64,000 bases of DNA, taken from Stappia indica (GTDB taxonomy: Bacteria; Pseudomonadota; Alphaproteobacteria; Rhizobiales; Stappiaceae). A program made the translations under genes and the position numbers. The DNA lies in NCBI RefSeq assembly GCF_009789575.1, contig NZ_CP046908.1, forward strand, positions 2,769,001-2,833,000, written 5' to 3'. Every line of letters starts with the position of its first letter. Positions within the stretch are counted from its first letter, which is position 1. Positions 1 to 64,000 of the stretch are shown here, piece by piece. Below the pieces are notes generated by a model. It ran no database searches, was not told where the DNA came from, and worked only from the letters and a program-made list of their open reading frames with translations.

Positions 1-885
1 CTCGTCCAGCACATGGGTGTAGATCTGCGTCGTCGAGATGTCGGCGTGCCCCAGCAGCTGCTGCACGACGCGCAGGTCCGCACCGTTCTGCAAGAGATGC
101 GAGGCGAAGGCGTGCCGCAGCACATGCGGCGAGAGTGCTGAAGGGTCGAGCCCTGCCGACACCGCAAGGTCCTTGAGGTCGCGCGCAAAGGCCTGGCGGG
201 TGAAATGTCCGCTCTCCCCATGCGAGGGAAACAGCCAGCGGCTAGCCGGGTAGACGCCCTCCGCCCGCCGGCACGCCACATAGGCGCGCATCGCCTCGCG
301 CGCTGCCGGGCCGAGCGGCACCAGCCGCTCCTTGTTGCCCTTGCCGGTCACCGCGACCAGCCGCTCGTCGCGTAGCGCCGCCGAGAGCGGCAGCGACACC
401 AGCTCCGACACGCGCAGGCCCGTGGCATAGAGCACCTCCAGCAGGGCATGCATGCGCAGCGCCCTCAGCCGGGCGGCCGGCGACAGGCCCTCGACCTCGC
501 TCGCCTCGCGTGCAGCGCCGAGCAGCCGGTCGACCTCCTCCTCGCCGAGCACCTTGGGCAGGGCGGCGCGGCGTTTCGGCGTGGCCACGGTCCGCGTCGG
601 ATCGTCTCCCCGCAGACCGTCCGCAAAAAGATGCCGGTAGAACTGGCGAAGGGCAGACAGCCGCCGGGCCTGCGAGCTTGCCGCATAGCCGCGTCGGGTG
701 AGATCGGAGAGATAGGCGGTGACCTCCTCGCGCGACGCGGTTGCCGCGGACGCCTTTCGCGCGTTCAGGAAGCCGGCAAAGTCGTCGAGATCGCGGCGAT
801 AGCTTTCGAGCGTGTTGTCGGCCGCCCCGCGTTCGGCCGACAGCATCTCCAGGAAGCTCTCGATCAGCAGGGCATCGCTTGCCAT
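1..885 (-). CDS. xerD: Site-specific tyrosine recombinase XerD (3' end cut by window edge)
   Basis: XerD acts with XerC at dif to resolve chromosome dimers at division. 295 codons are visible and the family is usually about 300-315 residues, so only a short C-terminus is missing. The N-terminal SAM-like core-binding domain spans roughly residues 1-100. The catalytic domain shows the first Arg in ATGLRVSEL, the [12 protein letters not shown] block (His and second Arg), [11 protein letters not shown] and the nucleophile Tyr289. The ATG at 885 is chosen because the protein starts directly at the family N-terminus. It is transcribed away from aroK, a neighbourhood common in Rhizobiales. XerC is the alternative paralogue; the context favours XerD. 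Confidence 0.92.
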
Positions 886-904
886 CCCGTCCTCCCGCTG
901 CGGC

Positions 905-1048
905 CTATCGGCCGAAGCCGTCCATCGGCAAGCGCACCGTGATCTCGTGCGGCTCCGGCTCGATGAAGGTGCCCAATGCGAAGATCGCTCCGGCAACCGC
1001 GCCGGTCAGCACCAGAAGGACGAACAGCAGTCGGAAGATCGTGGGCAT
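905..1048 (-). CDS. Small single-pass membrane protein (47 aa) between xerD and aroK
   Basis: A 47-residue frame starts MPTIFRLLFVLLVLTG and ends in a charged tail (FIEPEPHEITVRLPMDGFGR). Residues 4-27 form one hydrophobic helix, so it is predicted to be a membrane-anchored small protein with the tail in the periplasm or cytoplasm. Similar tiny proteins with the pattern hydrophobic helix, then EPE, then ITVRLP-like tail occur at this spot in related genomes; I recall this from family knowledge and did not search. Function is unknown. No strong ribosome site precedes the ATG. It could be co-transcribed with xerD, which starts 19 bases downstream of its stop. Confidence 0.6.
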   Translation of the reverse strand: MPTIFRLLFVLLVLTGAVAGAIFALGTFIEPEPHEITVRLPMDGFGR

Positions 1049-1210
1049 CGGCGTCGTATCGGACTGAGGAACGGCCAGCGGTTGGGTTCCTTATCGGCCA
1101 GTCTCCGCCTGCGATGCAAGTGTCCGATGGCACGAGGCACCGCAAGCAGGCTTGACTAGGCGGGCAGGACAAGGGCAAAGCGATGGGTCACAAGGGGAGA
1201 GTGCCATCAC

Positions 1211-1831
1211 ATGTCCGTCCTGCCGAATCTCGTCGAGGAAGAGCGTGCCGCCCGCCTCGTGACCGGACTTGGCACACGCTCCATCGTGCTGGTCGGGATC
1301 ATGGGCTGCGGCAAGTCGAGCGTCGGCCGCCGCCTTGCCCAGACCCTCTCGCTGCCTTTCGTCGATGCGGACACGGAGATCGAGGCGGCGGCGAACCTGA
1401 CCATCCCGGAAATCTTCGCCCAGCACGGCGAGGCCTATTTCCGCGCCGGCGAGCAGCGGGTCATCGCCCGCCTGCTGAAGAACGGGCCGCAGATTTTGGC
1501 TACCGGCGGCGGCGCCTACATGAGCGCCGAGACCCGCGCGGCAGTGCGCGAGATGGGGCTTTCGATCTGGCTGAAGGCGGACTTCGCGCTGGTGATGAAC
1601 CGGGTGCGCCGCAAGCCGAACCGGCCGCTGCTCAACGATCCGGATCCCGAAGCGGTGATGCGCCGGCTGCTCGCCGAGCGCGAACCGGTCTATGCGCAAG
1701 CCGAACTCACCATCCAGTCGCGCGACGTCCCGCACGAAGCTGTCGTCGCCGACATCGTTGCCGCGCTCGAAGCGCATTTCGGTTTCGCCCCCGCCGTGAG
1801 CGAACAGGCTGAAGGAGCATCGCGCCCATGA
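1211..1831 (+). CDS. aroK: Shikimate kinase
   Basis: Phosphorylates shikimate at the 3-OH with ATP, the fifth step of the chorismate pathway, in the cytoplasm. The 206-residue protein has the Walker A loop GIMGCGKS at residues 29-36, the DADTEIE shikimate-binding block soon after, and the GGGAYM block near residue 98. An N-terminal extension of about 20 residues precedes the core, as is usual in alphaproteobacteria. A purine-rich AAGGGGAGAG lies upstream of the ATG. The stop overlaps the aroB start as ATGA, so the two genes are translationally coupled. Confidence 0.96.
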   Translation: MSVLPNLVEEERAARLVTGLGTRSIVLVGIMGCGKSSVGRRLAQTLSLPFVDADTEIEAAANLTIPEIFAQHGEAYFRAGEQRVIARLLKNGPQILATGGGAYMSAETRAAVREMGLSIWLKADFALVMNRVRRKPNRPLLNDPDPEAVMRRLLAEREPVYAQAELTIQSRDVPHEAVVADIVAALEAHFGFAPAVSEQAEGASRP

Positions 1832-2982
1832 CATCCGAGACCGCAACGGCCGAGACCTGGACCGGGGACCCCTTGCGCGTTCCGGTCGCTCTCGGCGAAC
1901 GCTCCTACGACATCCTGATCGGCCGCGGGCTGGTGGAGGAAGCCGGCGCGCGCATTGCCGAGCGGCTGCCGCGCTCCCGGGTCGCCATCGTCAGCGACGA
2001 AACCGTCGCCGTCCATCATCTGGAGCGCCTGCAGGCCTCGCTCGAAGCCGCCGGGATCGGCTTTGCCACCATCCTGCTGCCGCCCGGCGAGGCCAGCAAG
2101 CGCTTTGCCGTCTACGAGACGGTCTGCGACCGCGTGCTGGAAGCCCGCCTGGAGCGCAACGACGCCATCGTCGCGCTCGGCGGCGGCGTGGTCGGCGACC
2201 TTGCCGGCTTCGTCGCGGCCAGCGTCCGCCGCGGCATGCCCTTCGTGCAGATGCCGACGACGCTCCTCGCCCAGGTGGATTCCTCCGTCGGCGGCAAGAC
2301 CGGCATCAACGTGCGCCACGGCAAGAACCTCATCGGCGCCTTCCACCAGCCCGCGCTGGTGCTGGCCGACACGGCAACACTCGACACGCTCTCGCTGCGC
2401 GAATTCCGCGCCGGCTACGCCGAAACCGTCAAATACGGCCTGCTCGGCGATGCCGGCTTCTTCGACTGGCTGGAGAAAAACCACGCCGCGGTCTTTGCCG
2501 GGGGGGCGGAGCGCGAGGAGGCGATCGCGATCTCCTGCCGCGCCAAGGCCGCCATCGTCGCCGAGGACGAGTTCGAGACCGGCGCACGGGCGCTGCTCAA
2601 TCTCGGCCACACCTTCGGTCATGCGCTGGAGGCCATCGTCGCCTATGACGGCACGCGCCTTGTCCATGGCGAGGGCGTCGCCATCGGCATGCGCCTTGCC
2701 TTCGACTTCTCGGTCCGCCTCGGCCTGTGCCCGCCGCAGGACCGGGATCGCGTCGCCGCGCACCTTGCCAGCGTCGGCCTGCCCACCCATATCAGCGATA
2801 TCCCGGGACAGATGCCGCCGGCCGAGAGCTTCCTCGACATCATGGCGCAGGACAAGAAGGTGAGCCGCGGCGCGCTGACCTTCATCCTGGTTCGCCGCAT
2901 CGGCGAAGCCTTCATCGAGCGCGGCGTCGACCCTGCCGCGCTGCACGACTTCCTGACGGACGAACTGGCCGCCCGGTCCTGA
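1828..2982 (+). CDS. aroB: 3-dehydroquinate synthase
   Basis: Converts DAHP to 3-dehydroquinate (second shikimate-pathway step) using NAD and a divalent metal. The 384-residue protein carries the NAD-binding GGGVVGDLAGF block, the MPTTLLAQVDSSVGGKTGIN block with the substrate-binding Lys, and metal ligands in LNLGHTFGHALE. The length is normal for the family. It overlaps aroK by four bases, an arrangement seen in many alphaproteobacteria, so both early shikimate steps are made from one message. The gene for the CNNM/CorC-like protein follows after 57 bases. Confidence 0.96.
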   Translation: MTSETATAETWTGDPLRVPVALGERSYDILIGRGLVEEAGARIAERLPRSRVAIVSDETVAVHHLERLQASLEAAGIGFATILLPPGEASKRFAVYETVCDRVLEARLERNDAIVALGGGVVGDLAGFVAASVRRGMPFVQMPTTLLAQVDSSVGGKTGINVRHGKNLIGAFHQPALVLADTATLDTLSLREFRAGYAETVKYGLLGDAGFFDWLEKNHAAVFAGGAEREEAIAISCRAKAAIVAEDEFETGARALLNLGHTFGHALEAIVAYDGTRLVHGEGVAIGMRLAFDFSVRLGLCPPQDRDRVAAHLASVGLPTHISDIPGQMPPAESFLDIMAQDKKVSRGALTFILVRRIGEAFIERGVDPAALHDFLTDELAARS

Positions 2983-3039
2983 TCGACGGCGGCCGCCACG
3001 GCCGTAAGTTCGGCGCCAACACGAGCGAGACGACAACAG

Positions 3040-4395
3040 ATGAGTGACGCAAGCCTCTGGCTTTCCATCCTCGCGATCATTGTCCTGCTGGTCATGTCGG
3101 GTTTCTTCTCCGGCTCGGAGACCGCGCTGACCGCCGCCTCGCGGGCGCGCATGCTGCAGCTGGAAAAGACCGGAGACCGACGCGCGGCCGTCGTCAGCCG
3201 CCTGATCATGGTCCGCGAGCGGCTGATCGGTGCGCTTCTGCTCGGCAACAATCTGGTCAACATTCTCGCCTCGGCGCTCGCCACCAGCGTGCTGCTGAGC
3301 CTGTTCGGCGATGCCGGCGTCGTCTATGCGACTCTGGTGATGACCGCCCTCGTGCTGATCTTTTCCGAGGTGCTGCCGAAGACCTGGGCGATCTCCAATC
3401 CGGACAGCTTCGCCATCGCCGTCTCCCCGGTGGTGCGCATCGTCGTGATCGTCTTCGGCCCTGTGGTCAGCGCTGTCGAGATGATCGTGCGCGCCCTGCT
3501 GCGCCTGTTCGGCGTCGACGTGTCGGAAAACCGCAACGTCCTGTCCGCCCATGAGGAGCTGCGCGGCACCGTCGACTTGCAGCATCTGGAGGGCGGTCTG
3601 GTGAAGGCCGAGCGCGATCGCATCGGCGGCCTGCTCGACCTCGCCGACCTGGAAGTGTCGGACGTCATGGTCCACCGCACCAAGATGAACACGCTGAACG
3701 CGGACGAGCCGGTCGACAGGCTGATCCAGGACGCGCTGGCGAGCCCGCACACCCGCCTGCCGCTGTGGCGCGGGCAGACCGACAACTATATCGGCGTGCT
3801 GCATGCCAAGGACCTGCTGCGCGCGCTGGCAGCCGCCGGCGGCGACGCCTCGAGCATCGATATCGAGCAGATCGTCTCCCCGCCCTGGTTCGTGCCGGAC
3901 ACGACCAGCCTGCAGGACCAGCTCAATGCCTTCCTCAAGCGCAAGGCGCACTTCGCCCTCGTCATCGACGAGTATGGCGAGGTGATGGGCCTGGTGACGC
4001 TGGAAGACATCCTGGAAGAGATCGTCGGCGAGATCTCGGACGAGCACGACGTGGAACTTGCCGGCGTCCGCCCGCAGCCCGACGGGTCGATCATCGTCGA
4101 CGGCGGGGTTCCGATCCGCGATCTCAACCGCGCGGTCGACTGGCGCCTGCCGGACGACGAGGCCACGACCATCGCCGGCCTGGTGATCCACGAGGCACGC
4201 ATGATCCCGGACGAGCGGCAGGCCTTCACCTTCCACGGCTACCGGTTCACGGTGCTGAAGCGCGAGAAGAACCGCGTCACGCGCCTGAAGATCACGCCGC
4301 TTTCGAAGGAAGTCGCCGGCTCGGTCAAGGCGGTGTTCGCCGGCCAGGCGGCCCTGACTGCGCAGGCCCCGGCTCCCACGGTCCAGCCGGGCTGA
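3040..4395 (+). CDS. CNNM/CorC (HlyC-type) membrane protein with DUF21 and CBS pair
   Basis: 451 residues. The N-terminal half is a DUF21/CNNM transmembrane domain with about four helices; the signature SGFFSGSETALTAASRARM is at residues 20-38. A CBS pair follows (roughly residues 210-340, ending in EYGEVMGLVTLEDILEEIVG), then a C-terminal CorC/HlyC transporter-associated domain (about 350-430). Family members are linked to Mg2+/Co2+ efflux or homeostasis in the inner membrane; the old hemolysin label is not functional evidence. Co-oriented with aroKB, so possibly on the same transcript. The substrate cannot be fixed from sequence. Confidence 0.88.
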   Translation: MSDASLWLSILAIIVLLVMSGFFSGSETALTAASRARMLQLEKTGDRRAAVVSRLIMVRERLIGALLLGNNLVNILASALATSVLLSLFGDAGVVYATLVMTALVLIFSEVLPKTWAISNPDSFAIAVSPVVRIVVIVFGPVVSAVEMIVRALLRLFGVDVSENRNVLSAHEELRGTVDLQHLEGGLVKAERDRIGGLLDLADLEVSDVMVHRTKMNTLNADEPVDRLIQDALASPHTRLPLWRGQTDNYIGVLHAKDLLRALAAAGGDASSIDIEQIVSPPWFVPDTTSLQDQLNAFLKRKAHFALVIDEYGEVMGLVTLEDILEEIVGEISDEHDVELAGVRPQPDGSIIVDGGVPIRDLNRAVDWRLPDDEATTIAGLVIHEARMIPDERQAFTFHGYRFTVLKREKNRVTRLKITPLSKEVAGSVKAVFAGQAALTAQAPAPTVQPG

Positions 4396-4435
4396 CCGGG
4401 CGAACTGGCCGGAACTCGGGCGATCTTAGGTATTG

Positions 4436-4738
4436 TTAGGCGATGGACGCAGGCCCGCCGCCGCGCGGGTCGCGCTCGTCGGGCGTGCGCACCTCGATCG
4501 CCAACGCATGAAGCCCGGCGTCGAAGGCAGGCTTCAGACAGTCGTTGACCGCCCGGTGGCGCGCGACGCGGCTCTGGCCGGCAAGCGCTTCCGCCACCAT
4601 GCGAATTCGGAAATGGGTCTCGCCGCCCTCGCGCCAGCCGCCATGTCCGCGGTGCCGCTCGGATTCGTCGATCACCTCGAGGCTCTGCGGGGCAAAAGCC
4701 TCGCGCAGGCGCTGTTCGATCAGGTCCCGGATGCTCAT
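4436..4738 (-). CDS. bolA: BolA family protein
   Basis: A 100-residue BolA/IbaG fold protein: N-terminal MSIRDLIEQRLREAF helix, the conserved central GGWREGGETHFRIRMVAEALAG region and the RHRAVNDCLKPAFDAGLHALAIEV helix-strand end. BolA proteins bind [2Fe-2S] clusters together with monothiol glutaredoxins and some act in transcription or envelope-stress responses. An in-frame ATG three codons upstream (4747) is possible; 4738 matches the family N-terminus better. It faces the CNNM gene tail to tail and diverges from the J-domain gene. Confidence 0.9.
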   Translation of the reverse strand: MSIRDLIEQRLREAFAPQSLEVIDESERHRGHGGWREGGETHFRIRMVAEALAGQSRVARHRAVNDCLKPAFDAGLHALAIEVRTPDERDPRGGGPASIA

Positions 4739-4872
4739 GCCTTCCATGTGACAGACTTTTCGCCGCCGTCAAGACCTTGCCGAAGGTGGCCCCCTCCCCC
4801 TATTTATGCGGATCGCCGCGGCAAGAGCCGCGCATTCCCGCCCCGCAGATCACGGAAACTGGACCAGGACCG

Positions 4873-5499
4873 TTGGCTTCGGACATCTTCGACCGCATTC
4901 GCATCAGCACGAAGCGCAGCCGCGCTGCGGAGGAGGAGTTCGTGTGCGAGCGGACCTGCGACTGGGAAGGCTGCGACGAGCCCGGCACCCACAGGGCGCC
5001 GAAGGGGCGCCATGCCGACGGCGAGTATCATCATTTCTGCCTCGCCCATGTGCGGGACTACAACAAGTCCTACAACTATTTCGCCGGCATGGACGACGAC
5101 GAGACGCGCGCCTACCAGCGTGATGCCCTGACCGGTCATCGCCCCACGTGGAAGATGGGCGTCAACGCCAAGGCGGCCGGCGAAAGCGCCCAGGCCTGGT
5201 CGGATGTCGACCCGCGCCAGGCGGCCAAGGCCCGTGCGGAGGCGCGCAAGCGCGCCGGCCGCGGCGGCCGGACGGAAGGAAGCGGCGCCCGCGCGCCCAA
5301 GCTGAAACAGCTGGAGGCGCGCGCCTTCGACACGCTCGGCCTGCCGCATCATGCCCGCGACGCCGAGATCAAGGGCCGCTACAAGGAGCTGGTGAAGCGG
5401 CTGCATCCCGATGCCAATGGCGGCGACCGGTCGCTGGAAGACAGGCTGCGCGAGATCATCAACGCCTACTCGCTGCTGAAAAAGGCCGGCTTCTGCTGA
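4873..5499 (+). CDS. J-domain protein (DnaJ-like, C-terminal J domain)
   Basis: About 208 residues. The first part holds a Cys/His-containing stretch ([16 protein letters not shown], then [20 protein letters not shown]) that may bind metal. The last 65 residues are a J domain ([11 protein letters not shown] then [15 protein letters not shown]) with the HPD motif that stimulates DnaK ATPase activity. The TTG at 4873 is chosen because homologues begin at the DIFDRIRI block and it leaves room for a promoter between bolA and this gene. An in-frame ATG at 4777 would add 32 poorly conserved-looking residues. Lies before cobS, a conserved neighbourhood in Rhizobiales. Confidence 0.82.
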
Positions 5500-5794
5500 A
5501 ACTGGAGGCGGCCTTGTCCTTAAGCAGGCTTGCCAGTTGGTCCGGATCGGCTATGAAATCGTAGGTCTCCCGTGTTTGAGGATCGTGTCCGGCAGTGGCC
5601 GGCCTGCGGTCTCCCGTCGCAGGGAGCTCCTTTCCCGGCGCAATTCGCGCCAGCGCCGCCAGCGACGAGGCGTTTTCACTTGGCCGAACGAGGCTCTGGC
5701 AATAGGGTCTGGTTCGAATTTCGCGCCGTGGCGACACGCGCGGCGCTTTGCACGACATCGCGGATCCCGCCGGCGGCGGGCCAGCGGAGGAAAG
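5500..5794. other. Intergenic region before cobS; possible coding-like remnant on the minus strand
   Basis: 295 bases between the J-domain gene and cobS. The cobS ribosome site is GGAGG at 5786-5790. On the minus strand an open frame ending at 5459 reads plausible protein (for example [14 protein letters not shown] and [16 protein letters not shown]) but has no ATG; a GTG near 5735 is the only obvious start. GGGAGACC occurs twice on the minus strand about 40 bases apart, with a passing likeness to a B12-box, but no full cobalamin riboswitch could be built. Confidence 0.4.
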
Positions 5795-6781
5795 ATGACT
5801 GACAAGACCCTGCCCGTCGAAAACCTGCCGGACACCACCGTGTCCGTGCGCGAGACCTTCGGCATCGACAGCGACCTGACGGTTCCCGCCTACAAGGAAC
5901 CGACCGCCCACACGCCCGATCTCGATCCCGATTACCTCTTCGACCGGCAGACCACCCTGGCGATCCTCGCCGGCTTCGCCCACAATCGCCGCGTCATGGT
6001 CACCGGCTATCACGGCACCGGCAAGTCGACCCATATCGAGCAGGTCGCCGCGCGGCTGAACTGGCCCTGCGTGCGCGTCAACCTGGACAGCCACATCTCG
6101 CGGATCGACCTGGTCGGCAAGGACGCCATCGTCCTCAAGGAGGGCCGCCAGGTCACCGAGTTCCGGGACGGCATCCTGCCCTGGGCCCTGCAGAACAACA
6201 TCGCGCTGGTGTTCGACGAGTACGACGCCGGTCGTCCGGACGTGATGTTCGTCATCCAGCGCGTGCTGGAAGTGTCCGGCCGCCTGACCCTGCTCGACCA
6301 GAACCGGGTGATTCGCCCGCATCCGGCCTTCCGCCTGTTCGCCACCACCAACACGGTCGGCCTCGGCGACACCTCGGGCCTCTACCACGGCACGCAGCAG
6401 ATCAACCAGGGCCAGATGGACCGCTGGTCGATCGTCACCACGCTGAACTACCTGCCGCACGACAACGAGGTCGAGATCGTCCTGGCGAAGTCGAAGCACT
6501 ACCAGAACGACGAGGGTCGCAAGATCGTCTCGCGCATGGTCCGCCTCGCCGACATGACCCGCAACGCCTTCATCAACGGCGACCTGTCGACGGTCATGAG
6601 CCCGCGTACCGTGATCACCTGGGCCGAGAACGCCGATATCTTCAAGGATCTCGGCTTCGCCTTCCGCCTCACCTTCCTCAACAAGTGCGACGAGATGGAG
6701 CGCACGCTGGTGGCCGAGTTCTACCAGCGCTGCTTCGGCGAGGAGCTGCCCGAGTCCGCCGCCAACGTGGTGATGAGCTGA
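5795..6781 (+). CDS. cobS: Aerobic cobaltochelatase subunit CobS
   Basis: AAA+ ATPase subunit of the CobNST complex, which inserts Co2+ into hydrogenobyrinic acid a,c-diamide in aerobic cobalamin synthesis. 328 residues. Walker A is GYHGTGKS at residues 71-78, Walker B lies in [11 protein letters not shown], and the sensor region is [14 protein letters not shown]. The ATG at 5795 has GGAGG five bases upstream and gives the typical family length; an open frame continues upstream without family similarity. cobT starts 11 bases after the stop, so the pair forms an operon. Confidence 0.95.
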
Positions 6782-6792
6782 CCGGCAGTCCC

Positions 6793-8685
6793 ATGCGCAA
6801 TCCGCCTTCCGAGAAGAGCAAGCCTTCGAGCGAGCCGCTGAAGCGGGCGATCGGTGACACCATGCGCGCCATCGCCGCCGATGCCGAACTCGAGGTGCTG
6901 TTCTCCTCCGACAAGCCGTCGCTGTCGGGCCATACGGCCCGCCTGCCGGAGCCCTCGCGGCGCCTCACCGTCGACGAGATCGCCGTCACGCGCGGCCTCG
7001 GCGACGCCATGGCGCTCAAGCTCGCCTGTCATGACCCCGGCCTGCACCGCAAGCTGGTGCCGCAGGGCGAGACGGCCCGCGCCATCTTCGACGCGGTCGA
7101 GCAGGCGCGCTGCGAGGCGGTCGGCGCCAACCGCATGCCGGGCGTGTCCGACAATCTCTCCGCCATGCTGGAGGAGCGCAGCCGCAAGGCCGCCTATGCG
7201 GACGTGGCCAGCCGCGAGGATGCTCCGCTGGAGGAGGCGATCGCCTACATGGTGCGCGAGCGCCTGACCGGCCGGCCCGCGCCCAGGAGCGCGGAGCCGA
7301 TGATCGCCCAGTGGCGCGGCTGGATCGAGGAAAAGGCGGGCGGCGCGCTCGACCTGCTCGCCGACCGGATCGAAGACCAGCAGGATTTCGCCAAGCGCCT
7401 GCGCAAGGTGCTGACATCGCTCGAGATGGACGAGGATATCGGCCAGGAGAGCGAGGACGAGAACGCCGAGAACGACGATGCCGAGGGGCGCAACGAGCGC
7501 GGCGAGACCTCAGCCGACGGCGAGGAGGAAAGCGGCGAGGACGAGGGCGCGCCGCAGGAGATGGAACTCTCCGGCGAAGAGACCGAGGCGGGCGAGACCG
7601 AAGGCCTCGACGGCGACCTGCAGGAGCTCACCCAGGACGACCAGGCGGACCAGGCCGAGGAGCCCGGCGAAAGCCGGCGCCGCGAGCTGCCGTTCTCCAA
7701 CCTGCCGCCGACCTCGGACTACAAGTTCTTCACCAACCGCTTCGACGAGACGGTACCGGCCGAGGAGCTGTGCGACACCGCCGAGCTCGACCGCCTGCGC
7801 AGCCATCTCGACAAGCAGCTGGTCAACCTGCAGGGCGCCGTTGCCCGGCTGGCCAACCGGCTGCAGCGCAAGCTGCTGGCCCAGCAGAACCGCTCCTGGT
7901 CCTTCGACCTGGAGGAAGGCATGCTGGATACGGCCCGCCTGACCCGCGTCGTCACCGACCCGATGCAGCCGCTTGCCTTCAAGCAGGAGAGCGACACCAA
8001 TTTCCGCGACACCGTGGTGACGCTGCTGCTGGACAATTCCGGCTCCATGCGCGGCCGGCCGATCACCGTTGCCGCGACCTGCGCGGACATCCTGGCCCGC
8101 ACGCTGGAGCGGTGCGGCGTGAAGGTCGAGATCCTCGGCTTCACCACCCGCGCCTGGAAGGGCGGGCAGTCGCGCGAGGCGTGGCTCGCCGCCGGCAAGC
8201 CGGCCCAGCCCGGCCGCCTCAACGACCTGCGCCACATCATCTACAAGTCCGCAGACGCGCCCTGGCGCCGCGCCCGCCGCAATCTCGGCCTGATGATGCG
8301 CGAGGGCCTGCTGAAGGAAAATATCGACGGCGAGGCGCTGGACTGGGCGCACAAGCGCCTGCTCGGCCGCCCCGAGGCCCGCAAGATCCTGATGATGATC
8401 TCGGACGGCGCCCCGGTCGACGACTGCACCCTGTCGGTCAATCCGGGCAATTATCTCGAGCGTCACCTGCGCTACATCATCGAGGAAATCGAGACCCGCT
8501 CGCCGGTGGAGCTCATCGCCATCGGCATCGGCCACGACGTCACCCGCTACTATCGCCGCGCCGTCACCATCGTCGATGCGGAGGAACTGGCCGGCGCCAT
8601 GACCGACCAGCTCGCCGACCTCTTCGACGAGCAGACGCAAGCACCGTCGCGCGGCGGTCGCGGACGGCGCCGCTCGGCGCGCTGA
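6793..8685 (+). CDS. cobT: Aerobic cobaltochelatase subunit CobT
   Basis: Partner of CobS in the cobaltochelatase ATPase module. 630 residues. The N-terminal domain (about 1-220) is followed by a very acidic low-complexity linker (about 215-300, rich in Glu, Asp and Gly), then a C-terminal von Willebrand A domain with the MIDAS motif DNSGSM beginning near residue 414 and the [16 protein letters not shown] block. The linker and length are typical of CobT. It follows cobS closely; the third subunit gene cobN is not in the window. Confidence 0.95.
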
Positions 8686-8689
8686 CGCC

Positions 8690-9754
8690 ATGACCCGGCT
8701 CCTGCCGGCCCTTCGGCTCCCGACGCGGCGCGCTGCCGCGCTGGCTTCCGTCATGCTGGCGGCAGCGCTGCTGCTGATGCCGGCCCCGGCCCGCGCGGTC
8801 ATCGACGTTCCCCTTCAGGACGTGACGATCCGCAGCAAGCAGATCGACGCGTTCCGCATCGGCCGTGCCGACGAGCCGCGCTTCGGCGAGCTGACCTTTC
8901 TCGGCGGTCTGGAGCTCTTGTCCGGCAACCGCCATATGGGCGGCCTGTCCGGCCTGGTCCTGAGCGCCGACGGCCGCGAGATGGTGGCGATCGCCGACAA
9001 CGGCCTCTGGCTCACCGCAACCATCGACGCGGACCCGAACGGGCGGCCGCTCGCCGTGCGCGACGCCCGCCTCGGTGCCATCATCGGCCCGAACGGCAGG
9101 CCGCTGATGGACCGCGGCCGCGGCGATGCGGAGGCCCTGGCCCTGCGCCGCAATCCGGACGGCACCGGCGAGCTCTACATGGCGACCGAGCGCTACCACG
9201 CGATCTACGCCTTCCCCTATCCGCTGACCGACCCGCGCACGCCCGGCCGCTCGATCGACCTGCCGGCCACGCTGACCGGCAACCTGCGTCACAACAAGGG
9301 GATGGAGGCGGTCGCCTTCGCCAATTCCGGTCCTCTGGCCGGCACGCTGGTCGTGGTCTCCGAACGCGGACAGACCTTCAACTCGAACCTGCCGGGCTAC
9401 CTGCTCGGCGGGTCGACACCCGGCACCTTCACCGTCCTGCGGCAGGACTCCTACGACGCCACCGACGCGGCCTTCCTCGACAATGGCGACATGGTGCTGC
9501 TGGAGCGCCGCTTCACCCTGCGCCACGGCATCGGCATGCGGGTGCGCCTGCTGCCGGCAGCGGAGCTGAAGCCCGGCGCCATGGTGGTCGGCCGCGTGCT
9601 GCTGGAGGCCGGCTTTTCCGAGCAGATCGACAACATGGAAGGCGTTGCCGTGCACCGGAATGCCGCCGGCGAGACCATCCTGACCATCGTCTCCGACGAC
9701 AACCGCTCGATCCTCCAGCGCACGCTGCTGCTGCGCTTCCGCATCGACGGCTGA
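8690..9754 (+). CDS. Exported esterase-like/phytase-like beta-propeller protein
   Basis: 354 residues with a Sec signal peptide (Arg-rich start, hydrophobic core ASVMLAAALLLM, cleavage likely after PARA near residue 36). The mature part matches the phytase-like domain family (esterase-like activity of phytase): MGGLSGLVLSADGREMVAIADNG, then GDAEALALR, NKGMEAVAF and SEQIDNMEGVAVH, the repeated G-x-E/D-A blades of a propeller. Predicted periplasmic; the substrate is unknown. It begins four bases after cobT, so it is probably in the same transcript even though the function looks unrelated. Confidence 0.8.
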   Translation: MTRLLPALRLPTRRAAALASVMLAAALLLMPAPARAVIDVPLQDVTIRSKQIDAFRIGRADEPRFGELTFLGGLELLSGNRHMGGLSGLVLSADGREMVAIADNGLWLTATIDADPNGRPLAVRDARLGAIIGPNGRPLMDRGRGDAEALALRRNPDGTGELYMATERYHAIYAFPYPLTDPRTPGRSIDLPATLTGNLRHNKGMEAVAFANSGPLAGTLVVVSERGQTFNSNLPGYLLGGSTPGTFTVLRQDSYDATDAAFLDNGDMVLLERRFTLRHGIGMRVRLLPAAELKPGAMVVGRVLLEAGFSEQIDNMEGVAVHRNAAGETILTIVSDDNRSILQRTLLLRFRIDG

Positions 9755-9786
9755 CCCCGCAGCAAGGCCGCATCCGCAAGGCCGTG

Positions 9787-9815
9787 TTGACAATGGCCGC
9801 GCATGGCGTCATCTA
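9787..9815 (+). promoter_or_regulatory. Candidate promoter for the asd leader transcript
   Basis: A perfect -35 hexamer TTGACA at 9787-9792 is followed after 17 bases by CATCTA at 9810-9815, a weak -10. Initiation near 9822 would give a transcript that starts just before an inverted repeat (TCCGGAC 9829-9835 with GTCCGGA 9843-9849) and the Thr-rich leader peptide. Confidence 0.4.
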
Positions 9816-9864
9816 GTCGCCGTCGAGGTCCGGACAGTTCCCGTCCGGATCCGCGAGGGATCCC

Positions 9865-9975
9865 ATGCCGAAGCCGAGCGCCCTTTTCAACGCCCCGTTC
9901 GCCGCGACGAAAGCCGCGAACGGTGTCGCGTGCGCCGGCACGACCACGACGACGACCCGCAAAACGACCGCCTGA
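9865..9975 (+). CDS. Threonine-rich leader peptide upstream of asd
   Basis: A 36-codon frame starts at ATG 9865, with GAGGGA at 9855-9860 (four-base spacing), and ends at TGA 9973. The C-terminal part reads GTTTTTTRKTTA: six consecutive Thr codons at 9940-9957 (ACG, ACC, ACG, ACG, ACG, ACC) and two more at 9964-9969. Such a run is the hallmark of a ribosome-mediated attenuator sensing Thr-tRNA. The downstream gene asd makes the common precursor of Thr, Met and Lys, so the sensed amino acid fits the pathway. The peptide itself is expected to have no function other than its translation. Confidence 0.7.
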   Translation: MPKPSALFNAPFAATKAANGVACAGTTTTTTRKTTA

Positions 9976-9985
9976 CGGCCCTCTC

Positions 9986-10069
9986 GACCCGCGCTCCCCC
10001 GGGTCCGAAGGGGGACCGAACGGACCTGAGGCTCCCGCAGGGATGGCGGCTTCGGGTTGGCGGGGAGCG
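9986..10069 (+). promoter_or_regulatory. Alternative hairpins of a putative asd attenuator
   Basis: Several perfect but mutually exclusive pairings follow the leader stop codon: GACCCG 9986-9991 with CGGGTC 10000-10005; TCCCCC 9995-10000 with GGGGGA 10010-10015; GGTCCG 10002-10007 with CGGACC 10021-10026. GCTCCCGC 10031-10038 pairs with GCGGGGAGC 10060-10068 (one bulge), while CGCTCCCC 9992-9999 can pair instead with GGGGAGCG 10062-10069. No U-tract follows, so the last hairpin could act on the ribosome site (AGAGAGGA, 10073-10080) or through Rho instead of being an intrinsic terminator. Which fold wins cannot be decided by eye. Confidence 0.5.
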
Positions 10070-10090
10070 GCAAGAGAGGACTGAATACCA

Positions 10091-11125
10091 ATGGCTTACA
10101 AGATCGCAGTGGTCGGCGCGACCGGCAATGTCGGCCGCGAGATGCTCGACATCCTGGACGAACGCGGCTTTCCGGCCAGCGAGGTCGTGCCTGTTGCCTC
10201 CCGCCGTTCGCAGGGCGTCGACGTCTCCTTCGGCGACCGCACGCTGACCTGCCAGGCCATCGACCATTTCGACTTCTCGGATGTCGACATCTGCCTGATG
10301 TCCGCCGGCGGCACCGTGTCCAAGGAGTGGTCGCCGAAGATCGCCGCCAAGGGCTGCGTCGTCATCGACAACTCCTCGGCCTGGCGCTACGACGCCGACG
10401 TGCCGCTGATCGTTCCGGAAGTGAACGCCGACGCCATCACCGGCTTCACCCGGAAGAACATCATCGCCAATCCGAACTGCTCGACCGCCCAGCTGGTCGT
10501 CGCGCTCAAGCCGCTGCACGATGCGGCCACCATCCGGCGCGTCGTCGTGTCCACCTACCAGTCGGTCTCCGGCGCCGGCAAGGACGGCATGGACGAGCTG
10601 TTCAACCAGACCCGCTCGATCTTCGTGAACGACCCGATCACCCCGGAGAAGTTCACCAAGCGCATCGCCTTCAACGTCATTCCCCATATCGATGTCTTCA
10701 TGGAGGACGGCTACACCAAGGAAGAGTGGAAGGTGCTGGCCGAGACCAAGAAGATGCTCGACCCGAAGATCAAGGTCACCTGCACCGCCGTGCGCGTGCC
10801 GGTGTTCATCGGTCATTCGGAGAGCGTCAACATCGAGTTCGAGCGCCCGATCACCGCCGATGAGGCCCGCGACATCCTGCGCGAGGCGCCGGGCGTGCTC
10901 GTCGTCGACAAGCACGAGGACGGCGGCTACGTCACGCCTTACGAGAGCGCCGGCGAGGATGCGACCTATGTCAGCCGCATCCGCGAGGACGCGACCATCG
11001 AGAACGGCCTCAACATCTGGGTCGTCGCCGACAACCTGCGCAAGGGCGCGGCTCTGAACGCCGTGCAGATCGCGGAAGTTCTGGTCAATCGCGGCCTGAT
11101 CACCCCGAAGAAGGCCGCTGCCTGA
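10091..11125 (+). CDS. asd: Aspartate-semialdehyde dehydrogenase
   Basis: NADPH-dependent reduction of aspartyl-4-phosphate to aspartate semialdehyde, the branch point to Lys/diaminopimelate, Thr and Met. 344 residues. The Rossmann loop VGATGNVGREML is at the N-terminus, the catalytic Cys130 lies in NPNCSTAQLV, and the C-terminal helix pattern WVVADNLRKGAALNAVQIAE is typical. The start is supported by AGAGAGGA upstream. It is a single-gene unit bounded by the Thr-rich leader before it and an intrinsic terminator after it. Confidence 0.97.
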   Translation: MAYKIAVVGATGNVGREMLDILDERGFPASEVVPVASRRSQGVDVSFGDRTLTCQAIDHFDFSDVDICLMSAGGTVSKEWSPKIAAKGCVVIDNSSAWRYDADVPLIVPEVNADAITGFTRKNIIANPNCSTAQLVVALKPLHDAATIRRVVVSTYQSVSGAGKDGMDELFNQTRSIFVNDPITPEKFTKRIAFNVIPHIDVFMEDGYTKEEWKVLAETKKMLDPKIKVTCTAVRVPVFIGHSESVNIEFERPITADEARDILREAPGVLVVDKHEDGGYVTPYESAGEDATYVSRIREDATIENGLNIWVVADNLRKGAALNAVQIAEVLVNRGLITPKKAAA

Positions 11126-11156
11126 AGCTCCCGCTTTCTAAATCCGTATGCTGCGC

Positions 11157-11190
11157 GGCGCGGTCCCTTGCGGGCCGCGCCGTTTTTTTT
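11157..11190 (+). terminator. Intrinsic terminator of asd
   Basis: GGCGCGGTCC (11157-11166) pairs with GGGCCGCGCC (11172-11181), one G-U pair and a five-base loop, followed by a run of eight T at 11183-11190. Confidence 0.92.
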
Positions 11191-11283
11191 GCCCGCTCCC
11201 GGCAATCCTGACAGGGCTGGCCGCGCCGGCCAAAACCCGACAGACTGCCCGCCCAGAACAGCATCCCGGGAGTGAGTGAGACG

Positions 11284-13059
11284 ATGAACAGGACACCAAA
11301 GCGGGCACCGGTGCGCAGGATCGCCAGCGCCGCCCTTGCCGCCTGCCTCTTGTGGGCAGGACCCGGCCTTGCCCAGACAGCCGCTCCAGCCGCGCCCCAG
11401 CCGGCGCCGATCCTCTCCGGCTCGGACCGCTTCCACCCGGTGCTTGCCCGCAGCGGCATGGTCGCCAGCCAGGAAGCGACCGCGACCCGCGTCGGCCGCG
11501 ACATCCTCGCTGCCGGCGGCAATGCGGTCGATGCGGCGGTGGCAGTCGGCTTCGCCCTTGCCGTGACCCTGCCGCGCGCCGGCAATATCGGCGGCGGCGG
11601 CTTCATGCTGGTCCACATGGCCGGGAGCGGCGAGACTCAGGCTCTCGACTATCGCGAGCTTGCCCCTGCCGCCGCCACCCGGGACATGTTCCTCGATGCC
11701 GAGGGAAATGCCGACAGCGAGAAATCCCGCTATTCCGGCCTTGCCGTCGGCGTTCCCGGCACCGTTGCCGGCTTCCACGCCGCCCATGCCCGCCATGGCA
11801 GCGGCCGCTTCAGCTTCGCCGAGCTGCTCGCCCCCGCCATCGCGCTTGCCCGCGATGGCTTTCCCGTCTCCGACGATCTCTCCGGCTCCCTGAAACAGGC
11901 CCTGCCCCGCCTGTCCAAGGATCCTGCCGCGCTCGCGACGTTCTACAAGCCCGGCGGCGGCTTCTACGAGCCCGGCGAGACCTTGCGCCAGCCGCAACTC
12001 GCCGCAACGCTGCAGAAGATCGCCGACGAAGGCCCGGACGGCTTCTACAAGGGCCCGGTCGCGGAGGCGATCGCCGCACGCGTCCGCGAAGGCGGCGGCG
12101 ACATGACCGCCTCCGATCTTGCCGCCTACGAGGCGAAATGGCGCGATCCCGTCTCGGGCACCTATCGCGGCTACGAGGTCGTCTCCATGCCGCCGCCCTC
12201 CTCCGGCGGCGTCCATCTCGTCGAGATCCTCAACATGCTGGAGCCCTTCGACCTGGCCGCATCCGGCTCCGGTTCGGCGGCGACGCTCCATGTCATGGCC
12301 GAGGCGATGAAGCGGGCCTATGCGGATCGCTCGGAGTTCCTCGGCGACCCCGACTTCGTCGATATTCCGGTGAAGGGCCTGACCTCCAAGGCCTATGCCG
12401 CCTCGCGAATGGCCGATTTCGACACAGAAAAGGCAACGCCCGCGGAAGGCCTTTCCCCCGGCAAGCCGGCCCCTTACGAGAGCGAGGAGACCACGCACTA
12501 TTCGGTGGTGGACGGTCAGGGCAATGCGGTCTCCAACACCTACACGCTCAACTTCTCCTACGGTGTCGGCATGATGGCCGGCGACACCGGCATCCTGCTC
12601 AACAACGAGCTCGACGACTTCTCCGCCAAGCCCGGCGTGCCGAACGCCTACGGCCTCATCGGCGGCGATGCCAATGCCGTTGCGCCGCGCAAGCGGCCGC
12701 TCTCCTCGATGAGCCCGACGCTGGTGTTTCGCGACGGCCGGCTGGTGCTGGCCACCGGCTCTCCCGGCGGCAGCCGCATCATCACCACCGTGCTGCAGAT
12801 CATCCTCAACGTGGTCGACCACGGCATGAACATCGCCGAGGCGACCGCCGCCCCGCGCATGCACCATCAATGGCTGCCCGACGAGATCCGCATCGAGGAC
12901 GGCTTCTCGCCGGACACGCTGGCGATCCTGCGCGGGCTCGGTCACACGGTGGAGGAGCGCGCCACCATGGGCTCCACCCAGTCGGTGATGGCGGTCGAGA
13001 ACGGCCTTGCCGGCGCCTCGGACCCGCGGGTGCAGGGCGCATTGGCCGCCGGCAACTGA
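11284..13059 (+). CDS. ggt: Gamma-glutamyltranspeptidase (glutathione hydrolase)
   Basis: Periplasmic Ntn hydrolase that cleaves the gamma-glutamyl bond of glutathione and transfers it to water or amino acids. About 591 residues with a Sec signal peptide ending near LAQT. The family core VASQEATATRVGRDILAAGGNAVDAAVA is present, and the autoprocessing site is ETTHYSVVD with the catalytic Thr near residue 403, followed by SSMSPTLVF and GSPGGSRI. The ATG at 11284 is preferred over the GTG at 11272 because GGGAG at 11268 is correctly spaced from it. Tail to tail with the MFS gene. Confidence 0.93.
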   Translation: MNRTPKRAPVRRIASAALAACLLWAGPGLAQTAAPAAPQPAPILSGSDRFHPVLARSGMVASQEATATRVGRDILAAGGNAVDAAVAVGFALAVTLPRAGNIGGGGFMLVHMAGSGETQALDYRELAPAAATRDMFLDAEGNADSEKSRYSGLAVGVPGTVAGFHAAHARHGSGRFSFAELLAPAIALARDGFPVSDDLSGSLKQALPRLSKDPAALATFYKPGGGFYEPGETLRQPQLAATLQKIADEGPDGFYKGPVAEAIAARVREGGGDMTASDLAAYEAKWRDPVSGTYRGYEVVSMPPPSSGGVHLVEILNMLEPFDLAASGSGSAATLHVMAEAMKRAYADRSEFLGDPDFVDIPVKGLTSKAYAASRMADFDTEKATPAEGLSPGKPAPYESEETTHYSVVDGQGNAVSNTYTLNFSYGVGMMAGDTGILLNNELDDFSAKPGVPNAYGLIGGDANAVAPRKRPLSSMSPTLVFRDGRLVLATGSPGGSRIITTVLQIILNVVDHGMNIAEATAAPRMHHQWLPDEIRIEDGFSPDTLAILRGLGHTVEERATMGSTQSVMAVENGLAGASDPRVQGALAAGN

Positions 13060-13070
13060 TCCTGCAAAGG

Positions 13071-13094
13071 GCCGGCGGGCTCAGCCCCGCCGGC
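13071..13094. terminator. Strong hairpin at the ggt/MFS convergent end
   Basis: GCCGGCGGG (13071-13079) pairs perfectly with CCCGCCGGC (13086-13094) around a six-base loop that contains the MFS stop codon. It has no U-run, so it may serve as a Rho-assisted or bidirectional end. Confidence 0.4.
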
Positions 13095-14322
13095 GAAGCA
13101 GGGTCGCCGCCAGCAGCAGCACGTAGACGCCGCCGAGCAGCATCGGCAGGCCGGAAAGGCCGGCGAGATCGATGGCGAGACCGGAGATCGCCGGCCCCGC
13201 AAAGCCGCCCACACCCCACATCACGGCAAAACCGGCATTGCCGGCGATCAGCATGGCGCCCGTGAAGCGGCGGCCGAGCTCCATCAGCGCGATGGTGTAG
13301 ACGCCATAGGCCGAGGATCCCCAGACGAAGAGCATGGCCCAGAGCGGCCATTTCGTCTCGATCAGCACCGGCAGCAACGCGGCGCCGGCAATGGTCAGCA
13401 GGCACAGCACCACCATGACGAGGCGCGGCCCCCAGCGATCGGCCACCGTGCCGATCGGCACCTGGAAGACGATGTTGCCGACGATCAGCACGGCAAGCGC
13501 CGTTGCCACCGCCGCCTCGTCGAGGCCGTGACCGAGACCGTAGACCGGGAACAGCGTCAGGATCGCCTGGTCGAAGGCGGCGGCAATGCCGGTCACCACC
13601 AGCAGGAACGGGATCAGCGGCGCAACGGCGCGGATCGACCCGTTTTCGCCGGCGGCAAACCGCGGCAGCCGATGGCGGATCGAGGCGATCAGCAGCGCAC
13701 AGACCAGACAGACCGCGATGCAAAGAAGGAACGGCGTGAGCGTCCGCGTGCCTGTCACCGTCAACGTCGCCGGGCCGAGCGCGAAGCCGGCGGCAAGCGC
13801 CGTCGCATAGAGGCCCAGCATGCGGCCGCGGATCCGGTCGGGCGCCAGCTGGTTCACCCAGGTCTCGCTGGAAATGTAGAGCCCGTTGATGCCGACGCCG
13901 AGCAGGAAGCGCGCCGGAAACCACAGCCACAGCGACTGCACCGTGCCGATCAGCGCGAACAGCACCGCCAGCAGCAGCGCACTGGCAATGGCCAGCCGTG
14001 CCGCACCGAAGCGGATCGCCAGTTGCGGCACCAGGGGCGCGGACAGGATCAGGCCCAGCGCCATCATGGCGGCATTGCTGCCGATCAGCCAGGCCGGCGT
14101 TCCCTGCCGCTCCAGGATGAAGGAGAGCAGCGGATAGGTGAGCCCCTGCGCCAGGCCGAACACGCCGACCAGCATCAGCACCACCGCAATCGCCGCACGG
14201 TCGAGCGTCTGCGGCGCGCCGGGCACGTGCTCCGCCACCTCGGCCACCTGCGGCCGGTCGGGCACAGGCGCGGTCGGCGACGGCAGCTGTCCGGTCTCGA
14301 CCCTCTCCCCGGTCTCGCTCAT
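13081..14322 (-). CDS. MFS transporter (UMF2/YcaD-like)
   Basis: 413 residues with about 12 hydrophobic helices, interrupted by a polar loop near residues 205-220. The first helix has VLMLVGVFGLAQGLTYPLL and the loop after helix 2 is APLVPQLAIRFG; RFLLGVGINGLYISSETWVNQLAPDRIRGR resembles the sugar/drug MFS subgroup that includes YcaD. The substrate is unknown. The N-terminal 40 residues are hydrophilic. The start at 14322 overlaps the upstream acetyltransferase stop as ATGA, so the two are translationally coupled. Confidence 0.85.
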   Translation of the reverse strand: MSETGERVETGQLPSPTAPVPDRPQVAEVAEHVPGAPQTLDRAAIAVVLMLVGVFGLAQGLTYPLLSFILERQGTPAWLIGSNAAMMALGLILSAPLVPQLAIRFGAARLAIASALLLAVLFALIGTVQSLWLWFPARFLLGVGINGLYISSETWVNQLAPDRIRGRMLGLYATALAAGFALGPATLTVTGTRTLTPFLLCIAVCLVCALLIASIRHRLPRFAAGENGSIRAVAPLIPFLLVVTGIAAAFDQAILTLFPVYGLGHGLDEAAVATALAVLIVGNIVFQVPIGTVADRWGPRLVMVVLCLLTIAGAALLPVLIETKWPLWAMLFVWGSSAYGVYTIALMELGRRFTGAMLIAGNAGFAVMWGVGGFAGPAISGLAIDLAGLSGLPMLLGGVYVLLLAATLLRRRG

Positions 14323-14915
14323 GCGCTCCCTGCCGCATCCGTGAGGTGGTGTCGCATGGTCGTGACCGAGGCAAAGCCGAAGACCGGCCGCAGCAGGTCG
14401 AGCCGGCGTCGTCCCTCCTCCACGAAGCCGCAGCGCAGATAGAGCGCCTTGGCCCGCGGATTGGTATCGACGACGTCGAGCCTTACCGCGCGCTTGCCGG
14501 CGCGCCGGGCCATCGCGACGATCTCGGCCAGCAGGGCGCTGCCGACACCTGCACCGCGCGCCCCTTGCCCGACCGCAATTCCATCCATCGACAGCACGTC
14601 CTCGTCCTCCTCCTTGTCGAGCAGGGCAAGGCCCGCAACCCGGATCGCTGTCCCCATCAGGCTGAAGCGCTCGCGGAAATGCCGCCACTTCGGCTCGAAC
14701 AGCCCCTGCCCGTCGAGACGATATCCGGCAATGCCGACGAGCCGGCCATCGATGACGGCGCTGACACCGCGGTCATGGCGCAGATGCGGCGCGAGGAACT
14801 CTGCCGCCGCATCCGCCGTGCCGAAGAACGGCCGCAGCTTCTGGATCAGCGCCTCGCAATAGATCCGCGTCGCCGCCATCTCGTCGCCAGGACGCACATG
14901 AGAAAGCACGTTCAT
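14319..14915 (-). CDS. GNAT family N-acetyltransferase
   Basis: 198 residues. The acetyl-CoA binding motif A is visible as SMDGIAVGQGARGAGVGSALLAEIV, followed by RLDVVDTNPRAKALYLRCGF, the usual beta5/beta6 block. The acceptor substrate is unknown. The ATG at 14915 has AGGAG six bases upstream, which decides the start. The gene is coupled to the MFS transporter downstream by a four-base overlap, which suggests a shared role such as modification and export of a small molecule, but that is inference. Confidence 0.85.
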   Translation of the reverse strand: MNVLSHVRPGDEMAATRIYCEALIQKLRPFFGTADAAAEFLAPHLRHDRGVSAVIDGRLVGIAGYRLDGQGLFEPKWRHFRERFSLMGTAIRVAGLALLDKEEDEDVLSMDGIAVGQGARGAGVGSALLAEIVAMARRAGKRAVRLDVVDTNPRAKALYLRCGFVEEGRRRLDLLRPVFGFASVTTMRHHLTDAAGSA

Positions 14916-15104
14916 CGCCAGCTCCTGTCGTTGCCCCGCAATTTCGCGCTGAGGTTGATCGGACAGTTCGAGACGTAATCGCCTTGCCGGGCCTTGCAAG
15001 AAAAATCGCCCCTCCAGGCGTAAAACCGCAAGACTTGCGCGCCGCAGCAAAGAGAATCAGGCTATCGGGGAAGGGACGATCATCGTTCGCAAGCCTGTCG
15101 GGAT

Positions 15105-15593
15105 ATGCCGGATATCAGCCCGCTCCTCGAATTCCTCGCCGGATCGCAGCTCGCCCGCATGATGGCCGGCTCAGCGGACCTGCGCGAGGCCGCCGCCGCG
15201 GTCCATCTGCTGGGAACCCTGATCCTGGTCGGCGCGGTGTTGCCGCTCAACCTGCGGCTGATCGGCTTCTGGCGTTCCGCTCCGCTTGCCGACCTTGCGC
15301 GCGTGCTCGGCCAGACCGCCTTTGTCGGCCTGCTGCTCTCGCTTGCCAGCGGCATCGCCCTGATGTCGACGCGCCCCGTCGCGATTGCCGGCGATCCTGC
15401 CTTCCAGGCGAAGGCCGTCCTTCTTGCCGCGCTTGCCGTCAATGCCTTGCTGCTGCGGCTGGTTCCGGCCTGGCGCCTGCTCGACCAGGTCGATTCGCGC
15501 GGCACCATCTCGCGCTTCCGCCTGGCCGGGGTGCTGTCGCTCGTCCTGTGGGGCGGGGTCCTTGCCCTGATGCGCTGGCCCGGCCTGATCTGA
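15105..15593 (+). CDS. Small integral membrane protein (DUF6644/CopD-like, four helices)
   Basis: 162 residues, with hydrophobic segments at about 35-55 (VHLLGTLILVGAVLPLNLRL), 70-90 (TAFVGLLLSLASGIALM), 105-125 (KAVLLAALAVNALLLRL) and 138-156. A His in the first helix (AAVHLLGTLI) is suggestive of heme or copper binding as in CopD-like domains, but that is inference. Divergent from the acetyltransferase gene and tail to tail with the next one. Function unknown. Confidence 0.65.
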   Translation: MPDISPLLEFLAGSQLARMMAGSADLREAAAAVHLLGTLILVGAVLPLNLRLIGFWRSAPLADLARVLGQTAFVGLLLSLASGIALMSTRPVAIAGDPAFQAKAVLLAALAVNALLLRLVPAWRLLDQVDSRGTISRFRLAGVLSLVLWGGVLALMRWPGLI

Positions 15594-15611
15594 CGGCGCG
15601 AAAAGCCGGTC

Positions 15612-16031
15612 TTACTGGGCGCGGCGATAGATGCCGGTATTGACCACCGACCCCTGCCCCGGCACCTCGACGCTCTGCTCCACTTCCAGGCTCTGCCCGT
15701 CGTCGGACAGGCGCCGCCGCGCCGTCATCAAGGTGAGATTGCCGCGCTTGGCCTCCGAGGTGAGCGTGTGCTCGTCCTCGAAATAGAGCAGCAGCCGGTC
15801 GGCCAGCCCGCTTTCCGACAGCCGCGCTCCCGGCGCTCCCGGCACGCCGGTGATCTCGCCGGAGATTTCCTCGCCACTCGACGAGATGATCGACATGCGG
15901 ATCGTCACCAGGCCGAATTCCTCCTCGATCCGGCAGGTCGCCGCCTGCGGCAGGTCGCTCTGATCGAACTCGCTCTCGTCCAGGTCGAGGATCCAGGTTC
16001 CCAGGAAGGGGCCAATCTGCTGGCTGCTCAT
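15612..16031 (-). CDS. Hypothetical protein, lipocalin-like (139 aa)
   Basis: 139 residues, acidic, no signal peptide or membrane helix. The opening QQIGPFLGTWILDLDESEF and alternating strands (ATCRIEEEFGLVTIRMSI, then ADRLLLYFEDEHTLTSEAKRG) look like an all-beta, lipocalin-like or THAP4-type barrel with the G-x-W start. I do not recognise a characterised family. Divergent from the SDR gene with 144 bases between the starts. Confidence 0.6.
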   Translation of the reverse strand: MSSQQIGPFLGTWILDLDESEFDQSDLPQAATCRIEEEFGLVTIRMSIISSSGEEISGEITGVPGAPGARLSESGLADRLLLYFEDEHTLTSEAKRGNLTLMTARRRLSDDGQSLEVEQSVEVPGQGSVVNTGIYRRAQ

Positions 16032-16175
16032 CGCTGCATTCCGCTTTATGACGTTTCGCGCCGGATCGCGGCCCGGCAACCGCTTGCGCGACCTTGTAGC
16101 CGCGTTTACCAAGCCTGTCATCGCCCCGCCCCTCCTCCGCCGCCAGTGCGGAGCCCCTCCAGCCGGAGCCATCCC

Positions 16176-16883
16176 ATGACCCTGTCCGCAGCCTCCACCC
16201 TCGTGCTCACAGGTGCCAATCGCGGCATCGGACTGGAACTGGCGCGCCGCTTCCTTGCCGACGGCGGATGGCGCATCCATGCCGGCTGCCGCGCGCCCGA
16301 ACGCGCCGAAGCGCTTGCGGACCTCGCCGCCGCCCATCCGGACCGGCTGACCGTCCATGCTCTCGACGTGACGGACGGGGCGTCCGTCGCTGCATTCGCG
16401 CAGGCTCTGGGGGAAACTCCCGTCGATGTGCTGCTCAACAATGCCGGCGTCCTCAATCCGCACCAGTCGCTCGACGATCTCGACTTCGCGGCCTGGGAGC
16501 GCGAGTTGCAGGTCAACACGCTGGCCCCTGTGCGCATGGCGCTGGCCCTGCGACCGCAGCTGCGGCGGGCGGAGACCCCGCGCATCGTCACGATTTCCAG
16601 CCAGATGGGTTCGCTCGCCCGTCCGCGCAGCGGCAGCTACGCCTATCGCAGCTCCAAGGCGGCGGTGAACAAGGCGATGCAGGGCCTTGCCGTCGACCTT
16701 CAGGACGAAGGCATCTGCGTCGTCGTCATGCATCCGGGCTGGGTGCGCACCGACATGGGCGGCACCAGTGCCGAGATCGATCCGCAGGAAAGCGCCGCCG
16801 GCATCTTCTCCGTCGCGACCGGCCTCACCCTCGCCGATACCGGCCGCTTCCTGCAGTGGAACGGCGAAGAACACCCCTGGTAG
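16176..16883 (+). CDS. Short-chain dehydrogenase/reductase (SDR)
   Basis: 235-residue classical-type SDR. The NAD(P)-binding TGANRGIG lies near the N-terminus, NNAG follows beta4, catalytic Ser is in ISSQMGS, and the YxxxK pair is YRSSK. HPGWVRTDMGG closes the active site. It resembles the C-factor/sniffer-like subgroup. The substrate cannot be named. The ATG at 16176 gives the canonical N-terminus; open frame further upstream has no SDR features. Confidence 0.88.
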   Translation: MTLSAASTLVLTGANRGIGLELARRFLADGGWRIHAGCRAPERAEALADLAAAHPDRLTVHALDVTDGASVAAFAQALGETPVDVLLNNAGVLNPHQSLDDLDFAAWERELQVNTLAPVRMALALRPQLRRAETPRIVTISSQMGSLARPRSGSYAYRSSKAAVNKAMQGLAVDLQDEGICVVVMHPGWVRTDMGGTSAEIDPQESAAGIFSVATGLTLADTGRFLQWNGEEHPW

Positions 16884-16893
16884 AGCGCCCCGC

Positions 16894-17973
16894 TCAGGAA
16901 ACGCCGGCGGCCGTGGCGCGTTGCTCCGCCATCCGGTCGACGACGAGATCCGTCAGCCCGGCCGCCGCCCACATGGCGAACAGCGTCGCCCAGGCGGTCA
17001 GCGCAAAGATCGACCCGCCGGTGACGCCCGCGCCCACCGCGCAGCCGCCGGCCAGCATGCCGCCGAACCCCATCAGAACGGCCCCGACGATGTAGCGGCG
17101 CATCGAGTGGCCGTCGTGAAAGCCCTGCAACCGCCATTCGCCGGCCAGCAGCGCGGCCAGCGCCGCCCCGGCGAAGACGCCCGGCACCAGGCCGATGTCG
17201 AAATCGAGCGCCTCGCCGGGAGGCGTCAGCACCAGCATCAAGGTGTCGGCGGACGGACCGGTGAAGGTCATGCTCTTGACCGTCATCGGCTCGAAGGCCT
17301 GTCCCGCAAGCTGGTAGGTGAACCACCAGCCGGCCGCCACCGTCGCCCCCACTCCCGCCGCTCCGATCCAGCCCGAGAGCGGCAGACGGGCGCGAAAGGC
17401 GAAGACCATCGTCCCGGCGACGAACAGCAGGCCGATCCACAGCCCCGCCTCCTGCGGCAGCCCCAGCAGCAGCAGGAGATCGAGCGCCTCGCGCCCGCTG
17501 ACGGTCCACATCCCGGCGACCTGCTCGCGCAGCGGCGACAGGATGCCATGGATCGAGGCCTCCGCCGCCACCGCGAAGATCAGCCCCGACAGCAGCGCCC
17601 GGAGGTTGCCGGTGGCCGAGAGCACCAGCAGCCGGCTGGCGCAGCCTCGCGCCAGCACCATGCCGATGCCGAACAGTGCCCCGCCGGCAATCGCGCCCGA
17701 CAGCGAGCCCCGGGCCGCGAACTGCCGCGCCTCGGACACATCGAGCTGGCCCGAGAAAACCAGCCATTGGGTCAAAAGGACCGCACAGGAAAAGGTTACG
17801 AGCCATGTGGCGACCTTGATGCCGATGCTGCCGCGGGCAAACTCCACCGCCGCAGCTCTCAGGCAGAACCGGCTGCGCTGCGCAAAGGCGCCGAAAGCCA
17901 TCCCGATCAGCAGCCCGCCGAGCGCCGAGGTTTCCGCCTCGCCGATAGTCTCCAGAAGGCCGGTCATGTCCAT
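16894..17973 (-). CDS. YeeE/YedE family sulfur-transport protein (TsuA-like)
   Basis: 359 residues, nine or more hydrophobic helices, with both halves of a YeeE/YedE domain in one chain: AFGAFAQRSRFCLRAA and ARGCASR in the first half, GGMLAGGCAVGAGVTGG in the second. The three Cys positions match those that relay thiosulfate in TsuA. Inner membrane; import of thiosulfate or another reduced-sulfur compound is likely. The ATG at 17973 follows GGAGA with good spacing. An ATTC-N8-GAAT palindrome 45 bases upstream fits a SqrR/BigR operator, consistent with control by sulfide or persulfide. Confidence 0.87.
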   Translation of the reverse strand: MDMTGLLETIGEAETSALGGLLIGMAFGAFAQRSRFCLRAAAVEFARGSIGIKVATWLVTFSCAVLLTQWLVFSGQLDVSEARQFAARGSLSGAIAGGALFGIGMVLARGCASRLLVLSATGNLRALLSGLIFAVAAEASIHGILSPLREQVAGMWTVSGREALDLLLLLGLPQEAGLWIGLLFVAGTMVFAFRARLPLSGWIGAAGVGATVAAGWWFTYQLAGQAFEPMTVKSMTFTGPSADTLMLVLTPPGEALDFDIGLVPGVFAGAALAALLAGEWRLQGFHDGHSMRRYIVGAVLMGFGGMLAGGCAVGAGVTGGSIFALTAWATLFAMWAAAGLTDLVVDRMAEQRATAAGVS

Positions 17974-18017
17974 TGCCGCGTCTCCGGGTTCTCCGGACAC
18001 CCGTCCGGCCCTTCCAT

Positions 18018-18033
18018 ATTCGCATCCATGAAT
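18018..18033. promoter_or_regulatory. SqrR/BigR-like operator upstream of the YeeE gene
   Basis: ATTC (18018-18021), eight bases, GAAT (18030-18033). The ATTC-N8-GAAT pattern is the published binding motif of the persulfide sensor SqrR of the ArsR family. It sits 45 bases before the start of a sulfur-transport gene. The regulator gene is not in the window. Confidence 0.5.
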
Positions 18034-18154
18034 ACAATGAGGGCACCGGAGCGACCTTGACCTTGCTCAAGCTTCCATGCGGCTTTGTGCGCCGTGCTTG
18101 TCCGCTGCGGCGTTGCCGACTAACAAGAGCGGATCGACAAGGACGGGGCGAGCA

Positions 18155-19072
18155 ATGGCAGCCAGAAACGGGCAGCAGGCGGAAACGGTCAAAACGGGCG
18201 GCGGCGATCCCGTCTGCATGCGGATCTGGGGCGGGCTCGGCAACCAGATGTTCCAGTATGCCGCCGGCCATGCGCTGGCGAAGCGCCTCGGCGTCGAACT
18301 GCTCGTCGATCCGCTCGATCTCGATTTCGCCCATGCAGCCTTCGGTCTCGACCTGTTCGGTCTTTCCCCGCGCATCTGGCAGCCGGACACCGGCTCCCTG
18401 AAAGCGCGCTTGCTCGGTGCGCTGGGGCGCGGCGACGGCAAGAAGCGGCAGAAGCTCTGGCCGGGGCCGAGCTACTTCCAGAAGGACTTCTGCCACGGCG
18501 ACGAGGTCTTCTCGCTCACGGCCGGGACCTATCTTGCCGGCTATTTCCAGTCCGAGCAGTTCTTCGCCGACTGCCGCGACGAGATCCGCGCCCTCTTCTC
18601 GCTCGGCCACGTGGCCGCGACCATCGACCCTGCTCGCCTCGCGCTCGCCGACGCACCGACCAGCGTCTCGCTGCATGTGCGGCGCGGCGACTATGCCGCC
18701 AACGCCAAGACCACTGCCACCCACGGCCTGCTCGGCGCGGAGCACTACATGCGCGCGGCCGGGCTGATGGCGCAGCTGGTGCCGGGCGCCACATGGCTGG
18801 TCTTTTCCGACGACATCGCAGCCGCCGACGACCTGACGCGCGACCTGCCCCGCCGCACCCTGGTCGAGGGCCAGACCCGCGAGCAGGATCTCTACCTGAT
18901 GAGCCGCTGCGCCCACCATGTCATCGCCAATTCCAGCTTCAGCTGGTGGGGCGCCTGGCTCGGCCGCAACCCGGACCGCCATGTCATCGCGCCGCGAAAG
19001 TGGTTCGCCCGCGACGAGCTGCGCAGGGTCTATGTCGACGAACTCTTCCCCGCCGGCTGGATTCTCGTCTGA
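18155..19072 (+). CDS. Alpha-1,2-fucosyltransferase (GT11)
   Basis: 305 residues. The N-terminal WGGLGNQMFQYAAGHALAKR and the GDP-fucose binding motif HVRRGDYAAN are diagnostic of family GT11; the C-terminal NSSFSWWGAWLG is also typical. It transfers fucose from GDP-fucose in alpha-1,2 linkage to a surface glycan (capsule, O-antigen or exopolysaccharide). No GDP-fucose synthesis genes are nearby. GGACGGGG precedes the ATG at 18155. A second glycosyltransferase follows on the same strand. Confidence 0.9.
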   Translation: MAARNGQQAETVKTGGGDPVCMRIWGGLGNQMFQYAAGHALAKRLGVELLVDPLDLDFAHAAFGLDLFGLSPRIWQPDTGSLKARLLGALGRGDGKKRQKLWPGPSYFQKDFCHGDEVFSLTAGTYLAGYFQSEQFFADCRDEIRALFSLGHVAATIDPARLALADAPTSVSLHVRRGDYAANAKTTATHGLLGAEHYMRAAGLMAQLVPGATWLVFSDDIAAADDLTRDLPRRTLVEGQTREQDLYLMSRCAHHVIANSSFSWWGAWLGRNPDRHVIAPRKWFARDELRRVYVDELFPAGWILV

Positions 19073-19135
19073 GAAACAGGTACTCCCCTGACGGAAACAG
19101 GCCGCTTGCGGGCCAGGACAGGGAGCCGCGCGCTC

Positions 19136-20086
19136 ATGAAACTCTGCGTCGCCATCTGCACGAGAGAACGGCCGAAGATGCTGCGGGCGTGCCTTGCCTC
19201 CGTCTGCGCGCAAGCTGTCCCGGACTGGGTCCAGGCAGAGATCGTCGTGGTCGAGAACCACGACCGCGAGACCTCGCGCCATGTGGCGGACGAGGTGGCG
19301 GCCGAGACCGGCTGGGCCATCCACTACGTGCTGGAACCCGAGCTCGGCATTCCCTTCGCCCGCGATCGCTGCGGCACCTTCGCCGAGAGTGCCGGTTTCG
19401 ACCGGGTGCTCTATATCGACGACGACGAGATCGCCCATCCCGGCTGGCTGGAAACCATGGTCGAGGCGACCCGCACGCTTCCGGCCGAGGTGCACTATGG
19501 CCGCGTTCTCTACACCTGGCCGCCCGAGACCCCGTCCTGGATGGTTCCCGAGCAGGCCAACAAGCGCCCGTCCGGCACCGTGCTGAGCAAGGCCGAGGGC
19601 CATAACACCCTGGTCGAGACGAAGGTGTTCCGCTCGCGCGAGGCCGGCGGCTTCGGCCTGCATTTCGACGGCTCCATGCGCTTCACCGGCGGCAGCGACA
19701 CGGATTTCTTCACCCGCGTCCATGATGCGGGCGGGCGCATCGTCTGGATCCCGGATGCGCTGGTGGAAGAACTCGTTCCGGTCAACCGCACGACCCTGCA
19801 CTGGCAGCTGAACCGCACCTTCCGCGTCGCCGGCAACATCTCACGCCTGCACGAAAAGCGCGCCGGCAGGCCGAAAGCCGCCCTGCGCAGCCTGTTGAAA
19901 GGGTTGGGCCGGCTGTTCGGCGGCACCTTCCTGTTCGTGCCGGCCGCCGCAAGCTTTGCCGTCTCGCCCGAGGGCGGGCGCCGCCGCGCCTTCAAGGCCG
20001 CAAAGCAGATCGCCTCCGGCCTCGGCTCCCTCGCCTACCTCGCCGGCCACCAGCAGCAGCCCTATGCCAAGGTCGACGGCGGTTAG
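19136..20086 (+). CDS. Glycosyltransferase family 2 protein
   Basis: 316 residues, GT-A fold. The N-terminal KLCVAICTRERPKMLRACLAS is the nucleotide-sugar binding start, and VLYIDDDEIAHPGWLETM holds the DxD motif. GGFGLHFDGSMRFTGGSDTDFFTRVHDAG looks like the acceptor/base region. A hydrophobic patch near residues 255-275 may be a membrane-contact segment. The donor and acceptor are unknown. The start at 19136 begins the family domain directly. It lies 63 bases after the fucosyltransferase and probably works on the same glycan. Confidence 0.85.
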   Translation: MKLCVAICTRERPKMLRACLASVCAQAVPDWVQAEIVVVENHDRETSRHVADEVAAETGWAIHYVLEPELGIPFARDRCGTFAESAGFDRVLYIDDDEIAHPGWLETMVEATRTLPAEVHYGRVLYTWPPETPSWMVPEQANKRPSGTVLSKAEGHNTLVETKVFRSREAGGFGLHFDGSMRFTGGSDTDFFTRVHDAGGRIVWIPDALVEELVPVNRTTLHWQLNRTFRVAGNISRLHEKRAGRPKAALRSLLKGLGRLFGGTFLFVPAAASFAVSPEGGRRRAFKAAKQIASGLGSLAYLAGHQQQPYAKVDGG

Positions 20087-20116
20087 CGGCCGCTACCGAC
20101 GACAGAGCCCTCGGTC

Positions 20117-20815
20117 ATGAGCGACTTCTTCCGTTTTCCCTCTACTCCGCATCTCGCATGGCTGGGCGACAGGAGCGCACTGCGCGATGACAAGCTGCTG
20201 AACGCCGAGCAGGCCAATGCCTTGCTGTCCGGACCTGTGGTGGTGGAGGAAAAGCTGGATGGCGCCAATCTGGGCCTGTCGCTGGATGTAGATGGACGCC
20301 TGCGTGCCCAGAACCGGGGCCAGTATCTTGCCGAGCCCTATGGTGGACAGTTCTCACGCCTTCCAGCCTGGCTCGGGCAGCACGGCCCGGCGCTGCAGGA
20401 AATTCTGAAACCGGATTTGATATTGTTCGGCGAATGGTGCGCGGCGCGGCACTCGCTCGACTACGGCGCCTTGCCCGACTGGTTCCTTGCCTTCGATGTC
20501 TATGACGGTGCCAGCGGAAACTTCTGGAGCGCGCAGCGGCGAAATTCCCTGGCCGCGGAAGCCGGGCTGACCGTCGTTCCTCGCGTCTTTGAAGGGCACA
20601 CCTCGCTGTCCGACCTGTTGCGTCTCGTCTCCGAGACCCCAAGCCGCTACCGAACCGGTCAGCCGCTCGAGGGGGTGGTGGTCCGACGGGAAACGGCGCT
20701 GATCTGCGAAGCAAGAGCCAAGCTGGTGCGAGCCGATTTCACCCAGGCTATCGACGAGCATTGGCGCAGTCGCGCCATCGAGTGGAACTCGGTCGACTAT
20801 ACCCTGCGCGATTGA
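20117..20815 (+). CDS. RNA ligase family protein
   Basis: 232 residues, a compact nucleotidyltransferase of the RNA/DNA ligase superfamily. Motif I is EEKLDGAN with the adenylated Lys at residue 46; motif III is ILFGEWCAARHSLDY; motif IV is EGVVVRRE; motif V is CEARAKLVRADF. It is predicted to seal or adenylate RNA ends. Many bacterial relatives have a partner end-healing gene; none is beside it here. Its codon use looks slightly less GC-rich than its neighbours, which hints at acquisition by transfer. Substrate and role are unknown. Confidence 0.85.
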   Translation: MSDFFRFPSTPHLAWLGDRSALRDDKLLNAEQANALLSGPVVVEEKLDGANLGLSLDVDGRLRAQNRGQYLAEPYGGQFSRLPAWLGQHGPALQEILKPDLILFGEWCAARHSLDYGALPDWFLAFDVYDGASGNFWSAQRRNSLAAEAGLTVVPRVFEGHTSLSDLLRLVSETPSRYRTGQPLEGVVVRRETALICEARAKLVRADFTQAIDEHWRSRAIEWNSVDYTLRD

Positions 20816-20867
20816 AGCGACCGCCCGAGGAGCGATAAGACCGTTTCGCTGGCATATGAGCCGGCGG

Positions 20868-21353
20868 TTAGCCGTCTGTAGTCTCTTTCCTGCCCAAAAG
20901 CCGCTTTCGAAAGGCGGGATCCGGCAAGGCGCACATGTCGCCGCGGCCGAACAGGGCATAGCGGTTGCGCGCAAGACATCGGTAGAGCCCGTCGCGCAGC
21001 GGTCGGGGCAGCAGCAGGAAAACCGCCGTCAGCCGGCCCCAGCCGCCGAAGCTGCGACCGGCATGGATGATGGCGTCGAAATCCGCATGCGCGACGCCAC
21101 GGTCGATGAAAAGCCATGTCGAGGGATCGTCGGGCGCCAACCCGTAATGCTCCAGCAGGGCTGCCCCGAGCGGGGTCTGCACCGGACAGATGCGAACCCG
21201 TTCCGACCGGTCGAGCCGGTGGATCATCCGCGCTCCCCAGCTGCAGACGGCGCATTCGGCATCCATCACCGCCAGCGGAGCCGTATCGTCGAACGGCGGC
21301 ACGCGAGGATCGTCGCGGAAGGAAAACGGGTCTCTCGCCTGTAGCACCGTCAT
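20868..21353 (-). CDS. DCC family thiol-disulfide oxidoreductase-like protein
   Basis: 161 residues. The family motif is DAECAVCSWG, with the CxxC at residues 34 and 37, followed by a thioredoxin-like DCC domain (VQTPLGAALLEHYG, STWLFIDRG, LPRPLRDGLYRCLARNRYALFG). The final helix pattern YRCLARNRYALFGR is characteristic. Redox partner unknown; cytoplasmic. It lies 13 bases from the GFA-type gene on the same strand, so the pair may be co-transcribed. Confidence 0.87.
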   Translation of the reverse strand: MTVLQARDPFSFRDDPRVPPFDDTAPLAVMDAECAVCSWGARMIHRLDRSERVRICPVQTPLGAALLEHYGLAPDDPSTWLFIDRGVAHADFDAIIHAGRSFGGWGRLTAVFLLLPRPLRDGLYRCLARNRYALFGRGDMCALPDPAFRKRLLGRKETTDG

Positions 21354-21366
21354 CCGCCGTATCCTG

Positions 21367-21759
21367 CTAATCCTCGGTACGGCTGCCGTCCGGACGGTCG
21401 TGCTCGTAGCGGTGTTTCAGCGGAAACACCGGCAACCAGGCTTCTCGCCGCACGGTCCACAGCTCGTAGGTCGGCGTGAACTGGTCCGGCGCGTCGAGCG
21501 CACCGAGATTGATCATCACCTCGTCCTCGCTGCGGCCGAAAACGGGCGATCCGCAGCGCGGGCAGAAAAACCGGCCCTGATAGTCTCCGGTCTCTCCCTC
21601 GGTGGTCACCGCATCCGCCGGAAAGATCGCCGAGGCGTGAAACAGCGAGCCATGGTTCTTGCGGCAGTCGAGGCAGTGGCACAGGCCGACGCGATAGGGC
21701 CGTCCCGACGCCACGAACCGCACATTGCCGCAAAGGCATCCGCCGGTGTGTCGTTCCAT
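21367..21759 (-). CDS. GFA family zinc protein (glutathione-dependent formaldehyde-activating-like)
   Basis: 130 residues. Three Cys pairs or clusters bind two zinc ions: GGCLCGNVRF, CHCLDCRKNHGS and FCPRCGSPVFG. Family members were named for binding S-hydroxymethylglutathione but most have no proven substrate. The length is normal. It precedes the DCC gene in transcription order. Confidence 0.9.
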   Translation of the reverse strand: MERHTGGCLCGNVRFVASGRPYRVGLCHCLDCRKNHGSLFHASAIFPADAVTTEGETGDYQGRFFCPRCGSPVFGRSEDEVMINLGALDAPDQFTPTYELWTVRREAWLPVFPLKHRYEHDRPDGSRTED

Positions 21760-21799
21760 TGCCGTCTCCCGTTATGCGGTTTGGCCCCTGCCCGCCGTC

Positions 21800-23293
21800 C
21801 TAGTCGACCACCAGCTTCAGCGGCGTGCCGGCCGGGATCGCCTGGCCCGGCGGCGTCTGGTTGAGGATCGAGAACAGTTCCAGCCGGCGGGCGGGCTCCA
21901 CGCCGCTCATGCCGACGGCCAGCCGCTCCGGCGTGTCGCCGGCATCGGCGCGGATCACCTTGATGCGCAGCGGCCGCAGCCGGGCGATCTCCGTCGGCGT
22001 CAGCTGGCGGAAGCTTTTCACCGTCGCCTCGTAGTCGCGGGTGAATTCCTCGCCGCCCGAGCGGGACGCGAAGATGAACCGGTAGCCGGTCCGCCCGATG
22101 CGCACCACCGCGATGCGGAAGGACCAGCCCTCCGTCACTGCGGAGGCCGTCACCGCCGCCAACCCGTTCACCGTTTCCTCGCGCACGCTGTCGCGAATGA
22201 GCCCGTTGATCCAGCCGCTGGTCATGTAGGCGGTGAGCGAGGGGAAATCGGTCAGGTCCGCGCCGTCGAAGCGCAGCGCCGTACCGTTCGGATTGCTGGC
22301 AAGCACCGCTTCCGGCGAGTTCTCGAGAATATAGCCCGGCGGCGCGGTGAAGCTGATGCCCAGCGCCTTGTGCAGGAACGACCGGCCGCGGATATAGCCC
22401 TCCAGCGGATCGTCGCCGTAGAGCATGCCGTCGATCTTGGTCAGATACGCATCGCGGTCGCGTTCGCCGAGACCGGGCGCGCCGATCTGCCGTGCGGCAC
22501 GCACCGCCGTCTGCACCCGCTCCGGCGTCGTCGGATGCGAGGACAGGAAGTCCGGTGCGCCCTTGCCCGCGCCCTGCGCCGACTGGAAGGCCGCGAACTG
22601 GCCCATGGCCGTGAGGAACCGCGCGGCGGCAAAGGGATCGTAGCGCGCCTTGGCGAGCGTGCGCACGCCGACGGCATCCGCCTCCAGCTCCTGGATCTGC
22701 GAGAAGCGGGCGAAGGACAGCTGCGAGGAGACGATGGCCGCCCGCTGCTGGTCCGGGTCGCGCACCACATTGCCCAGCACCCGGCCGGCAAGCTCCGTCG
22801 CCTCGGCCCGCTGCTGGCGCTTGATCGCGTGGCTCGCCGTGACATGCGCCATCTCGTGCGCCAGCACCGCCGCCACTTCGGACGTATCGGTCGCCAGCGC
22901 CAGGAGGCCGCGCGTCACATAGAGATAGCCGCCCGGCAAGGCGAAGGCGTTGACCGCCGGCGAGTTCAGAATGGTGATGCGATAGCTCTGCGAGGGGTCG
23001 TCGGAGGCCTCGACCAGCCGGCCGACCACCTGCGCCACGGCGCGTTCCGCCCCGCGATCCTCATAGACGCCGCCATAGGTCGCCACCACGCGCGGATGCT
23101 CGCGCGCGCCCAGATCGTTGGAAATGCCGGGGCGCAGGGTGCCGGGCGCCGGCGTGCCGATCTCGATCGGCGAGGACCCGGAAAACTGGCAAGCGGAGAC
23201 CGTCAGCGCCGCAGCGAAGACCGCCGCGAGCCGGAGAGGGCGCGCCGCCCGGCGCCGAACCGGACGCGCTGCTGTTCTGGACAAGCTCTTCAC
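21800..23293 (-). CDS. M48 family metalloprotease, lipoprotein with C-terminal LysM-like domain
   Basis: 497 residues. The signal peptide ends in a lipobox (LTVSAC), so it is a periplasmic lipoprotein. The zinc motif HEMAH is at residues 146-150 and the third ligand lies in ELEADAVG. The C-terminal part (about 440-497, from IKVIRADAGDTPERLAVG) resembles a LysM-like module as in other alphaproteobacterial M48 proteins. Likely role: envelope quality control similar to BepA/YfgC. The start overlaps the stop of the preceding gene as ATGA. Confidence 0.9.
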   Translation of the reverse strand: MKSLSRTAARPVRRRAARPLRLAAVFAAALTVSACQFSGSSPIEIGTPAPGTLRPGISNDLGAREHPRVVATYGGVYEDRGAERAVAQVVGRLVEASDDPSQSYRITILNSPAVNAFALPGGYLYVTRGLLALATDTSEVAAVLAHEMAHVTASHAIKRQQRAEATELAGRVLGNVVRDPDQQRAAIVSSQLSFARFSQIQELEADAVGVRTLAKARYDPFAAARFLTAMGQFAAFQSAQGAGKGAPDFLSSHPTTPERVQTAVRAARQIGAPGLGERDRDAYLTKIDGMLYGDDPLEGYIRGRSFLHKALGISFTAPPGYILENSPEAVLASNPNGTALRFDGADLTDFPSLTAYMTSGWINGLIRDSVREETVNGLAAVTASAVTEGWSFRIAVVRIGRTGYRFIFASRSGGEEFTRDYEATVKSFRQLTPTEIARLRPLRIKVIRADAGDTPERLAVGMSGVEPARRLELFSILNQTPPGQAIPAGTPLKLVVD

Positions 23294-24144
23294 CGCTGAT
23301 CGCCATTCCTGTCGAGCCGCTCGATCTGCGCGGGATGCACCAGTTCGATGGACGGACCGCCCGCCTGCCGCACCATGCCGCGCAGGCGAATAGCTGCCCC
23401 GTCAAGGGACGTGACGTCAAGCCCGGCATCCGCGAAGGCTGCCTTGCGCTCGGCGCTGATCGTCGCAGTGAAGTCGCGGCTCCAGCGGCCGCCGAAATTC
23501 AGGTAGACCATCGAACGGGTCTCTCCGACAGAAATCACCCGGCCCGCCACCAGCGTATAACGGCCGGTGCGCTCGGACAGCGCCTTCGGATCATGCGCCG
23601 ACCACACCCGCTCATGCGCCCACAGGCCGGCCTTGCGTTGGCGCGCAAGCGCCTCTTCCTTCAGAAGGTGGGCAAGGCAGTCGCGCGCGGCAAGCCTCGG
23701 GGCGACGATGGCCCGCCCCTGCCGCACCAGTTCGCGGGCAAGCCAACGGTCTCCGGGGGTGAGCATCAAATGGCCGGAGCGGCGCTGCCAGCGGTCCGTC
23801 TCCTCGCCCAGCGCCACGAACCGCACGCCCGCCGCGCCGGCCTCGGCGTTGGAGCCGGCGCCTGCAGGATCATCGACGGCCAGGGACACCAGCTCGGCCT
23901 GGCGCAGCAGCCCGCCGGTCGCGGTGCGCCACACATGCGGCTCGCCCGGCTCGGCCCTCGCCTCCATCAGCTCCGTCGCCGCAGCGCCCAGGCAGGCATC
24001 GGGGAGCCCGCTTTCGCCGGCAACCGCCGCCGGTATCGCTGCCCCGGCACTGACGGCTGCCGCAAGCATCAAGACGCGCAGGAAGGTTCCCGCGCCATGT
24101 GACGCAGGCCATGCCGCACTTGCACTGTCGCTGCGCATCGCCAT
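23290..24144 (-). CDS. Exported thermonuclease-like (SNase-fold) protein
   Basis: 284 residues with a signal peptide (hydrophobic LRVLMLAAAVSAGAAIPAAVA). The middle part (about 125-190: LARELVRQGRAIVAP, EEALARQRKAGLWA) matches the C-terminal half of the staphylococcal-nuclease fold. The usual Asp/Arg/Glu catalytic set is not clear in the first half, so nuclease activity is doubtful. A second beta-rich domain follows (TLVAGRVISVGETRSMVYLNFG), like an OB-type module. Translationally coupled to the M48 protease by a four-base overlap, which suggests a shared envelope role. Confidence 0.65.
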   Translation of the reverse strand: MAMRSDSASAAWPASHGAGTFLRVLMLAAAVSAGAAIPAAVAGESGLPDACLGAAATELMEARAEPGEPHVWRTATGGLLRQAELVSLAVDDPAGAGSNAEAGAAGVRFVALGEETDRWQRRSGHLMLTPGDRWLARELVRQGRAIVAPRLAARDCLAHLLKEEALARQRKAGLWAHERVWSAHDPKALSERTGRYTLVAGRVISVGETRSMVYLNFGGRWSRDFTATISAERKAAFADAGLDVTSLDGAAIRLRGMVRQAGGPSIELVHPAQIERLDRNGDQR

Positions 24145-24238
24145 GGTTGCGGGGCGTGTCTCCCGATCCTTGATCCCGTCGCCGGATTGGTTTCATCTTG
24201 CCGCAAATGGTGGCGGGAAGATGTCGCAGGCCTCGCCC

Positions 24239-25564
24239 TCACGCTGCCAGCGCATCCTCCAGCGCACCGGAGAGCTTGTCGACGATCTCGCCGATCTGCG
24301 CCTCCTCCAGGATGAAGGGCGGCGCCAGCAGCACATGGTCGCCCTGGCGGCCGTCGAGCGTCCCGCCCATCGGATAGCAGACGAGCCCGCGCGCGAAGGC
24401 CGCCTTCTTGAGCACTGCATTGAGCCGCCGCTCCGGGGCGAAGGGCGTCTTGCTCTCCCGGTCCTCGACCAGCTCGAGACCCAGGAACAACCCGCGCCCG
24501 CGAATGTCGCCGACATGGGGATGCTGGCCGAACCGGTCGACGAGCGCGCCCTTGAGCTGTTCGCCCATCTCGGCCGAGCGGGCGACAAGACCGCGGTCGA
24601 CCAGCGCGCTGACCACCGCGTGTCCCGCGGCGGCCGCTGCCGGGTGGCCGATATAGGTGTGACCATGCTGGAAGAAGCCGGAGCCTTCCTCGATGGCGCG
24701 GTAGATGCGCCCGCTCGCCAGCATCGCGCCGATCGGCTGGTAGCCGGCGCCGAGCCCCTTGGCGATGCACAAGATGTCGGGCGCGATCCCGTCCGCCTCG
24801 CAGGCGAACAGGTGCCCCGTCCGCCCCATGCCGCACATCACCTCGTCGAGGATGAGCAGCACGCCGTAGCGGTCGCAGATCTCGCGGATGCGGCGGAAAT
24901 AGCCCGGGACCGCCGGAACCGCACCGAGCGTCGCGCCCACCACCGGCTCGGCGATGAAGGCTGCCACCGTCTCGGGACCGCGCGCCAGGATCTCGGCCTC
25001 CAGCTCGTCGGCGACGCGCAGGCCGTAGGCCTCCTCGCTCTCGCCCTCCTGCTGGCCGCGATAGGCGTAGCAGGGCGAGATATGCGACATGTCGACCAGC
25101 AGCGGCGCGAAAGGCTCCCGCCGCCACATGTTGCCGCCGGCCGACAGCGCGCCCAGCGTGTTGCCGTGATAGCTCTGCCGGCGGGCGATGATGCGCGCCC
25201 GCGACGGTTCGCCGTTCTCGATGTGGAACTGCCGCGCCAGCTTGATCGCCGCTTCCGTCGCCTCCGAGCCGCCGGAGACGAGATAGACCCGCTCCAGCCC
25301 TGCCGGCGCGTGGGCGATCAGGAGATCGGCGAGCTTCTCCGCCGGCTCGCTGGTGAAGAAGCCGGTATGGGCAAAAGCGATGGCGTCGAGCTGCGCCTTG
25401 ACCGCCTCCGTCACCTCGCAGTCCGAATGGCCGAGGCAGGACACGGCCGCCCCGCCCGAGGCGTCGAGATAGCGCTTGCCGGTCTCGTCGATGATGTAGC
25501 AACCATCGCCGGCAACGGCGCGCGGCGGACGCATGGCGGTATGGCGGGGGAAAATGTGAGACAT
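24239..25564 (-). CDS. Class III aminotransferase (PLP-dependent)
   Basis: 441 residues, fold-type I. PLP-binding features: SGGSEATEAAIKLARQ for phosphate contact, LILDEVMCGMGRTG with the cofactor Asp, and Lys269 in CIAKGLGAGYQPIGA for the Schiff base; HTYIGHP follows. Members are omega-amino acid:pyruvate or adenosylmethionine-8-amino-7-oxononanoate-like transaminases; the donor amine cannot be fixed. The start at 25564 begins with the family N-terminus. It precedes no obvious pathway partner; the HCCA-isomerase-like gene upstream is on the same strand, 129 bases away. Confidence 0.9.
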   Translation of the reverse strand: MSHIFPRHTAMRPPRAVAGDGCYIIDETGKRYLDASGGAAVSCLGHSDCEVTEAVKAQLDAIAFAHTGFFTSEPAEKLADLLIAHAPAGLERVYLVSGGSEATEAAIKLARQFHIENGEPSRARIIARRQSYHGNTLGALSAGGNMWRREPFAPLLVDMSHISPCYAYRGQQEGESEEAYGLRVADELEAEILARGPETVAAFIAEPVVGATLGAVPAVPGYFRRIREICDRYGVLLILDEVMCGMGRTGHLFACEADGIAPDILCIAKGLGAGYQPIGAMLASGRIYRAIEEGSGFFQHGHTYIGHPAAAAAGHAVVSALVDRGLVARSAEMGEQLKGALVDRFGQHPHVGDIRGRGLFLGLELVEDRESKTPFAPERRLNAVLKKAAFARGLVCYPMGGTLDGRQGDHVLLAPPFILEEAQIGEIVDKLSGALEDALAA

Positions 25565-25693
25565 GGCAAGGCGTTCCCGGCGGATCGATCCCGAATGCGG
25601 CGTGGCTGCATGGCCCGAAGACAGGCCGGCCGCGACCGTGTCACGACAATAGGAAGCCCGCGCCGCCTTGGCCAGCCATTCCGCTCGCCCCTC

Positions 25694-26305
25694 TCACTTC
25701 GCCGCGTGGGTGGCCAGCGCGTGATCCATCGCCTGTTCCAGCCGGTCGTTGCCCCAGAACAGCTCCCCGTCGGCACAGGTGATGCTCGGCGCCCCGAAAA
25801 TGCCGAGCGCCTTCGCCTCCGCCACGCTTTCGCGCAGCCGCGTCTTCACCTCCTCGCCCGCCGACAGGGCCAGGATCTCTTGGGCATCCGCCCCGGCGCG
25901 CGCGATCAGCGTCGCCAGCAGCGTCTCGTCGTCGATCTGCCGGCCCTCGCCGAACTGCGCCAGATAGACCGCGCGCGAGAAAGACGGCACCTGCTCCGGC
26001 GCAAGCGCGGTGGCGATGCGCGCGGCCTTGAGGCCGTTCTGCGGGAACGGGTCGGGCCGGGCGAAGGACAGGCCGGAGGCCGCGCAGATCCGCTCCAGGT
26101 CGCGCCACATATAGGCGCCCTTCACCGGCAGGAGATTGAAAGGCGAGGTCGTCCATCCGGCCTCCGCGAAGATCGGACCCAGCAGGAACGGCCGCCAGCG
26201 CAGCTCGACCCCGCGCCGCGCCGCCAGCTCCTCGACCCGCATGGCCGCCGGATAGCTGTAGGTGGAGGCGAATTCGTACCAGAACTGGATGACCGGGCGT
26301 GACAT
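25694..26305 (-). CDS. 2-hydroxychromene-2-carboxylate isomerase-like DsbA-family protein
   Basis: 203 residues, kappa-class GST/DsbA fold. IQFWYEFASTYSYPAAMR at the start replaces the CxxC with a Ser-type active site, and LGIFGAPSITCADGELFWGNDRLE at the end is the characteristic block with the cis-Pro. Such enzymes isomerise HCCA in naphthalene breakdown using glutathione, but most chromosomal copies act on unknown compounds. No aromatic degradation genes are nearby. Confidence 0.88.
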   Translation of the reverse strand: MSRPVIQFWYEFASTYSYPAAMRVEELAARRGVELRWRPFLLGPIFAEAGWTTSPFNLLPVKGAYMWRDLERICAASGLSFARPDPFPQNGLKAARIATALAPEQVPSFSRAVYLAQFGEGRQIDDETLLATLIARAGADAQEILALSAGEEVKTRLRESVAEAKALGIFGAPSITCADGELFWGNDRLEQAMDHALATHAAK

Positions 26306-26434
26306 GGCGATGTCCTCTCCTGAACGCGGCTGCGACCGCCAGCCGCACGCATGGGGTCCGACCCTTGGACTGGAGGGGCCGGATCGCTATAACCCCTCAA
26401 CCGGTCCCGGAAGACAACCGCAAACGCAGGTTCG

Positions 26435-27313
26435 ATGACAGATACGCCCCCCTCGCCTGCGCCCTCCCCGGCTCCTTCTTCTGCTGCGAAGCGTACAGGC
26501 TTCGCCGCGCGGCTCACAGGCGGAGACGCCCGGGCACTCGCCTTGGCAGTGACCGCCTGCCTCTTCGTCCTGTCGCTCTTCTTCCTCGCCTTTCCCGCCG
26601 TGGATATTGCCGCCTCGCGCCTCTTTCACGATCCGGCGGGCGGTTTCGTCCTCTCGCAGACCCCGTTCCTGCAGCGGCTGCGCGAGCTCGGCCCCTTCCT
26701 GGTCAAGCTGATCGCCGTCCTGTGCGTCGCGATCCTGCTGTGGCCCTTCGTCGTCGCCCCCTTGTCCCGGCGCCTGCCGCTGCGCGCGCCGGTCTTCCTG
26801 CTGTCGACGCTGATCCTCGGGCCCGGCCTCCTCGTCAATGCGGTGCTGAAGAACAATTGGGGCCGGCCGCGCCCCAACGCGGTGGACCTGTTCGGCGGCG
26901 ATGCGCCTTACGTCCGCGTCTGGCAGATGACGAACCACTGCGACACCAACTGCTCGTTCGTGTCCGGCGAGGCCTCCTCCAGCCTCTGGCTGGTGACGCT
27001 GGCTTTCCTGGCCCCGCCGGGCTGGCGCCGCGCGATCCTCGCCGTTGTCCTGCCACTGGCGCTGGTCCTGTCGGCCAACCGCGTTGCCTTCGGCGGCCAC
27101 TTCCTCTCCGACACACTGATTTCCTGGTGCCTGACGCTTCTGGTGATCCTCGGCGTCCACTACCTGCTGTGGCGGGCACCGGGCGCCGATATGCGTGCCG
27201 CGCGCTGGCGCAACGGCTATGACCGGGCCGCCGATACGGTCCGCGCCCGCGCCGCAGGCCTTCGGCAGCGCCTTGCCGCCTCGCTGCGCGCTTTCGCCGC
27301 GATGATGCGCTGA
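26435..27313 (+). CDS. PAP2 family phosphatase (lipid phosphatase, LpxE-like)
   Basis: 292 residues, about six membrane helices. The three PAP2 motifs are KNNWGRPRP, SFVSGEASS and NRVAFGGHFLSD, containing the catalytic His residues and Arg. The arrangement resembles LpxE/PgpB-type phosphatases that dephosphorylate lipid A, undecaprenyl or phosphatidylglycerol phosphates on the periplasmic side. The N-terminus is Pro/Ala-rich. Motif 2 has SGEAS where SGHxx is classical; many LpxE-like proteins share this. The substrate is unproven. Confidence 0.87.
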   Translation: MTDTPPSPAPSPAPSSAAKRTGFAARLTGGDARALALAVTACLFVLSLFFLAFPAVDIAASRLFHDPAGGFVLSQTPFLQRLRELGPFLVKLIAVLCVAILLWPFVVAPLSRRLPLRAPVFLLSTLILGPGLLVNAVLKNNWGRPRPNAVDLFGGDAPYVRVWQMTNHCDTNCSFVSGEASSSLWLVTLAFLAPPGWRRAILAVVLPLALVLSANRVAFGGHFLSDTLISWCLTLLVILGVHYLLWRAPGADMRAARWRNGYDRAADTVRARAAGLRQRLAASLRAFAAMMR

Positions 27314-27575
27314 GCGCAATCCGCCGGTCGCGCCCGGCGGTGCCGCGTTTCCAACATCTTGCTGCCGCGAAGCTCTGGCAGGAAAAACTGTCGGCACCAG
27401 CCGGCTCGGCTCCATCCCCCGCCCGGCATCGGCCGGAGCGCGCGGGGGTGGAAAAACCGGCCGGCTTGCGCCTTAGTTAGCCGAGAGACGCATGCAAGCG
27501 ATTCGCCCTCTTGCATCCGCCCGCCAGGCGGATAACAGACCGCGTGAAAGGAAGGCCGAGGGGCAGGCTCAGCCG

Positions 27576-28259
27576 ATGAGTTCGCAGGACGACCAGCACA
27601 CCGCGACCGAAGAAGCGGTCGGGGCCGCCCGGCCCACGGCCGGGCGCTCCCGCGCGCGCGGGCGACGGCTGCTGCGCATCCTGCTGTCCGGCCTCCTCGT
27701 TGCGGGACTCGCCTTCTATGTCGGCTCGTTCCTGCGCTTTGCGGCCACCGTCTCCGGCTACCAGAACAACGATGCGGCCCGTGCCGATGCCATCGTCGTG
27801 CTGACCGGCGGTAGCGAACGGGTCAAGCACGCGCTGACCCTGCTGCAGGCCGGCAATGCCGAACGGCTGCTGATCTCCGGCGTGCATCCCGAGACCACCC
27901 CGAAACAGATCGTCAGTTCCACGGCCAGCGACCTGTCGCTGTTTTCCTGCTGTGTCGATCTCGACCGCAACGCCAACAACACGCTGGAAAACGCATCTGA
28001 AACCGCCAAATGGGCGCGGGAGAACGACTTTTCGCGTCTTCTCGTGGTCACCAGCGCCTACCACATGCCCCGCGCCCTGCTCGAACTAAACTCGACCATG
28101 GCGGATTTCGACCTGGTCCCCGTGCCGGTGCAGACGGCGGATCTCGTCTTCGATCGCTGGTTCGAAGACCCCCGCACGACACTGCTGCTCGCCCGCGAGC
28201 ACCTGAAATATCTGCTTGCCTGGGCGCGTATCGCGGTTATGGAAACCTCGGCGCCTTAA
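27576..28259 (+). CDS. YdcF family protein (DUF218), membrane-anchored
   Basis: 227 residues. An N-terminal polar segment precedes one membrane helix (LLRILLSGLLVAGLAFYVG), then a periplasmic DUF218 domain: ADAIVVLTGGSERVKHALTLLQ, RLLISGVHPETTP, NTLENASETAKWA and LLVVTSAYHMPRALLEL. The domain is found in proteins connected with cell-envelope assembly (SanA, ElyC-like). The ATG at 27576 is preferred by composition; an in-frame ATG at 27492 has its own GAGAG upstream and cannot be excluded. It is followed by plsC, a conserved pair in Rhizobiales. Confidence 0.82.
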   Translation: MSSQDDQHTATEEAVGAARPTAGRSRARGRRLLRILLSGLLVAGLAFYVGSFLRFAATVSGYQNNDAARADAIVVLTGGSERVKHALTLLQAGNAERLLISGVHPETTPKQIVSSTASDLSLFSCCVDLDRNANNTLENASETAKWARENDFSRLLVVTSAYHMPRALLELNSTMADFDLVPVPVQTADLVFDRWFEDPRTTLLLAREHLKYLLAWARIAVMETSAP

Positions 28260-28364
28260 CGGTTCCGTCCTCGCGACTTGCCAGCGAAGCGGTCCGCGCG
28301 GCACCATGGCCGCAACCAGCCCCTTGCGGGCCCGGCCAGCCCGTCCCGCAACCGGTTGAGATCG

Positions 28365-29150
28365 ATGCTGCTTCTTCGCTCGCTTGTGTTCCAGGTCCTG
28401 TTCTACCTCAGCACCTTCGTCCTGATGATCCTCGGCGCGCCGGTCTTTCTGCTGCCGCGCCGCCTCGGCTGGCCGCTGGTGCCGTTCTGGGCACGGGTCG
28501 AGCTGTTCCTGCTGAAGTGGATCGTTGGCGTCAGGGTCGAGTTCCGCGGCCTGGAGAACATCCCGCAAGGCGGCTACATCGTCGCCGCCAAGCACCAGTC
28601 GGCCTGGGAGACCTTCGCCCTGCTGCCGCTGTTCCCCTCGCCCACCTATGTGCTGAAACGCGAGCTGCGCTACATCCCGATCTTCGGCTGGTATACGGCG
28701 AAGTTCCGGCAGATCCCGGTCGACCGCGGCAAGCGTTCGGCCGCGCTCGCCGCCATGACCCAGCGCGCCGGCGAAGCGGTGGCCGAGGGCCGGCAGATCC
28801 TGATCTTTCCGGAAGGCACCAGGCGGGGCGCCGGCGAGGAGCCGCGCTACAAGCACGGCGTCGCCCATCTCTATCGCTCGCTCGCGGCGCCGGTGCTGCC
28901 GGTCGCGCTGAATTCCGGCCTGTTCTGGCCGCGCCGCGGCTGGTGCCTCTATCCGGGCACCGTTCTGGTGGAATTCCTGCCGCCGATCGCCCCGGGCCTC
29001 GACCTCGAGAGCTTCCACGCGCGGCTGGTGTCGGATATCGAGACCACCTCCGACCGGCTGCTCGACGAGGCAGCGGCGCAAGCGCCGGCCTCGCCGGTCG
29101 TCCGCCGGGCGCAGGAACGCCGCGCTGCGCGCGGTCTTCAATCTGCGTGA
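28365..29150 (+). CDS. plsC: 1-acyl-sn-glycerol-3-phosphate acyltransferase
   Basis: Makes phosphatidic acid from lysophosphatidic acid at the inner membrane. 261 residues. An N-terminal hydrophobic segment is followed by the acyltransferase blocks: KHQSAWE (motif I, HX4E here, not the classical HX4D), FRQIPVDRGKRSAA (motif II), LIFPEGTRRGAGEEPRYKHGVA (motif III) and LPVALNSG (motif IV). The start at 28365 follows GGTTGAG. It lies 105 bases after the YdcF gene in the same direction. Confidence 0.92.
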   Translation: MLLLRSLVFQVLFYLSTFVLMILGAPVFLLPRRLGWPLVPFWARVELFLLKWIVGVRVEFRGLENIPQGGYIVAAKHQSAWETFALLPLFPSPTYVLKRELRYIPIFGWYTAKFRQIPVDRGKRSAALAAMTQRAGEAVAEGRQILIFPEGTRRGAGEEPRYKHGVAHLYRSLAAPVLPVALNSGLFWPRRGWCLYPGTVLVEFLPPIAPGLDLESFHARLVSDIETTSDRLLDEAAAQAPASPVVRRAQERRAARGLQSA

Positions 29151-29157
29151 GGAATGA

Positions 29158-29622
29158 TCAGGACCGGGGGGGCGGCGTGCCGGAGGACGGCGGCACGCGC
29201 CAGCAGCCGGACTGGCGTCCGGCGATCAGCCAATAGACGAAACCGGCCATGAAACCGGTCGCCGCGGCGATCAGCGTGCCCGGGCGGATGTCCGCATGCG
29301 GGCCTCCCAGCCCTTCGCCGGACCACCATAGAAAGATGGCGATGGCACCGCCCGCCGCCAGGTGGAAGACGATCCCGCGCAGCCGCATCAGCTCCGCAAT
29401 GGCGATGGCGACCAGCGCCGGCACGAAGGCCAGCCCGCCGATCACGCTCGCCCCCACCAGCGACCAGCCGAAGGTCATACCGACCACCACCGGATCGCCG
29501 GACGGATCTGCGAGCCCGCGCAGCAGGCCGAAGGCAACGAAAGCGGCCGCCGCCAGAAAGGCAAGGATCAGCCCCAGCACGATGCGGATGGACTGGGCCA
29601 GCAAGCGCCCGCCGTCGACCAT
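29158..29622 (-). CDS. Conserved membrane protein next to rlmN (154 aa)
   Basis: 154 residues with four hydrophobic helices (about 10-33, 48-72, 80-100 and 113-135) and a polar C-terminus. I recognise no catalytic motif. It starts three bases after the rlmN stop, so it is surely on the rlmN transcript. A small membrane protein in this position is common in Rhizobiales, but its function is unknown. Confidence 0.7.
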   Translation of the reverse strand: MVDGGRLLAQSIRIVLGLILAFLAAAAFVAFGLLRGLADPSGDPVVVGMTFGWSLVGASVIGGLAFVPALVAIAIAELMRLRGIVFHLAAGGAIAIFLWWSGEGLGGPHADIRPGTLIAAATGFMAGFVYWLIAGRQSGCWRVPPSSGTPPPRS

Positions 29623-29625
29623 CGC

Positions 29626-30876
29626 CTAGCTCGCAGCGGCAGCGGTTTCGGCCGCTGCCCGGTCGCGGGCACGCATGCGCTCGGATTCCGACTTGAGCTG
29701 GCCGCAGGCCGCAAAAATGTCGCGTCCGCGCGGCGTGCGGATCGGCGAGGCATAGCCCGCCCGGTTGACGACCTCGGCAAAGGCCTCGATCTGCTCCCAG
29801 TCGGAGCATTCGTAGGGGGAGCCCGGCCAGGGATTGAACGGGATCAGGTTGATCTTCGCCGGAATGCCCTTGAGCAGGCGCACCAGCTCGCGCGCATCGG
29901 CCAGGCTGTCGTTGACGCCCTTCAGCATCACGTATTCGAAGGTGATGCGGCGGGCATTGTTCAGCCCCGGATAGGCCCGGCAGGCGTCCAGCAGCTCGGC
30001 GATGTTCCACTTCTTGTTGATCGGCACCAGTTCGTCGCGCAGTTCGTCGCGTACCGCGTGCAGCGAGATCGCCAGCATGCAGCCGATCTCCGCCCCGGTG
30101 CGCTCGATCATCGGCACCACGCCGGAGGTCGACAGGGTGATGCGCCGCTTCGACAGCGACAGGCCCTCGCCGTCCGAAGCGATCAGCAGCGCCTTCTTGA
30201 CGTTGTCGAAATTGTAGAGCGGCTCACCCATGCCCATCATCACGATGTTGGTGACGAGGCGCCCCTCGCTCGGCACCGCCGCCCCGGCAGGCGTCTCGCC
30301 CTTGGGGAAATCGCCGAGCCGGTCGCGAGCGACCAGGATCTGGGCGAGGATCTCTTCCGCCGTCAGGTTGCGCACCAGGCGCTGCGTGCCCGTATGGCAG
30401 AAGGTGCAGGTCAGCGTGCAGCCGACCTGCGAGGAGACGCAGAGCGTCCCGCGCCCCTCCTCGGGAATGTAGACGGTCTCGATCTCTACCGGACGACCGG
30501 CGCCGCGCGGAGGAAAGCGGAACAGCCACTTGCGCGTGCCGTCGCTGGAGATCTGCTCCGACACCATCTCCGGCCGGCGGATGCTGAAGGCCTCGGCCAT
30601 CTGGGCGCGCAGGTCCTTGGCGATGTTCGTCATGTCGGAAAAGTCGGACGCGCCGCGCACATAGAGCCAGTGCCACAGCTGGGCGACGCGCATGCGCAGC
30701 TGCCGCTCGGGCACGCCGATGCCGGCCAGCGCCTCGGCCAGCTCCGTGCGGTCGAGGCCGACCAGGACCGGCTTGTCGCCGGGGGCCTGCGCCGTGGGAC
30801 GCGCCGGCACTGCCGGAGTGCCCGCCGGAACACCCTCGGGCGCGCTGGTTGCGGTATCGTGCTGCATCAGGCTCAT
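29626..30876 (-). CDS. rlmN: Dual-specificity 23S rRNA/tRNA adenine-C2 methyltransferase RlmN
   Basis: Radical SAM enzyme that methylates A2503 of 23S rRNA and A37 of some tRNAs. 416 residues. The radical-SAM Cys triad lies in [11 protein letters not shown]; the SAM contact is in [14 protein letters not shown]; the [18 protein letters not shown] and [20 protein letters not shown] blocks follow. The C-terminal methyl-carrying Cys lies in DIFAACGQL. The N-terminal 35 residues are Ala/Pro-rich. Start ATG at 30876; MQHDT at 30867 is an alternative. It has a 5' region with a strong hairpin. Confidence 0.95.
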
Positions 30877-31235
30877 GTCGTCGGTCCGTGATGTGACGTG
30901 GGTTCGCGGCGACGCCCTGCGGGATCCCGGCCTGTCGCCGCGCGCTCCTGCAAACGCCGAAAAGGCGGCACCAAGCTGGCTGCCGCCGGTACTGTCCGGT
31001 CCTGACTGCTTCCGCCCTTCGCAGGGATCGGAGATCCGCAGTCCGGAAATGACCGAACCGTCCCACCCCATAGCTGGGGGCGGGACGGTTCGTGTTTCGG
31101 GGGTCTTATACAGCAAGCCGGGCGATTTGTGAGCCCCAAAGCGCATGCACCCCGCGCGGAGCGGGTCCGCTCCGGAGGGCAGGCTGGCTGGGGCATCCGG
31201 CCGCGGGCCGGATCTCCTGGCTTGCCGCGCAGGCC
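30877..31235 (-). other. rlmN 5' region with a 14-bp hairpin and nearby TATAAG
   Basis: 359 bases between ialB and rlmN, no gene seen. GAACCGTCCC (31055-31064) pairs perfectly with GGGACGGTTC (31082-31091), and the interior adds CCCC/GGGG. On the minus strand TATAAG at 31110-31105 could be a -10 box, which would put this hairpin at the very 5' end of the rlmN message. A second perfect stem, ATCCGGCC 31195-31202 with GGCCGGAT 31206-31213, lies just after ialB and may end its transcript. Confidence 0.45.
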
Positions 31236-31742
31236 TTACTGGCAGGCCCGGTCCGCGGCGGTGACCGCCGCCGTGATGCCCGACAGTGAGAAGTCGTAGG
31301 TGGTCTGCGTACCGCGCGCCGAGACGCCGGTAACGACCATGCCACGACCGGCCTTCATCGCGGCGACGAGCTGACGCTCCTCGGTCGCATTGGCCATCCA
31401 GGCGCCGTCGTTCTTCGTGAACATCGTGAACTTCTGACCGTCCACGTCGACGGAAACCGACGACTGTTCCTTGAAGGCGTAACCGACGATCACGCTGGGT
31501 TCGTTGTTGACGTTCTCGCCAGGCCGGTTCGACACGAAGAAGAACACATCTCCGTGATTGCGATCGCTCGGCGAGAGCTTGGTCGGCTTGGACAAGGCAT
31601 AGCAAACCTTGCCCTTGGAACCGCCATAGGAATAGGCGTCCCAGTTATTGTGCTGACTGACAAGGGTCGGCGTCTGGGCGTGCGCCGACACGCCCGTGAG
31701 GACGAGTGCCAGAAGAGCCGGGAAGAGCGTTCTTGCTTGCAT
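31236..31742 (-). CDS. Invasion-associated locus B (IalB) family exported protein
   Basis: About 168 residues. The signal peptide is [17 protein letters not shown] with cleavage near AHAQ. The mature domain holds the IalB pattern [40 protein letters not shown] and [15 protein letters not shown], with two Cys likely in a disulfide. Named from Bartonella invasion but widespread in free-living alphaproteobacteria; periplasmic, role unclear. AGGAG touches the first of two consecutive ATG codons; the second (31742) has better spacing and is chosen. Confidence 0.85.
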
Positions 31743-32173
31743 CATCTCCTAAACCGCTACTGCTAACTATCCGGAATGGATCGAATTTGCTGAGCAATCG
31801 TCACCTTGTCTTAAGGTTATCGCCCAGCAGGTTACGAAAGGGTTGATAAACTCGAAAAGCCGACAGGCGGCTTCGCAAACCCGCTACGATCACTGGATGG
31901 CGCACGCTGGCCGTACAAATCGGGCAAGAGTGTGACACTTTTGCCGAGCCGTCCTTACTCCTTCCGGGGATTGACGAAACCGCCCTGCCCGGTCTGATGT
32001 TAGGAGGGCGCGTCCGCCCGGCACATGCGCATCGACGCAATGCCCGACTTCCGCTATTGGACGGTAGCTATCGGAACCCTGTCGCAGCACTCAGACCCGG
32101 ACGAAGAAAGACAGATGAGTCAGGCCAAATCGACAAGGCGGGTACGTTTCGGCCGGATTCGGGCGGGAGTAGC
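31743..32173. other. Divergent regulatory region between ialB and the ECF sigma gene
   Basis: 431 bases with no credible gene on either strand. On the plus strand TTGACG at 31971-31976 is followed by TGATGT at 31995, a possible but weak promoter. GGAAC occurs at 32071-32075, which could belong to an ECF-type -35, but no matching -10 was found. The 31746-31830 part is AT-rich and probably carries the ialB promoter. Confidence 0.35.
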
Positions 32174-32746
32174 GTGCGCGTGACTGTCGAGGACCGCTTT
32201 TCCCGGCTCATAGCGAAGGTTGCGCAGGACCGCGACAGAGCGGCCTTTGCCGAACTGTTCGATCACTTCGCGCCCCGCCTGAAGGCCTATCTGATGCGCT
32301 TGGGGTCCGACGGCGCCACCGCCGAGGAGCTCACCCAGGAGGTGATGATCACCCTGTGGCGCAAGGCGGGACTTTTTGACGCAAGCCGCGCCAACGCCGC
32401 CACCTGGCTGTTCCGCATCGCCCGCAACCGCCGCATCGATTCCCTGCGCCGCGACCGCTCCGCCCTGCTCGACGCCGAGGATCCGAGCCTGCGCCCGCCG
32501 GCTCCCGAGGACCAGGACGACGAGCTCGACGCCCGCATGCGCGAAGAGCGGGTGCGCGAAGCCATGAAGGAATTGCCGGAGGAGCAGGCGGACCTGATCC
32601 GCCGGGCCTTTTTCTCCGGCCTGTCGCACAGCCAGATTGCCGAGGACACCGGCCTGCCGCTCGGCACGGTGAAGTCGCGCATCCGCCTCGCCTTCACCCG
32701 GTTGCGCCGCATCCTGGAAGCCGACGAAGCGATCGACACCGACTGA
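32174..32746 (+). CDS. RpoE-like ECF sigma factor (ECF11-type)
   Basis: 190 residues. Region 2 is AAFAELFDHFAPRLKAYLMR then AEELTQEVMITLWRKA, with FRIARNRRIDSLRRDR for -10 recognition; region 4 is LPEEQADLIRRAFFSGLSHSQIAEDTGLPLGTVKSRIRLAF with the helix-turn-helix. The sequence strongly recalls Rhodobacter RpoE (singlet-oxygen response), whose anti-sigma ChrR normally follows directly. Here no anti-sigma gene is adjacent; parB lies tail to tail. The GTG at 32174 has GGGAG four bases upstream; GTG 32180 is possible. Confidence 0.88.
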   Translation: MRVTVEDRFSRLIAKVAQDRDRAAFAELFDHFAPRLKAYLMRLGSDGATAEELTQEVMITLWRKAGLFDASRANAATWLFRIARNRRIDSLRRDRSALLDAEDPSLRPPAPEDQDDELDARMREERVREAMKELPEEQADLIRRAFFSGLSHSQIAEDTGLPLGTVKSRIRLAFTRLRRILEADEAIDTD

Positions 32747-32790
32747 CCCGTGCTTGCGCATGGGCAGCGGCCCTCACCATTAACCCTTAA

Positions 32791-32814
32791 AATTCAATAG
32801 CTTGAATTGTTTTT
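32791..32814 (+). terminator. Intrinsic terminator of the ECF sigma gene
   Basis: AATTCAA (32791-32797) pairs with TTGAATT (32802-32808), four-base loop, followed by GTTTTTAA. An AT-only stem is unusual in this GC-rich DNA. Confidence 0.55.
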
Positions 32815-32874
32815 AACTGCAGAACGTCCGTCCGCTCCGGAAGGCCGGAACGGATCGGACCGTTTCCGAATCGG

Positions 32875-33771
32875 TCAGCCCTGGACGCCGAGCAGCCGGC
32901 AGATTTCGTCGAGCTGCTCCAGCGAGGCATACTTGATCTTGAGTTCGCCCGCACCCTTGTCCTGCTTGTGGGCGATGGCGATCTTCAGGCCCAGCGTGTC
33001 CGTCAGCCGCTTTTCCAGCGCCTTGGTATCCGCATCCTTCTCCGGCTTTGGCGCCTTGCCGGCATTGGTGCGCGACAGCGCCTGCGGGTCCTGCGCCAGC
33101 TTCTCCGCCTCGCGGACGTTCAGCCCCTTCTCGACGATCAGCTCGGCCAGCGCTGCCGGGTCCTGCGCAGTGATCAGCGCGCGCGCATGGCCGGCGGTCA
33201 GCAGGCCTTCCGCGAGGTAGTCCTTCACCGAGTTCGGCAGCTTCAGCAGGCGCAGCGTGTTCGCCACGTGGCTGCGGCTCTTGCCAATGACCTTGGCCAG
33301 TTCGCTCTGGCTGTAGGAGAATTCCTGCACCAGCTGGTCGTAGCCGAGCCCCTCCTCGATCGGATTGAGATCGGCGCGCTGGACGTTCTCGATGATCGCC
33401 AGCTCGAGCGCTTCCTGGTCGGTGACCTCGCGCACCACCACCGGCACCATGTGCAGGCCGGCCCGCTGCGCCGCTCGCCAGCGGCGTTCGCCGGCGATGA
33501 TCTCGTAGGCGTTGTCGCGGCCTGCCACCGGGCGCACCAGCAAGGGCTGCACGATGCCCTTCTCGCGCACCGAGCTGGTCAGGTCTTCCAGATCGCTTTC
33601 GGTGAAGGTCTTGCGCGGATTGCGTGGATTGGCGGTCAGGAACTCGATCGGCACCCGGCGCGTGTCGCGGGGCGGCCGCGGGTCTGCCGGCGGCTCCGTT
33701 CCCACTTCGCCGATCAGCGCGGCGAGCCCCCGGCCCAGCCGCTTCTTCTTTCCGCTATCGTCATCCGCCAT
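32875..33771 (-). CDS. parB: Chromosome-partitioning protein ParB
   Basis: 298 residues. CTP-dependent DNA clamp that loads at parS and spreads. The N-terminal KKRLGRGLAALIG peptide (ParA contact) is followed by the ParB/Srx CTPase domain with GERRWRAAQRAG and ENVQRADLNPIEE, then the helix-turn-helix (YSQSELAKVIGKSRSHVANTLRLL), and a C-terminal dimerisation segment. The basic linker near residues 220-250 is typical. Five parS sites lie within 9 kb. It follows parA on the same strand, 52 bases apart. Confidence 0.97.
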   Translation of the reverse strand: MADDDSGKKKRLGRGLAALIGEVGTEPPADPRPPRDTRRVPIEFLTANPRNPRKTFTESDLEDLTSSVREKGIVQPLLVRPVAGRDNAYEIIAGERRWRAAQRAGLHMVPVVVREVTDQEALELAIIENVQRADLNPIEEGLGYDQLVQEFSYSQSELAKVIGKSRSHVANTLRLLKLPNSVKDYLAEGLLTAGHARALITAQDPAALAELIVEKGLNVREAEKLAQDPQALSRTNAGKAPKPEKDADTKALEKRLTDTLGLKIAIAHKQDKGAGELKIKYASLEQLDEICRLLGVQG

Positions 33772-33823
33772 CGTCACTGCCTGTTCTTGTTGTCGGCCGC
33801 CGAACCGTTGCGCATCCGAATCG

Positions 33824-34651
33824 TCATGCGGCAACGCCGCGCAGCGTACGCTCGCGCTGGATGATTTCCGAGGCCAGGCGCAGATAGGCCTGGCTGCCGG
33901 AACATTTCAGATCGTAGAGCAGCGCCGGCTTGCCATAGGACGGCGCCTCGGACACCCGCACGTTGCGCGGGATGATCGTGTCGTAGACCGCATCGCCCAT
34001 GGTCTCGCGCACGTCGGCGACCACCTGGGCGGAGAGATTGTTGCGGCTGTCGTACATGGTCAGGACGATGCCGTGGATCGACAGTTCCGAGTTCAGCGCC
34101 GCCTTCACCTGCTCCACCGTGCTGAGCAGCTGGCTGAGGCCCTCCAGCGCGAAGAACTCGCATTGCAGCGGCACCAGGATCGAATGGCTGGCCGACAGCG
34201 CGTTGATGGTCAAAAGGTTCAGCGAGGGCGGGCAATCGATCAGCACATAGGTGAAATCCGTGGGCGCGGTCTGGCGCCCCTGCCCTGCCAGCTCGGAGAT
34301 GGCCTTGCGCAGCCGGTGGGCCCGGTCGGAGCGGCTGGCGATCTCCAGCTCGACGCCGAGCAGGTCCATGGTCGACGGCGCCACCCACAGCCGCGGCACC
34401 GCCGTATCCTGGATCGTTTCGGCCAGCGAACAATCGCCGATCAGAACGTCGTAGGTGGAAAGATCGCGGTTGCGCCGGTCGATGCCGAGACCGGTAGAAG
34501 CGTTGCCCTGCGGATCGAGATCGATCACCAGCACCCGCTCGCCGATGGCGGCAAGCGCCGTCCCGAGGTTGATTGCCGTGGTCGTCTTGCCGACGCCGCC
34601 CTTCTGGTTGGCAAGCGCGAGGACGCGTGGAGACTGAGGAAGCATGCTCAT
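33824..34651 (-). CDS. parA: Chromosome-partitioning ATPase ParA
   Basis: 275 residues. Deviant Walker A KGGVGKTT at residues 17-24, switch region DLDPQGNAST, Walker B YVLIDCPPSL. Forms ATP-dependent gradients on DNA that pull ParB-parS complexes. The start overlaps the rsmG stop as ATGA, so translation is coupled to the rRNA methyltransferase as in other alphaproteobacterial origins. AAAGG lies upstream with normal spacing. Confidence 0.97.
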   Translation of the reverse strand: MSMLPQSPRVLALANQKGGVGKTTTAINLGTALAAIGERVLVIDLDPQGNASTGLGIDRRNRDLSTYDVLIGDCSLAETIQDTAVPRLWVAPSTMDLLGVELEIASRSDRAHRLRKAISELAGQGRQTAPTDFTYVLIDCPPSLNLLTINALSASHSILVPLQCEFFALEGLSQLLSTVEQVKAALNSELSIHGIVLTMYDSRNNLSAQVVADVRETMGDAVYDTIIPRNVRVSEAPSYGKPALLYDLKCSGSQAYLRLASEIIQRERTLRGVAA

Positions 34652-35331
34652 CCGGTCTGGCCTTTCCCTGTCGCGCCGCGCGGCCGAAGCCCCGAGATCA
34701 TGAGGAGCCGGCTGTCGGGATCGATGAGGCTCTCCCTTTCTACCAGATCGAACTCCCAAGCGTGAGCGGCACGCGCGACCTCGTCGCGGAAATTTTTTCC
34801 TTTGTGGAAAATCGCAGGCGCGCCGTGATTCGAAAAGGGCTCTGCATAGGTCAGCAGCTCGGAAAGATCGGCCAGCGCCCGCGCCGACACCGCGTCGATC
34901 TCGCCGGCAAGCTCCCCCGATACATCCTCGATCCGCGCCGCATGCACCGTCGCCGGACATCCCGTCTCGCGGATCACCGTGCGCAGGAACGCCGCCTTGC
35001 GGCTGTTGCTCTCGATCAGGTGGACATGCGCGCCGGGCAGGCGCTCCATCTGCACCATCGCCGTCACCAGTCCGGGAAAGCCTGCGCCGCTGCCGAGGTC
35101 CGCCCAACGCGCCGCATCGGGAACCATCGCCACCACCTGCAGGCTGTCGGCCACATGCCGCCGCCAGGCCTCCGGCAGGGTCGACGGCGCCACCAGGTTC
35201 TGCGCCTTCTGCCAGTGCAGGAGCAAATTCACGTAAGTGGTCAAGCGCTCCACTGTTTCACGTGAAACTTCGAAAATTCCGTGAAGCACTTCCGGGCCGT
35301 CCTCGACGGCCAACCGCGCCGGCCGGCTCAT
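34648..35331 (-). CDS. rsmG: 16S rRNA (guanine527-N7)-methyltransferase RsmG (GidB)
   Basis: 227 residues. The SAM-binding motif I is [11 protein letters not shown] and [15 protein letters not shown] follows; [11 protein letters not shown] marks the substrate region. Methylates G527 of 16S rRNA; loss causes low-level streptomycin resistance in bacteria. Overlaps mnmG (four bases upstream) and parA (four bases downstream), so three genes are coupled. The reading frame contains a perfect parS site near its 5' end, encoding [10 protein letters not shown]. Confidence 0.95.
35254..35269. other. parS site 1 (inside rsmG)
   Basis: TGTTTCACGTGAAACT, 15 of 16 positions identical to the consensus palindrome, with a perfect 14-base core. 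It is 1.5 kb from parB and lies within the rsmG coding sequence. Confidence 0.93.
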
Positions 35332-37247
35332 GCCACGGCCTCCCGGCCGCCGGCGCGTGAGGTCGCTTTTTCCGCCTTGCGCACATGCGACAGCAGCAGC
35401 GTCAGCGCCGCCGGCGTCACCCCGTCGATCCGCGCCGCCTGGCCCAGCGTTTCGGGGCGCGCGCCTTCCAGCTTCTGCCGCGCCTCGTTGGACAGGCCCT
35501 TGACCAGCGCGTAGTCGAGGCTTGCCGGCAGCATCAAGTCCTCGTCGCGGCGCAGCGCATCGATATCCGCCTCCTGCCGCTTGAGATAGACCGCATAGAG
35601 CGCGTCGATCGCCACCTGCCCCGCGATCTTCGGACCGAGCGCACCGATCTCCTGCGGCCAGACGACGGCCAGCTTGTCGAGGTCGATGTCGGGATAGGAC
35701 AGCAACTCGAAGGCCGAGCGCCGCACGCCGTCCTGGTTGATCGGCAGGCCGGCGCGCCGCCCCTCTTCCGGGGTCACCACCAGATTGGAGAGCACCTCGC
35801 GCGCCTGCGCCAGGTCCCGGCACTTCGCCTCGAACCGCGCAGCCCGGTCGGCGGACACGCAGCCGATCTCCATGCCCATCGGCGTCAGCCGCTGGTCGGC
35901 ATTGTCCGCCCGCAGCGACAGCCGGTACTCGGCCCGCGAGGTGAACATGCGATAGGGCTCGTTGACGCCGCAGGTCACCAGGTCGTCGATCATCACGCCG
36001 AGATAGCCCTTGTCGCGACCGAAGACGACAGGCGCCTTCCCGCCCGCCTTCAGCGCCGCATTCAGACCGGCAACGAGGCCCTGCGCGGCCGCTTCCTCGT
36101 AGCCGGTCGTACCGTTGATCTGGCCGGCCAGGAACAGCCCGCCGACCCGGCGCGTCTCCAGCGTGCGGCCCAGCTCGCGCGGGTCGATGTGATCGTATTC
36201 GATGGCATAGCCCGGCCGCAGCACGGCGACATCCTCCAGACCCGGAATGGTCCGCAGGAACGCCAGCTGCGCGTCTTCCGGCAGCGAGGTCGAGATGCCG
36301 TTGGGATAGATCGTCGGGTCGTCCAGCCCCTCCGGTTCCAGGAACACCTGATGGCCGTCGCGGTCGCCGAACCGGACCACCTTGTCCTCGATGGAGGGGC
36401 AATAGCGCGGTCCCCGCCCGACGATCTCGCCGGAATACATCGCCGAGCGATGCAGGTTCTCGCGGATGATCTCGTGGGTGCGCAGCGTCGTGCGGGTGAT
36501 GTGGCACGAGACCTGCGGCGTGGTGATGGCACACGTCAGCTCGGAAAATGGTTCCGGATCCGAATCGCCCTTCTGCTCCGCCAGTCGGTCCCAATGGATC
36601 GTGCGCCCGTCGAGCCGCGCCGGCGTGCCCGTCTTGAGCCGTCCCAGCTCGAACCCGTGCGAGAGCAGCGAGGCCGACAGCAGGTTCGACGGCGCCTCGT
36701 CGGCGCGGCCGGCCGCGATCTTGCGCTCGCCGATATGGATGACGCCGCGCAGGAACGTACCCGTGGTCAGCACCACCGCGCCGGCGACGAGCCGTCGCCC
36801 GTCCGCCAGCACCACCCCGCCGACATGCCCATCGGTCACGGTCAGCTCGGCCGCCTCCCCTTCGACGACCTCCAGATTGGCGGTCTCGCGGATCGCGTCC
36901 TGCATCGCCTGGCGATAGAGCTTGCGGTCGGCCTGGGCCCGCGGCCCGCGCACGGCCGGTCCCTTGCGCCGGTTGAGCAGGCGGAACTGGATGCCCGCCC
37001 GGTCGGCCACCCGGCCCATCAATCCGTCCAGCGCATCGACCTCGCGCACCAGATGCCCCTTGCCCAGGCCGCCGATGGCAGGGTTGCAGGACATCACGCC
37101 GATTGTGGAGAAGCTGTGGGTGAGCAGGGCGGTGCGCGCGCCCAGCCGTGCGCTGGCGCTTGCCGCCTCGCAGCCCGCATGGCCGCCGCCGATGACGATC
37201 ACATCGAAGACAGGCTCGGCGACATCTCCGCCCTTCATCCTGGTCAT
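35328..37247 (-). CDS. mnmG: tRNA uridine-5-carboxymethylaminomethyl modification enzyme MnmG (GidA)
   Basis: 639 residues. FAD-binding [10 protein letters not shown] at about residues 20-29, the [20 protein letters not shown] block, [30 protein letters not shown] and the C-terminal MnmE-binding helical domain. With MnmE it makes cmnm5U34 in tRNAs. Start taken at 37247; MKGGD at 37238 is possible. It is followed by rsmG with a four-base overlap, and a parS site lies in the 245-base gap before it. Confidence 0.96.
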
Positions 37248-37471
37248 GTGCTTTCAGCCTCTGCCGGGCCGGGGACAATCGGGCCCGGGATCTTGGACGG
37301 GCGGCGAAGGAAGAAGGTCCCGCGGCGCCGGCCTTTGCGTGGATATCTCGTGAGGCGGTGATACCCGAAAACCGGCGCGCCGGTCAAAGACAAGCAGCGT
37401 ACCAGCGCTGCATCGGCCATCCGTTTCGGATGAGTCTTCATTACGGTTTTGAATCGATCCTCGATTCCTGC

Positions 37472-37487
37472 TGTTTCACGTGAAACG
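37472..37487. other. parS site 2 (mnmE-mnmG gap)
   Basis: TGTTTCACGTGAAACG, a perfect 14-base core with one terminal mismatch to the 16-base consensus. It lies five bases after the mnmE stop. Confidence 0.93.
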
Positions 37488-37492
37488 CTCGT

Positions 37493-38866
37493 TTACTTCC
37501 CGATACAAAATTCGCGGAAAATCACGTCCAGCAGGTCCTCGACACCAACACGCCCGGCAATCCGGCCCAGCGACTCCCCTGCCCGGCGCAGGTCTTCGGA
37601 GCGGATTTCCAGCGACCGCCGCTCCATCAGCGCATCGCCCAGAGCCGCAAGGCAGGCCTCCAGATACCGCCGGTGCCGCTCCCGCGCCGCCAGCGGTTCG
37701 TCCAGTCCGCCGACATGTGCCGCGGCAAAACCGGCCAGCGCGGCCAACAGGTCTTCCACGCCCTCGCCGCTGCGCACCGACAGGCGGAAGCTCCGCTCAC
37801 CGGTCTCGTCGGCCGGCCAGCGCTCTCCCCTATCGGCCTTGGTCTCGATCCGCCACAGGGCCGGTGCGGTCTGCGGCGGGGCCGCCGGCTCCGCGTCCGG
37901 TTCCCCCTCGGGCGCGACCAGCCACAACACCAGGTCGGCATCGCCGGCCCGCGCCAGCGCCCGGCGAATGCCCTCGCGCTCGACCAAGCCTGCCTCCTCG
38001 CGCAGGCCCGCCGTATCGACCAGCGTCACCGGATAGCCGTCGAGGTCCATATGCACCTCGATCACGTCCCGCGTGGTCCCCGCCTCCTCGGTAACGATGG
38101 CGACATCGCGCCGCGCCAGCGCATTCAGTAGGCTCGACTTGCCGGCATTGGGCGCACCGAGCAGCACCACCTGTACGCCGCTGCGCAGCCGCTCCGCCCG
38201 CTGCGACCGCTCCAGATGGGCAGCTATCTCGCCGCGCAGCCGCGCGACTTCCTCCCACACCACCGCCGAGACATCGTCCGGCACATCCTCCTCGTCGGCG
38301 AAATCGAACTCCGCCTCTACGAGTGCCCGCGCGCGGGTCAGCCGTCCGCGCCATCCGTCATAGACCGCCGCCAGGGCGCCGCCGGCCTGGCTCATCGCCA
38401 GTCGCCGCTGCGCCTCCGTCTCGGCCGCGATCAGGTCGGCAAGCCCTTCCACCTCCAGCAGATCCATCCGGTCGTTGTCGAAGGCCCGGCGGGTGAATTC
38501 GCCCTGCTCGGCCATCCGGCACCCGGGCAACAGGCCGAGCATCTCCAGCACCGCGGCGACCACCGCCCGCCCGCCATGGCAATGGAGTTCGGCGACATCC
38601 TCGCCGGTGAAGCTCGCCGGCCCCGGAAACCACAGCACCAGGGCCCGGTCGATCACCGCGCCATCCGCCGGCCGCCGAAGATCCCGAAGGGATGCGCGGC
38701 GCGGCGCGGGACAGCTGCCGCAGATCGTTTCGAGGACGAATCGTGTGCGCGGGCCGGACAGGCGGATCACCGCGACACCGGCCGGCACCGGTCCGCTCGA
38801 CAGGGCGAAGATCGTATCGCGCCCGTCCCCCTCTGCCGCGAGGGTTCGAATCCCTGCCTCATCCAT
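37493..38866 (-). CDS. mnmE: tRNA modification GTPase MnmE (TrmE)
   Basis: 457 residues. N-terminal tetrahydrofolate-binding domain (FALSSGPVPAGVAVIRLSG), helical domain, and a G domain inserted at about residues 225-375 with G1 GAPNAGKS at 237-244 and G3 DTAGLREE. The terminal CIGK is the family CxGK cysteine motif. Partner of MnmG. The ATG at 38866 is preceded by GGGAAAG. It lies upstream of mnmG in the same direction. Confidence 0.96.
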   Translation of the reverse strand: MDEAGIRTLAAEGDGRDTIFALSSGPVPAGVAVIRLSGPRTRFVLETICGSCPAPRRASLRDLRRPADGAVIDRALVLWFPGPASFTGEDVAELHCHGGRAVVAAVLEMLGLLPGCRMAEQGEFTRRAFDNDRMDLLEVEGLADLIAAETEAQRRLAMSQAGGALAAVYDGWRGRLTRARALVEAEFDFADEEDVPDDVSAVVWEEVARLRGEIAAHLERSQRAERLRSGVQVVLLGAPNAGKSSLLNALARRDVAIVTEEAGTTRDVIEVHMDLDGYPVTLVDTAGLREEAGLVEREGIRRALARAGDADLVLWLVAPEGEPDAEPAAPPQTAPALWRIETKADRGERWPADETGERSFRLSVRSGEGVEDLLAALAGFAAAHVGGLDEPLAARERHRRYLEACLAALGDALMERRSLEIRSEDLRRAGESLGRIAGRVGVEDLLDVIFREFCIGK

Positions 38867-38978
38867 CGGCTTTCCCTTGGCTCCCGGCATCGACTGACCT
38901 AGCTTTCCTGACAACGAGATGGCGTGCGGCGTCGGACCTGCGACGCATCACGCTCATGCCCTGATATCGGAGAGGCCC

Positions 38979-41072
38979 ATGACCGACAACCGTCTGGCCA
39001 ACGCCACCAGCCCCTATCTGCTCCAGCACAAGGACAATCCCGTCGCCTGGCGGCCTTGGGGACCGGAAGCGCTGGCTGAAGCCCGCGCCGCCGACAAGCC
39101 GATCCTGCTCTCCGTCGGATATGCCGCCTGCCACTGGTGCCACGTCATGGCGCATGAGAGCTTCGAGGATCCCGGCGTCGCGGAGGTGATGAACCGCCTC
39201 TTCGTCAACATCAAGGTCGACCGGGAGGAACGGCCCGACATCGACCAGATCTACATGAACGCGCTGCATGCCCTCGGCGAGCAGGGCGGCTGGCCGCTCA
39301 CCATGTTCCTGACCAGCGAGGCCGAGCCTTTCTGGGGCGGAACCTATTTCCCCAAGACCGCGCGCTGGGGCCGGCCCGGTTTCGTCGATGTCCTGGAAGC
39401 CGTGGCCGGCACCTATCGAACGGACCGGGGGCGAATCGATACCAACCGCAAGGCCCTGATGGATCACCTGAGCAAGGCCCCTGCCGGGCCGAGCGGCCAC
39501 ATGCCGGCGGACCTGCCCGCCACGGCTGGCAAGCGACTTGCCGGTCTCTACGACAAGGTCCATGGCGGCATCCGCGGCGCCCCGAAGTTCCCGCAGGCCT
39601 GCGTCAGCGAACTCGTCTGGCGCACCGGCCTGCGCACCGGCGACGCCGAGACCCTGCGCACCTGTCTCCTCACCCTTGAGCGCATGAGCAATGGCGGCAT
39701 CTACGACCATATCGGCGGCGGCCTTGCCCGCTACTCCGTCGACGAGCGCTGGCTCGTGCCGCATTTCGAGAAGATGCTCTACGACAATGCGCAATACATC
39801 TCCCATCTGGCCCGGGCGCTCGCCCTCCCCGGCCTGGCACCGGGCGTCGCCGAACTGTTCCGGACCCGACTCGACGAGACGGCGGGATGGCTGCAGCGCG
39901 AGATGATGAACGGCCCCGCCTTCGCCGCCAGCCTCGATGCCGACAGCGAGGGAGAGGAAGGCCGCTTCTACGTCTGGACGCCGGACGAGGTGGCGGCGGT
40001 TCTCGGCGAGACGGAAGAGTGCCTGCTCTTCTGCGAGGCCTACGACATCACCGTCCCGGGCAACTTCGAGGGCTCCAACATCCCCAACCGGCTGGCACCG
40101 CCGGAGGACGATGTCGGCGATGCGCTTGCCCGCTTCACCGGTACCCGCCGTGCCCTCCTCGCCGCACGCGAGGCACGGGTTCGTCCGGGGCGCGACGACA
40201 AGGTGCTGGCGGACTGGAACGGGCTGATGATCGGCGCCCTTGCCGAGGCCGAGTACATCTTCCGCATCGCGGGTGTTTCACGTGAATCGTGGCGGCGGCT
40301 CGCCCTTGGCGCCTATCGCTTCGTCATGGACGAGATGCGCGACGAAACCGGCCGCATGGCTCATGCCTGGCGCGCCGGCCGGTCGACCCGTCCCGGCTTT
40401 GCCAGCGATCTCGCCGCAATGATGAAGGCCGCGATCACGCTTGCCGAAACCTCTCCTGCCATATCGGAGGCGAATCGGTTTCTCGCCGACGCAAGGGACC
40501 TGGCCGCGCAGCTGGATCGGGACTTTGCCGCAGAAGGTGGCGGCTATCACCTGTCGTCCGTGGATGCCGGCGACGTCATCCTGCGTCCCCTCTCTCCGAT
40601 GGACGAGGCCGTGCCGAACGCCAACGGCGTTGCTGCGGAAGCGCTGCATCGGCTCTGGCATCTGACCGGGGACGAGACGGCGCAGGCCCGGTCCGACGCT
40701 ATTCTCGCCCGGTTCGGATCGGAGATCGCAGGCAATGTCTTCGGCACGGCCAGCCTGCTCAGCGCCATGGATACGAGCGTCAACGCCTTGCTGGCGGTTC
40801 TGGTGGTGCCGATCGAGGGCGACGCATCGGATGGCGCGATGGCCTTGCGCCGCGCGGTGGCGAGCCTCGCCGACCCCGCTGTCATCCGGCTTGAAGTCCC
40901 GGCCGGGCATGCCTTCCCCTCAGGCCATCCGATGCATGGCAAGACCGCCAGGGACGGCAGGCCGACCCTCTATCTCTGCCGCCACGGCGCCTGCAGTGCG
41001 CCCGTCACCGATGCGGCAGACTTGGAGGCAGCCCTACTGCAGCTCATGGGGCGTGGCACCGGCGCGATCTAG
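38979..41072 (+). CDS. Thioredoxin-domain DUF255 protein (YyaL/Spata20-like)
   Basis: 697 residues. The N-terminal thioredoxin-like DUF255 region has [19 protein letters not shown] and the CHWC motif at residues 51-54 ([14 protein letters not shown]). An (alpha/alpha)6-type six-hairpin domain follows ([46 protein letters not shown]). Resembles N-acylglucosamine epimerase-like glycan enzymes, but the substrate is unknown. GGAGAGG precedes the ATG. A variant parS lies inside the frame. It is on the opposite strand to its neighbours. Confidence 0.88.
40274..40289. other. parS-like site 3 (inside the DUF255 gene), GANTC variant
   Basis: TGTTTCACGTGAATCG. One half-site has GTGAATC for GTGAAAC, which creates a GANTC methylation site. 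It encodes VSRES in the gene. Shares the identical variant core with sites 4 and 5. Confidence 0.75.
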
Positions 41073-41084
41073 CGCCGATGCCGA

Positions 41085-41681
41085 TCAACTTCCCGCCTGA
41101 CGCTCACGCCAGCTCGAGACCCGAAGCCTGTAGAGGACATGACGAACGAGCGGGTGCCCCGGGTCGAGTGCGGGATGGTCGAAGTCGCCCTCCTGGTCCC
41201 GCTGCATGCCGAGACGCTCCATCACCCGCCGCGAGGGCGTGTTCGTTACCGTGGTAAAGGAGACGATCTCGCCGAGGTTGAGGGTTTCGAATCCGAATCG
41301 AAGCCACGCCCGCGCAGCCTCGCTGGCATAGCCATGGCCCCAGGCCGACCGGGCCAGTCGCCAGCCAATCTCGACGCAAGGCGCAAAAGGCAGCGCGTGG
41401 CGCGGCCGGTTGAGGCCGACGAAGCCGATGAACGACCCGCTTTCCTTCACCACCACCGGCTGGAAACAGATTCCGTCCTCACGGCTTCGCTGGCGCGCTG
41501 TATCCAGCAAGGCATCGCTTTCCGCCCGGTCGAGAGTGGACGGAAAATAGCGCATCACCTCCGGATCGGCATTGAGCGCGGCGAAAGCCTCGCGGTCTTC
41601 ATCCGCCCAGGGTCTCAGCAGCAGGCGGTCCGTCTCGATCACCGGGGCGACCTCGCTCGGATCTTCCAGCTGGTCCGTCAT
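41085..41681 (-). CDS. GNAT family N-acetyltransferase (RimJ/RimL-like)
   Basis: 198 residues. Opening ETDRLLLRPWADEDREAF and the acetyl-CoA region EIGWRLARSAWGHGYASEAARAWLRFGF are typical of the RimJ/L subgroup, followed by TTVTNTPSRRVMERLGMQ. The substrate may be a protein N-terminus or a small amine. Tail to tail with the DUF255 gene, downstream of rho on the same strand with a terminator between them. Confidence 0.87.
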   Translation of the reverse strand: MTDQLEDPSEVAPVIETDRLLLRPWADEDREAFAALNADPEVMRYFPSTLDRAESDALLDTARQRSREDGICFQPVVVKESGSFIGFVGLNRPRHALPFAPCVEIGWRLARSAWGHGYASEAARAWLRFGFETLNLGEIVSFTTVTNTPSRRVMERLGMQRDQEGDFDHPALDPGHPLVRHVLYRLRVSSWRERQAGS

Positions 41682-41702
41682 CGTTGCACCTCCGAATCGA
41701 CC

Positions 41703-41718
41703 TGATTCACGTGAAACA
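41703..41718. other. parS-like site 4, GANTC variant
   Basis: TGATTCACGTGAAACA. The left half has GATTCAC for GTTTCAC. Intergenic, 22 bases upstream of the GNAT start. Confidence 0.8.
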
Positions 41719-41724
41719 TCTGCA

Positions 41725-41768
41725 CCTCAAAAAGCAACACCCGCGAGAGCTGTCGCCGCTCGCGGGTG
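41725..41768 (-). terminator. Intrinsic terminator of rho
   Basis: CACCCGCGAG (41738-41747) pairs with CTCGCGGGTG (41759-41768). Reading the minus strand, the stem is followed by TTGCTTTTTGAGG. The stem's right edge overlaps parS site 5 by two bases. Confidence 0.85.
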
Positions 41769-41782
41769 TTTCACGTGAATCC
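41767..41782. other. parS-like site 5, GANTC variant
   Basis: TGTTTCACGTGAATCC, the same variant core as sites 3 and 4 (right half GTGAATC). It lies between the rho terminator and the rho stop codon, 49 bases from site 4. Confidence 0.78.
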
Positions 41783-41815
41783 CATGGAAAGGCGCGAGGT
41801 CCCCGCGCCCGTCCG

Positions 41816-43084
<1,269 letters not shown>

Positions 43085-43425
43085 GGGCAATGGATGGTCT
43101 TCTGCTAGAGGGGTGGAGGAGGAGATGCGAGTGATCCCGCGCCGCATATGGGCAGACCGGATCATCAGGAAAAGGGAATGGCTGCGGGTCGACAATCGGA
43201 GCTGTCGTTCCGACCTGGTGCTTCTACGGCTCCGGTTGCCTGCGCGGGTCAAGACCGCCGCTCCGGAACTTCGCCAACACCATGCCCGCAGGATGTGAGG
43301 TTGAGGGAATCTACATTTTTAAATTCGGCAGGGCAAGCACCATTCGTCGAGTGCTCGCACTATTGTCACGTCGGGCGCAAGACTATCCGTCTCCGCCCGA
43401 CGCAGGGTTATGACAGGTTAACCGC
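43085..43425. other. rho upstream region with an inverted repeat
   Basis: 341 bases with no gene. It contains a plus-strand purine run near 43107-43126, an AT-rich segment near 43311-43325, and CGTCGGGCG (43369-43377) pairing with CGCCCGACG (43394-43402), which may close the hemJ transcript although no U-run follows. Confidence 0.4.
43308..43336 (-). promoter_or_regulatory. Candidate rho promoter
   Basis: On the minus strand TTGCCC (43336-43331), 17 bases, then TAGATT (43313-43308); each hexamer matches the sigma-70 consensus at four of six positions. It would give a leader of about 220 bases. Confidence 0.3.
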
Positions 43426-43851
43426 TCAAAACGGCTTGATCACCACCAGAATCACGATCAGAACCATAAGTACGGTCGGCACTTCGTTGACGATGCGATA
43501 GTGGCGAGAGCTGTGCGTGTTGGCATCCGCGGCAAATTGGCGCACGCAGCGCGCAAGGTAACCGTGCAAACCGCTCATCACGAGAACCAGCGTCAGCTTG
43601 GCATGCAGCCATCCGGACGAGAAGAACCCGCCCTCATAGGCGACCCACAGGCCGAAGATCCAGGACGAGATCATCGCCGGCGTCATGATCGCCTTGAGCA
43701 GGCGCCGCTCCATGACCTTGAAGGTCTCGCTCTGCGGCGTCCCCGGTCCCGCTTCCGCGTGATAGACGAAAAGCCGCGGCAGGTAGAACATCGCGGCCAT
43801 CCAGGCGATGACCGAGATGATGTGCAGAACCTTCAGCCATAGATAGAGCAT
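43426..43851 (-). CDS. hemJ: Protoporphyrinogen IX oxidase HemJ
   Basis: 141 residues, four membrane helices. HIISVIAWMAAMFYLPRLFVYHAE at the N-terminus contains the conserved His and Arg residues; LKAIMTPAMISSWIFG and WLHAKLTLVLVMSGLHGYLAR follow. Oxidises protoporphyrinogen IX in heme synthesis. It lies next to hemE, 51 bases away on the same strand, so late heme steps may be co-expressed. Confidence 0.93.
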   Translation of the reverse strand: MLYLWLKVLHIISVIAWMAAMFYLPRLFVYHAEAGPGTPQSETFKVMERRLLKAIMTPAMISSWIFGLWVAYEGGFFSSGWLHAKLTLVLVMSGLHGYLARCVRQFAADANTHSSRHYRIVNEVPTVLMVLIVILVVIKPF

Positions 43852-43902
43852 GGATCATCCGTTTCCAGGGGGAACACTGCCACGGACAGGCCGTGGCAGA
43901 CG

Positions 43903-44955
43903 TCAGGACGCCTCAAACGGGTCCGGGGCCCGGCGCACACGTTCGATCATCCGCGCCACGTTCTCCGGATCCGCATCCGGTGTCACTCCATGCCCCAGAT
44001 TGAAGATCAGCGGACCCTGTCCAAGTGTCGCAAGCACCTGGTCGACACCCTCGTCCAGCGCCTGCCCGCCGGCAACCAGCCGCATCGGGTCGAGATTGCC
44101 CTGCACGGGAACCAGCTTCTGCACCTCGCGGGCAAGCGCGCCCGGCACGGTCCAGTCGAGGCCGACCGCATCGACGCCGGTCCCGGCGATGTAATCGGCG
44201 AGCCGCGCGGCCGATGCCTTGGGGAACCCGATGATCTTCGCGCCCGGCACGGCTGCACGCACGCCCTCGACGATCGCCCGCGTCGGGGCGATCGACCAGC
44301 GGCGGAAACCGGCATCGTCGAGAACGCCGGCCCAGGTGTCGAAGATCTGCACCGCATCGGCGCCGGCCTTCAGCTGCCGCACCAGATAATCGATGGAGGC
44401 CGTGACCAGCTGGTCGATGAAGGCCTGCATCAGCTCCGGATCGCGATAGGCGCCGATCCTGGCGGCGGTCTGCTCCTGGGTGGTGTGCCCGGCCACGGAA
44501 TAGCAGGCGACCGTCCACGGGGCTCCGCAGAAGCCCAGCAGCGTCACCTCTTCCGGGAGTTCCCGGCGCAACCGCGAGACGATCTCGATGACGGGATCGA
44601 GATGGCCGACCGCCCGTTTCTGGTCGAGCTTGCCGACGAGCCGGTCGCTGAGCGGTTCCAGCACCGGTCCGCGCCCTTCCTCGAAGCGAACGGGATATCC
44701 GAGCGCATCGGGAACCACGAAGATATCCGAGAAGAGAATCGCCGCGTCGAAGCCGTAGCGCCGGATGGGCTGCAAAGTGACTTCGGTTGCAAGCTCTATG
44801 TCGTAACAAAATTCAAGAAAGTTAACTCTTTTTGAACGGGTGGCACGGTACTCGGGGAGATACCGTCCGGCCTGTCTCATCATCCAGACCGGGGGCGGCC
44901 AGAGCCTTTCGCCGGCCAGCACCTGCATGATCCGTCGCGACGCCGTCTGAGACAC
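43903..44955 (-). CDS. hemE: Uroporphyrinogen decarboxylase
   Basis: 350 residues. The signature [11 protein letters not shown] is near residue 30, [12 protein letters not shown] and [14 protein letters not shown] line the active-site cleft, and [16 protein letters not shown] closes the C-terminus. Decarboxylates the four acetates of uroporphyrinogen III. The GTG at 44955 is chosen because it has AAAGGGGG five bases upstream and begins the family domain; an open frame continues 23 codons into the AT-rich origin DNA with non-conserved residues. Borders the probable oriC. Confidence 0.95.
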
Positions 44956-44977
44956 GAGACCCCCTTTAAAAAAGAAA

Positions 44978-44999
44978 AGAATCCTTGAAATAGGATTCT
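44978..44999. repeat. Inverted repeat in the AT-rich part of oriC
   Basis: AGAATCC (44978-44984) and GGATTCT (44993-44999) with an eight-base spacer. Each arm contains a GANTC site (GAATC and GATTC), the CcrM methylation target. Confidence 0.6.
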
Positions 45000-45161
45000 G
45001 TTGTTTTTGTTTGGCACTGGACAACCGGGATTATCGGTTGTCGACACGGCTCCACATGACCTGTTCGCTCACCGCCTGTCGAGGGGTTTCGGGCATAAGC
45101 CCTTTTACCCATCGTGGTGATAACCCGAATTTCCGATAAAAAACAGGCAGCTGGAGTTTTG

Positions 45162-45176
45162 TTAACCATCTGTTAA
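45162..45176. promoter_or_regulatory. CtrA-binding box in oriC
   Basis: TTAA, seven bases (CCATCTG), TTAA: a perfect full CtrA motif. In Caulobacter CtrA binds oriC to repress initiation. The ctrA gene itself is not in the window. Confidence 0.75.
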
Positions 45177-45383
45177 CCTTTAAGGCAGCGTCGAACAAGC
45201 TGGGGACGGCGGAAGAACACTTCGGTTTTCCCCGCAATCGGCGATCCTTCCGTCTCCGGCTCCTGCTCGCCTGTGCAGTGTTGATTGTTTTTTCGCTTCG
45301 GGCATGGTTTTGCGGACGTGGCCTCGAAAGGGCCGGTTTGACCACACTAACCAGCGCAAATGCCGCCTGCAGGGGATAACAGC

Positions 45384-46235
45384 TTGGGAAAGACTCGTAA
45401 CTTCTTCCACCTGCACATGGTTTCGGACTCCACCGGCGAAACTTTGATGACCGTGGCGCGCGCCGCGACCGCCCAGTACGAGGACGTTCAGGCGATCGAG
45501 CACGTCTATCCGCTGGTGCGCTCGACGCGGCAGCTCGACCATGCGCTCGACGAGATCGAGCACGCTCCCGGCATCGTTCTCTATACGCTCGTCGATCCGG
45601 AGCTGGCCGACCGGCTGGAGCAGGCTGCCCGGGCTGCCGGCGTTCCCTGCGTCAACATCCTTTCGCCGGTCTTCGCCGTCTTCCAGTCCTATCTCAATGT
45701 CCGCCTGACGGGCCGCATCGGCGGCCAGCATGCGCTCGATGCCGACTATTTCCATCGCATCGAGGCGCTCAATTTCACCATGCTGCATGACGACGGGCAG
45801 ATCCCGGACAATCTCGACGAGGCGGATGTGGTGCTTCTGGGCGTCAGCCGCACGTCCAAGACGCCGACCTGCATCTATCTGGCCAATCGCGGCATCAAGG
45901 CGGCGAACATTCCCATCGTTCCGGACATTCCCCTGCCCCGCCAGCTCGGCGAGCTGCGCCGGGCGATGGTGGTGGCCGTCGTCGCCTCGGTGGAGCGCAT
46001 CCAGCAGGTGCGGCAGAACCGCATCCTGACGCTCAATGCGGGCGGGTTCGAGAACGAGACCTATGTCGACCGCCGGGTGATCGCCCGCGAAATCGCGGTG
46101 ACGCGCAAGATCTGCGCCGAGCACGGCTGGCCGCTGATCGACGTCACCCGCCGGTCCATCGAGGAAACCGCGGCGGAAATCATGGCCTTGTACCGGACCC
46201 ACAAGAGCGCTCTGGCAAACGGCGGCGTGGCCTGA
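45384..46235 (+). CDS. Pyruvate, phosphate dikinase regulatory protein (DUF299)
   Basis: Bifunctional kinase/phosphorylase controlling PPDK or PEP synthase. About 283 residues. The N-terminal FFHLHMVSDSTGETL and the P-loop-like GVSRTSKTPTCIYLANRG are diagnostic; DVTRRSIEETAAEI closes the domain. The TTG at 45384 is chosen because AGGGG lies eight bases upstream and homologues begin at this point; an in-frame ATG at 45360 has no ribosome site. A conserved neighbour of oriC in Rhizobiales. Confidence 0.9.
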   Translation: MGKTRNFFHLHMVSDSTGETLMTVARAATAQYEDVQAIEHVYPLVRSTRQLDHALDEIEHAPGIVLYTLVDPELADRLEQAARAAGVPCVNILSPVFAVFQSYLNVRLTGRIGGQHALDADYFHRIEALNFTMLHDDGQIPDNLDEADVVLLGVSRTSKTPTCIYLANRGIKAANIPIVPDIPLPRQLGELRRAMVVAVVASVERIQQVRQNRILTLNAGGFENETYVDRRVIAREIAVTRKICAEHGWPLIDVTRRSIEETAAEIMALYRTHKSALANGGVA

Positions 46236-46275
46236 TATCGCCTGAAGCGGCCTTCAACAGCTTGCGGATGGGTTC

Positions 46276-46872
46276 ATGACCGACATCATTCTCGCCAGCG
46301 GCAGCCGGATCAGGGCCGAGCTGCTCGCCAATGCCGGCCTCACGTTCCGGGTCGACCCGGCGCAGGTGGACGAGCGCGCCGTCGAGGCGCCGCTGCTGGA
46401 GGCGGGCTTTCCTCCCGAGGACATCGCCCGCGTTCTTGCCGAAGCCAAGGCCCAGGAAACCAGCGCCCGCAATCCCGGCGCCCTCGTCATCGGCGCCGAC
46501 CAGGTGCTGGAGTTCGACGGCCGCCGCCTGACCAAGCCGGAGGATATGGAGGCGGCCCGCCGCCAGCTTCTCGCCATGTCCGGCAAGCGCCACCAGCTGC
46601 ATTCCTCGGCCGCAATCGCCCGCGACGGCGAGACCGTATGGTGCGGCACCGCGACGGTGCATATGAAGATGTGGCCCTTCGGCCCGGAATTCGTCGGCCG
46701 CTATCTCGCCGCCGCCGGCGATGTCGTGCTGTCCAGCGTCGGCGCCTATCAGCTCGAGGGGCGCGGCGTGCAGCTTTTCGAGGCCATCGAGGGCGACTAT
46801 TTCACTGTGCTCGGCCTGCCGCTGCTGCCGCTGCTGAAGCAGCTGCGCGAGATGGGGGCAATCGAGAGATGA
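46276..46872 (+). CDS. maf: Maf family nucleotide pyrophosphatase
   Basis: 198 residues. [12 protein letters not shown] (SxSxxR motif), [17 protein letters not shown] and [31 protein letters not shown] are the family blocks. Maf proteins hydrolyse non-canonical or UTP/TTP-like nucleotides; named for inhibition of septation in Bacillus. The stop overlaps the aroE start as ATGA. Begins an operon running away from oriC: maf-aroE-coaE. Confidence 0.94.
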
Positions 46873-47708
46873 CGCGGCGTGCCGCCATCACCGGCTATCC
46901 CGTCAGCCATTCCCGTTCGCCGCTGATCCACAATCACTGGCTCGCCCTTCACGGCATCGACGGCACCTACGAGCGCATCGCCGTCGCGCCGGAAGAGGCT
47001 CATTGCTTCTACGAGTCTTTGGGCGACCAGGGGCTTGTCGGCTGCAACGTCACGGTTCCCAACAAGGAAGCGGCGGCCGCGGTCTGTGCCACGCTCGACG
47101 AGGCCGCGCGCGCCATGGGCGCGGTCAACCTGTTGTGGGTGGAAGCCGACGGCCGCGTGCACGGCGCCAATACCGATGGCCTCGGCTTTCTCGGCAATCT
47201 CGACCAGATGGCGCCGGGCTGGGACGAGGATCTGCGCGAGGCGGTGGTCCTGGGCGCCGGCGGGGCGGCTCGCGCCATCGTCTGGGCGCTGCTGTCGCGC
47301 GGTGTGAAAACCGTGACAATCGTCAATCGCACAAGGTCGAAAGCCGAAGAACTCTGCGCCCGTTTCGGGTCCGACTCGAAGGCTGCCGACTGGGGAGAAC
47401 TCACCAGTCTTCTGGGGAGTGCCGGGCTGCTCGTCAACACGACCTCGCTCGGCATGCAGGGCCAGCCGCCGCTGGAGATCGACCTCTCCCCGCTCCCTGT
47501 GTCGGCGCTGGTGACCGATGCGGTCTATGCGCCGCTGGAAACGCCGCTGCTGGCCGCAGCGCGCGCGAGGGGCAACCCGGTGGTCGACGGGCTCGGCATG
47601 CTGCTGCACCAGGCGGTGCCCTCCTTCGAGCGCTGGTTCGGCGTCCGTCCGCAGGTCACCGCGGAGCTGCGCGCCCTGCTTCTGGCCGATCTCGAGGTGG
47701 CCGCGTGA
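46869..47708 (+). CDS. aroE: Shikimate dehydrogenase (NADP+)
   Basis: 279 residues. [17 protein letters not shown] binds shikimate (SxS), VPNKEAAAA contains the catalytic Lys, [17 protein letters not shown] is the NADP loop with [10 protein letters not shown], and [18 protein letters not shown] closes the protein. Fourth step of the shikimate pathway. Overlaps maf by four bases and coaE by four bases (GTGA), so three genes are coupled. Confidence 0.95.
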
Positions 47709-48292
47709 TCGTTCTCGGCCTCACCGGCTCCATCGGCATGGGCAAGAGCACCACGGCGCGCATGTTCGCCGAGGCCGGTGCGGCGGTCTATGACGCCGAT
47801 GCTGCCGTGCACCGGCTCTATTCCGGCAAGGCGGCGCCGCTGATCGAGGCCGGCTTTCCCGGCACCGTCGTGGACGGCACGGTCGACCGCACCCGGCTCG
47901 GCGAGCAGGTCATCGGCAAGCCCGGGGAGATGAAACGGCTGGAGGCCATCGTCCATCCCCTGGTGCGCGAGGCGGAGAACGCCTTTCTTCAGGATGCCGC
48001 GCGCCGGGGCGCCCGCGTTGCCGTGCTCGACATCCCGCTCCTGTTCGAGACGGGCGGCGAGCGCCGCGTGCGTGCCGCTGTCGTGGTCACCGCATCGCCG
48101 GATGTCCAGCGCGAGCGGGTGCTCGCCCGCCCCGGCATGAGCGAAGCGCGGTTCGAGGGCATCCTCGCCAAGCAGATGCCGGATGCGGAAAAGCGTCGCC
48201 GGGCGCATTTCCTCGTCGATACGGGTCAGGGGGTCGAGCCCGCGCGCCGCGCGGTCGGCGCAATCCTGCGGGCCGTCGCCTCCCTCGCCTGA
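47705..48292 (+). CDS. coaE: Dephospho-CoA kinase
   Basis: 195 residues. P-loop GSIGMGKST at the N-terminus, the [11 protein letters not shown] CoA-binding block, [36 protein letters not shown]. Last step of CoA synthesis. It starts with GTG overlapping the aroE stop. The conserved order maf-aroE-coaE-dnaQ is typical of alphaproteobacteria. Confidence 0.95.
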
Positions 48293-48421
48293 GGAAAAGC
48301 ACGCGGATATCCTGCGCACAACCGGCTCGCAACATGAGGATCAGCTGGGGAAAACCGGTGGCAAGGAGCATGGGGCGCTGTGCCTTGCTGTCGCTGCCGG
48401 GGCCGATCTGAGACACTGAAA

Positions 48422-48444
48422 CCGGCCGGCGCATCGCCGGCCGG
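48422..48444 (+). other. 10-bp perfect hairpin before dnaQ
   Basis: CCGGCCGGCG (48422-48431) pairs perfectly with CGCCGGCCGG (48435-48444), three-base loop. It ends 22 bases before the dnaQ TTG. With no U-run, it may end coaE transcription weakly or affect dnaQ translation. Confidence 0.45.
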
Positions 48445-48466
48445 GCATGACACGGGGACCTCGACC

Positions 48467-49171
48467 TTGCGGGAAATCGCCTTCGACACGGAAACCACGG
48501 GCCTTGATCCCAGGAACGGCGACCGGCTGGTGGAAATCGGCGGCGTCGAGCTGATCAACCACGTGCCGACGGGCCGCACCTATCACGTCTACATCAACCC
48601 CGAGCGCGATGTGCCGATCGAGGCGTTCAACGTGCACGGCCTGTCGAGCGAGTTTCTGGCCGACAAGCCGAAATTCGCCGAAGTGGCGCAGGAGTTCCTG
48701 GAGTTCGTCGGCGATGCGGTGCTGGTGATCCACAACGCCTCGTTCGACATGGGCTTCATCAACATGGAGCTCGCGCGCGTCGGCCTGGGGCCGATCCCGC
48801 CCGCCCAGGTGCTCGACACGCTGGCCATCGCCCGGCGCAAGCATCCCGGCTCGCCCGCCTCGCTGGACGCGCTGTGCTCGCGCTACGGCATCGACAATTC
48901 GCGCCGCACCAAGCACGGCGCGCTGCTCGATTCCGAGATCCTGGCAGAGGTCTATATCGAGCTGATCGGCGGCAAGCAGGCCGGCCTTGCCTTCAGCGCC
49001 GAGGAAGAGACGACGACTGTCGAGGTCGTGCAGCAGCGCAGCCGCGCCCAGCCGCGGCCCGTGCCGCTGCCCCCGCGCCTGAGCGCCGCCGAGATCGAGG
49101 CCCATGCCGCGTTCGTCTCCGGCATGGGCGACAAGGCCCTGTGGAAGCGTTACGAGCCGGGCGAGGCCTGA
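48467..49171 (+). CDS. dnaQ: DNA polymerase III epsilon subunit (3'-5' exonuclease)
   Basis: Proofreading subunit of the replicative polymerase. 234 residues. ExoI FDTETTGLDP, ExoII region VIHNASFDMGFIN, ExoIII HGALLDSEILAEVY. The C-terminal tail (VPLPPRLSAAEIEAHAAFV) is the alpha-binding segment. TTG at 48467 is used because the exonuclease domain begins directly after it and GGGGA lies upstream. Confidence 0.93.
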   Translation: MREIAFDTETTGLDPRNGDRLVEIGGVELINHVPTGRTYHVYINPERDVPIEAFNVHGLSSEFLADKPKFAEVAQEFLEFVGDAVLVIHNASFDMGFINMELARVGLGPIPPAQVLDTLAIARRKHPGSPASLDALCSRYGIDNSRRTKHGALLDSEILAEVYIELIGGKQAGLAFSAEEETTTVEVVQQRSRAQPRPVPLPPRLSAAEIEAHAAFVSGMGDKALWKRYEPGEA

Positions 49172-49190
49172 TCAGCTGGGAAAATGAGAG

Positions 49191-49216
49191 CGGGGAAGGA
49201 TCCCCGTTCTTCTTCC
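49191..49216 (+). terminator. Intrinsic terminator of dnaQ
   Basis: CGGGGA (49191-49196) with TCCCCG (49201-49206), tetraloop AGGA, followed by TTCTTCTTCC. Confidence 0.7.
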
Positions 49217-50203
49217 TTACAGCATCGAGGGCAGGACGCGATCCGGCGGACGGTGGCCGTCCATGAAGGTCTTGATGTTGATGATGACCTTCTCGCCCAT
49301 GTCGATGCGGCCCTCGACCGTGGCCGATCCCATATGCGGCAGCAGCACCACCTTGGTGGAGGCGACCAGCTTCGGGTTGACCGCCGGCTCGTGCTCGAAT
49401 ACGTCGAGACCGGCGCCGGCGAGCTGGCCGGCATCGAGCTGACGGATCAGCGCCGCCTCGTCGATCACCTCGCCGCGCGCGGTGTTGACGATATAGGCCT
49501 CGGGCTTCATCAGCTTGAGCCTGCGGGCCGACAGCAAGTGATAGGTCGCCGGGGTGTGCGGGCAGTGGATGGACACGACGTCCATGCGCGCCAGCATCTG
49601 GTCGAGGCTTTCCCAGTAGGTCGCCTCGAGCGACTCCTCCACCGCCTCGGACACCCTCCGGCGGTTGTGGTAGTGGATCGACATGCCGAAGGCCTTGGCG
49701 CGGCGCGCCACCGCCTGGCCGATGCGGCCCATGCCGATGATGCCGAGCCGTTTGCCCCAGATCCGCCGGCCGAGCATCCAGGTCGGCGACCAGCCCGTCC
49801 ACTCGCCATGCTCCAGCACCTTGATGCCTTCGGCGATGCGGCGCGGCACGCCGAGGATCAGCGCCATGGTCATGTCGGCCGTATCCTCGGTCAGCACGCC
49901 GGGGGTGTTGGTGACCGTGATGCCGCGATTGTTGGCGGTGATCACGTCGATATTGTCGACGCCATTGCCGAAATTGGCGATCAGCTTGAGATTGGGTCCG
50001 GCCTGCGACAGCACGGCGGAGTCGATCCGGTCGGTGACCGTCGGCACCACCACGTCGGCGGTCTTCACCGCCTCCACCAGCTCGGCCTGGCTCAGCGGCC
50101 TGTCGGCCTCGTTGAGGCGCGTCTCGAACAGCTCGCGCATCCGCGTCTCGACGACGTCGGGCAGTTTGCGTGTCACGACGACCAGTGGCTTCTTCCTGGG
50201 CAT
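49217..50203 (-). CDS. D-isomer 2-hydroxyacid dehydrogenase (glyoxylate/hydroxypyruvate reductase-like)
   Basis: 328 residues. NAD(P) loop GIIGMGRIGQAVARRAK, substrate-binding Arg in NTARGEVIDE, catalytic Glu region DVFEHEPAVN and His in LLPHMGSAT. The WSPTWMLGRRIWGKR insertion is typical of GyaR-type glyoxylate reductases in Rhizobiales. Reduces glyoxylate or hydroxypyruvate. Convergent with dnaQ, sharing the terminator region. Confidence 0.9.
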   Translation of the reverse strand: MPRKKPLVVVTRKLPDVVETRMRELFETRLNEADRPLSQAELVEAVKTADVVVPTVTDRIDSAVLSQAGPNLKLIANFGNGVDNIDVITANNRGITVTNTPGVLTEDTADMTMALILGVPRRIAEGIKVLEHGEWTGWSPTWMLGRRIWGKRLGIIGMGRIGQAVARRAKAFGMSIHYHNRRRVSEAVEESLEATYWESLDQMLARMDVVSIHCPHTPATYHLLSARRLKLMKPEAYIVNTARGEVIDEAALIRQLDAGQLAGAGLDVFEHEPAVNPKLVASTKVVLLPHMGSATVEGRIDMGEKVIINIKTFMDGHRPPDRVLPSML

Positions 50204-50465
50204 GCTCCTCGCCTTTTCGCGCTCTGTTGAGGGCTCCTTAACCCTACCTGTCCGAAATTGCGTCGTCGTCGCCGCAGCGGCCGGGCCGACGCTTCAGTTC
50301 TCATTACCAGATGGTCCGGTCAAAACAAGGGATCGGAACGTGCGATAGCGCCGGATGGCGGGCTCAAGGCGGGCCTGCCTTGAAAATGTGCGATTCTCGG
50401 TCTTTCGCTGAACCCGTCGGACAGGCAGCGGCGATACGGATTTCGAGGGAAAGGACAGGGACCCC

Positions 50466-51095
50466 ATGCGTGGATTGGCGAGGCGGTGCAGCGATCACGA
50501 CAGGCAGCGGGCGGACGACGCCGGCCGGTCGCGTGCGCGCCCTGCGCCGACCCGCATCCGAAGGCCCCTTGCCCGAGCGCTGGCCGCCGCCGGCCTCTGC
50601 CTGCTGCTGCTGCTGCAGATCTTCGCCGGGCCCGGCACCGCCCTTGCCCAGAGCACCACAAAGGGTCCGAGCGGCTTTCCCGTGCCGCGCTTCGTCAGCC
50701 TCAAGTCCGAGCGCGTCAACGTGCGCATCGGGCCGACGCTGGAGCACCGCATCGGCTGGACCTATGTCCGCGCCGGCCTGCCAGTTGAGATCGTCCAGGA
50801 ATTCGAGAACTGGCGCCGCATCCGCGACTGGCAAGGCGAAGAGGGCTGGGTGTTCCATTCGCTGCTCAGCGGCCGCCGTACGGCGCTGGTGACCCCCTGG
50901 GAGCAGTCCGGCACCACGCCGCTGCGCGCCGAGCCGCGCTCCGACGCCCGTCTCGTCGCCGAGCTGGGCCCGAACGTGCTGGCCAATGTGGGGAGCTGTC
51001 GGCAGGGCTGGTGCCGCATCAGCGGCGAGAAATTCGCCGGCTGGATCGACCAGACGCGGCTGTTCGGCGTCTATCCGGACGAAACGGTCGAGTGA
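50466..51095 (+). CDS. Exported SH3-domain protein (SH3_4/DUF1058)
   Basis: 209 residues. A long Arg-rich N-region is followed by a hydrophobic segment (LAAAGLCLLLLLQIFAG) and a signal-type cleavage near LAQS. The mature part has two bacterial SH3-like repeats: RFVSLKSERVNVRIGPTLEHRIGWTYVRAGLPVEI... and TPLRAEPRSDARLVAELGPNV. Cys residues in CRQGWC may form a disulfide. Possible peptidoglycan or protein binding in the periplasm. Conserved next to the 2-hydroxyacid dehydrogenase, divergent with 262 bases between. Confidence 0.82.
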   Translation: MRGLARRCSDHDRQRADDAGRSRARPAPTRIRRPLARALAAAGLCLLLLLQIFAGPGTALAQSTTKGPSGFPVPRFVSLKSERVNVRIGPTLEHRIGWTYVRAGLPVEIVQEFENWRRIRDWQGEEGWVFHSLLSGRRTALVTPWEQSGTTPLRAEPRSDARLVAELGPNVLANVGSCRQGWCRISGEKFAGWIDQTRLFGVYPDETVE

Positions 51096-51130
51096 TCGTA
51101 CCACTTGCAAATCATTGAAACACAAACGAA

Positions 51131-51166
51131 AACGGCGGCCGCACCTTGGTGTGGCCGCCGTTTTTC
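51131..51166. terminator. Bidirectional intrinsic terminator between the SH3 gene and fabI
   Basis: AACGGCGGCC (51131-51140) with GGCCGCCGTT (51153-51162) and TTTTTC after it; on the other strand the stem is followed by TTCGTTTG. Confidence 0.88.
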
Positions 51167-51191
51167 TTCGTCCTGATGCGAAAGTCTCGTC

Positions 51192-52028
51192 TCAGACTTC
51201 CTCGATCTGGCGTGCGACCTGGGCTTCGGCTTCCTGCATCTTCAGCGCGTCGAGCCGCGGCATCGACACGGTGTTGTAGCCGCTGTCGACGAAATGCACC
51301 TCGCCGGTGACGCCGGACGACAGGTCCGACAGGAGGTAGAGCGCCGAGCCGCCGACCTCGTCGATGGTCACGGTGCGACCGAGCGGCGAGTGCTGCTTCT
51401 GGTAGTTGAACATCACCCGCGCGTCGGAGACGCCCGATCCGGCCAGCGTGCGCACCGGGCCGGCAGAGATCGCGTTCACCCGGACGTTCTGCAGGCCGTA
51501 ATCCATGGCGAGGTAGCGCACGGAGGATTCCAGCGCCGCCTTGGCCACGCCCATCACGTTGTAGTTCGGCATCACCTTGGTCGAGCCGCCATAGGTCAGC
51601 GTCACGATCGAGCCGCCGTTCGGCATCAGCTCGGCCGCCCGCTTGGCGATCTCGGTGAAGGAGAAGCACGAGATCAGCATCGTGCGGGTGAAGTTCTCCC
51701 GCGTCGTGTCGGCATAGCGGCCGCGCAGCTCCGACTTGTCGGAAAAGGCGATGGCATGGACGAGAAAGTCGATGCTGCCCCACTCGGCCTTCAGCGTCTC
51801 GAACACCTTGTCGACCGTGGCGATGTCCTCGACGTCGCAGGGGATCAGCAGATTGGCCCCCACGCTGTCGGCCAGCGGCCGCACGCGGCGGCCGAAGGCC
51901 TCGCCCTGATAGGTGAAGGCGAGCTCCGCCCCCTGTGCCGCAAGCGCCTTGGCGATCCCCCACGCGATGGAGTGATCGTTTGCGACGCCCATGACCAGAC
52001 CGCGTTTGCCCTTCATAAGCCCGCTCAT
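51192..52028 (-). CDS. fabI: Enoyl-[acyl-carrier-protein] reductase (NADH) FabI
   Basis: 278 residues. Last step of the fatty-acid elongation cycle. Catalytic Tyr156 and Lys163 in YNVMGVAK, with Tyr146 in LTYGGS. NADH loop GVANDHSIAWGIAKAL near the N-terminus. The start ATG at 52028 has AAGGAG upstream. It is the third gene of fabA-fabB-fabI on the minus strand, 85 bases after fabB. Triclosan sensitivity is a property of the family. Confidence 0.96.
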   Translation of the reverse strand: MSGLMKGKRGLVMGVANDHSIAWGIAKALAAQGAELAFTYQGEAFGRRVRPLADSVGANLLIPCDVEDIATVDKVFETLKAEWGSIDFLVHAIAFSDKSELRGRYADTTRENFTRTMLISCFSFTEIAKRAAELMPNGGSIVTLTYGGSTKVMPNYNVMGVAKAALESSVRYLAMDYGLQNVRVNAISAGPVRTLAGSGVSDARVMFNYQKQHSPLGRTVTIDEVGGSALYLLSDLSSGVTGEVHFVDSGYNTVSMPRLDALKMQEAEAQVARQIEEV

Positions 52029-52113
52029 TCCCAACTCCTTCAGAGAAGCGGGCGGGGCCTTGCCCGCTCCGCCCGGTCCCGCCGTTGCCGGCCGGATGTG
52101 GTTTGCGTGAAGA

Positions 52114-53331
<1,218 letters not shown>

Positions 53332-53546
53332 CGCGGTCTCCCATGCTGTCTTTCGGAGCCGGCGCAAGGGGCCGGTCCGGTATCAATCGAAACGTCGAGC
53401 CACGGCGCGATCCCGTCCGTGCGACATCACTGCCTGATATCGCTGCGCGGTCGTGCCGTCCGGGGGCGCCTGGCCGCCTGTGCGGCCGGGCATGCCCTCA
53501 CCAGATAGGCGCTGCCGCGCCGGCGATCAATCGCCCGCGTCGGGTC

Positions 53547-54050
53547 CTACTCGGTCTTGAACAGGCCGACCTTCAGGTCCTTGGCCTGATAGATCGTCTC
53601 GCCGTCCGCCTTCAGCCAGCCGTCGGCGATGCCGAGCACGAGGCGGCCGCGCCGCACGCGCTTCAGCTCGACGCCGTATTCGACGAGCTTGGTTTCCGGG
53701 GTGACCATCTTGGAGAACTTGATCTCGCCGGTGGAAATCGCCCGCCCGCGGCCCGGCTCGCCGAGCCAACCGAGGAAGAAACCGGTCATCTGCCACAGCG
53801 CATCGAGGCCCAGGCAGCCCGGCATGACCGGGTCGCCATGGAAATGGCAGGGGAAGAACCAGAGGTCGTCGCGGATGTCGAGCTCGGCGCGGACCTGCCC
53901 CTGACCGTATTCGCCGCCATCCTCGGAGATCGAGGTGATGCGGTTGAACATCAGCATGGGCGGAAGCGGCAGCTGCGCATTTCCGGGGCCAAACAGCTCG
54001 CCGCGTCCGCAGGCAAGCAATTCATCGTAGGAGTAGCTCGATTGCCGCAC
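53547..54050 (-). CDS. fabA: 3-hydroxydecanoyl-ACP dehydratase/isomerase FabA
   Basis: 167 residues (family about 171). His69 in [14 protein letters not shown] and Asp83 in [10 protein letters not shown] form the active site. Introduces the cis double bond for unsaturated fatty acids. The GTG at 54050 has GGGAAG upstream and begins the family sequence ([20 protein letters not shown]); open frame upstream is not conserved. Head of fabA-fabB-fabI, divergent from irr. Confidence 0.95.
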
Positions 54051-54485
54051 GTTCTTCCCATTCCCGCAGGTTGATCGGTTGTCCCGTATGCGCAAGACGG
54101 CCGTCATGGCCGCCCCGCCGGACCGGGATCTGGTTCTGCCGCGCTTACTAACATAGCATCTTGCGCTCCGGAAACCCGTGAAGTGGCCCCCGGAATGAGC
54201 TTTTTCGCACTCCTTTAGGTCGGCTTGCCACATTTTCCGGCCGCAGCGCGCGTTCGGGCCGTCGTTTTGACCCTTTTCCTCGGCACCTTGGCGGCCGCGG
54301 ACAGGGCGAAGCTTGCAAATCAGGCGCGATCCGTGGCAGAAAACTGCCATGGATCTTGCGTGCCGGTGGGGGCAGTCCCCACATGAACGGTGCGGCAGGG
54401 TTCTGGCGAGGGTCGCCGAAGGCGCCCGCAATGGCGGTCCCCGGCGGACCGGGATGCAACGAGAACGGAAAGCGAGCGGGAAGAC
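54051..54485. other. Divergent promoter region of fabA and irr
   Basis: 435 bases without a credible gene. On the minus strand TATGTT (54155-54150) could be a fabA -10 box. I see no clear iron-control element (ICE) palindrome. The irr ribosome site GGGAAG lies just before 54486. Confidence 0.4.
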
Positions 54486-54905
54486 GTGGGCGAACTGCAC
54501 CGGCATCGTGAGGTACAGGAAATGCTTCGTTCGGCCGGCCTGAGGCCGACCCGACAGCGCGTTGCGCTGGCCGAGCTCCTGTATTCCAGGGGCAACCGGC
54601 ACATCTCCGCCGAGCTTCTGCACGAAGAGGCGGAAGCCGCCGACGTTCCGGTGTCGCTGGCCACGGTCTACAACACGCTGCACCAGTTCACCGAGGCCGG
54701 CCTCCTGCGCGAGGTCGCCGTCGAGGGCACCAAGACCTATTTCGACACCAACACCGACGACCACCACCACTTCTTCATCGAAGGCGACAACAAGGTGGTC
54801 GACATTCCCGGCTCCGGCGTGTCGATGGCCCGGCTTCCCGAGGCGCCCGAGGGCATGGAGATCGTCCGCGTCGACGTGGTGATCCGCCTGCGCCGCAAGG
54901 ACTGA
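54486..54905 (+). CDS. irr: Fur-family iron response regulator Irr
   Basis: 139 residues. N-terminal winged helix ([38 protein letters not shown]) and a dimerisation domain with the heme-associated histidines in [19 protein letters not shown]. The DHHH block and DIPG ending are Irr-like, not classic Fur. Irr represses or activates genes under iron limitation and is degraded upon heme contact. GTG start chosen by GGGAAG spacing. In related genomes it sits divergent from fabA, as here. Confidence 0.9.
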
Positions 54906-54960
54906 GCCTTCCCGGCCCGGCCTGCTGCCCGATTTCCCGACAGTTTCAAGACCTCTGCAA

Positions 54961-54984
54961 CGCGGGCATGGCGCCCGCGCTTTT
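54961..54984 (+). terminator. Intrinsic terminator of irr
   Basis: CGCGGGC (54961-54967) with GCCCGCG (54973-54979), loop ATGGC, followed by CTTTTC. Confidence 0.65.
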
Positions 54985-54995
54985 CGCTGCGCGGA

Positions 54996-55784
54996 TCAGG
55001 CAGCCTGGCGGCGCGTGTTTTCCGGGCTCTTGCACAGGTCGGCGATCAGGCACTTCTCGCAGTCCGGCTTGCGGGCCTTGCAGATGTAGCGGCCATGCAG
55101 GATCAGCCAGTGATGGGCGTGCAGCAGGAATTCCCGCGGCACCGCCTTTTCCAGCGCCGTCTCCACTTCCAGCGGCGTCTTGCCCGGCGCCACGCCGATG
55201 CGGTTGCCGAGGCGGAAGAGATGCGTGTCGACCGCGATGGTCGGCTGGCCGAAGGCGATGTTCAGCACCACGTTGGCGGTCTTGCGCCCGACGCCGGGCA
55301 GCGTTTCCAGCGCCTCCCGGTCCTGCGGCACTTCGCCGCCGAAGCGGTCGATCAGCAGCTGCGACAGGGCGATGACGTTCTTCGCCTTGTTGCGGAAGAG
55401 CCCGATGGTCTTGATCGCCTCGCGCAGCCGGTCCTCGCCCAGCTCCACCATCTTCTGCGGCGTGTCGACGGTCTCGAACAGCGGCCGCGTCGCCTTGTTG
55501 ACGCCGACATCGGTCGCCTGCGCCGACAGCGCCACGGCAACCAGCAGCGTGTAGGGATTGACGTAGTGCAGCTCGCCGGTCGGCTCCGGATTGGCGGCGT
55601 GGAAGCGCGCGAAGATCGCGTAGAGCTCGTCCTTGCTGTAGCGCGGGCGCGCCGTGCGGCGGGGCTTGGCCGCCTTCGGCCCGGCGGCGGTTTTCGTCGC
55701 CTTGGCGGCCTTCGCAGCAGCCGCTTTGGCGGCCGGTGCGGCGGGCTTGCGCGACTTGCGGGGATCGGGCTGGTTCGCGGTCAT
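54996..55784 (-). CDS. nth: Endonuclease III
   Basis: Bifunctional DNA glycosylase/AP lyase for oxidised pyrimidines. 262 residues. Catalytic Lys in LPGVGRKTANVVL (helix-hairpin-helix), Asp in VDTHLFRLGNR and the [4Fe-4S] cluster CKARKPDCEKCLIADLC. The first 50 residues are an unusual Ala/Lys/Pro-rich extension, probably disordered. AGGAGG precedes ATG 55784. Only 22 bases separate it from the divergent DUF2244 gene. Confidence 0.96.
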   Translation of the reverse strand: MTANQPDPRKSRKPAAPAAKAAAAKAAKATKTAAGPKAAKPRRTARPRYSKDELYAIFARFHAANPEPTGELHYVNPYTLLVAVALSAQATDVGVNKATRPLFETVDTPQKMVELGEDRLREAIKTIGLFRNKAKNVIALSQLLIDRFGGEVPQDREALETLPGVGRKTANVVLNIAFGQPTIAVDTHLFRLGNRIGVAPGKTPLEVETALEKAVPREFLLHAHHWLILHGRYICKARKPDCEKCLIADLCKSPENTRRQAA

Positions 55785-55806
55785 TCCTCCTCTATAATCA
55801 CCGCTC

Positions 55807-56376
55807 ATGACGAGCGGCAATCCGAAAACCGAGCGGCCCGATCCGCAAGACCTTGCTTCCGATCCGGTCCAGGCCGATCCGGATGCGCCTTTCTTTGCGG
55901 CGCTGCTGACGCCCTACCGCTCGCTCGGGCCGGCGGGCTTCCGCATCCTCATGCTCGTGGTCTGCGCCATCTGCCTGACCGCCGGCCTGTTGTTCCTGTC
56001 GCTCGGCGCCTGGCCGGTCTTCGGCTTTCTCGGCCTCGATATCCTGCTGATTTTCTTCGCCTTCCGCTGGAATTACCGGGCGGCGCGGGCGTTCGAGGAG
56101 GTGCAGGTCTCGCGCACGGAAATCCGCATCCGCAAGGTGCTGGCCTCCGGCCGCGAGCAACTCTACTCCTGCAATCCGTTCTGGGCGCGCCTCGATGTGC
56201 GCGAGGAGGAGGACGAGGGCGTCGTGCGCATCACGCTGACCGCCCGCGGCATGTCGGTCGACATCGGCGGCTTCCTCAATCCGGAAGACCGCACCAGCTT
56301 TGCCGGCGCCCTGCGACGCGCGGTCGCACTGGCCAAGGCCGGCGGCCCGCAGCCGGACCTGCCGGCAACGGCCTGA
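55807..56376 (+). CDS. DUF2244 membrane protein
   Basis: 189 residues. Two hydrophobic helices (FRILMLVVCAICLTAGLLFL and GFLGLDILLIFFAF), followed by RWNYRAARAFEEVQVSRTEI and a cytoplasmic beta-rich tail. Family DUF2244; function unknown. TATAAT at 55793-55798 ends nine bases before the ATG, and no Shine-Dalgarno is visible, so a nearly leaderless message is possible. Divergent from nth, conserved order in Rhizobiales. Confidence 0.78.
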   Translation: MTSGNPKTERPDPQDLASDPVQADPDAPFFAALLTPYRSLGPAGFRILMLVVCAICLTAGLLFLSLGAWPVFGFLGLDILLIFFAFRWNYRAARAFEEVQVSRTEIRIRKVLASGREQLYSCNPFWARLDVREEEDEGVVRITLTARGMSVDIGGFLNPEDRTSFAGALRRAVALAKAGGPQPDLPATA

Positions 56377-56416
56377 GCGCCTTTTTCCCGTTCTGCAGCG
56401 GCGGCACGCTGCCGGA

Positions 56417-58231
56417 TCAAAAGATCCGGCAGAACTGCGGCGGCATGCCCGGCCGCTGCCAGGTGACCGTGTTGCCGCTGCCGGTCAGCGCATAGCCCCG
56501 CCCGACATAGTTCAGCTCGCCGCCGCCGCCCGACCGGTCGGGCAGCGTCACCGGCGACAGGCCGCGCTCGCGCACCGTCGCGGTGCGGCGGGCATTGTCG
56601 ATGGTCACGTCGAGATAGGCGCCGCTGTCGCAATCGTAGGAGAGCGGCAGCACGTCGCCGGAAGGCAGCGGTTCCGGGGGCAGGAACTGCGGCGGCGGCG
56701 CCGGCCGGTAGACCGGGGCCGGTTCCGCCTCCGCCATGCCCGGGGGAATCGTGACCGTGCGCGTGCCCCCGCCGGCCAGATAGATGCCGAGGCACCGTCC
56801 GCGCAGGTTCGAGACCAGCCAGGGGTGCCCGGCCAGCGTGTCCTGGATCATCCGCCCGCCCGGCGGCACTTCGGCCTGGGTCTGGCGCAGCCCGTCGAAG
56901 TCGAGCCAGTGCACGATCACCGGCCGGTTGCGGTCGTTGACGAAGATCATCCGGGCCGGCCGGTCGCTCGGCACCGAGGCGATGTCGCCCTCCTCGTAAC
57001 AGCTGATGCCGCCGCTGCCGCCCGCCACCGGCAGGCCGCGCGTCATCTGCGGCGCCGCCACCACCGGGGCCGGGGTGGCGCAGGCCTGCTGGAAGCTGCG
57101 CACCGGCTGGGCGCTGCCCGACAGCGACACCTTGTAGCGCCAGTTGCCGGCGATGCCGACATCCAGCGTCTCGCCGCGGATCATGCCGGTCCAGATCGGG
57201 TCGTCGGCCGTCAGCGTCACCACCGGCTCGGACTGGCCGGCCTCGTTGTTGGCGCTCGACCCGCGCGCCGTGTAGCTGCGCGATACGTCGCGGGCCGACA
57301 GCTGCACGGCGATCTGCTGGTTCTCGGCGAGCGGGTCGGCGGTTGCGGCAAGCTGCATCTCGATCCGGTTGGAGCCGCGCTGGCAGCTGGCCCGGAGTGC
57401 TCGGTCGTCGGTCTGGCGCAGGCCGTAGACCAGCTGCAGCCGGTCGCCGCCCAGGTCCTCCACATACCAGTTGCGCCCCTCGAACAGCGGCAGCCCCGGC
57501 TGCACGCCGGCCAGGTCCTGCGGCGGATCGACGTCGCGCGCCTCGTCCTGGTCTCCGTTCTGGGTTACCTGCGCGGTTGCCGCCGCCTCGTCCTGCCGCG
57601 TCTGCGCGTCCTCGGCGGCGGTCGCGGGGGTCTCGCGGGCGGCTTGCGCCTCGTCGCGGCTGCCGCGCAAGCCGTCCTCCGCGCTCCCGTCGACGGACGG
57701 GCGGCGGACGCCGCCGGCCCGCGGCGGTGCGCTCGGTCCTGCACCGGACGGCACGGCCTGGCGCACGCCGCGCGCACCCGCATCGGCCTGGCTGGACGCG
57801 GCGCCCTTTGTCGCCATCGTCACCTTCCAGTCGCCGCAGATGTCGACCTCGTCGCGCAGGATCCGCCCGTCGGCGAGCACCAGCCGCAGCGAGCGCCGGC
57901 AGTCGATCTGCCCGTCGTTCTTGGCATCGCCCTCCACCTCGACGAAGACGCGCGCTTCGGCCCGGCGGCGCACCTGCATCGCCTTGCCGTCCATCTCCAC
58001 CTCGCGGATCGCGGTGTCGTCGTCGGTCTGGATCATCACCAGCCGGCGCTGCACGCGCTGGCCGGACCCGCTTCCCGCCGTCTCGCCGCTGCCTTGCGCG
58101 GGGGCCGGCAGGGGCGACAGCAGGGCGGCGATCAGCGCCGCCAGGCCGACGGCAATACCCGCACGCGGCAGGCGCCGGCTCGCGGGCAGGGGGGCAGCTG
58201 ACAGGCAGGCAACGGGGCGAAACTGGTGCAT
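56417..58231 (-). CDS. Large exported protein with a VHL-beta-like domain and an MliC-like C-terminus
   Basis: 604 residues with a signal peptide ending near APAQ. Residues about 50-130 form a Cys-containing beta-rich domain, 140-245 are a disordered Ala/Glu/Arg-rich linker, and 255-400 form a second beta domain with conserved Cys. Residues about 425-495 (ARMIFVNDRNRPVIVHWLDF, then PPGGRMIQDTLAGHPWLVSN) closely resemble the beta domain of the von Hippel-Lindau protein. Residues 520-604 (LSYDCDSGAYLDVTIDN, then WQRPGMPPQFCRIF) resemble an MliC-type lysozyme-inhibitor fold. Predicted periplasmic or secreted; function unknown. Confidence 0.65.
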   Translation of the reverse strand: MHQFRPVACLSAAPLPASRRLPRAGIAVGLAALIAALLSPLPAPAQGSGETAGSGSGQRVQRRLVMIQTDDDTAIREVEMDGKAMQVRRRAEARVFVEVEGDAKNDGQIDCRRSLRLVLADGRILRDEVDICGDWKVTMATKGAASSQADAGARGVRQAVPSGAGPSAPPRAGGVRRPSVDGSAEDGLRGSRDEAQAARETPATAAEDAQTRQDEAAATAQVTQNGDQDEARDVDPPQDLAGVQPGLPLFEGRNWYVEDLGGDRLQLVYGLRQTDDRALRASCQRGSNRIEMQLAATADPLAENQQIAVQLSARDVSRSYTARGSSANNEAGQSEPVVTLTADDPIWTGMIRGETLDVGIAGNWRYKVSLSGSAQPVRSFQQACATPAPVVAAPQMTRGLPVAGGSGGISCYEEGDIASVPSDRPARMIFVNDRNRPVIVHWLDFDGLRQTQAEVPPGGRMIQDTLAGHPWLVSNLRGRCLGIYLAGGGTRTVTIPPGMAEAEPAPVYRPAPPPQFLPPEPLPSGDVLPLSYDCDSGAYLDVTIDNARRTATVRERGLSPVTLPDRSGGGGELNYVGRGYALTGSGNTVTWQRPGMPPQFCRIF

Positions 58232-58437
58232 CGGCAGGTCCGTGTTCTTCGCAATCGGCGCGAGGGCGCCGTTCAGCGCCGCACAGTGGCCCGCGTTTTT
58301 GACCGAAGCAAGACGGCCCCTCCCTGCCCGGCCGTCGCAAATCGGGTGGCGATGCGCGTGTCCCGCGACTAGGCTCCCGGGTTCGTGATGATGCTTTCAT
58401 CAGCGAACGGACAGCGAGCGTGACGGGAGTTCCGGCA

Positions 58438-59352
58438 ATGACGGTGATGCGCAACATGGAAGAGGCCCTGCCGGCGGTGCCTGCAGCACAGCTTCCCGAG
58501 GCGGCGAAGGATTACGATATCGTCCGCCGCACCCTCAAGGTGATCACCGAGACCTGGCGCGACCAGCCGGCGCTGGAGACGCTCGCCGCGGAAGCCGGCC
58601 TCGACCCGATCCAGCTGCAGCGGGTGTTCTCGCGCTGGGCCGGCATCACGCCGAAACAGTTCGTCCAGGCGATCACCCTCGACCATGCCCGTGCCCTGCT
58701 GCGGCAGTCGGCCACCGTGCTCGACACCAGCTACGAGGTCGGCCTGTCGGGCCCGGCCCGCCTGCACGATCTCTTCGTCACCCACGAGGCGATGACCCCC
58801 GGCGTCTACCGGGCGCGCGGCGAGGGCGTCGAGATCCGCTACGGCTTCCACCCCTCGCCCTTCGGCCTCGCGCTGGTCATGGCGACGGAGCACGGCCTTG
58901 CGGGCCTTGCCTTTGCCGATCCGGGCGAGGAGCGCGCAGCGCTGGAGGACATGACCGGCCGCTGGCCGCGCGCGGCCTATGTCGAGGACACGGCCTTCAC
59001 CGCGCCGATGGCGCAGCGCATCTTCGCGCCCTCGCAATGGTCGGCGGAACAGCCCCTGCGGGTGGTGTTGATCGGCACGGATTTCGAAATCCGCGTCTGG
59101 GAGACCCTGCTGCGCATTCCGCTCGGCCGCGCCACCACTTATCGCGACATCGCCGAGCGGCTGGGCAAGCCGACCGCCTCGCGCGCCGTCGGCCGGGCGG
59201 TCGGGCGCAATCCGATCTCCTTCGTCGTGCCCTGCCACCGGGTGCTCGGCAGCACCGGCAAGCTCTGCGGCTATCACTGGGGCCTGACGCGCAAGCGCGC
59301 GATCCTCGGCTGGGAGGCCGGGCTCGCCGGCCCCGTGCTGGAAAGCGTGTAA
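58438..59352 (+). CDS. Bifunctional AraC-type regulator/O6-alkylguanine-DNA methyltransferase (Ada-like, lacking the N-terminal zinc domain)
   Basis: 304 residues. An AraC helix-turn-helix region (about 30-110: LETLAAEAGLDPIQLQRVFSRWAGITPKQFV) precedes an Ada/OGT methyltransferase domain with Cys266 in the active site PCHRVLG, RATTYRDIAERLG and the N-terminal ribonuclease-like domain. The N-terminal Cys4 zinc domain of E. coli Ada is absent. Repairs alkylated guanine and probably regulates repair genes. ATG 58438 has GGGAG upstream. Tail to tail with mutS, seven bases apart. Confidence 0.9.
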   Translation: MTVMRNMEEALPAVPAAQLPEAAKDYDIVRRTLKVITETWRDQPALETLAAEAGLDPIQLQRVFSRWAGITPKQFVQAITLDHARALLRQSATVLDTSYEVGLSGPARLHDLFVTHEAMTPGVYRARGEGVEIRYGFHPSPFGLALVMATEHGLAGLAFADPGEERAALEDMTGRWPRAAYVEDTAFTAPMAQRIFAPSQWSAEQPLRVVLIGTDFEIRVWETLLRIPLGRATTYRDIAERLGKPTASRAVGRAVGRNPISFVVPCHRVLGSTGKLCGYHWGLTRKRAILGWEAGLAGPVLESV

Positions 59353-59359
59353 AGGCGGC

Positions 59360-62170
59360 TCAGGTCTTTTTGCGCGCCTGTTTCAGCTTGTAGAGCGCCT
59401 CCAGCGCCGCGCGCGGCGTCAGGTCGTCCGGGTCGATGGCGTCGAGCGCCTCCAGCACCGGATCGGGCGCGGGTTTCGCGGCCGGTGCGCTCGGTCTCGG
59501 CGCTGCGGCGGCGAACAGCGGCAGGTCGTCGATCAGCTGCTCCCCCGGCGCGCGCCGGTCCTGCTCCTCCAGCTGCGCCAGCACCGCCCTCGCCCGTTCG
59601 ATCACCACGGACGGCAGGCCGGCAAGCTTCGCCACCTGGATGCCGTAGGATCGGTCGGCGGCCCCCGCGACGATCTCGTGCAGGAACACCACGTCCCCCT
59701 GCCACTCGCGCACCCGCACCGTCGCGTTGGTCAGTCGCGGCAGCCGGCCCGACAGGGCGGTCAGCTCGTGATAGTGGGTGGCGAACAGCGCCCGCGAGCG
59801 GTTCATCTCGTGCAGGTGCTCGATCGCCGCCCAGGCGATGGACAACCCGTCGAAGGTCGATGTGCCGCGTCCGATCTCGTCGAGGATCACCAGCGCCCGC
59901 GCGCCCGCCTGGTTGAGGATCGCCGCCGTCTCGACCATCTCCACCATGAAGGTCGAGCGTCCGCGCGCCAGATCGTCCGCCGCGCCGACGCGCGAGAACA
60001 GCCGGTCGACCACGCCGATATGCGCCGAGGCCGCCGGCACGAAGGCGCCCATCTGCGCCAGGATGGCGATCAGCGCGTTCTGCCGCAGGAAGGTCGACTT
60101 GCCGGCCATGTTGGGACCGGTGATCAGCCAGATGCGGCCGCCCGCCTCGCCCTCGCTCGGCCCCAGATCCGCGTCGTTGGCGACGAAGCTCCCGCCGCCC
60201 TCGCGCTTCAGCGCCTGCTCGACGACCGGATGCCGGCCGCCGCGAATGTCGAAGGCCAGGCTGTCGTCGACAACCGGCCGGCACTGGTTCTCCGCCTCGG
60301 CGAGATGCGCCAGCCCCGCCGCGACGTCCAGCACCGACAGCCCGTCGGCGGCGCCCTTGATGGCATCGCCCGCCCCGATCACCGCCTCGCACAGCCGGCG
60401 GAACACCTCGCTTTCCAGCGCCAGCGCCCGCCCGGCCGCATTGGCGATGCGGCTTTCCAGGTCGGCGAGTTCCGTGGTGGTGAAGCGCATCGCCCCGGCC
60501 ATCGTCTGCCGGTGGATGAAGCGCGCCGGATCGGCGGTCAGCTTCTCCGCATGGGTCGCCGGCACCTCGATGAACCAGCCCAGCACGTTGTTGTGCTTGA
60601 TCTTCAGCGCCCGGATCGCCAGCTCGTCGGTCAGCGCGCCCTGCAGCTGGGCGATTACCTTGCGGCTGTCGTCGCGCAGCCGCCGCAGCTCGTCGAGATC
60701 GGCGAGATAGCCCTCGGCAACGAAGCCGCCGTCGCGGGCAAGCAGCGGCGGCTCGTCCACCAGCGCCCGCTCCAGCTCGCCGGCAAGCTCCGCCGGGGCC
60801 GCCGCGATCCGCGCCAGCGCCGCGCCGATCTCTTCGCCCTCGCTGCCCGCATCCGCGAAGAGGCCGGCGATGTCGCGCGCCGCACCCAGGCCGCTGGCGA
60901 TGGCCAGCAGGTCGCGCGGGCCGCCGCGCTGCATGGCGATACGCGAGAGCGCGCGCGCCATGTCGGGCACGGCCTTGAGGCGTTCGCGCAGCCGTTCGCG
61001 CAGGTACGTGTCGCCGACCAGCCGCGCCACCGCGTCCTGCCGCTTGCGGATCTCCTCCACCTCGGTCAGCGGGCCGGCCAGCCGGGCGGCCAGCAGCCGC
61101 GATCCGGGACCGGAGACGGTGCGGTCGATCACCGAGAGCAGCGATCCGGCGCGGTCTCCCGCGAGCGTGCGCATCAGCTCCAGGTTCGCCCGCGTCGCCG
61201 GGTCGATCAGCATCCGCCGCGAGGTCGCCTCGTGCGAGGGCGGGTCGAGCGGCGGGCGCTCGCCGTATTGCGTGCGCTCCACATAGGCGATGGCCGCTGC
61301 CGCCGCCGTCAGTTCAAGCCGCGAGAAGCTGCCGAAGGCCTCCAGCGTCGCAACGCCGTAATAGCGCGCCAGCCGGTCGCCGGCAGTCGCCCCGTCGAAC
61401 AGGCTGCGCGGCACCGGCGACAGCGCCGCCCCGGTCTCGGCCAGCTGCCGGCGCAGCTCCGCATCGTCGAGCAGCACGTCGGCGACGATGATCTCGCGCG
61501 GGTCGATGCGGGCAAGATCGCCGGCCAATTGCCGTGCATCGCTCGTGGCGACGCGGAAGGCGCCGGTGGAAATGTCGGCCCAGGCCAGGCCATAGCTCGC
61601 CTCGTCCTCCAGCGATCCGGTGCGTGCCCGCGCCAGCGTCAGCAGGAAGTTGTTGCGCGCCGCCTCCAGCAGCCGGTCCTCGGTCAGCGTGCCGGGCGTC
61701 ACCAGCCGCACCACTTCCCGCCGCACCACGGATTTGGAGCCGCGCTTCTTCGCCTCCGCCGGGTCCTCGGTCTGCTCGCAGACCGCGACGCGGAAGCCGA
61801 GGGAGATCAGCTTCTGCAGGTAGTCGTCGGCCGCATGCACCGGCACGCCGCACATGGGGATGTCCTCGCCCAGGTGCTTGCCGCGCTTGGTCAGCGTGAT
61901 ACCCAGCGCCCGCGAGGCCTCTTCCGCGTCCTGGAAGAACAGCTCGTAGAAGTCGCCCATGCGGTAGAACAGCAGGCAATCGGGGTTGGCCGTCTTGATC
62001 TCGATATACTGCGCCATCATCGGGGTCATGGCGGAAAGGTCAGGTGCAGGCGCCGTAGCGCCGGCGTTGTCCGGCAAGGGAGCTGTTGCGCCGGCGTTGT
62101 CCGGCGCGGGGGCGTCCCCGCCCTCGCGAAGCTGCGCTGTACTGTGGGAGATCTGCATGTCGTCGGCCAT
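59360..62170 (-). CDS. mutS: DNA mismatch repair protein MutS
   Basis: 936 residues. N-terminal mismatch-binding domain with [19 protein letters not shown] (Phe-x-Glu clamp), connector, clamp, and C-terminal ATPase with Walker [10 protein letters not shown] (Lys691) and [14 protein letters not shown]. An extra N-terminal segment of about 50 residues contains a tandem repeat (TAPxPDNAGA-like). ATG 62170 is selected; MQISH at 62158 is possible. Convergent with the ada-like gene. Confidence 0.96.
62058..62117. repeat. Tandem repeat at the 5' end of mutS
   Basis: Two 30-base units sharing an identical 18-base core (62058-62075 and 62088-62105, GCGCCGGCGTTGTCCGGC). In frame they encode a Pro-Asp-Asn-Ala-Gly repeat in the N-terminal extension of MutS. 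Confidence 0.75.
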
Positions 62171-62341
62171 GCGGCAGACCCTAATGCGGCGGCGTCCGGG
62201 ACGGAAGAGCCTGCACGTCCCCCGCCGCAGGTCCTCCCCGCTTTGTTGACCCCGGCCGCCAACTCGGCTTGAGCCTTGAATCCTCCGGGGATATGGTCTG
62301 CGTCCGCCGCCGTGACGGCGCAATGATCTGGAGGAAACCGC

Positions 62342-64000
<1,659 letters not shown>

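Follow-up and report, generated by a model that had tools for sequence, protein, structure and literature searches.

Here, we report that the asd gene of Stappia indica is preceded by a short threonine-rich leader frame which is real and conserved and, very likely, regulatory. The gene lies in a 64,000-nucleotide stretch of DNA (the window) for which a preliminary description had proposed a Thr leader-peptide attenuator of asd, a proposal now well supported by Thr runs that are conserved and by stems that co-vary. The routes to lysine, threonine, methionine and the cell-wall precursor diaminopimelate branch at Asd, and both Thr and Lys are derived from its product. Our preferred reading, held with somewhat better than even confidence, is that the leader is a ribosome-mediated attenuator which would read the charging of Thr-tRNA and probably of Lys-tRNA, acting near the asd ribosome site here and via a terminator elsewhere. 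Please note that the observation stands well above chance because of the comparative evidence and not because of the fold energies of the window.

All features of the window given below are on the forward strand. The leader peptide frame (9865–9975) comprises 36 codons, MPKPSALFNAPFAATKAANGVACAGTTTTTTRKTTA, running from the ATG at 9865 to the stop at 9973–9975, with a probable ribosome-binding site, GAGGGA, at 9855–9860. The control codons occupy 9940–9969: a run of six Thr codons (9940–9957; ACG ACC ACG ACG ACG ACC) is followed by CGC (Arg), AAA (Lys, 9961–9963) and two more Thr codons (9964–9969), and an Ala codon and the stop close the frame. The frame, the ribosome site, the six plus two Thr codons and the stop at 9973 had been described before, and their coordinates were confirmed from the sequence. 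The downstream gene (10091–11125), with its Shine-Dalgarno region at 10072–10080 (AAGAGAGGA), encodes an aspartate-semialdehyde dehydrogenase of 344 amino acids; it is a genuine asd, as had been supposed, and the assignment is borne out by scores of 521.9 bits against NCBIfam NF011456 (cut-off 223) and 473.6 bits against TIGR01296 (cut-off 324.2). An attenuator of this gene should have, 5' of asd, a short frame with many codons for an amino acid that the pathway makes, and such a frame is present. The leaders of the window, L037 and L016 gave no match to a leader peptide family in NCBIfam, nor did those of the window and L037 in Pfam.

A promoter-like site lies further upstream (9787–9817), composed of TTGACA at 9787–9792 and a weak −10-like TCTAGT at 9812–9817; a stricter promoter scan gave no match. 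The −35-like box is conserved: of 115 loci, 109 have TTGAC at a distance of 90–260 nt 5' of the stop of the leader, as compared with 295 of 2,300 single-base shuffles, and in 56 of those 109 it sits 161–170 nt from the stop. The leader probably starts its own transcript, as far as this box indicates. The genome of the window is a single contig of 5.1 Mb, and its closest named relative among the matches listed is Stappia sp. TSB10P1A (Asd identity 98%). The six-Thr-codon DNA pattern has three sites in these 5.1 Mb, and the same pattern reversed has 33. The other two sites, one antisense to an rpsF-like gene and one in a His/Asp-rich stretch of a cobW-like gene in another frame (gene names assigned by eye), are not Thr-coding leaders. 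No companion leader could be recognised at hom or lysC of the same genome: the single hom gene has no frame with four Thr in its tail, and lysC has four such frames, none of them Thr/Lys-like.

In the comparison, a leader was defined as an ORF ending 50–180 nt before asd with at least four Thr among its last 14 codons. The close set adds to the window 80 asd loci of named genomes, which are the best Asd matches among those listed and are therefore biased towards close kin. The order-wide set consists of 60 loci from 38 families (1–3 per family), hand-picked from an even draw of 199 of the order's genomes, 195 of which have asd; families whose asd match was too weak for listing (f4, f5, f9, f14, f27, f35, f36, f37, f44 and f47) lie outside this sample. 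The Thr-rich tail precedes asd at 79 of 81 close loci and at 35 of 60 order-wide loci, i.e., in 22 of 38 families, and is found in 46 of 2,780 dinucleotide shuffles and on 2 of 141 antisense strands; since the loci are related, these counts are not independent events. The preliminary description had staked its proposal on such conservation, naming the lack of a Thr-rich frame in close relatives as evidence against itself, and conservation is what was found. The leader is widespread, not universal, since 25 of the 60 order-wide loci lack it by the four-Thr rule; by the same rule it is absent from 16 of the 38 families, one of which (f48) has three Thr, and leaderless examples are L125 and L126 (f33), L140 (f46), and L117 and L118 (f28). 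Among the loci compared, it is the tail of the leader that is conserved and not its N-terminal part. The full leader set has 116 members: L126, with three Thr and no other likeness, was excluded, and L056 and L141, also with three Thr, were retained. Filtering these to less than 70% identity after the stop gave 33 thinned rows.

Lysine is as regular a component of the tail as threonine. Within the last 14 codons of the 33 thinned leaders Thr makes up 43% of the residues and Lys 15%, and Lys is present there in all 33, though the rows had been chosen for Thr. Both are most frequent at codons −2 to −13, and 22 of the 33 leaders end in V, A, I or G. The choice of Lys codon is reversed between leader and gene: the leader tails of the named loci use AAA 189 times and AAG 40 times (n = 229), and in the asd genes of these loci 75 Lys codons are AAA and 1,685 are AAG (n = 1,760). 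In the window, all 19 Lys codons of asd are AAG and the single Lys codon of the leader tail is AAA. For Thr, the asd genes have 914 ACC and 408 ACG, the leader tails 234 ACG and 177 ACC. The earlier proposal spoke of Thr-tRNA only; the Thr part of it is upheld, and since the Lys codons, mostly AAA, are equally regular, the charging of Lys-tRNA is probably sensed as well. We infer the latter rather than assert it, because AAA could instead serve a need for unstructured RNA.

Two helices follow the leader. Hairpin P_A begins, in the window, with the base directly after the leader stop; its 5' arm (seg2) lies at 9976–9991, its loop (seg3, CGCTCCCC) at 9992–9999 and its 3' arm at 10000–10018. The loop is a pyrimidine strand able to pair near the asd ribosome site, where its partner in helix P_B is seg4 (GGGGAGCG, 10062–10069); a spacer hairpin (10023–10058) separates the two halves of P_B. 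The stems listed in the preliminary description do exist, with the amendment that the one at 9986–10005 is just the tip of the longer hairpin 9976–9991/10000–10018. The pairing of 9992–9999 with 10062–10069, also listed there, is present in the minimum-energy fold of the window, together with one that the list had missed: CCTCTC at 9980–9985 pairs with 10074–10079 (the outer helix), so that the asd Shine-Dalgarno is covered. Taken by themselves, the window's fold energies do not exceed chance against shuffles (P_A hairpin, z −1.38, 19 of 200 shuffles as good; full region, z −0.92, 39 of 200; hairpin against 20 shuffles of another kind, z +0.62).

The comparative evidence is stronger. In a partner-swap test, one arm of one species was paired with the other arm of another in 20,000 permutations; none was as good as the native pairs, either for P_A or for P_B, and this holds for the 33 thinned rows and also at n = 41. 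With stricter thinning the values are 588/20,000 (P_A) and 1,113/20,000 (P_B) at n = 6, and 20,000/20,000 for P_B at n = 2, which is meaningless at that n. Inside the family, 8 double-change cells support P_A as compared with 2.3 in shuffles (0/500), with 93.3% of cells paired; for P_B plus the outer helix 87.3% of cells are paired and the covariation is not above that of shuffles. The compensatory changes in the stems that had earlier been proposed as a check are indicated for P_A and P_B by partner-swap and for P_A also by covariation, and the two helices may exclude each other. All eight P_B bases fall inside the P_A loop in the window, and 129 of 231 overall, where the mean loop length is 7.8 nt and 36 nt were searched. 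In 27 of 33 thinned species one local hairpin begins no more than 5 nt from the stop; an early start is seen in 75% of shuffles as well, so that the position by itself says little. The energies of these local hairpins average z −0.98 against shuffles and are below −1 in 17 of the 33.

The conserved partner of seg3 sits just 5' of the Shine-Dalgarno (−40 to −13). Across families no conserved strand pairing with the Shine-Dalgarno itself was found, and seg3 fails the swap test against the last 22 nt, i.e., the Shine-Dalgarno (16,805/20,000). The outer helix was rejected as a general mechanism, the first 14 post-stop nucleotides against the last 25 nt giving 9,334/20,000 across families. Post-stop nucleotides 31–60 pass against the last 50 nt before asd (9/20,000), a signal that perhaps comes from the spacer hairpin. 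The swap test gave no support for pairing between the leader codons and post-stop nucleotides 1–20 (8,867/20,000; second run, 12,147/20,000). With post-stop 21–50 the codons pass (6/20,000; second run, 31/20,000), but we take this as a mere hint of a third state without translation, because the paired pieces are ragged and L063 alone weighs heavily. Rfam includes families for the thr operon leader, the lysine riboswitch and the lactic-acid-bacterial asd motif; it gave no match for the window at the gathering threshold, none for 9780–10110 at E up to 1, and no leader match in 12 of the 80 named loci. The sole hit in those loci, away from the leader, was an ffh sRNA (RF01793) downstream of asd in Mesorhizobium soli (L053, 2796–2847, 61.7 bits).

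The absence of a U-tract had been remarked on before, and indeed there is no terminator-like site in 9500–10400; the intrinsic terminator that follows the leader in a classical transcription attenuator is not found here. Inside the order, 1 of 116 leaders is followed by a terminator-like site; outside it, 10 of 17 are, all ten in one family. The outside leaders come from a class set of 153 genomes (143 with asd), which gave 40 regions outside the order in 35 families (L170 is without an asd start). By eye, four of these 40 loci (L146, L149, L176 and L178) have a Thr/Lys leader before asd, and the orders to which they belong yielded 17 leaders in 34 genomes (11/16, 2/14, 1/1 and 3/3). The order of G320 (L183–L195), with Thr/Lys leaders before asd, is in the scans the only outside-order source of terminator-like sites after leaders; an antiterminator/terminator-like pair with a U-run can be seen by eye after the stop, e.g., in L189 a 9-pair stem, AGGCCGCAT-CCAG-ATGCGGCCT, followed by TTTTTGTTTT. 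By eye, asd in this order looks to be under classical transcription attenuation. In these terminator-bearing leaders the first competing strand comes right after the stop, as it does in the window. For G288 and its two relatives, the scan listed no terminator-like site after the leader. In L208 and L209 (order of G341) the tail ETKTKTKKTTV is followed by an antiterminator/terminator-like pair by eye, for which the terminator scans listed no site, perhaps owing to an A-run that lengthens the stem into the U-run.

From these elements a switch may be proposed. If Thr (or Lys) were short, the ribosome would stall in the control codons, and the nascent RNA after the stop would fold into P_A (9976–10018), which would keep seg3 in the loop and leave the asd ribosome site free, i.e., ON. 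If Thr and Lys were plentiful, the ribosome at the stop would cover most of the 5' arm of P_A; seg3 would be released and would pair with seg4 (10062–10069) just 5' of the asd Shine-Dalgarno, and, in this genome, P_B would be extended by 9980–9985 onto the Shine-Dalgarno itself. With seg3 and seg4 paired, translation of asd would fall, perhaps followed by Rho termination. P_A is read as the ON state mainly because the terminator-bearing relatives place their first competing strand right after the stop. A more specific version, to which we incline only tentatively and with slightly less than even confidence, is that of a two-amino-acid sensor (Thr, and Lys via the disfavoured AAA) whose loop is the blocking strand and controls asd translation, with a terminator as the output elsewhere, i.e., the output was swapped and the sensor kept. 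If Thr and Lys were both counted, one RNA would tune a shared step to two of its products. To our knowledge, few amino-acid attenuators act on translation rather than on transcription; a single kind of leader that has a terminator as its output in some lineages and not in others makes output swapping testable, and the reversed AAA/AAG choice gives a clean prediction on which tRNA is read.

The direction of this switch was examined by folding the 33 thinned rows with the ribosome in either position. The preliminary description had the stalled ribosome turn asd on, which fits the geometry and the terminator-bearing relatives, whereas equilibrium folding points the opposite way: the asd site (−18 to −4) is easier to open when the ribosome sits at the stop than when it is stalled, by a mean of 1.10 kcal/mol, only 8 of 33 species going the model's way (p 0.00065) and the window opposing the model by 6.2 kcal/mol. 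When P_A is imposed, i.e., treated as formed first during transcription, stall and stop do not differ for −18 to −4 (19/33, p 0.62); for longer sites the stalled state is favored by 0.57 kcal/mol at −25 to −4 (19/33, p 0.34), 0.87 kcal/mol at −30 to −4 (19/33, p 0.11) and 1.71 kcal/mol at −35 to −4 (23/33, p 0.009). The opening gained by P_A over equilibrium is 1.58 kcal/mol as compared with 0.65 kcal/mol in shuffles (p 0.02); the equilibrium opening itself does not differ from that of shuffles (p 0.81). P_A exceeds 50% at equilibrium in just 6 of 33 species, and if the model is right, the switch must be kinetic. The imposed-P_A folding would lend at best modest support to the stall-ON direction, and nearest-neighbour energies, as computed here, leave the direction unsettled. 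Masking of the blocking strand by a ribosome that stalls at the final Thr codons was considered and rejected, because the Thr cluster of several families (L101, L102, L114 and L130) is farther from the stop.

The same folding result bears on two other readings. One reverses the polarity: a ribosome near the end of the leader would cover the strand blocking the Shine-Dalgarno of asd, and finished leader translation would therefore mean asd ON. The mean of −1.10 kcal/mol is in its favor, and the effect is strongest in the window, through 9980–9985/10074–10079; the outer helix, however, is unsupported across families (9,334/20,000), and under starvation such a switch would reduce the amount of a biosynthetic enzyme. 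It also contradicts the terminator-bearing leaders, and we regard it as quite improbable. The other takes P_A and P_B together as one H-type pseudoknot beside the asd ribosome site, a repressed state opened by leader ribosomes, with loop and partner strand adjacent and not overlapping, as one structure rather than two alternatives would have it. The same eight bases do indeed serve as P_A loop and as P_B strand in the window, and the stems do not overlap; both helices pass the swap test, and the easier opening with a ribosome at the stop fits opening by ribosomes, bearing in mind that the program cannot fold pseudoknots. Against this stand the overlap of P_A stems with the P_B strand in several species and the strain of a fully paired 8-nt loop; moreover, starvation would lower asd unless a stalled ribosome reached P_A, and most Thr/Lys codons are too far upstream for that. 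We consider the pseudoknot unlikely.

About equally unlikely, in our judgment, is that the leader acts on transcription via Rho or pausing, the downstream fold setting the access of Rho to the polymerase in the 5'-UTR. The lack of an intrinsic terminator and the use of transcription termination by relatives in another order agree with this, but the co-varying seg4 adjoins the asd ribosome site, a position that control of transcription would not need. Finally, there might be no regulator at all, if the Thr run simply resulted from a GC-rich ACG/ACC repeat or if the small protein acted alone. It is true that the fold energies of the window lie within those of shuffles, and that the leader of the closest relative (L003) differs from that of the window at four positions, each of which changes an amino acid; given the conservation of the tail relative to shuffles and the antisense strand, the reversed choice of Lys codon and the coupling of the RNA helices, we attach hardly any probability to it. 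The ribosome-mediated attenuator of asd remains our preferred reading.

Among known systems, the leader resembles thrL, which has Thr and Ile codons and an intrinsic terminator before thrABC in enterobacteria, in being a leader peptide with a run of Thr codons before a gene of the aspartate family; unlike thrL, it combines Thr with Lys, lacks a terminator and has asd as its target. The leaders of other orders (L183–L195, L208 and L209) share with the window the target, the codon mix and the competing strand right after the stop. In drug-inducible translational attenuators of the ermC type, a stalled leader ribosome frees a downstream ribosome site without any terminator, and the proposed asd switch would follow the same stalled-leader logic, with uncharged tRNA instead of a drug as the signal. 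It is also like the cysS uORFC-8-2 motif of Rhodobacterales, described in PMC8632094 as having Cys codons and an intrinsic terminator and controlling a tRNA synthetase gene, in being an alphaproteobacterial leader peptide with control codons. Points in common with the LEU element before leuA in Actinobacteria (PMC1262725) are a leader peptide with a run of codons, pairing that engages the Shine-Dalgarno of a biosynthetic gene, and a possible pseudoknot. In the LEU element it is the Leu codons that engage in this pairing; the asd leader fails the swap test between its codon region and the last 30 nt (3,933/20,000).

The preliminary description knew of no described case at asd in alphaproteobacteria, which needs to be qualified by SEP5 of S. 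meliloti. According to PMC10117765, published in 2023, this small ORF has six Thr and three Lys codons near its 3' end, lies in the 5'-UTR of a gene named there "aspartate dehydrogenase", is translated as judged by Ribo-seq and a tagged Western blot, and might, it is suggested there, be a leader peptide. In our set, three loci of Sinorhizobium (L037, L047 and L077) have exactly the SEP5-type tail before asd, and from this identity we infer that SEP5 and the asd leader are the same element. SEP5 is stated there to be conserved only in Sinorhizobium, with no RNA switch described in the passages on it; the asd leader occurs in 22 of 38 families and comes with a hairpin and its partner strand, and as judged from the loci compared, its range is far wider than that stated for SEP5. 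Judged by term counts and passages, asd is absent from PMC1273637, PMC2965389, PMC8632094, PMC1262725 and PMC4833913; Vitreschak 2004 and Lopatovskaya 2010 may mention it.

Several leaders of the set depart from the common form. In L079, L080, L081 and L094 a short-spacer form is seen, in which 77 nt separate the stop from asd and the last codons include Met and Ile; by eye, the pyrimidine strand lies here in the loop of a CCGCCCC/GGGGCGG hairpin. Ile stands beside Thr in the tails of L060, L063 and L074 (KIIV, KTITIA and KTTIII), as Ile codons stand alongside Thr in the enterobacterial thr leader, and the amino acids sensed may drift between lineages.
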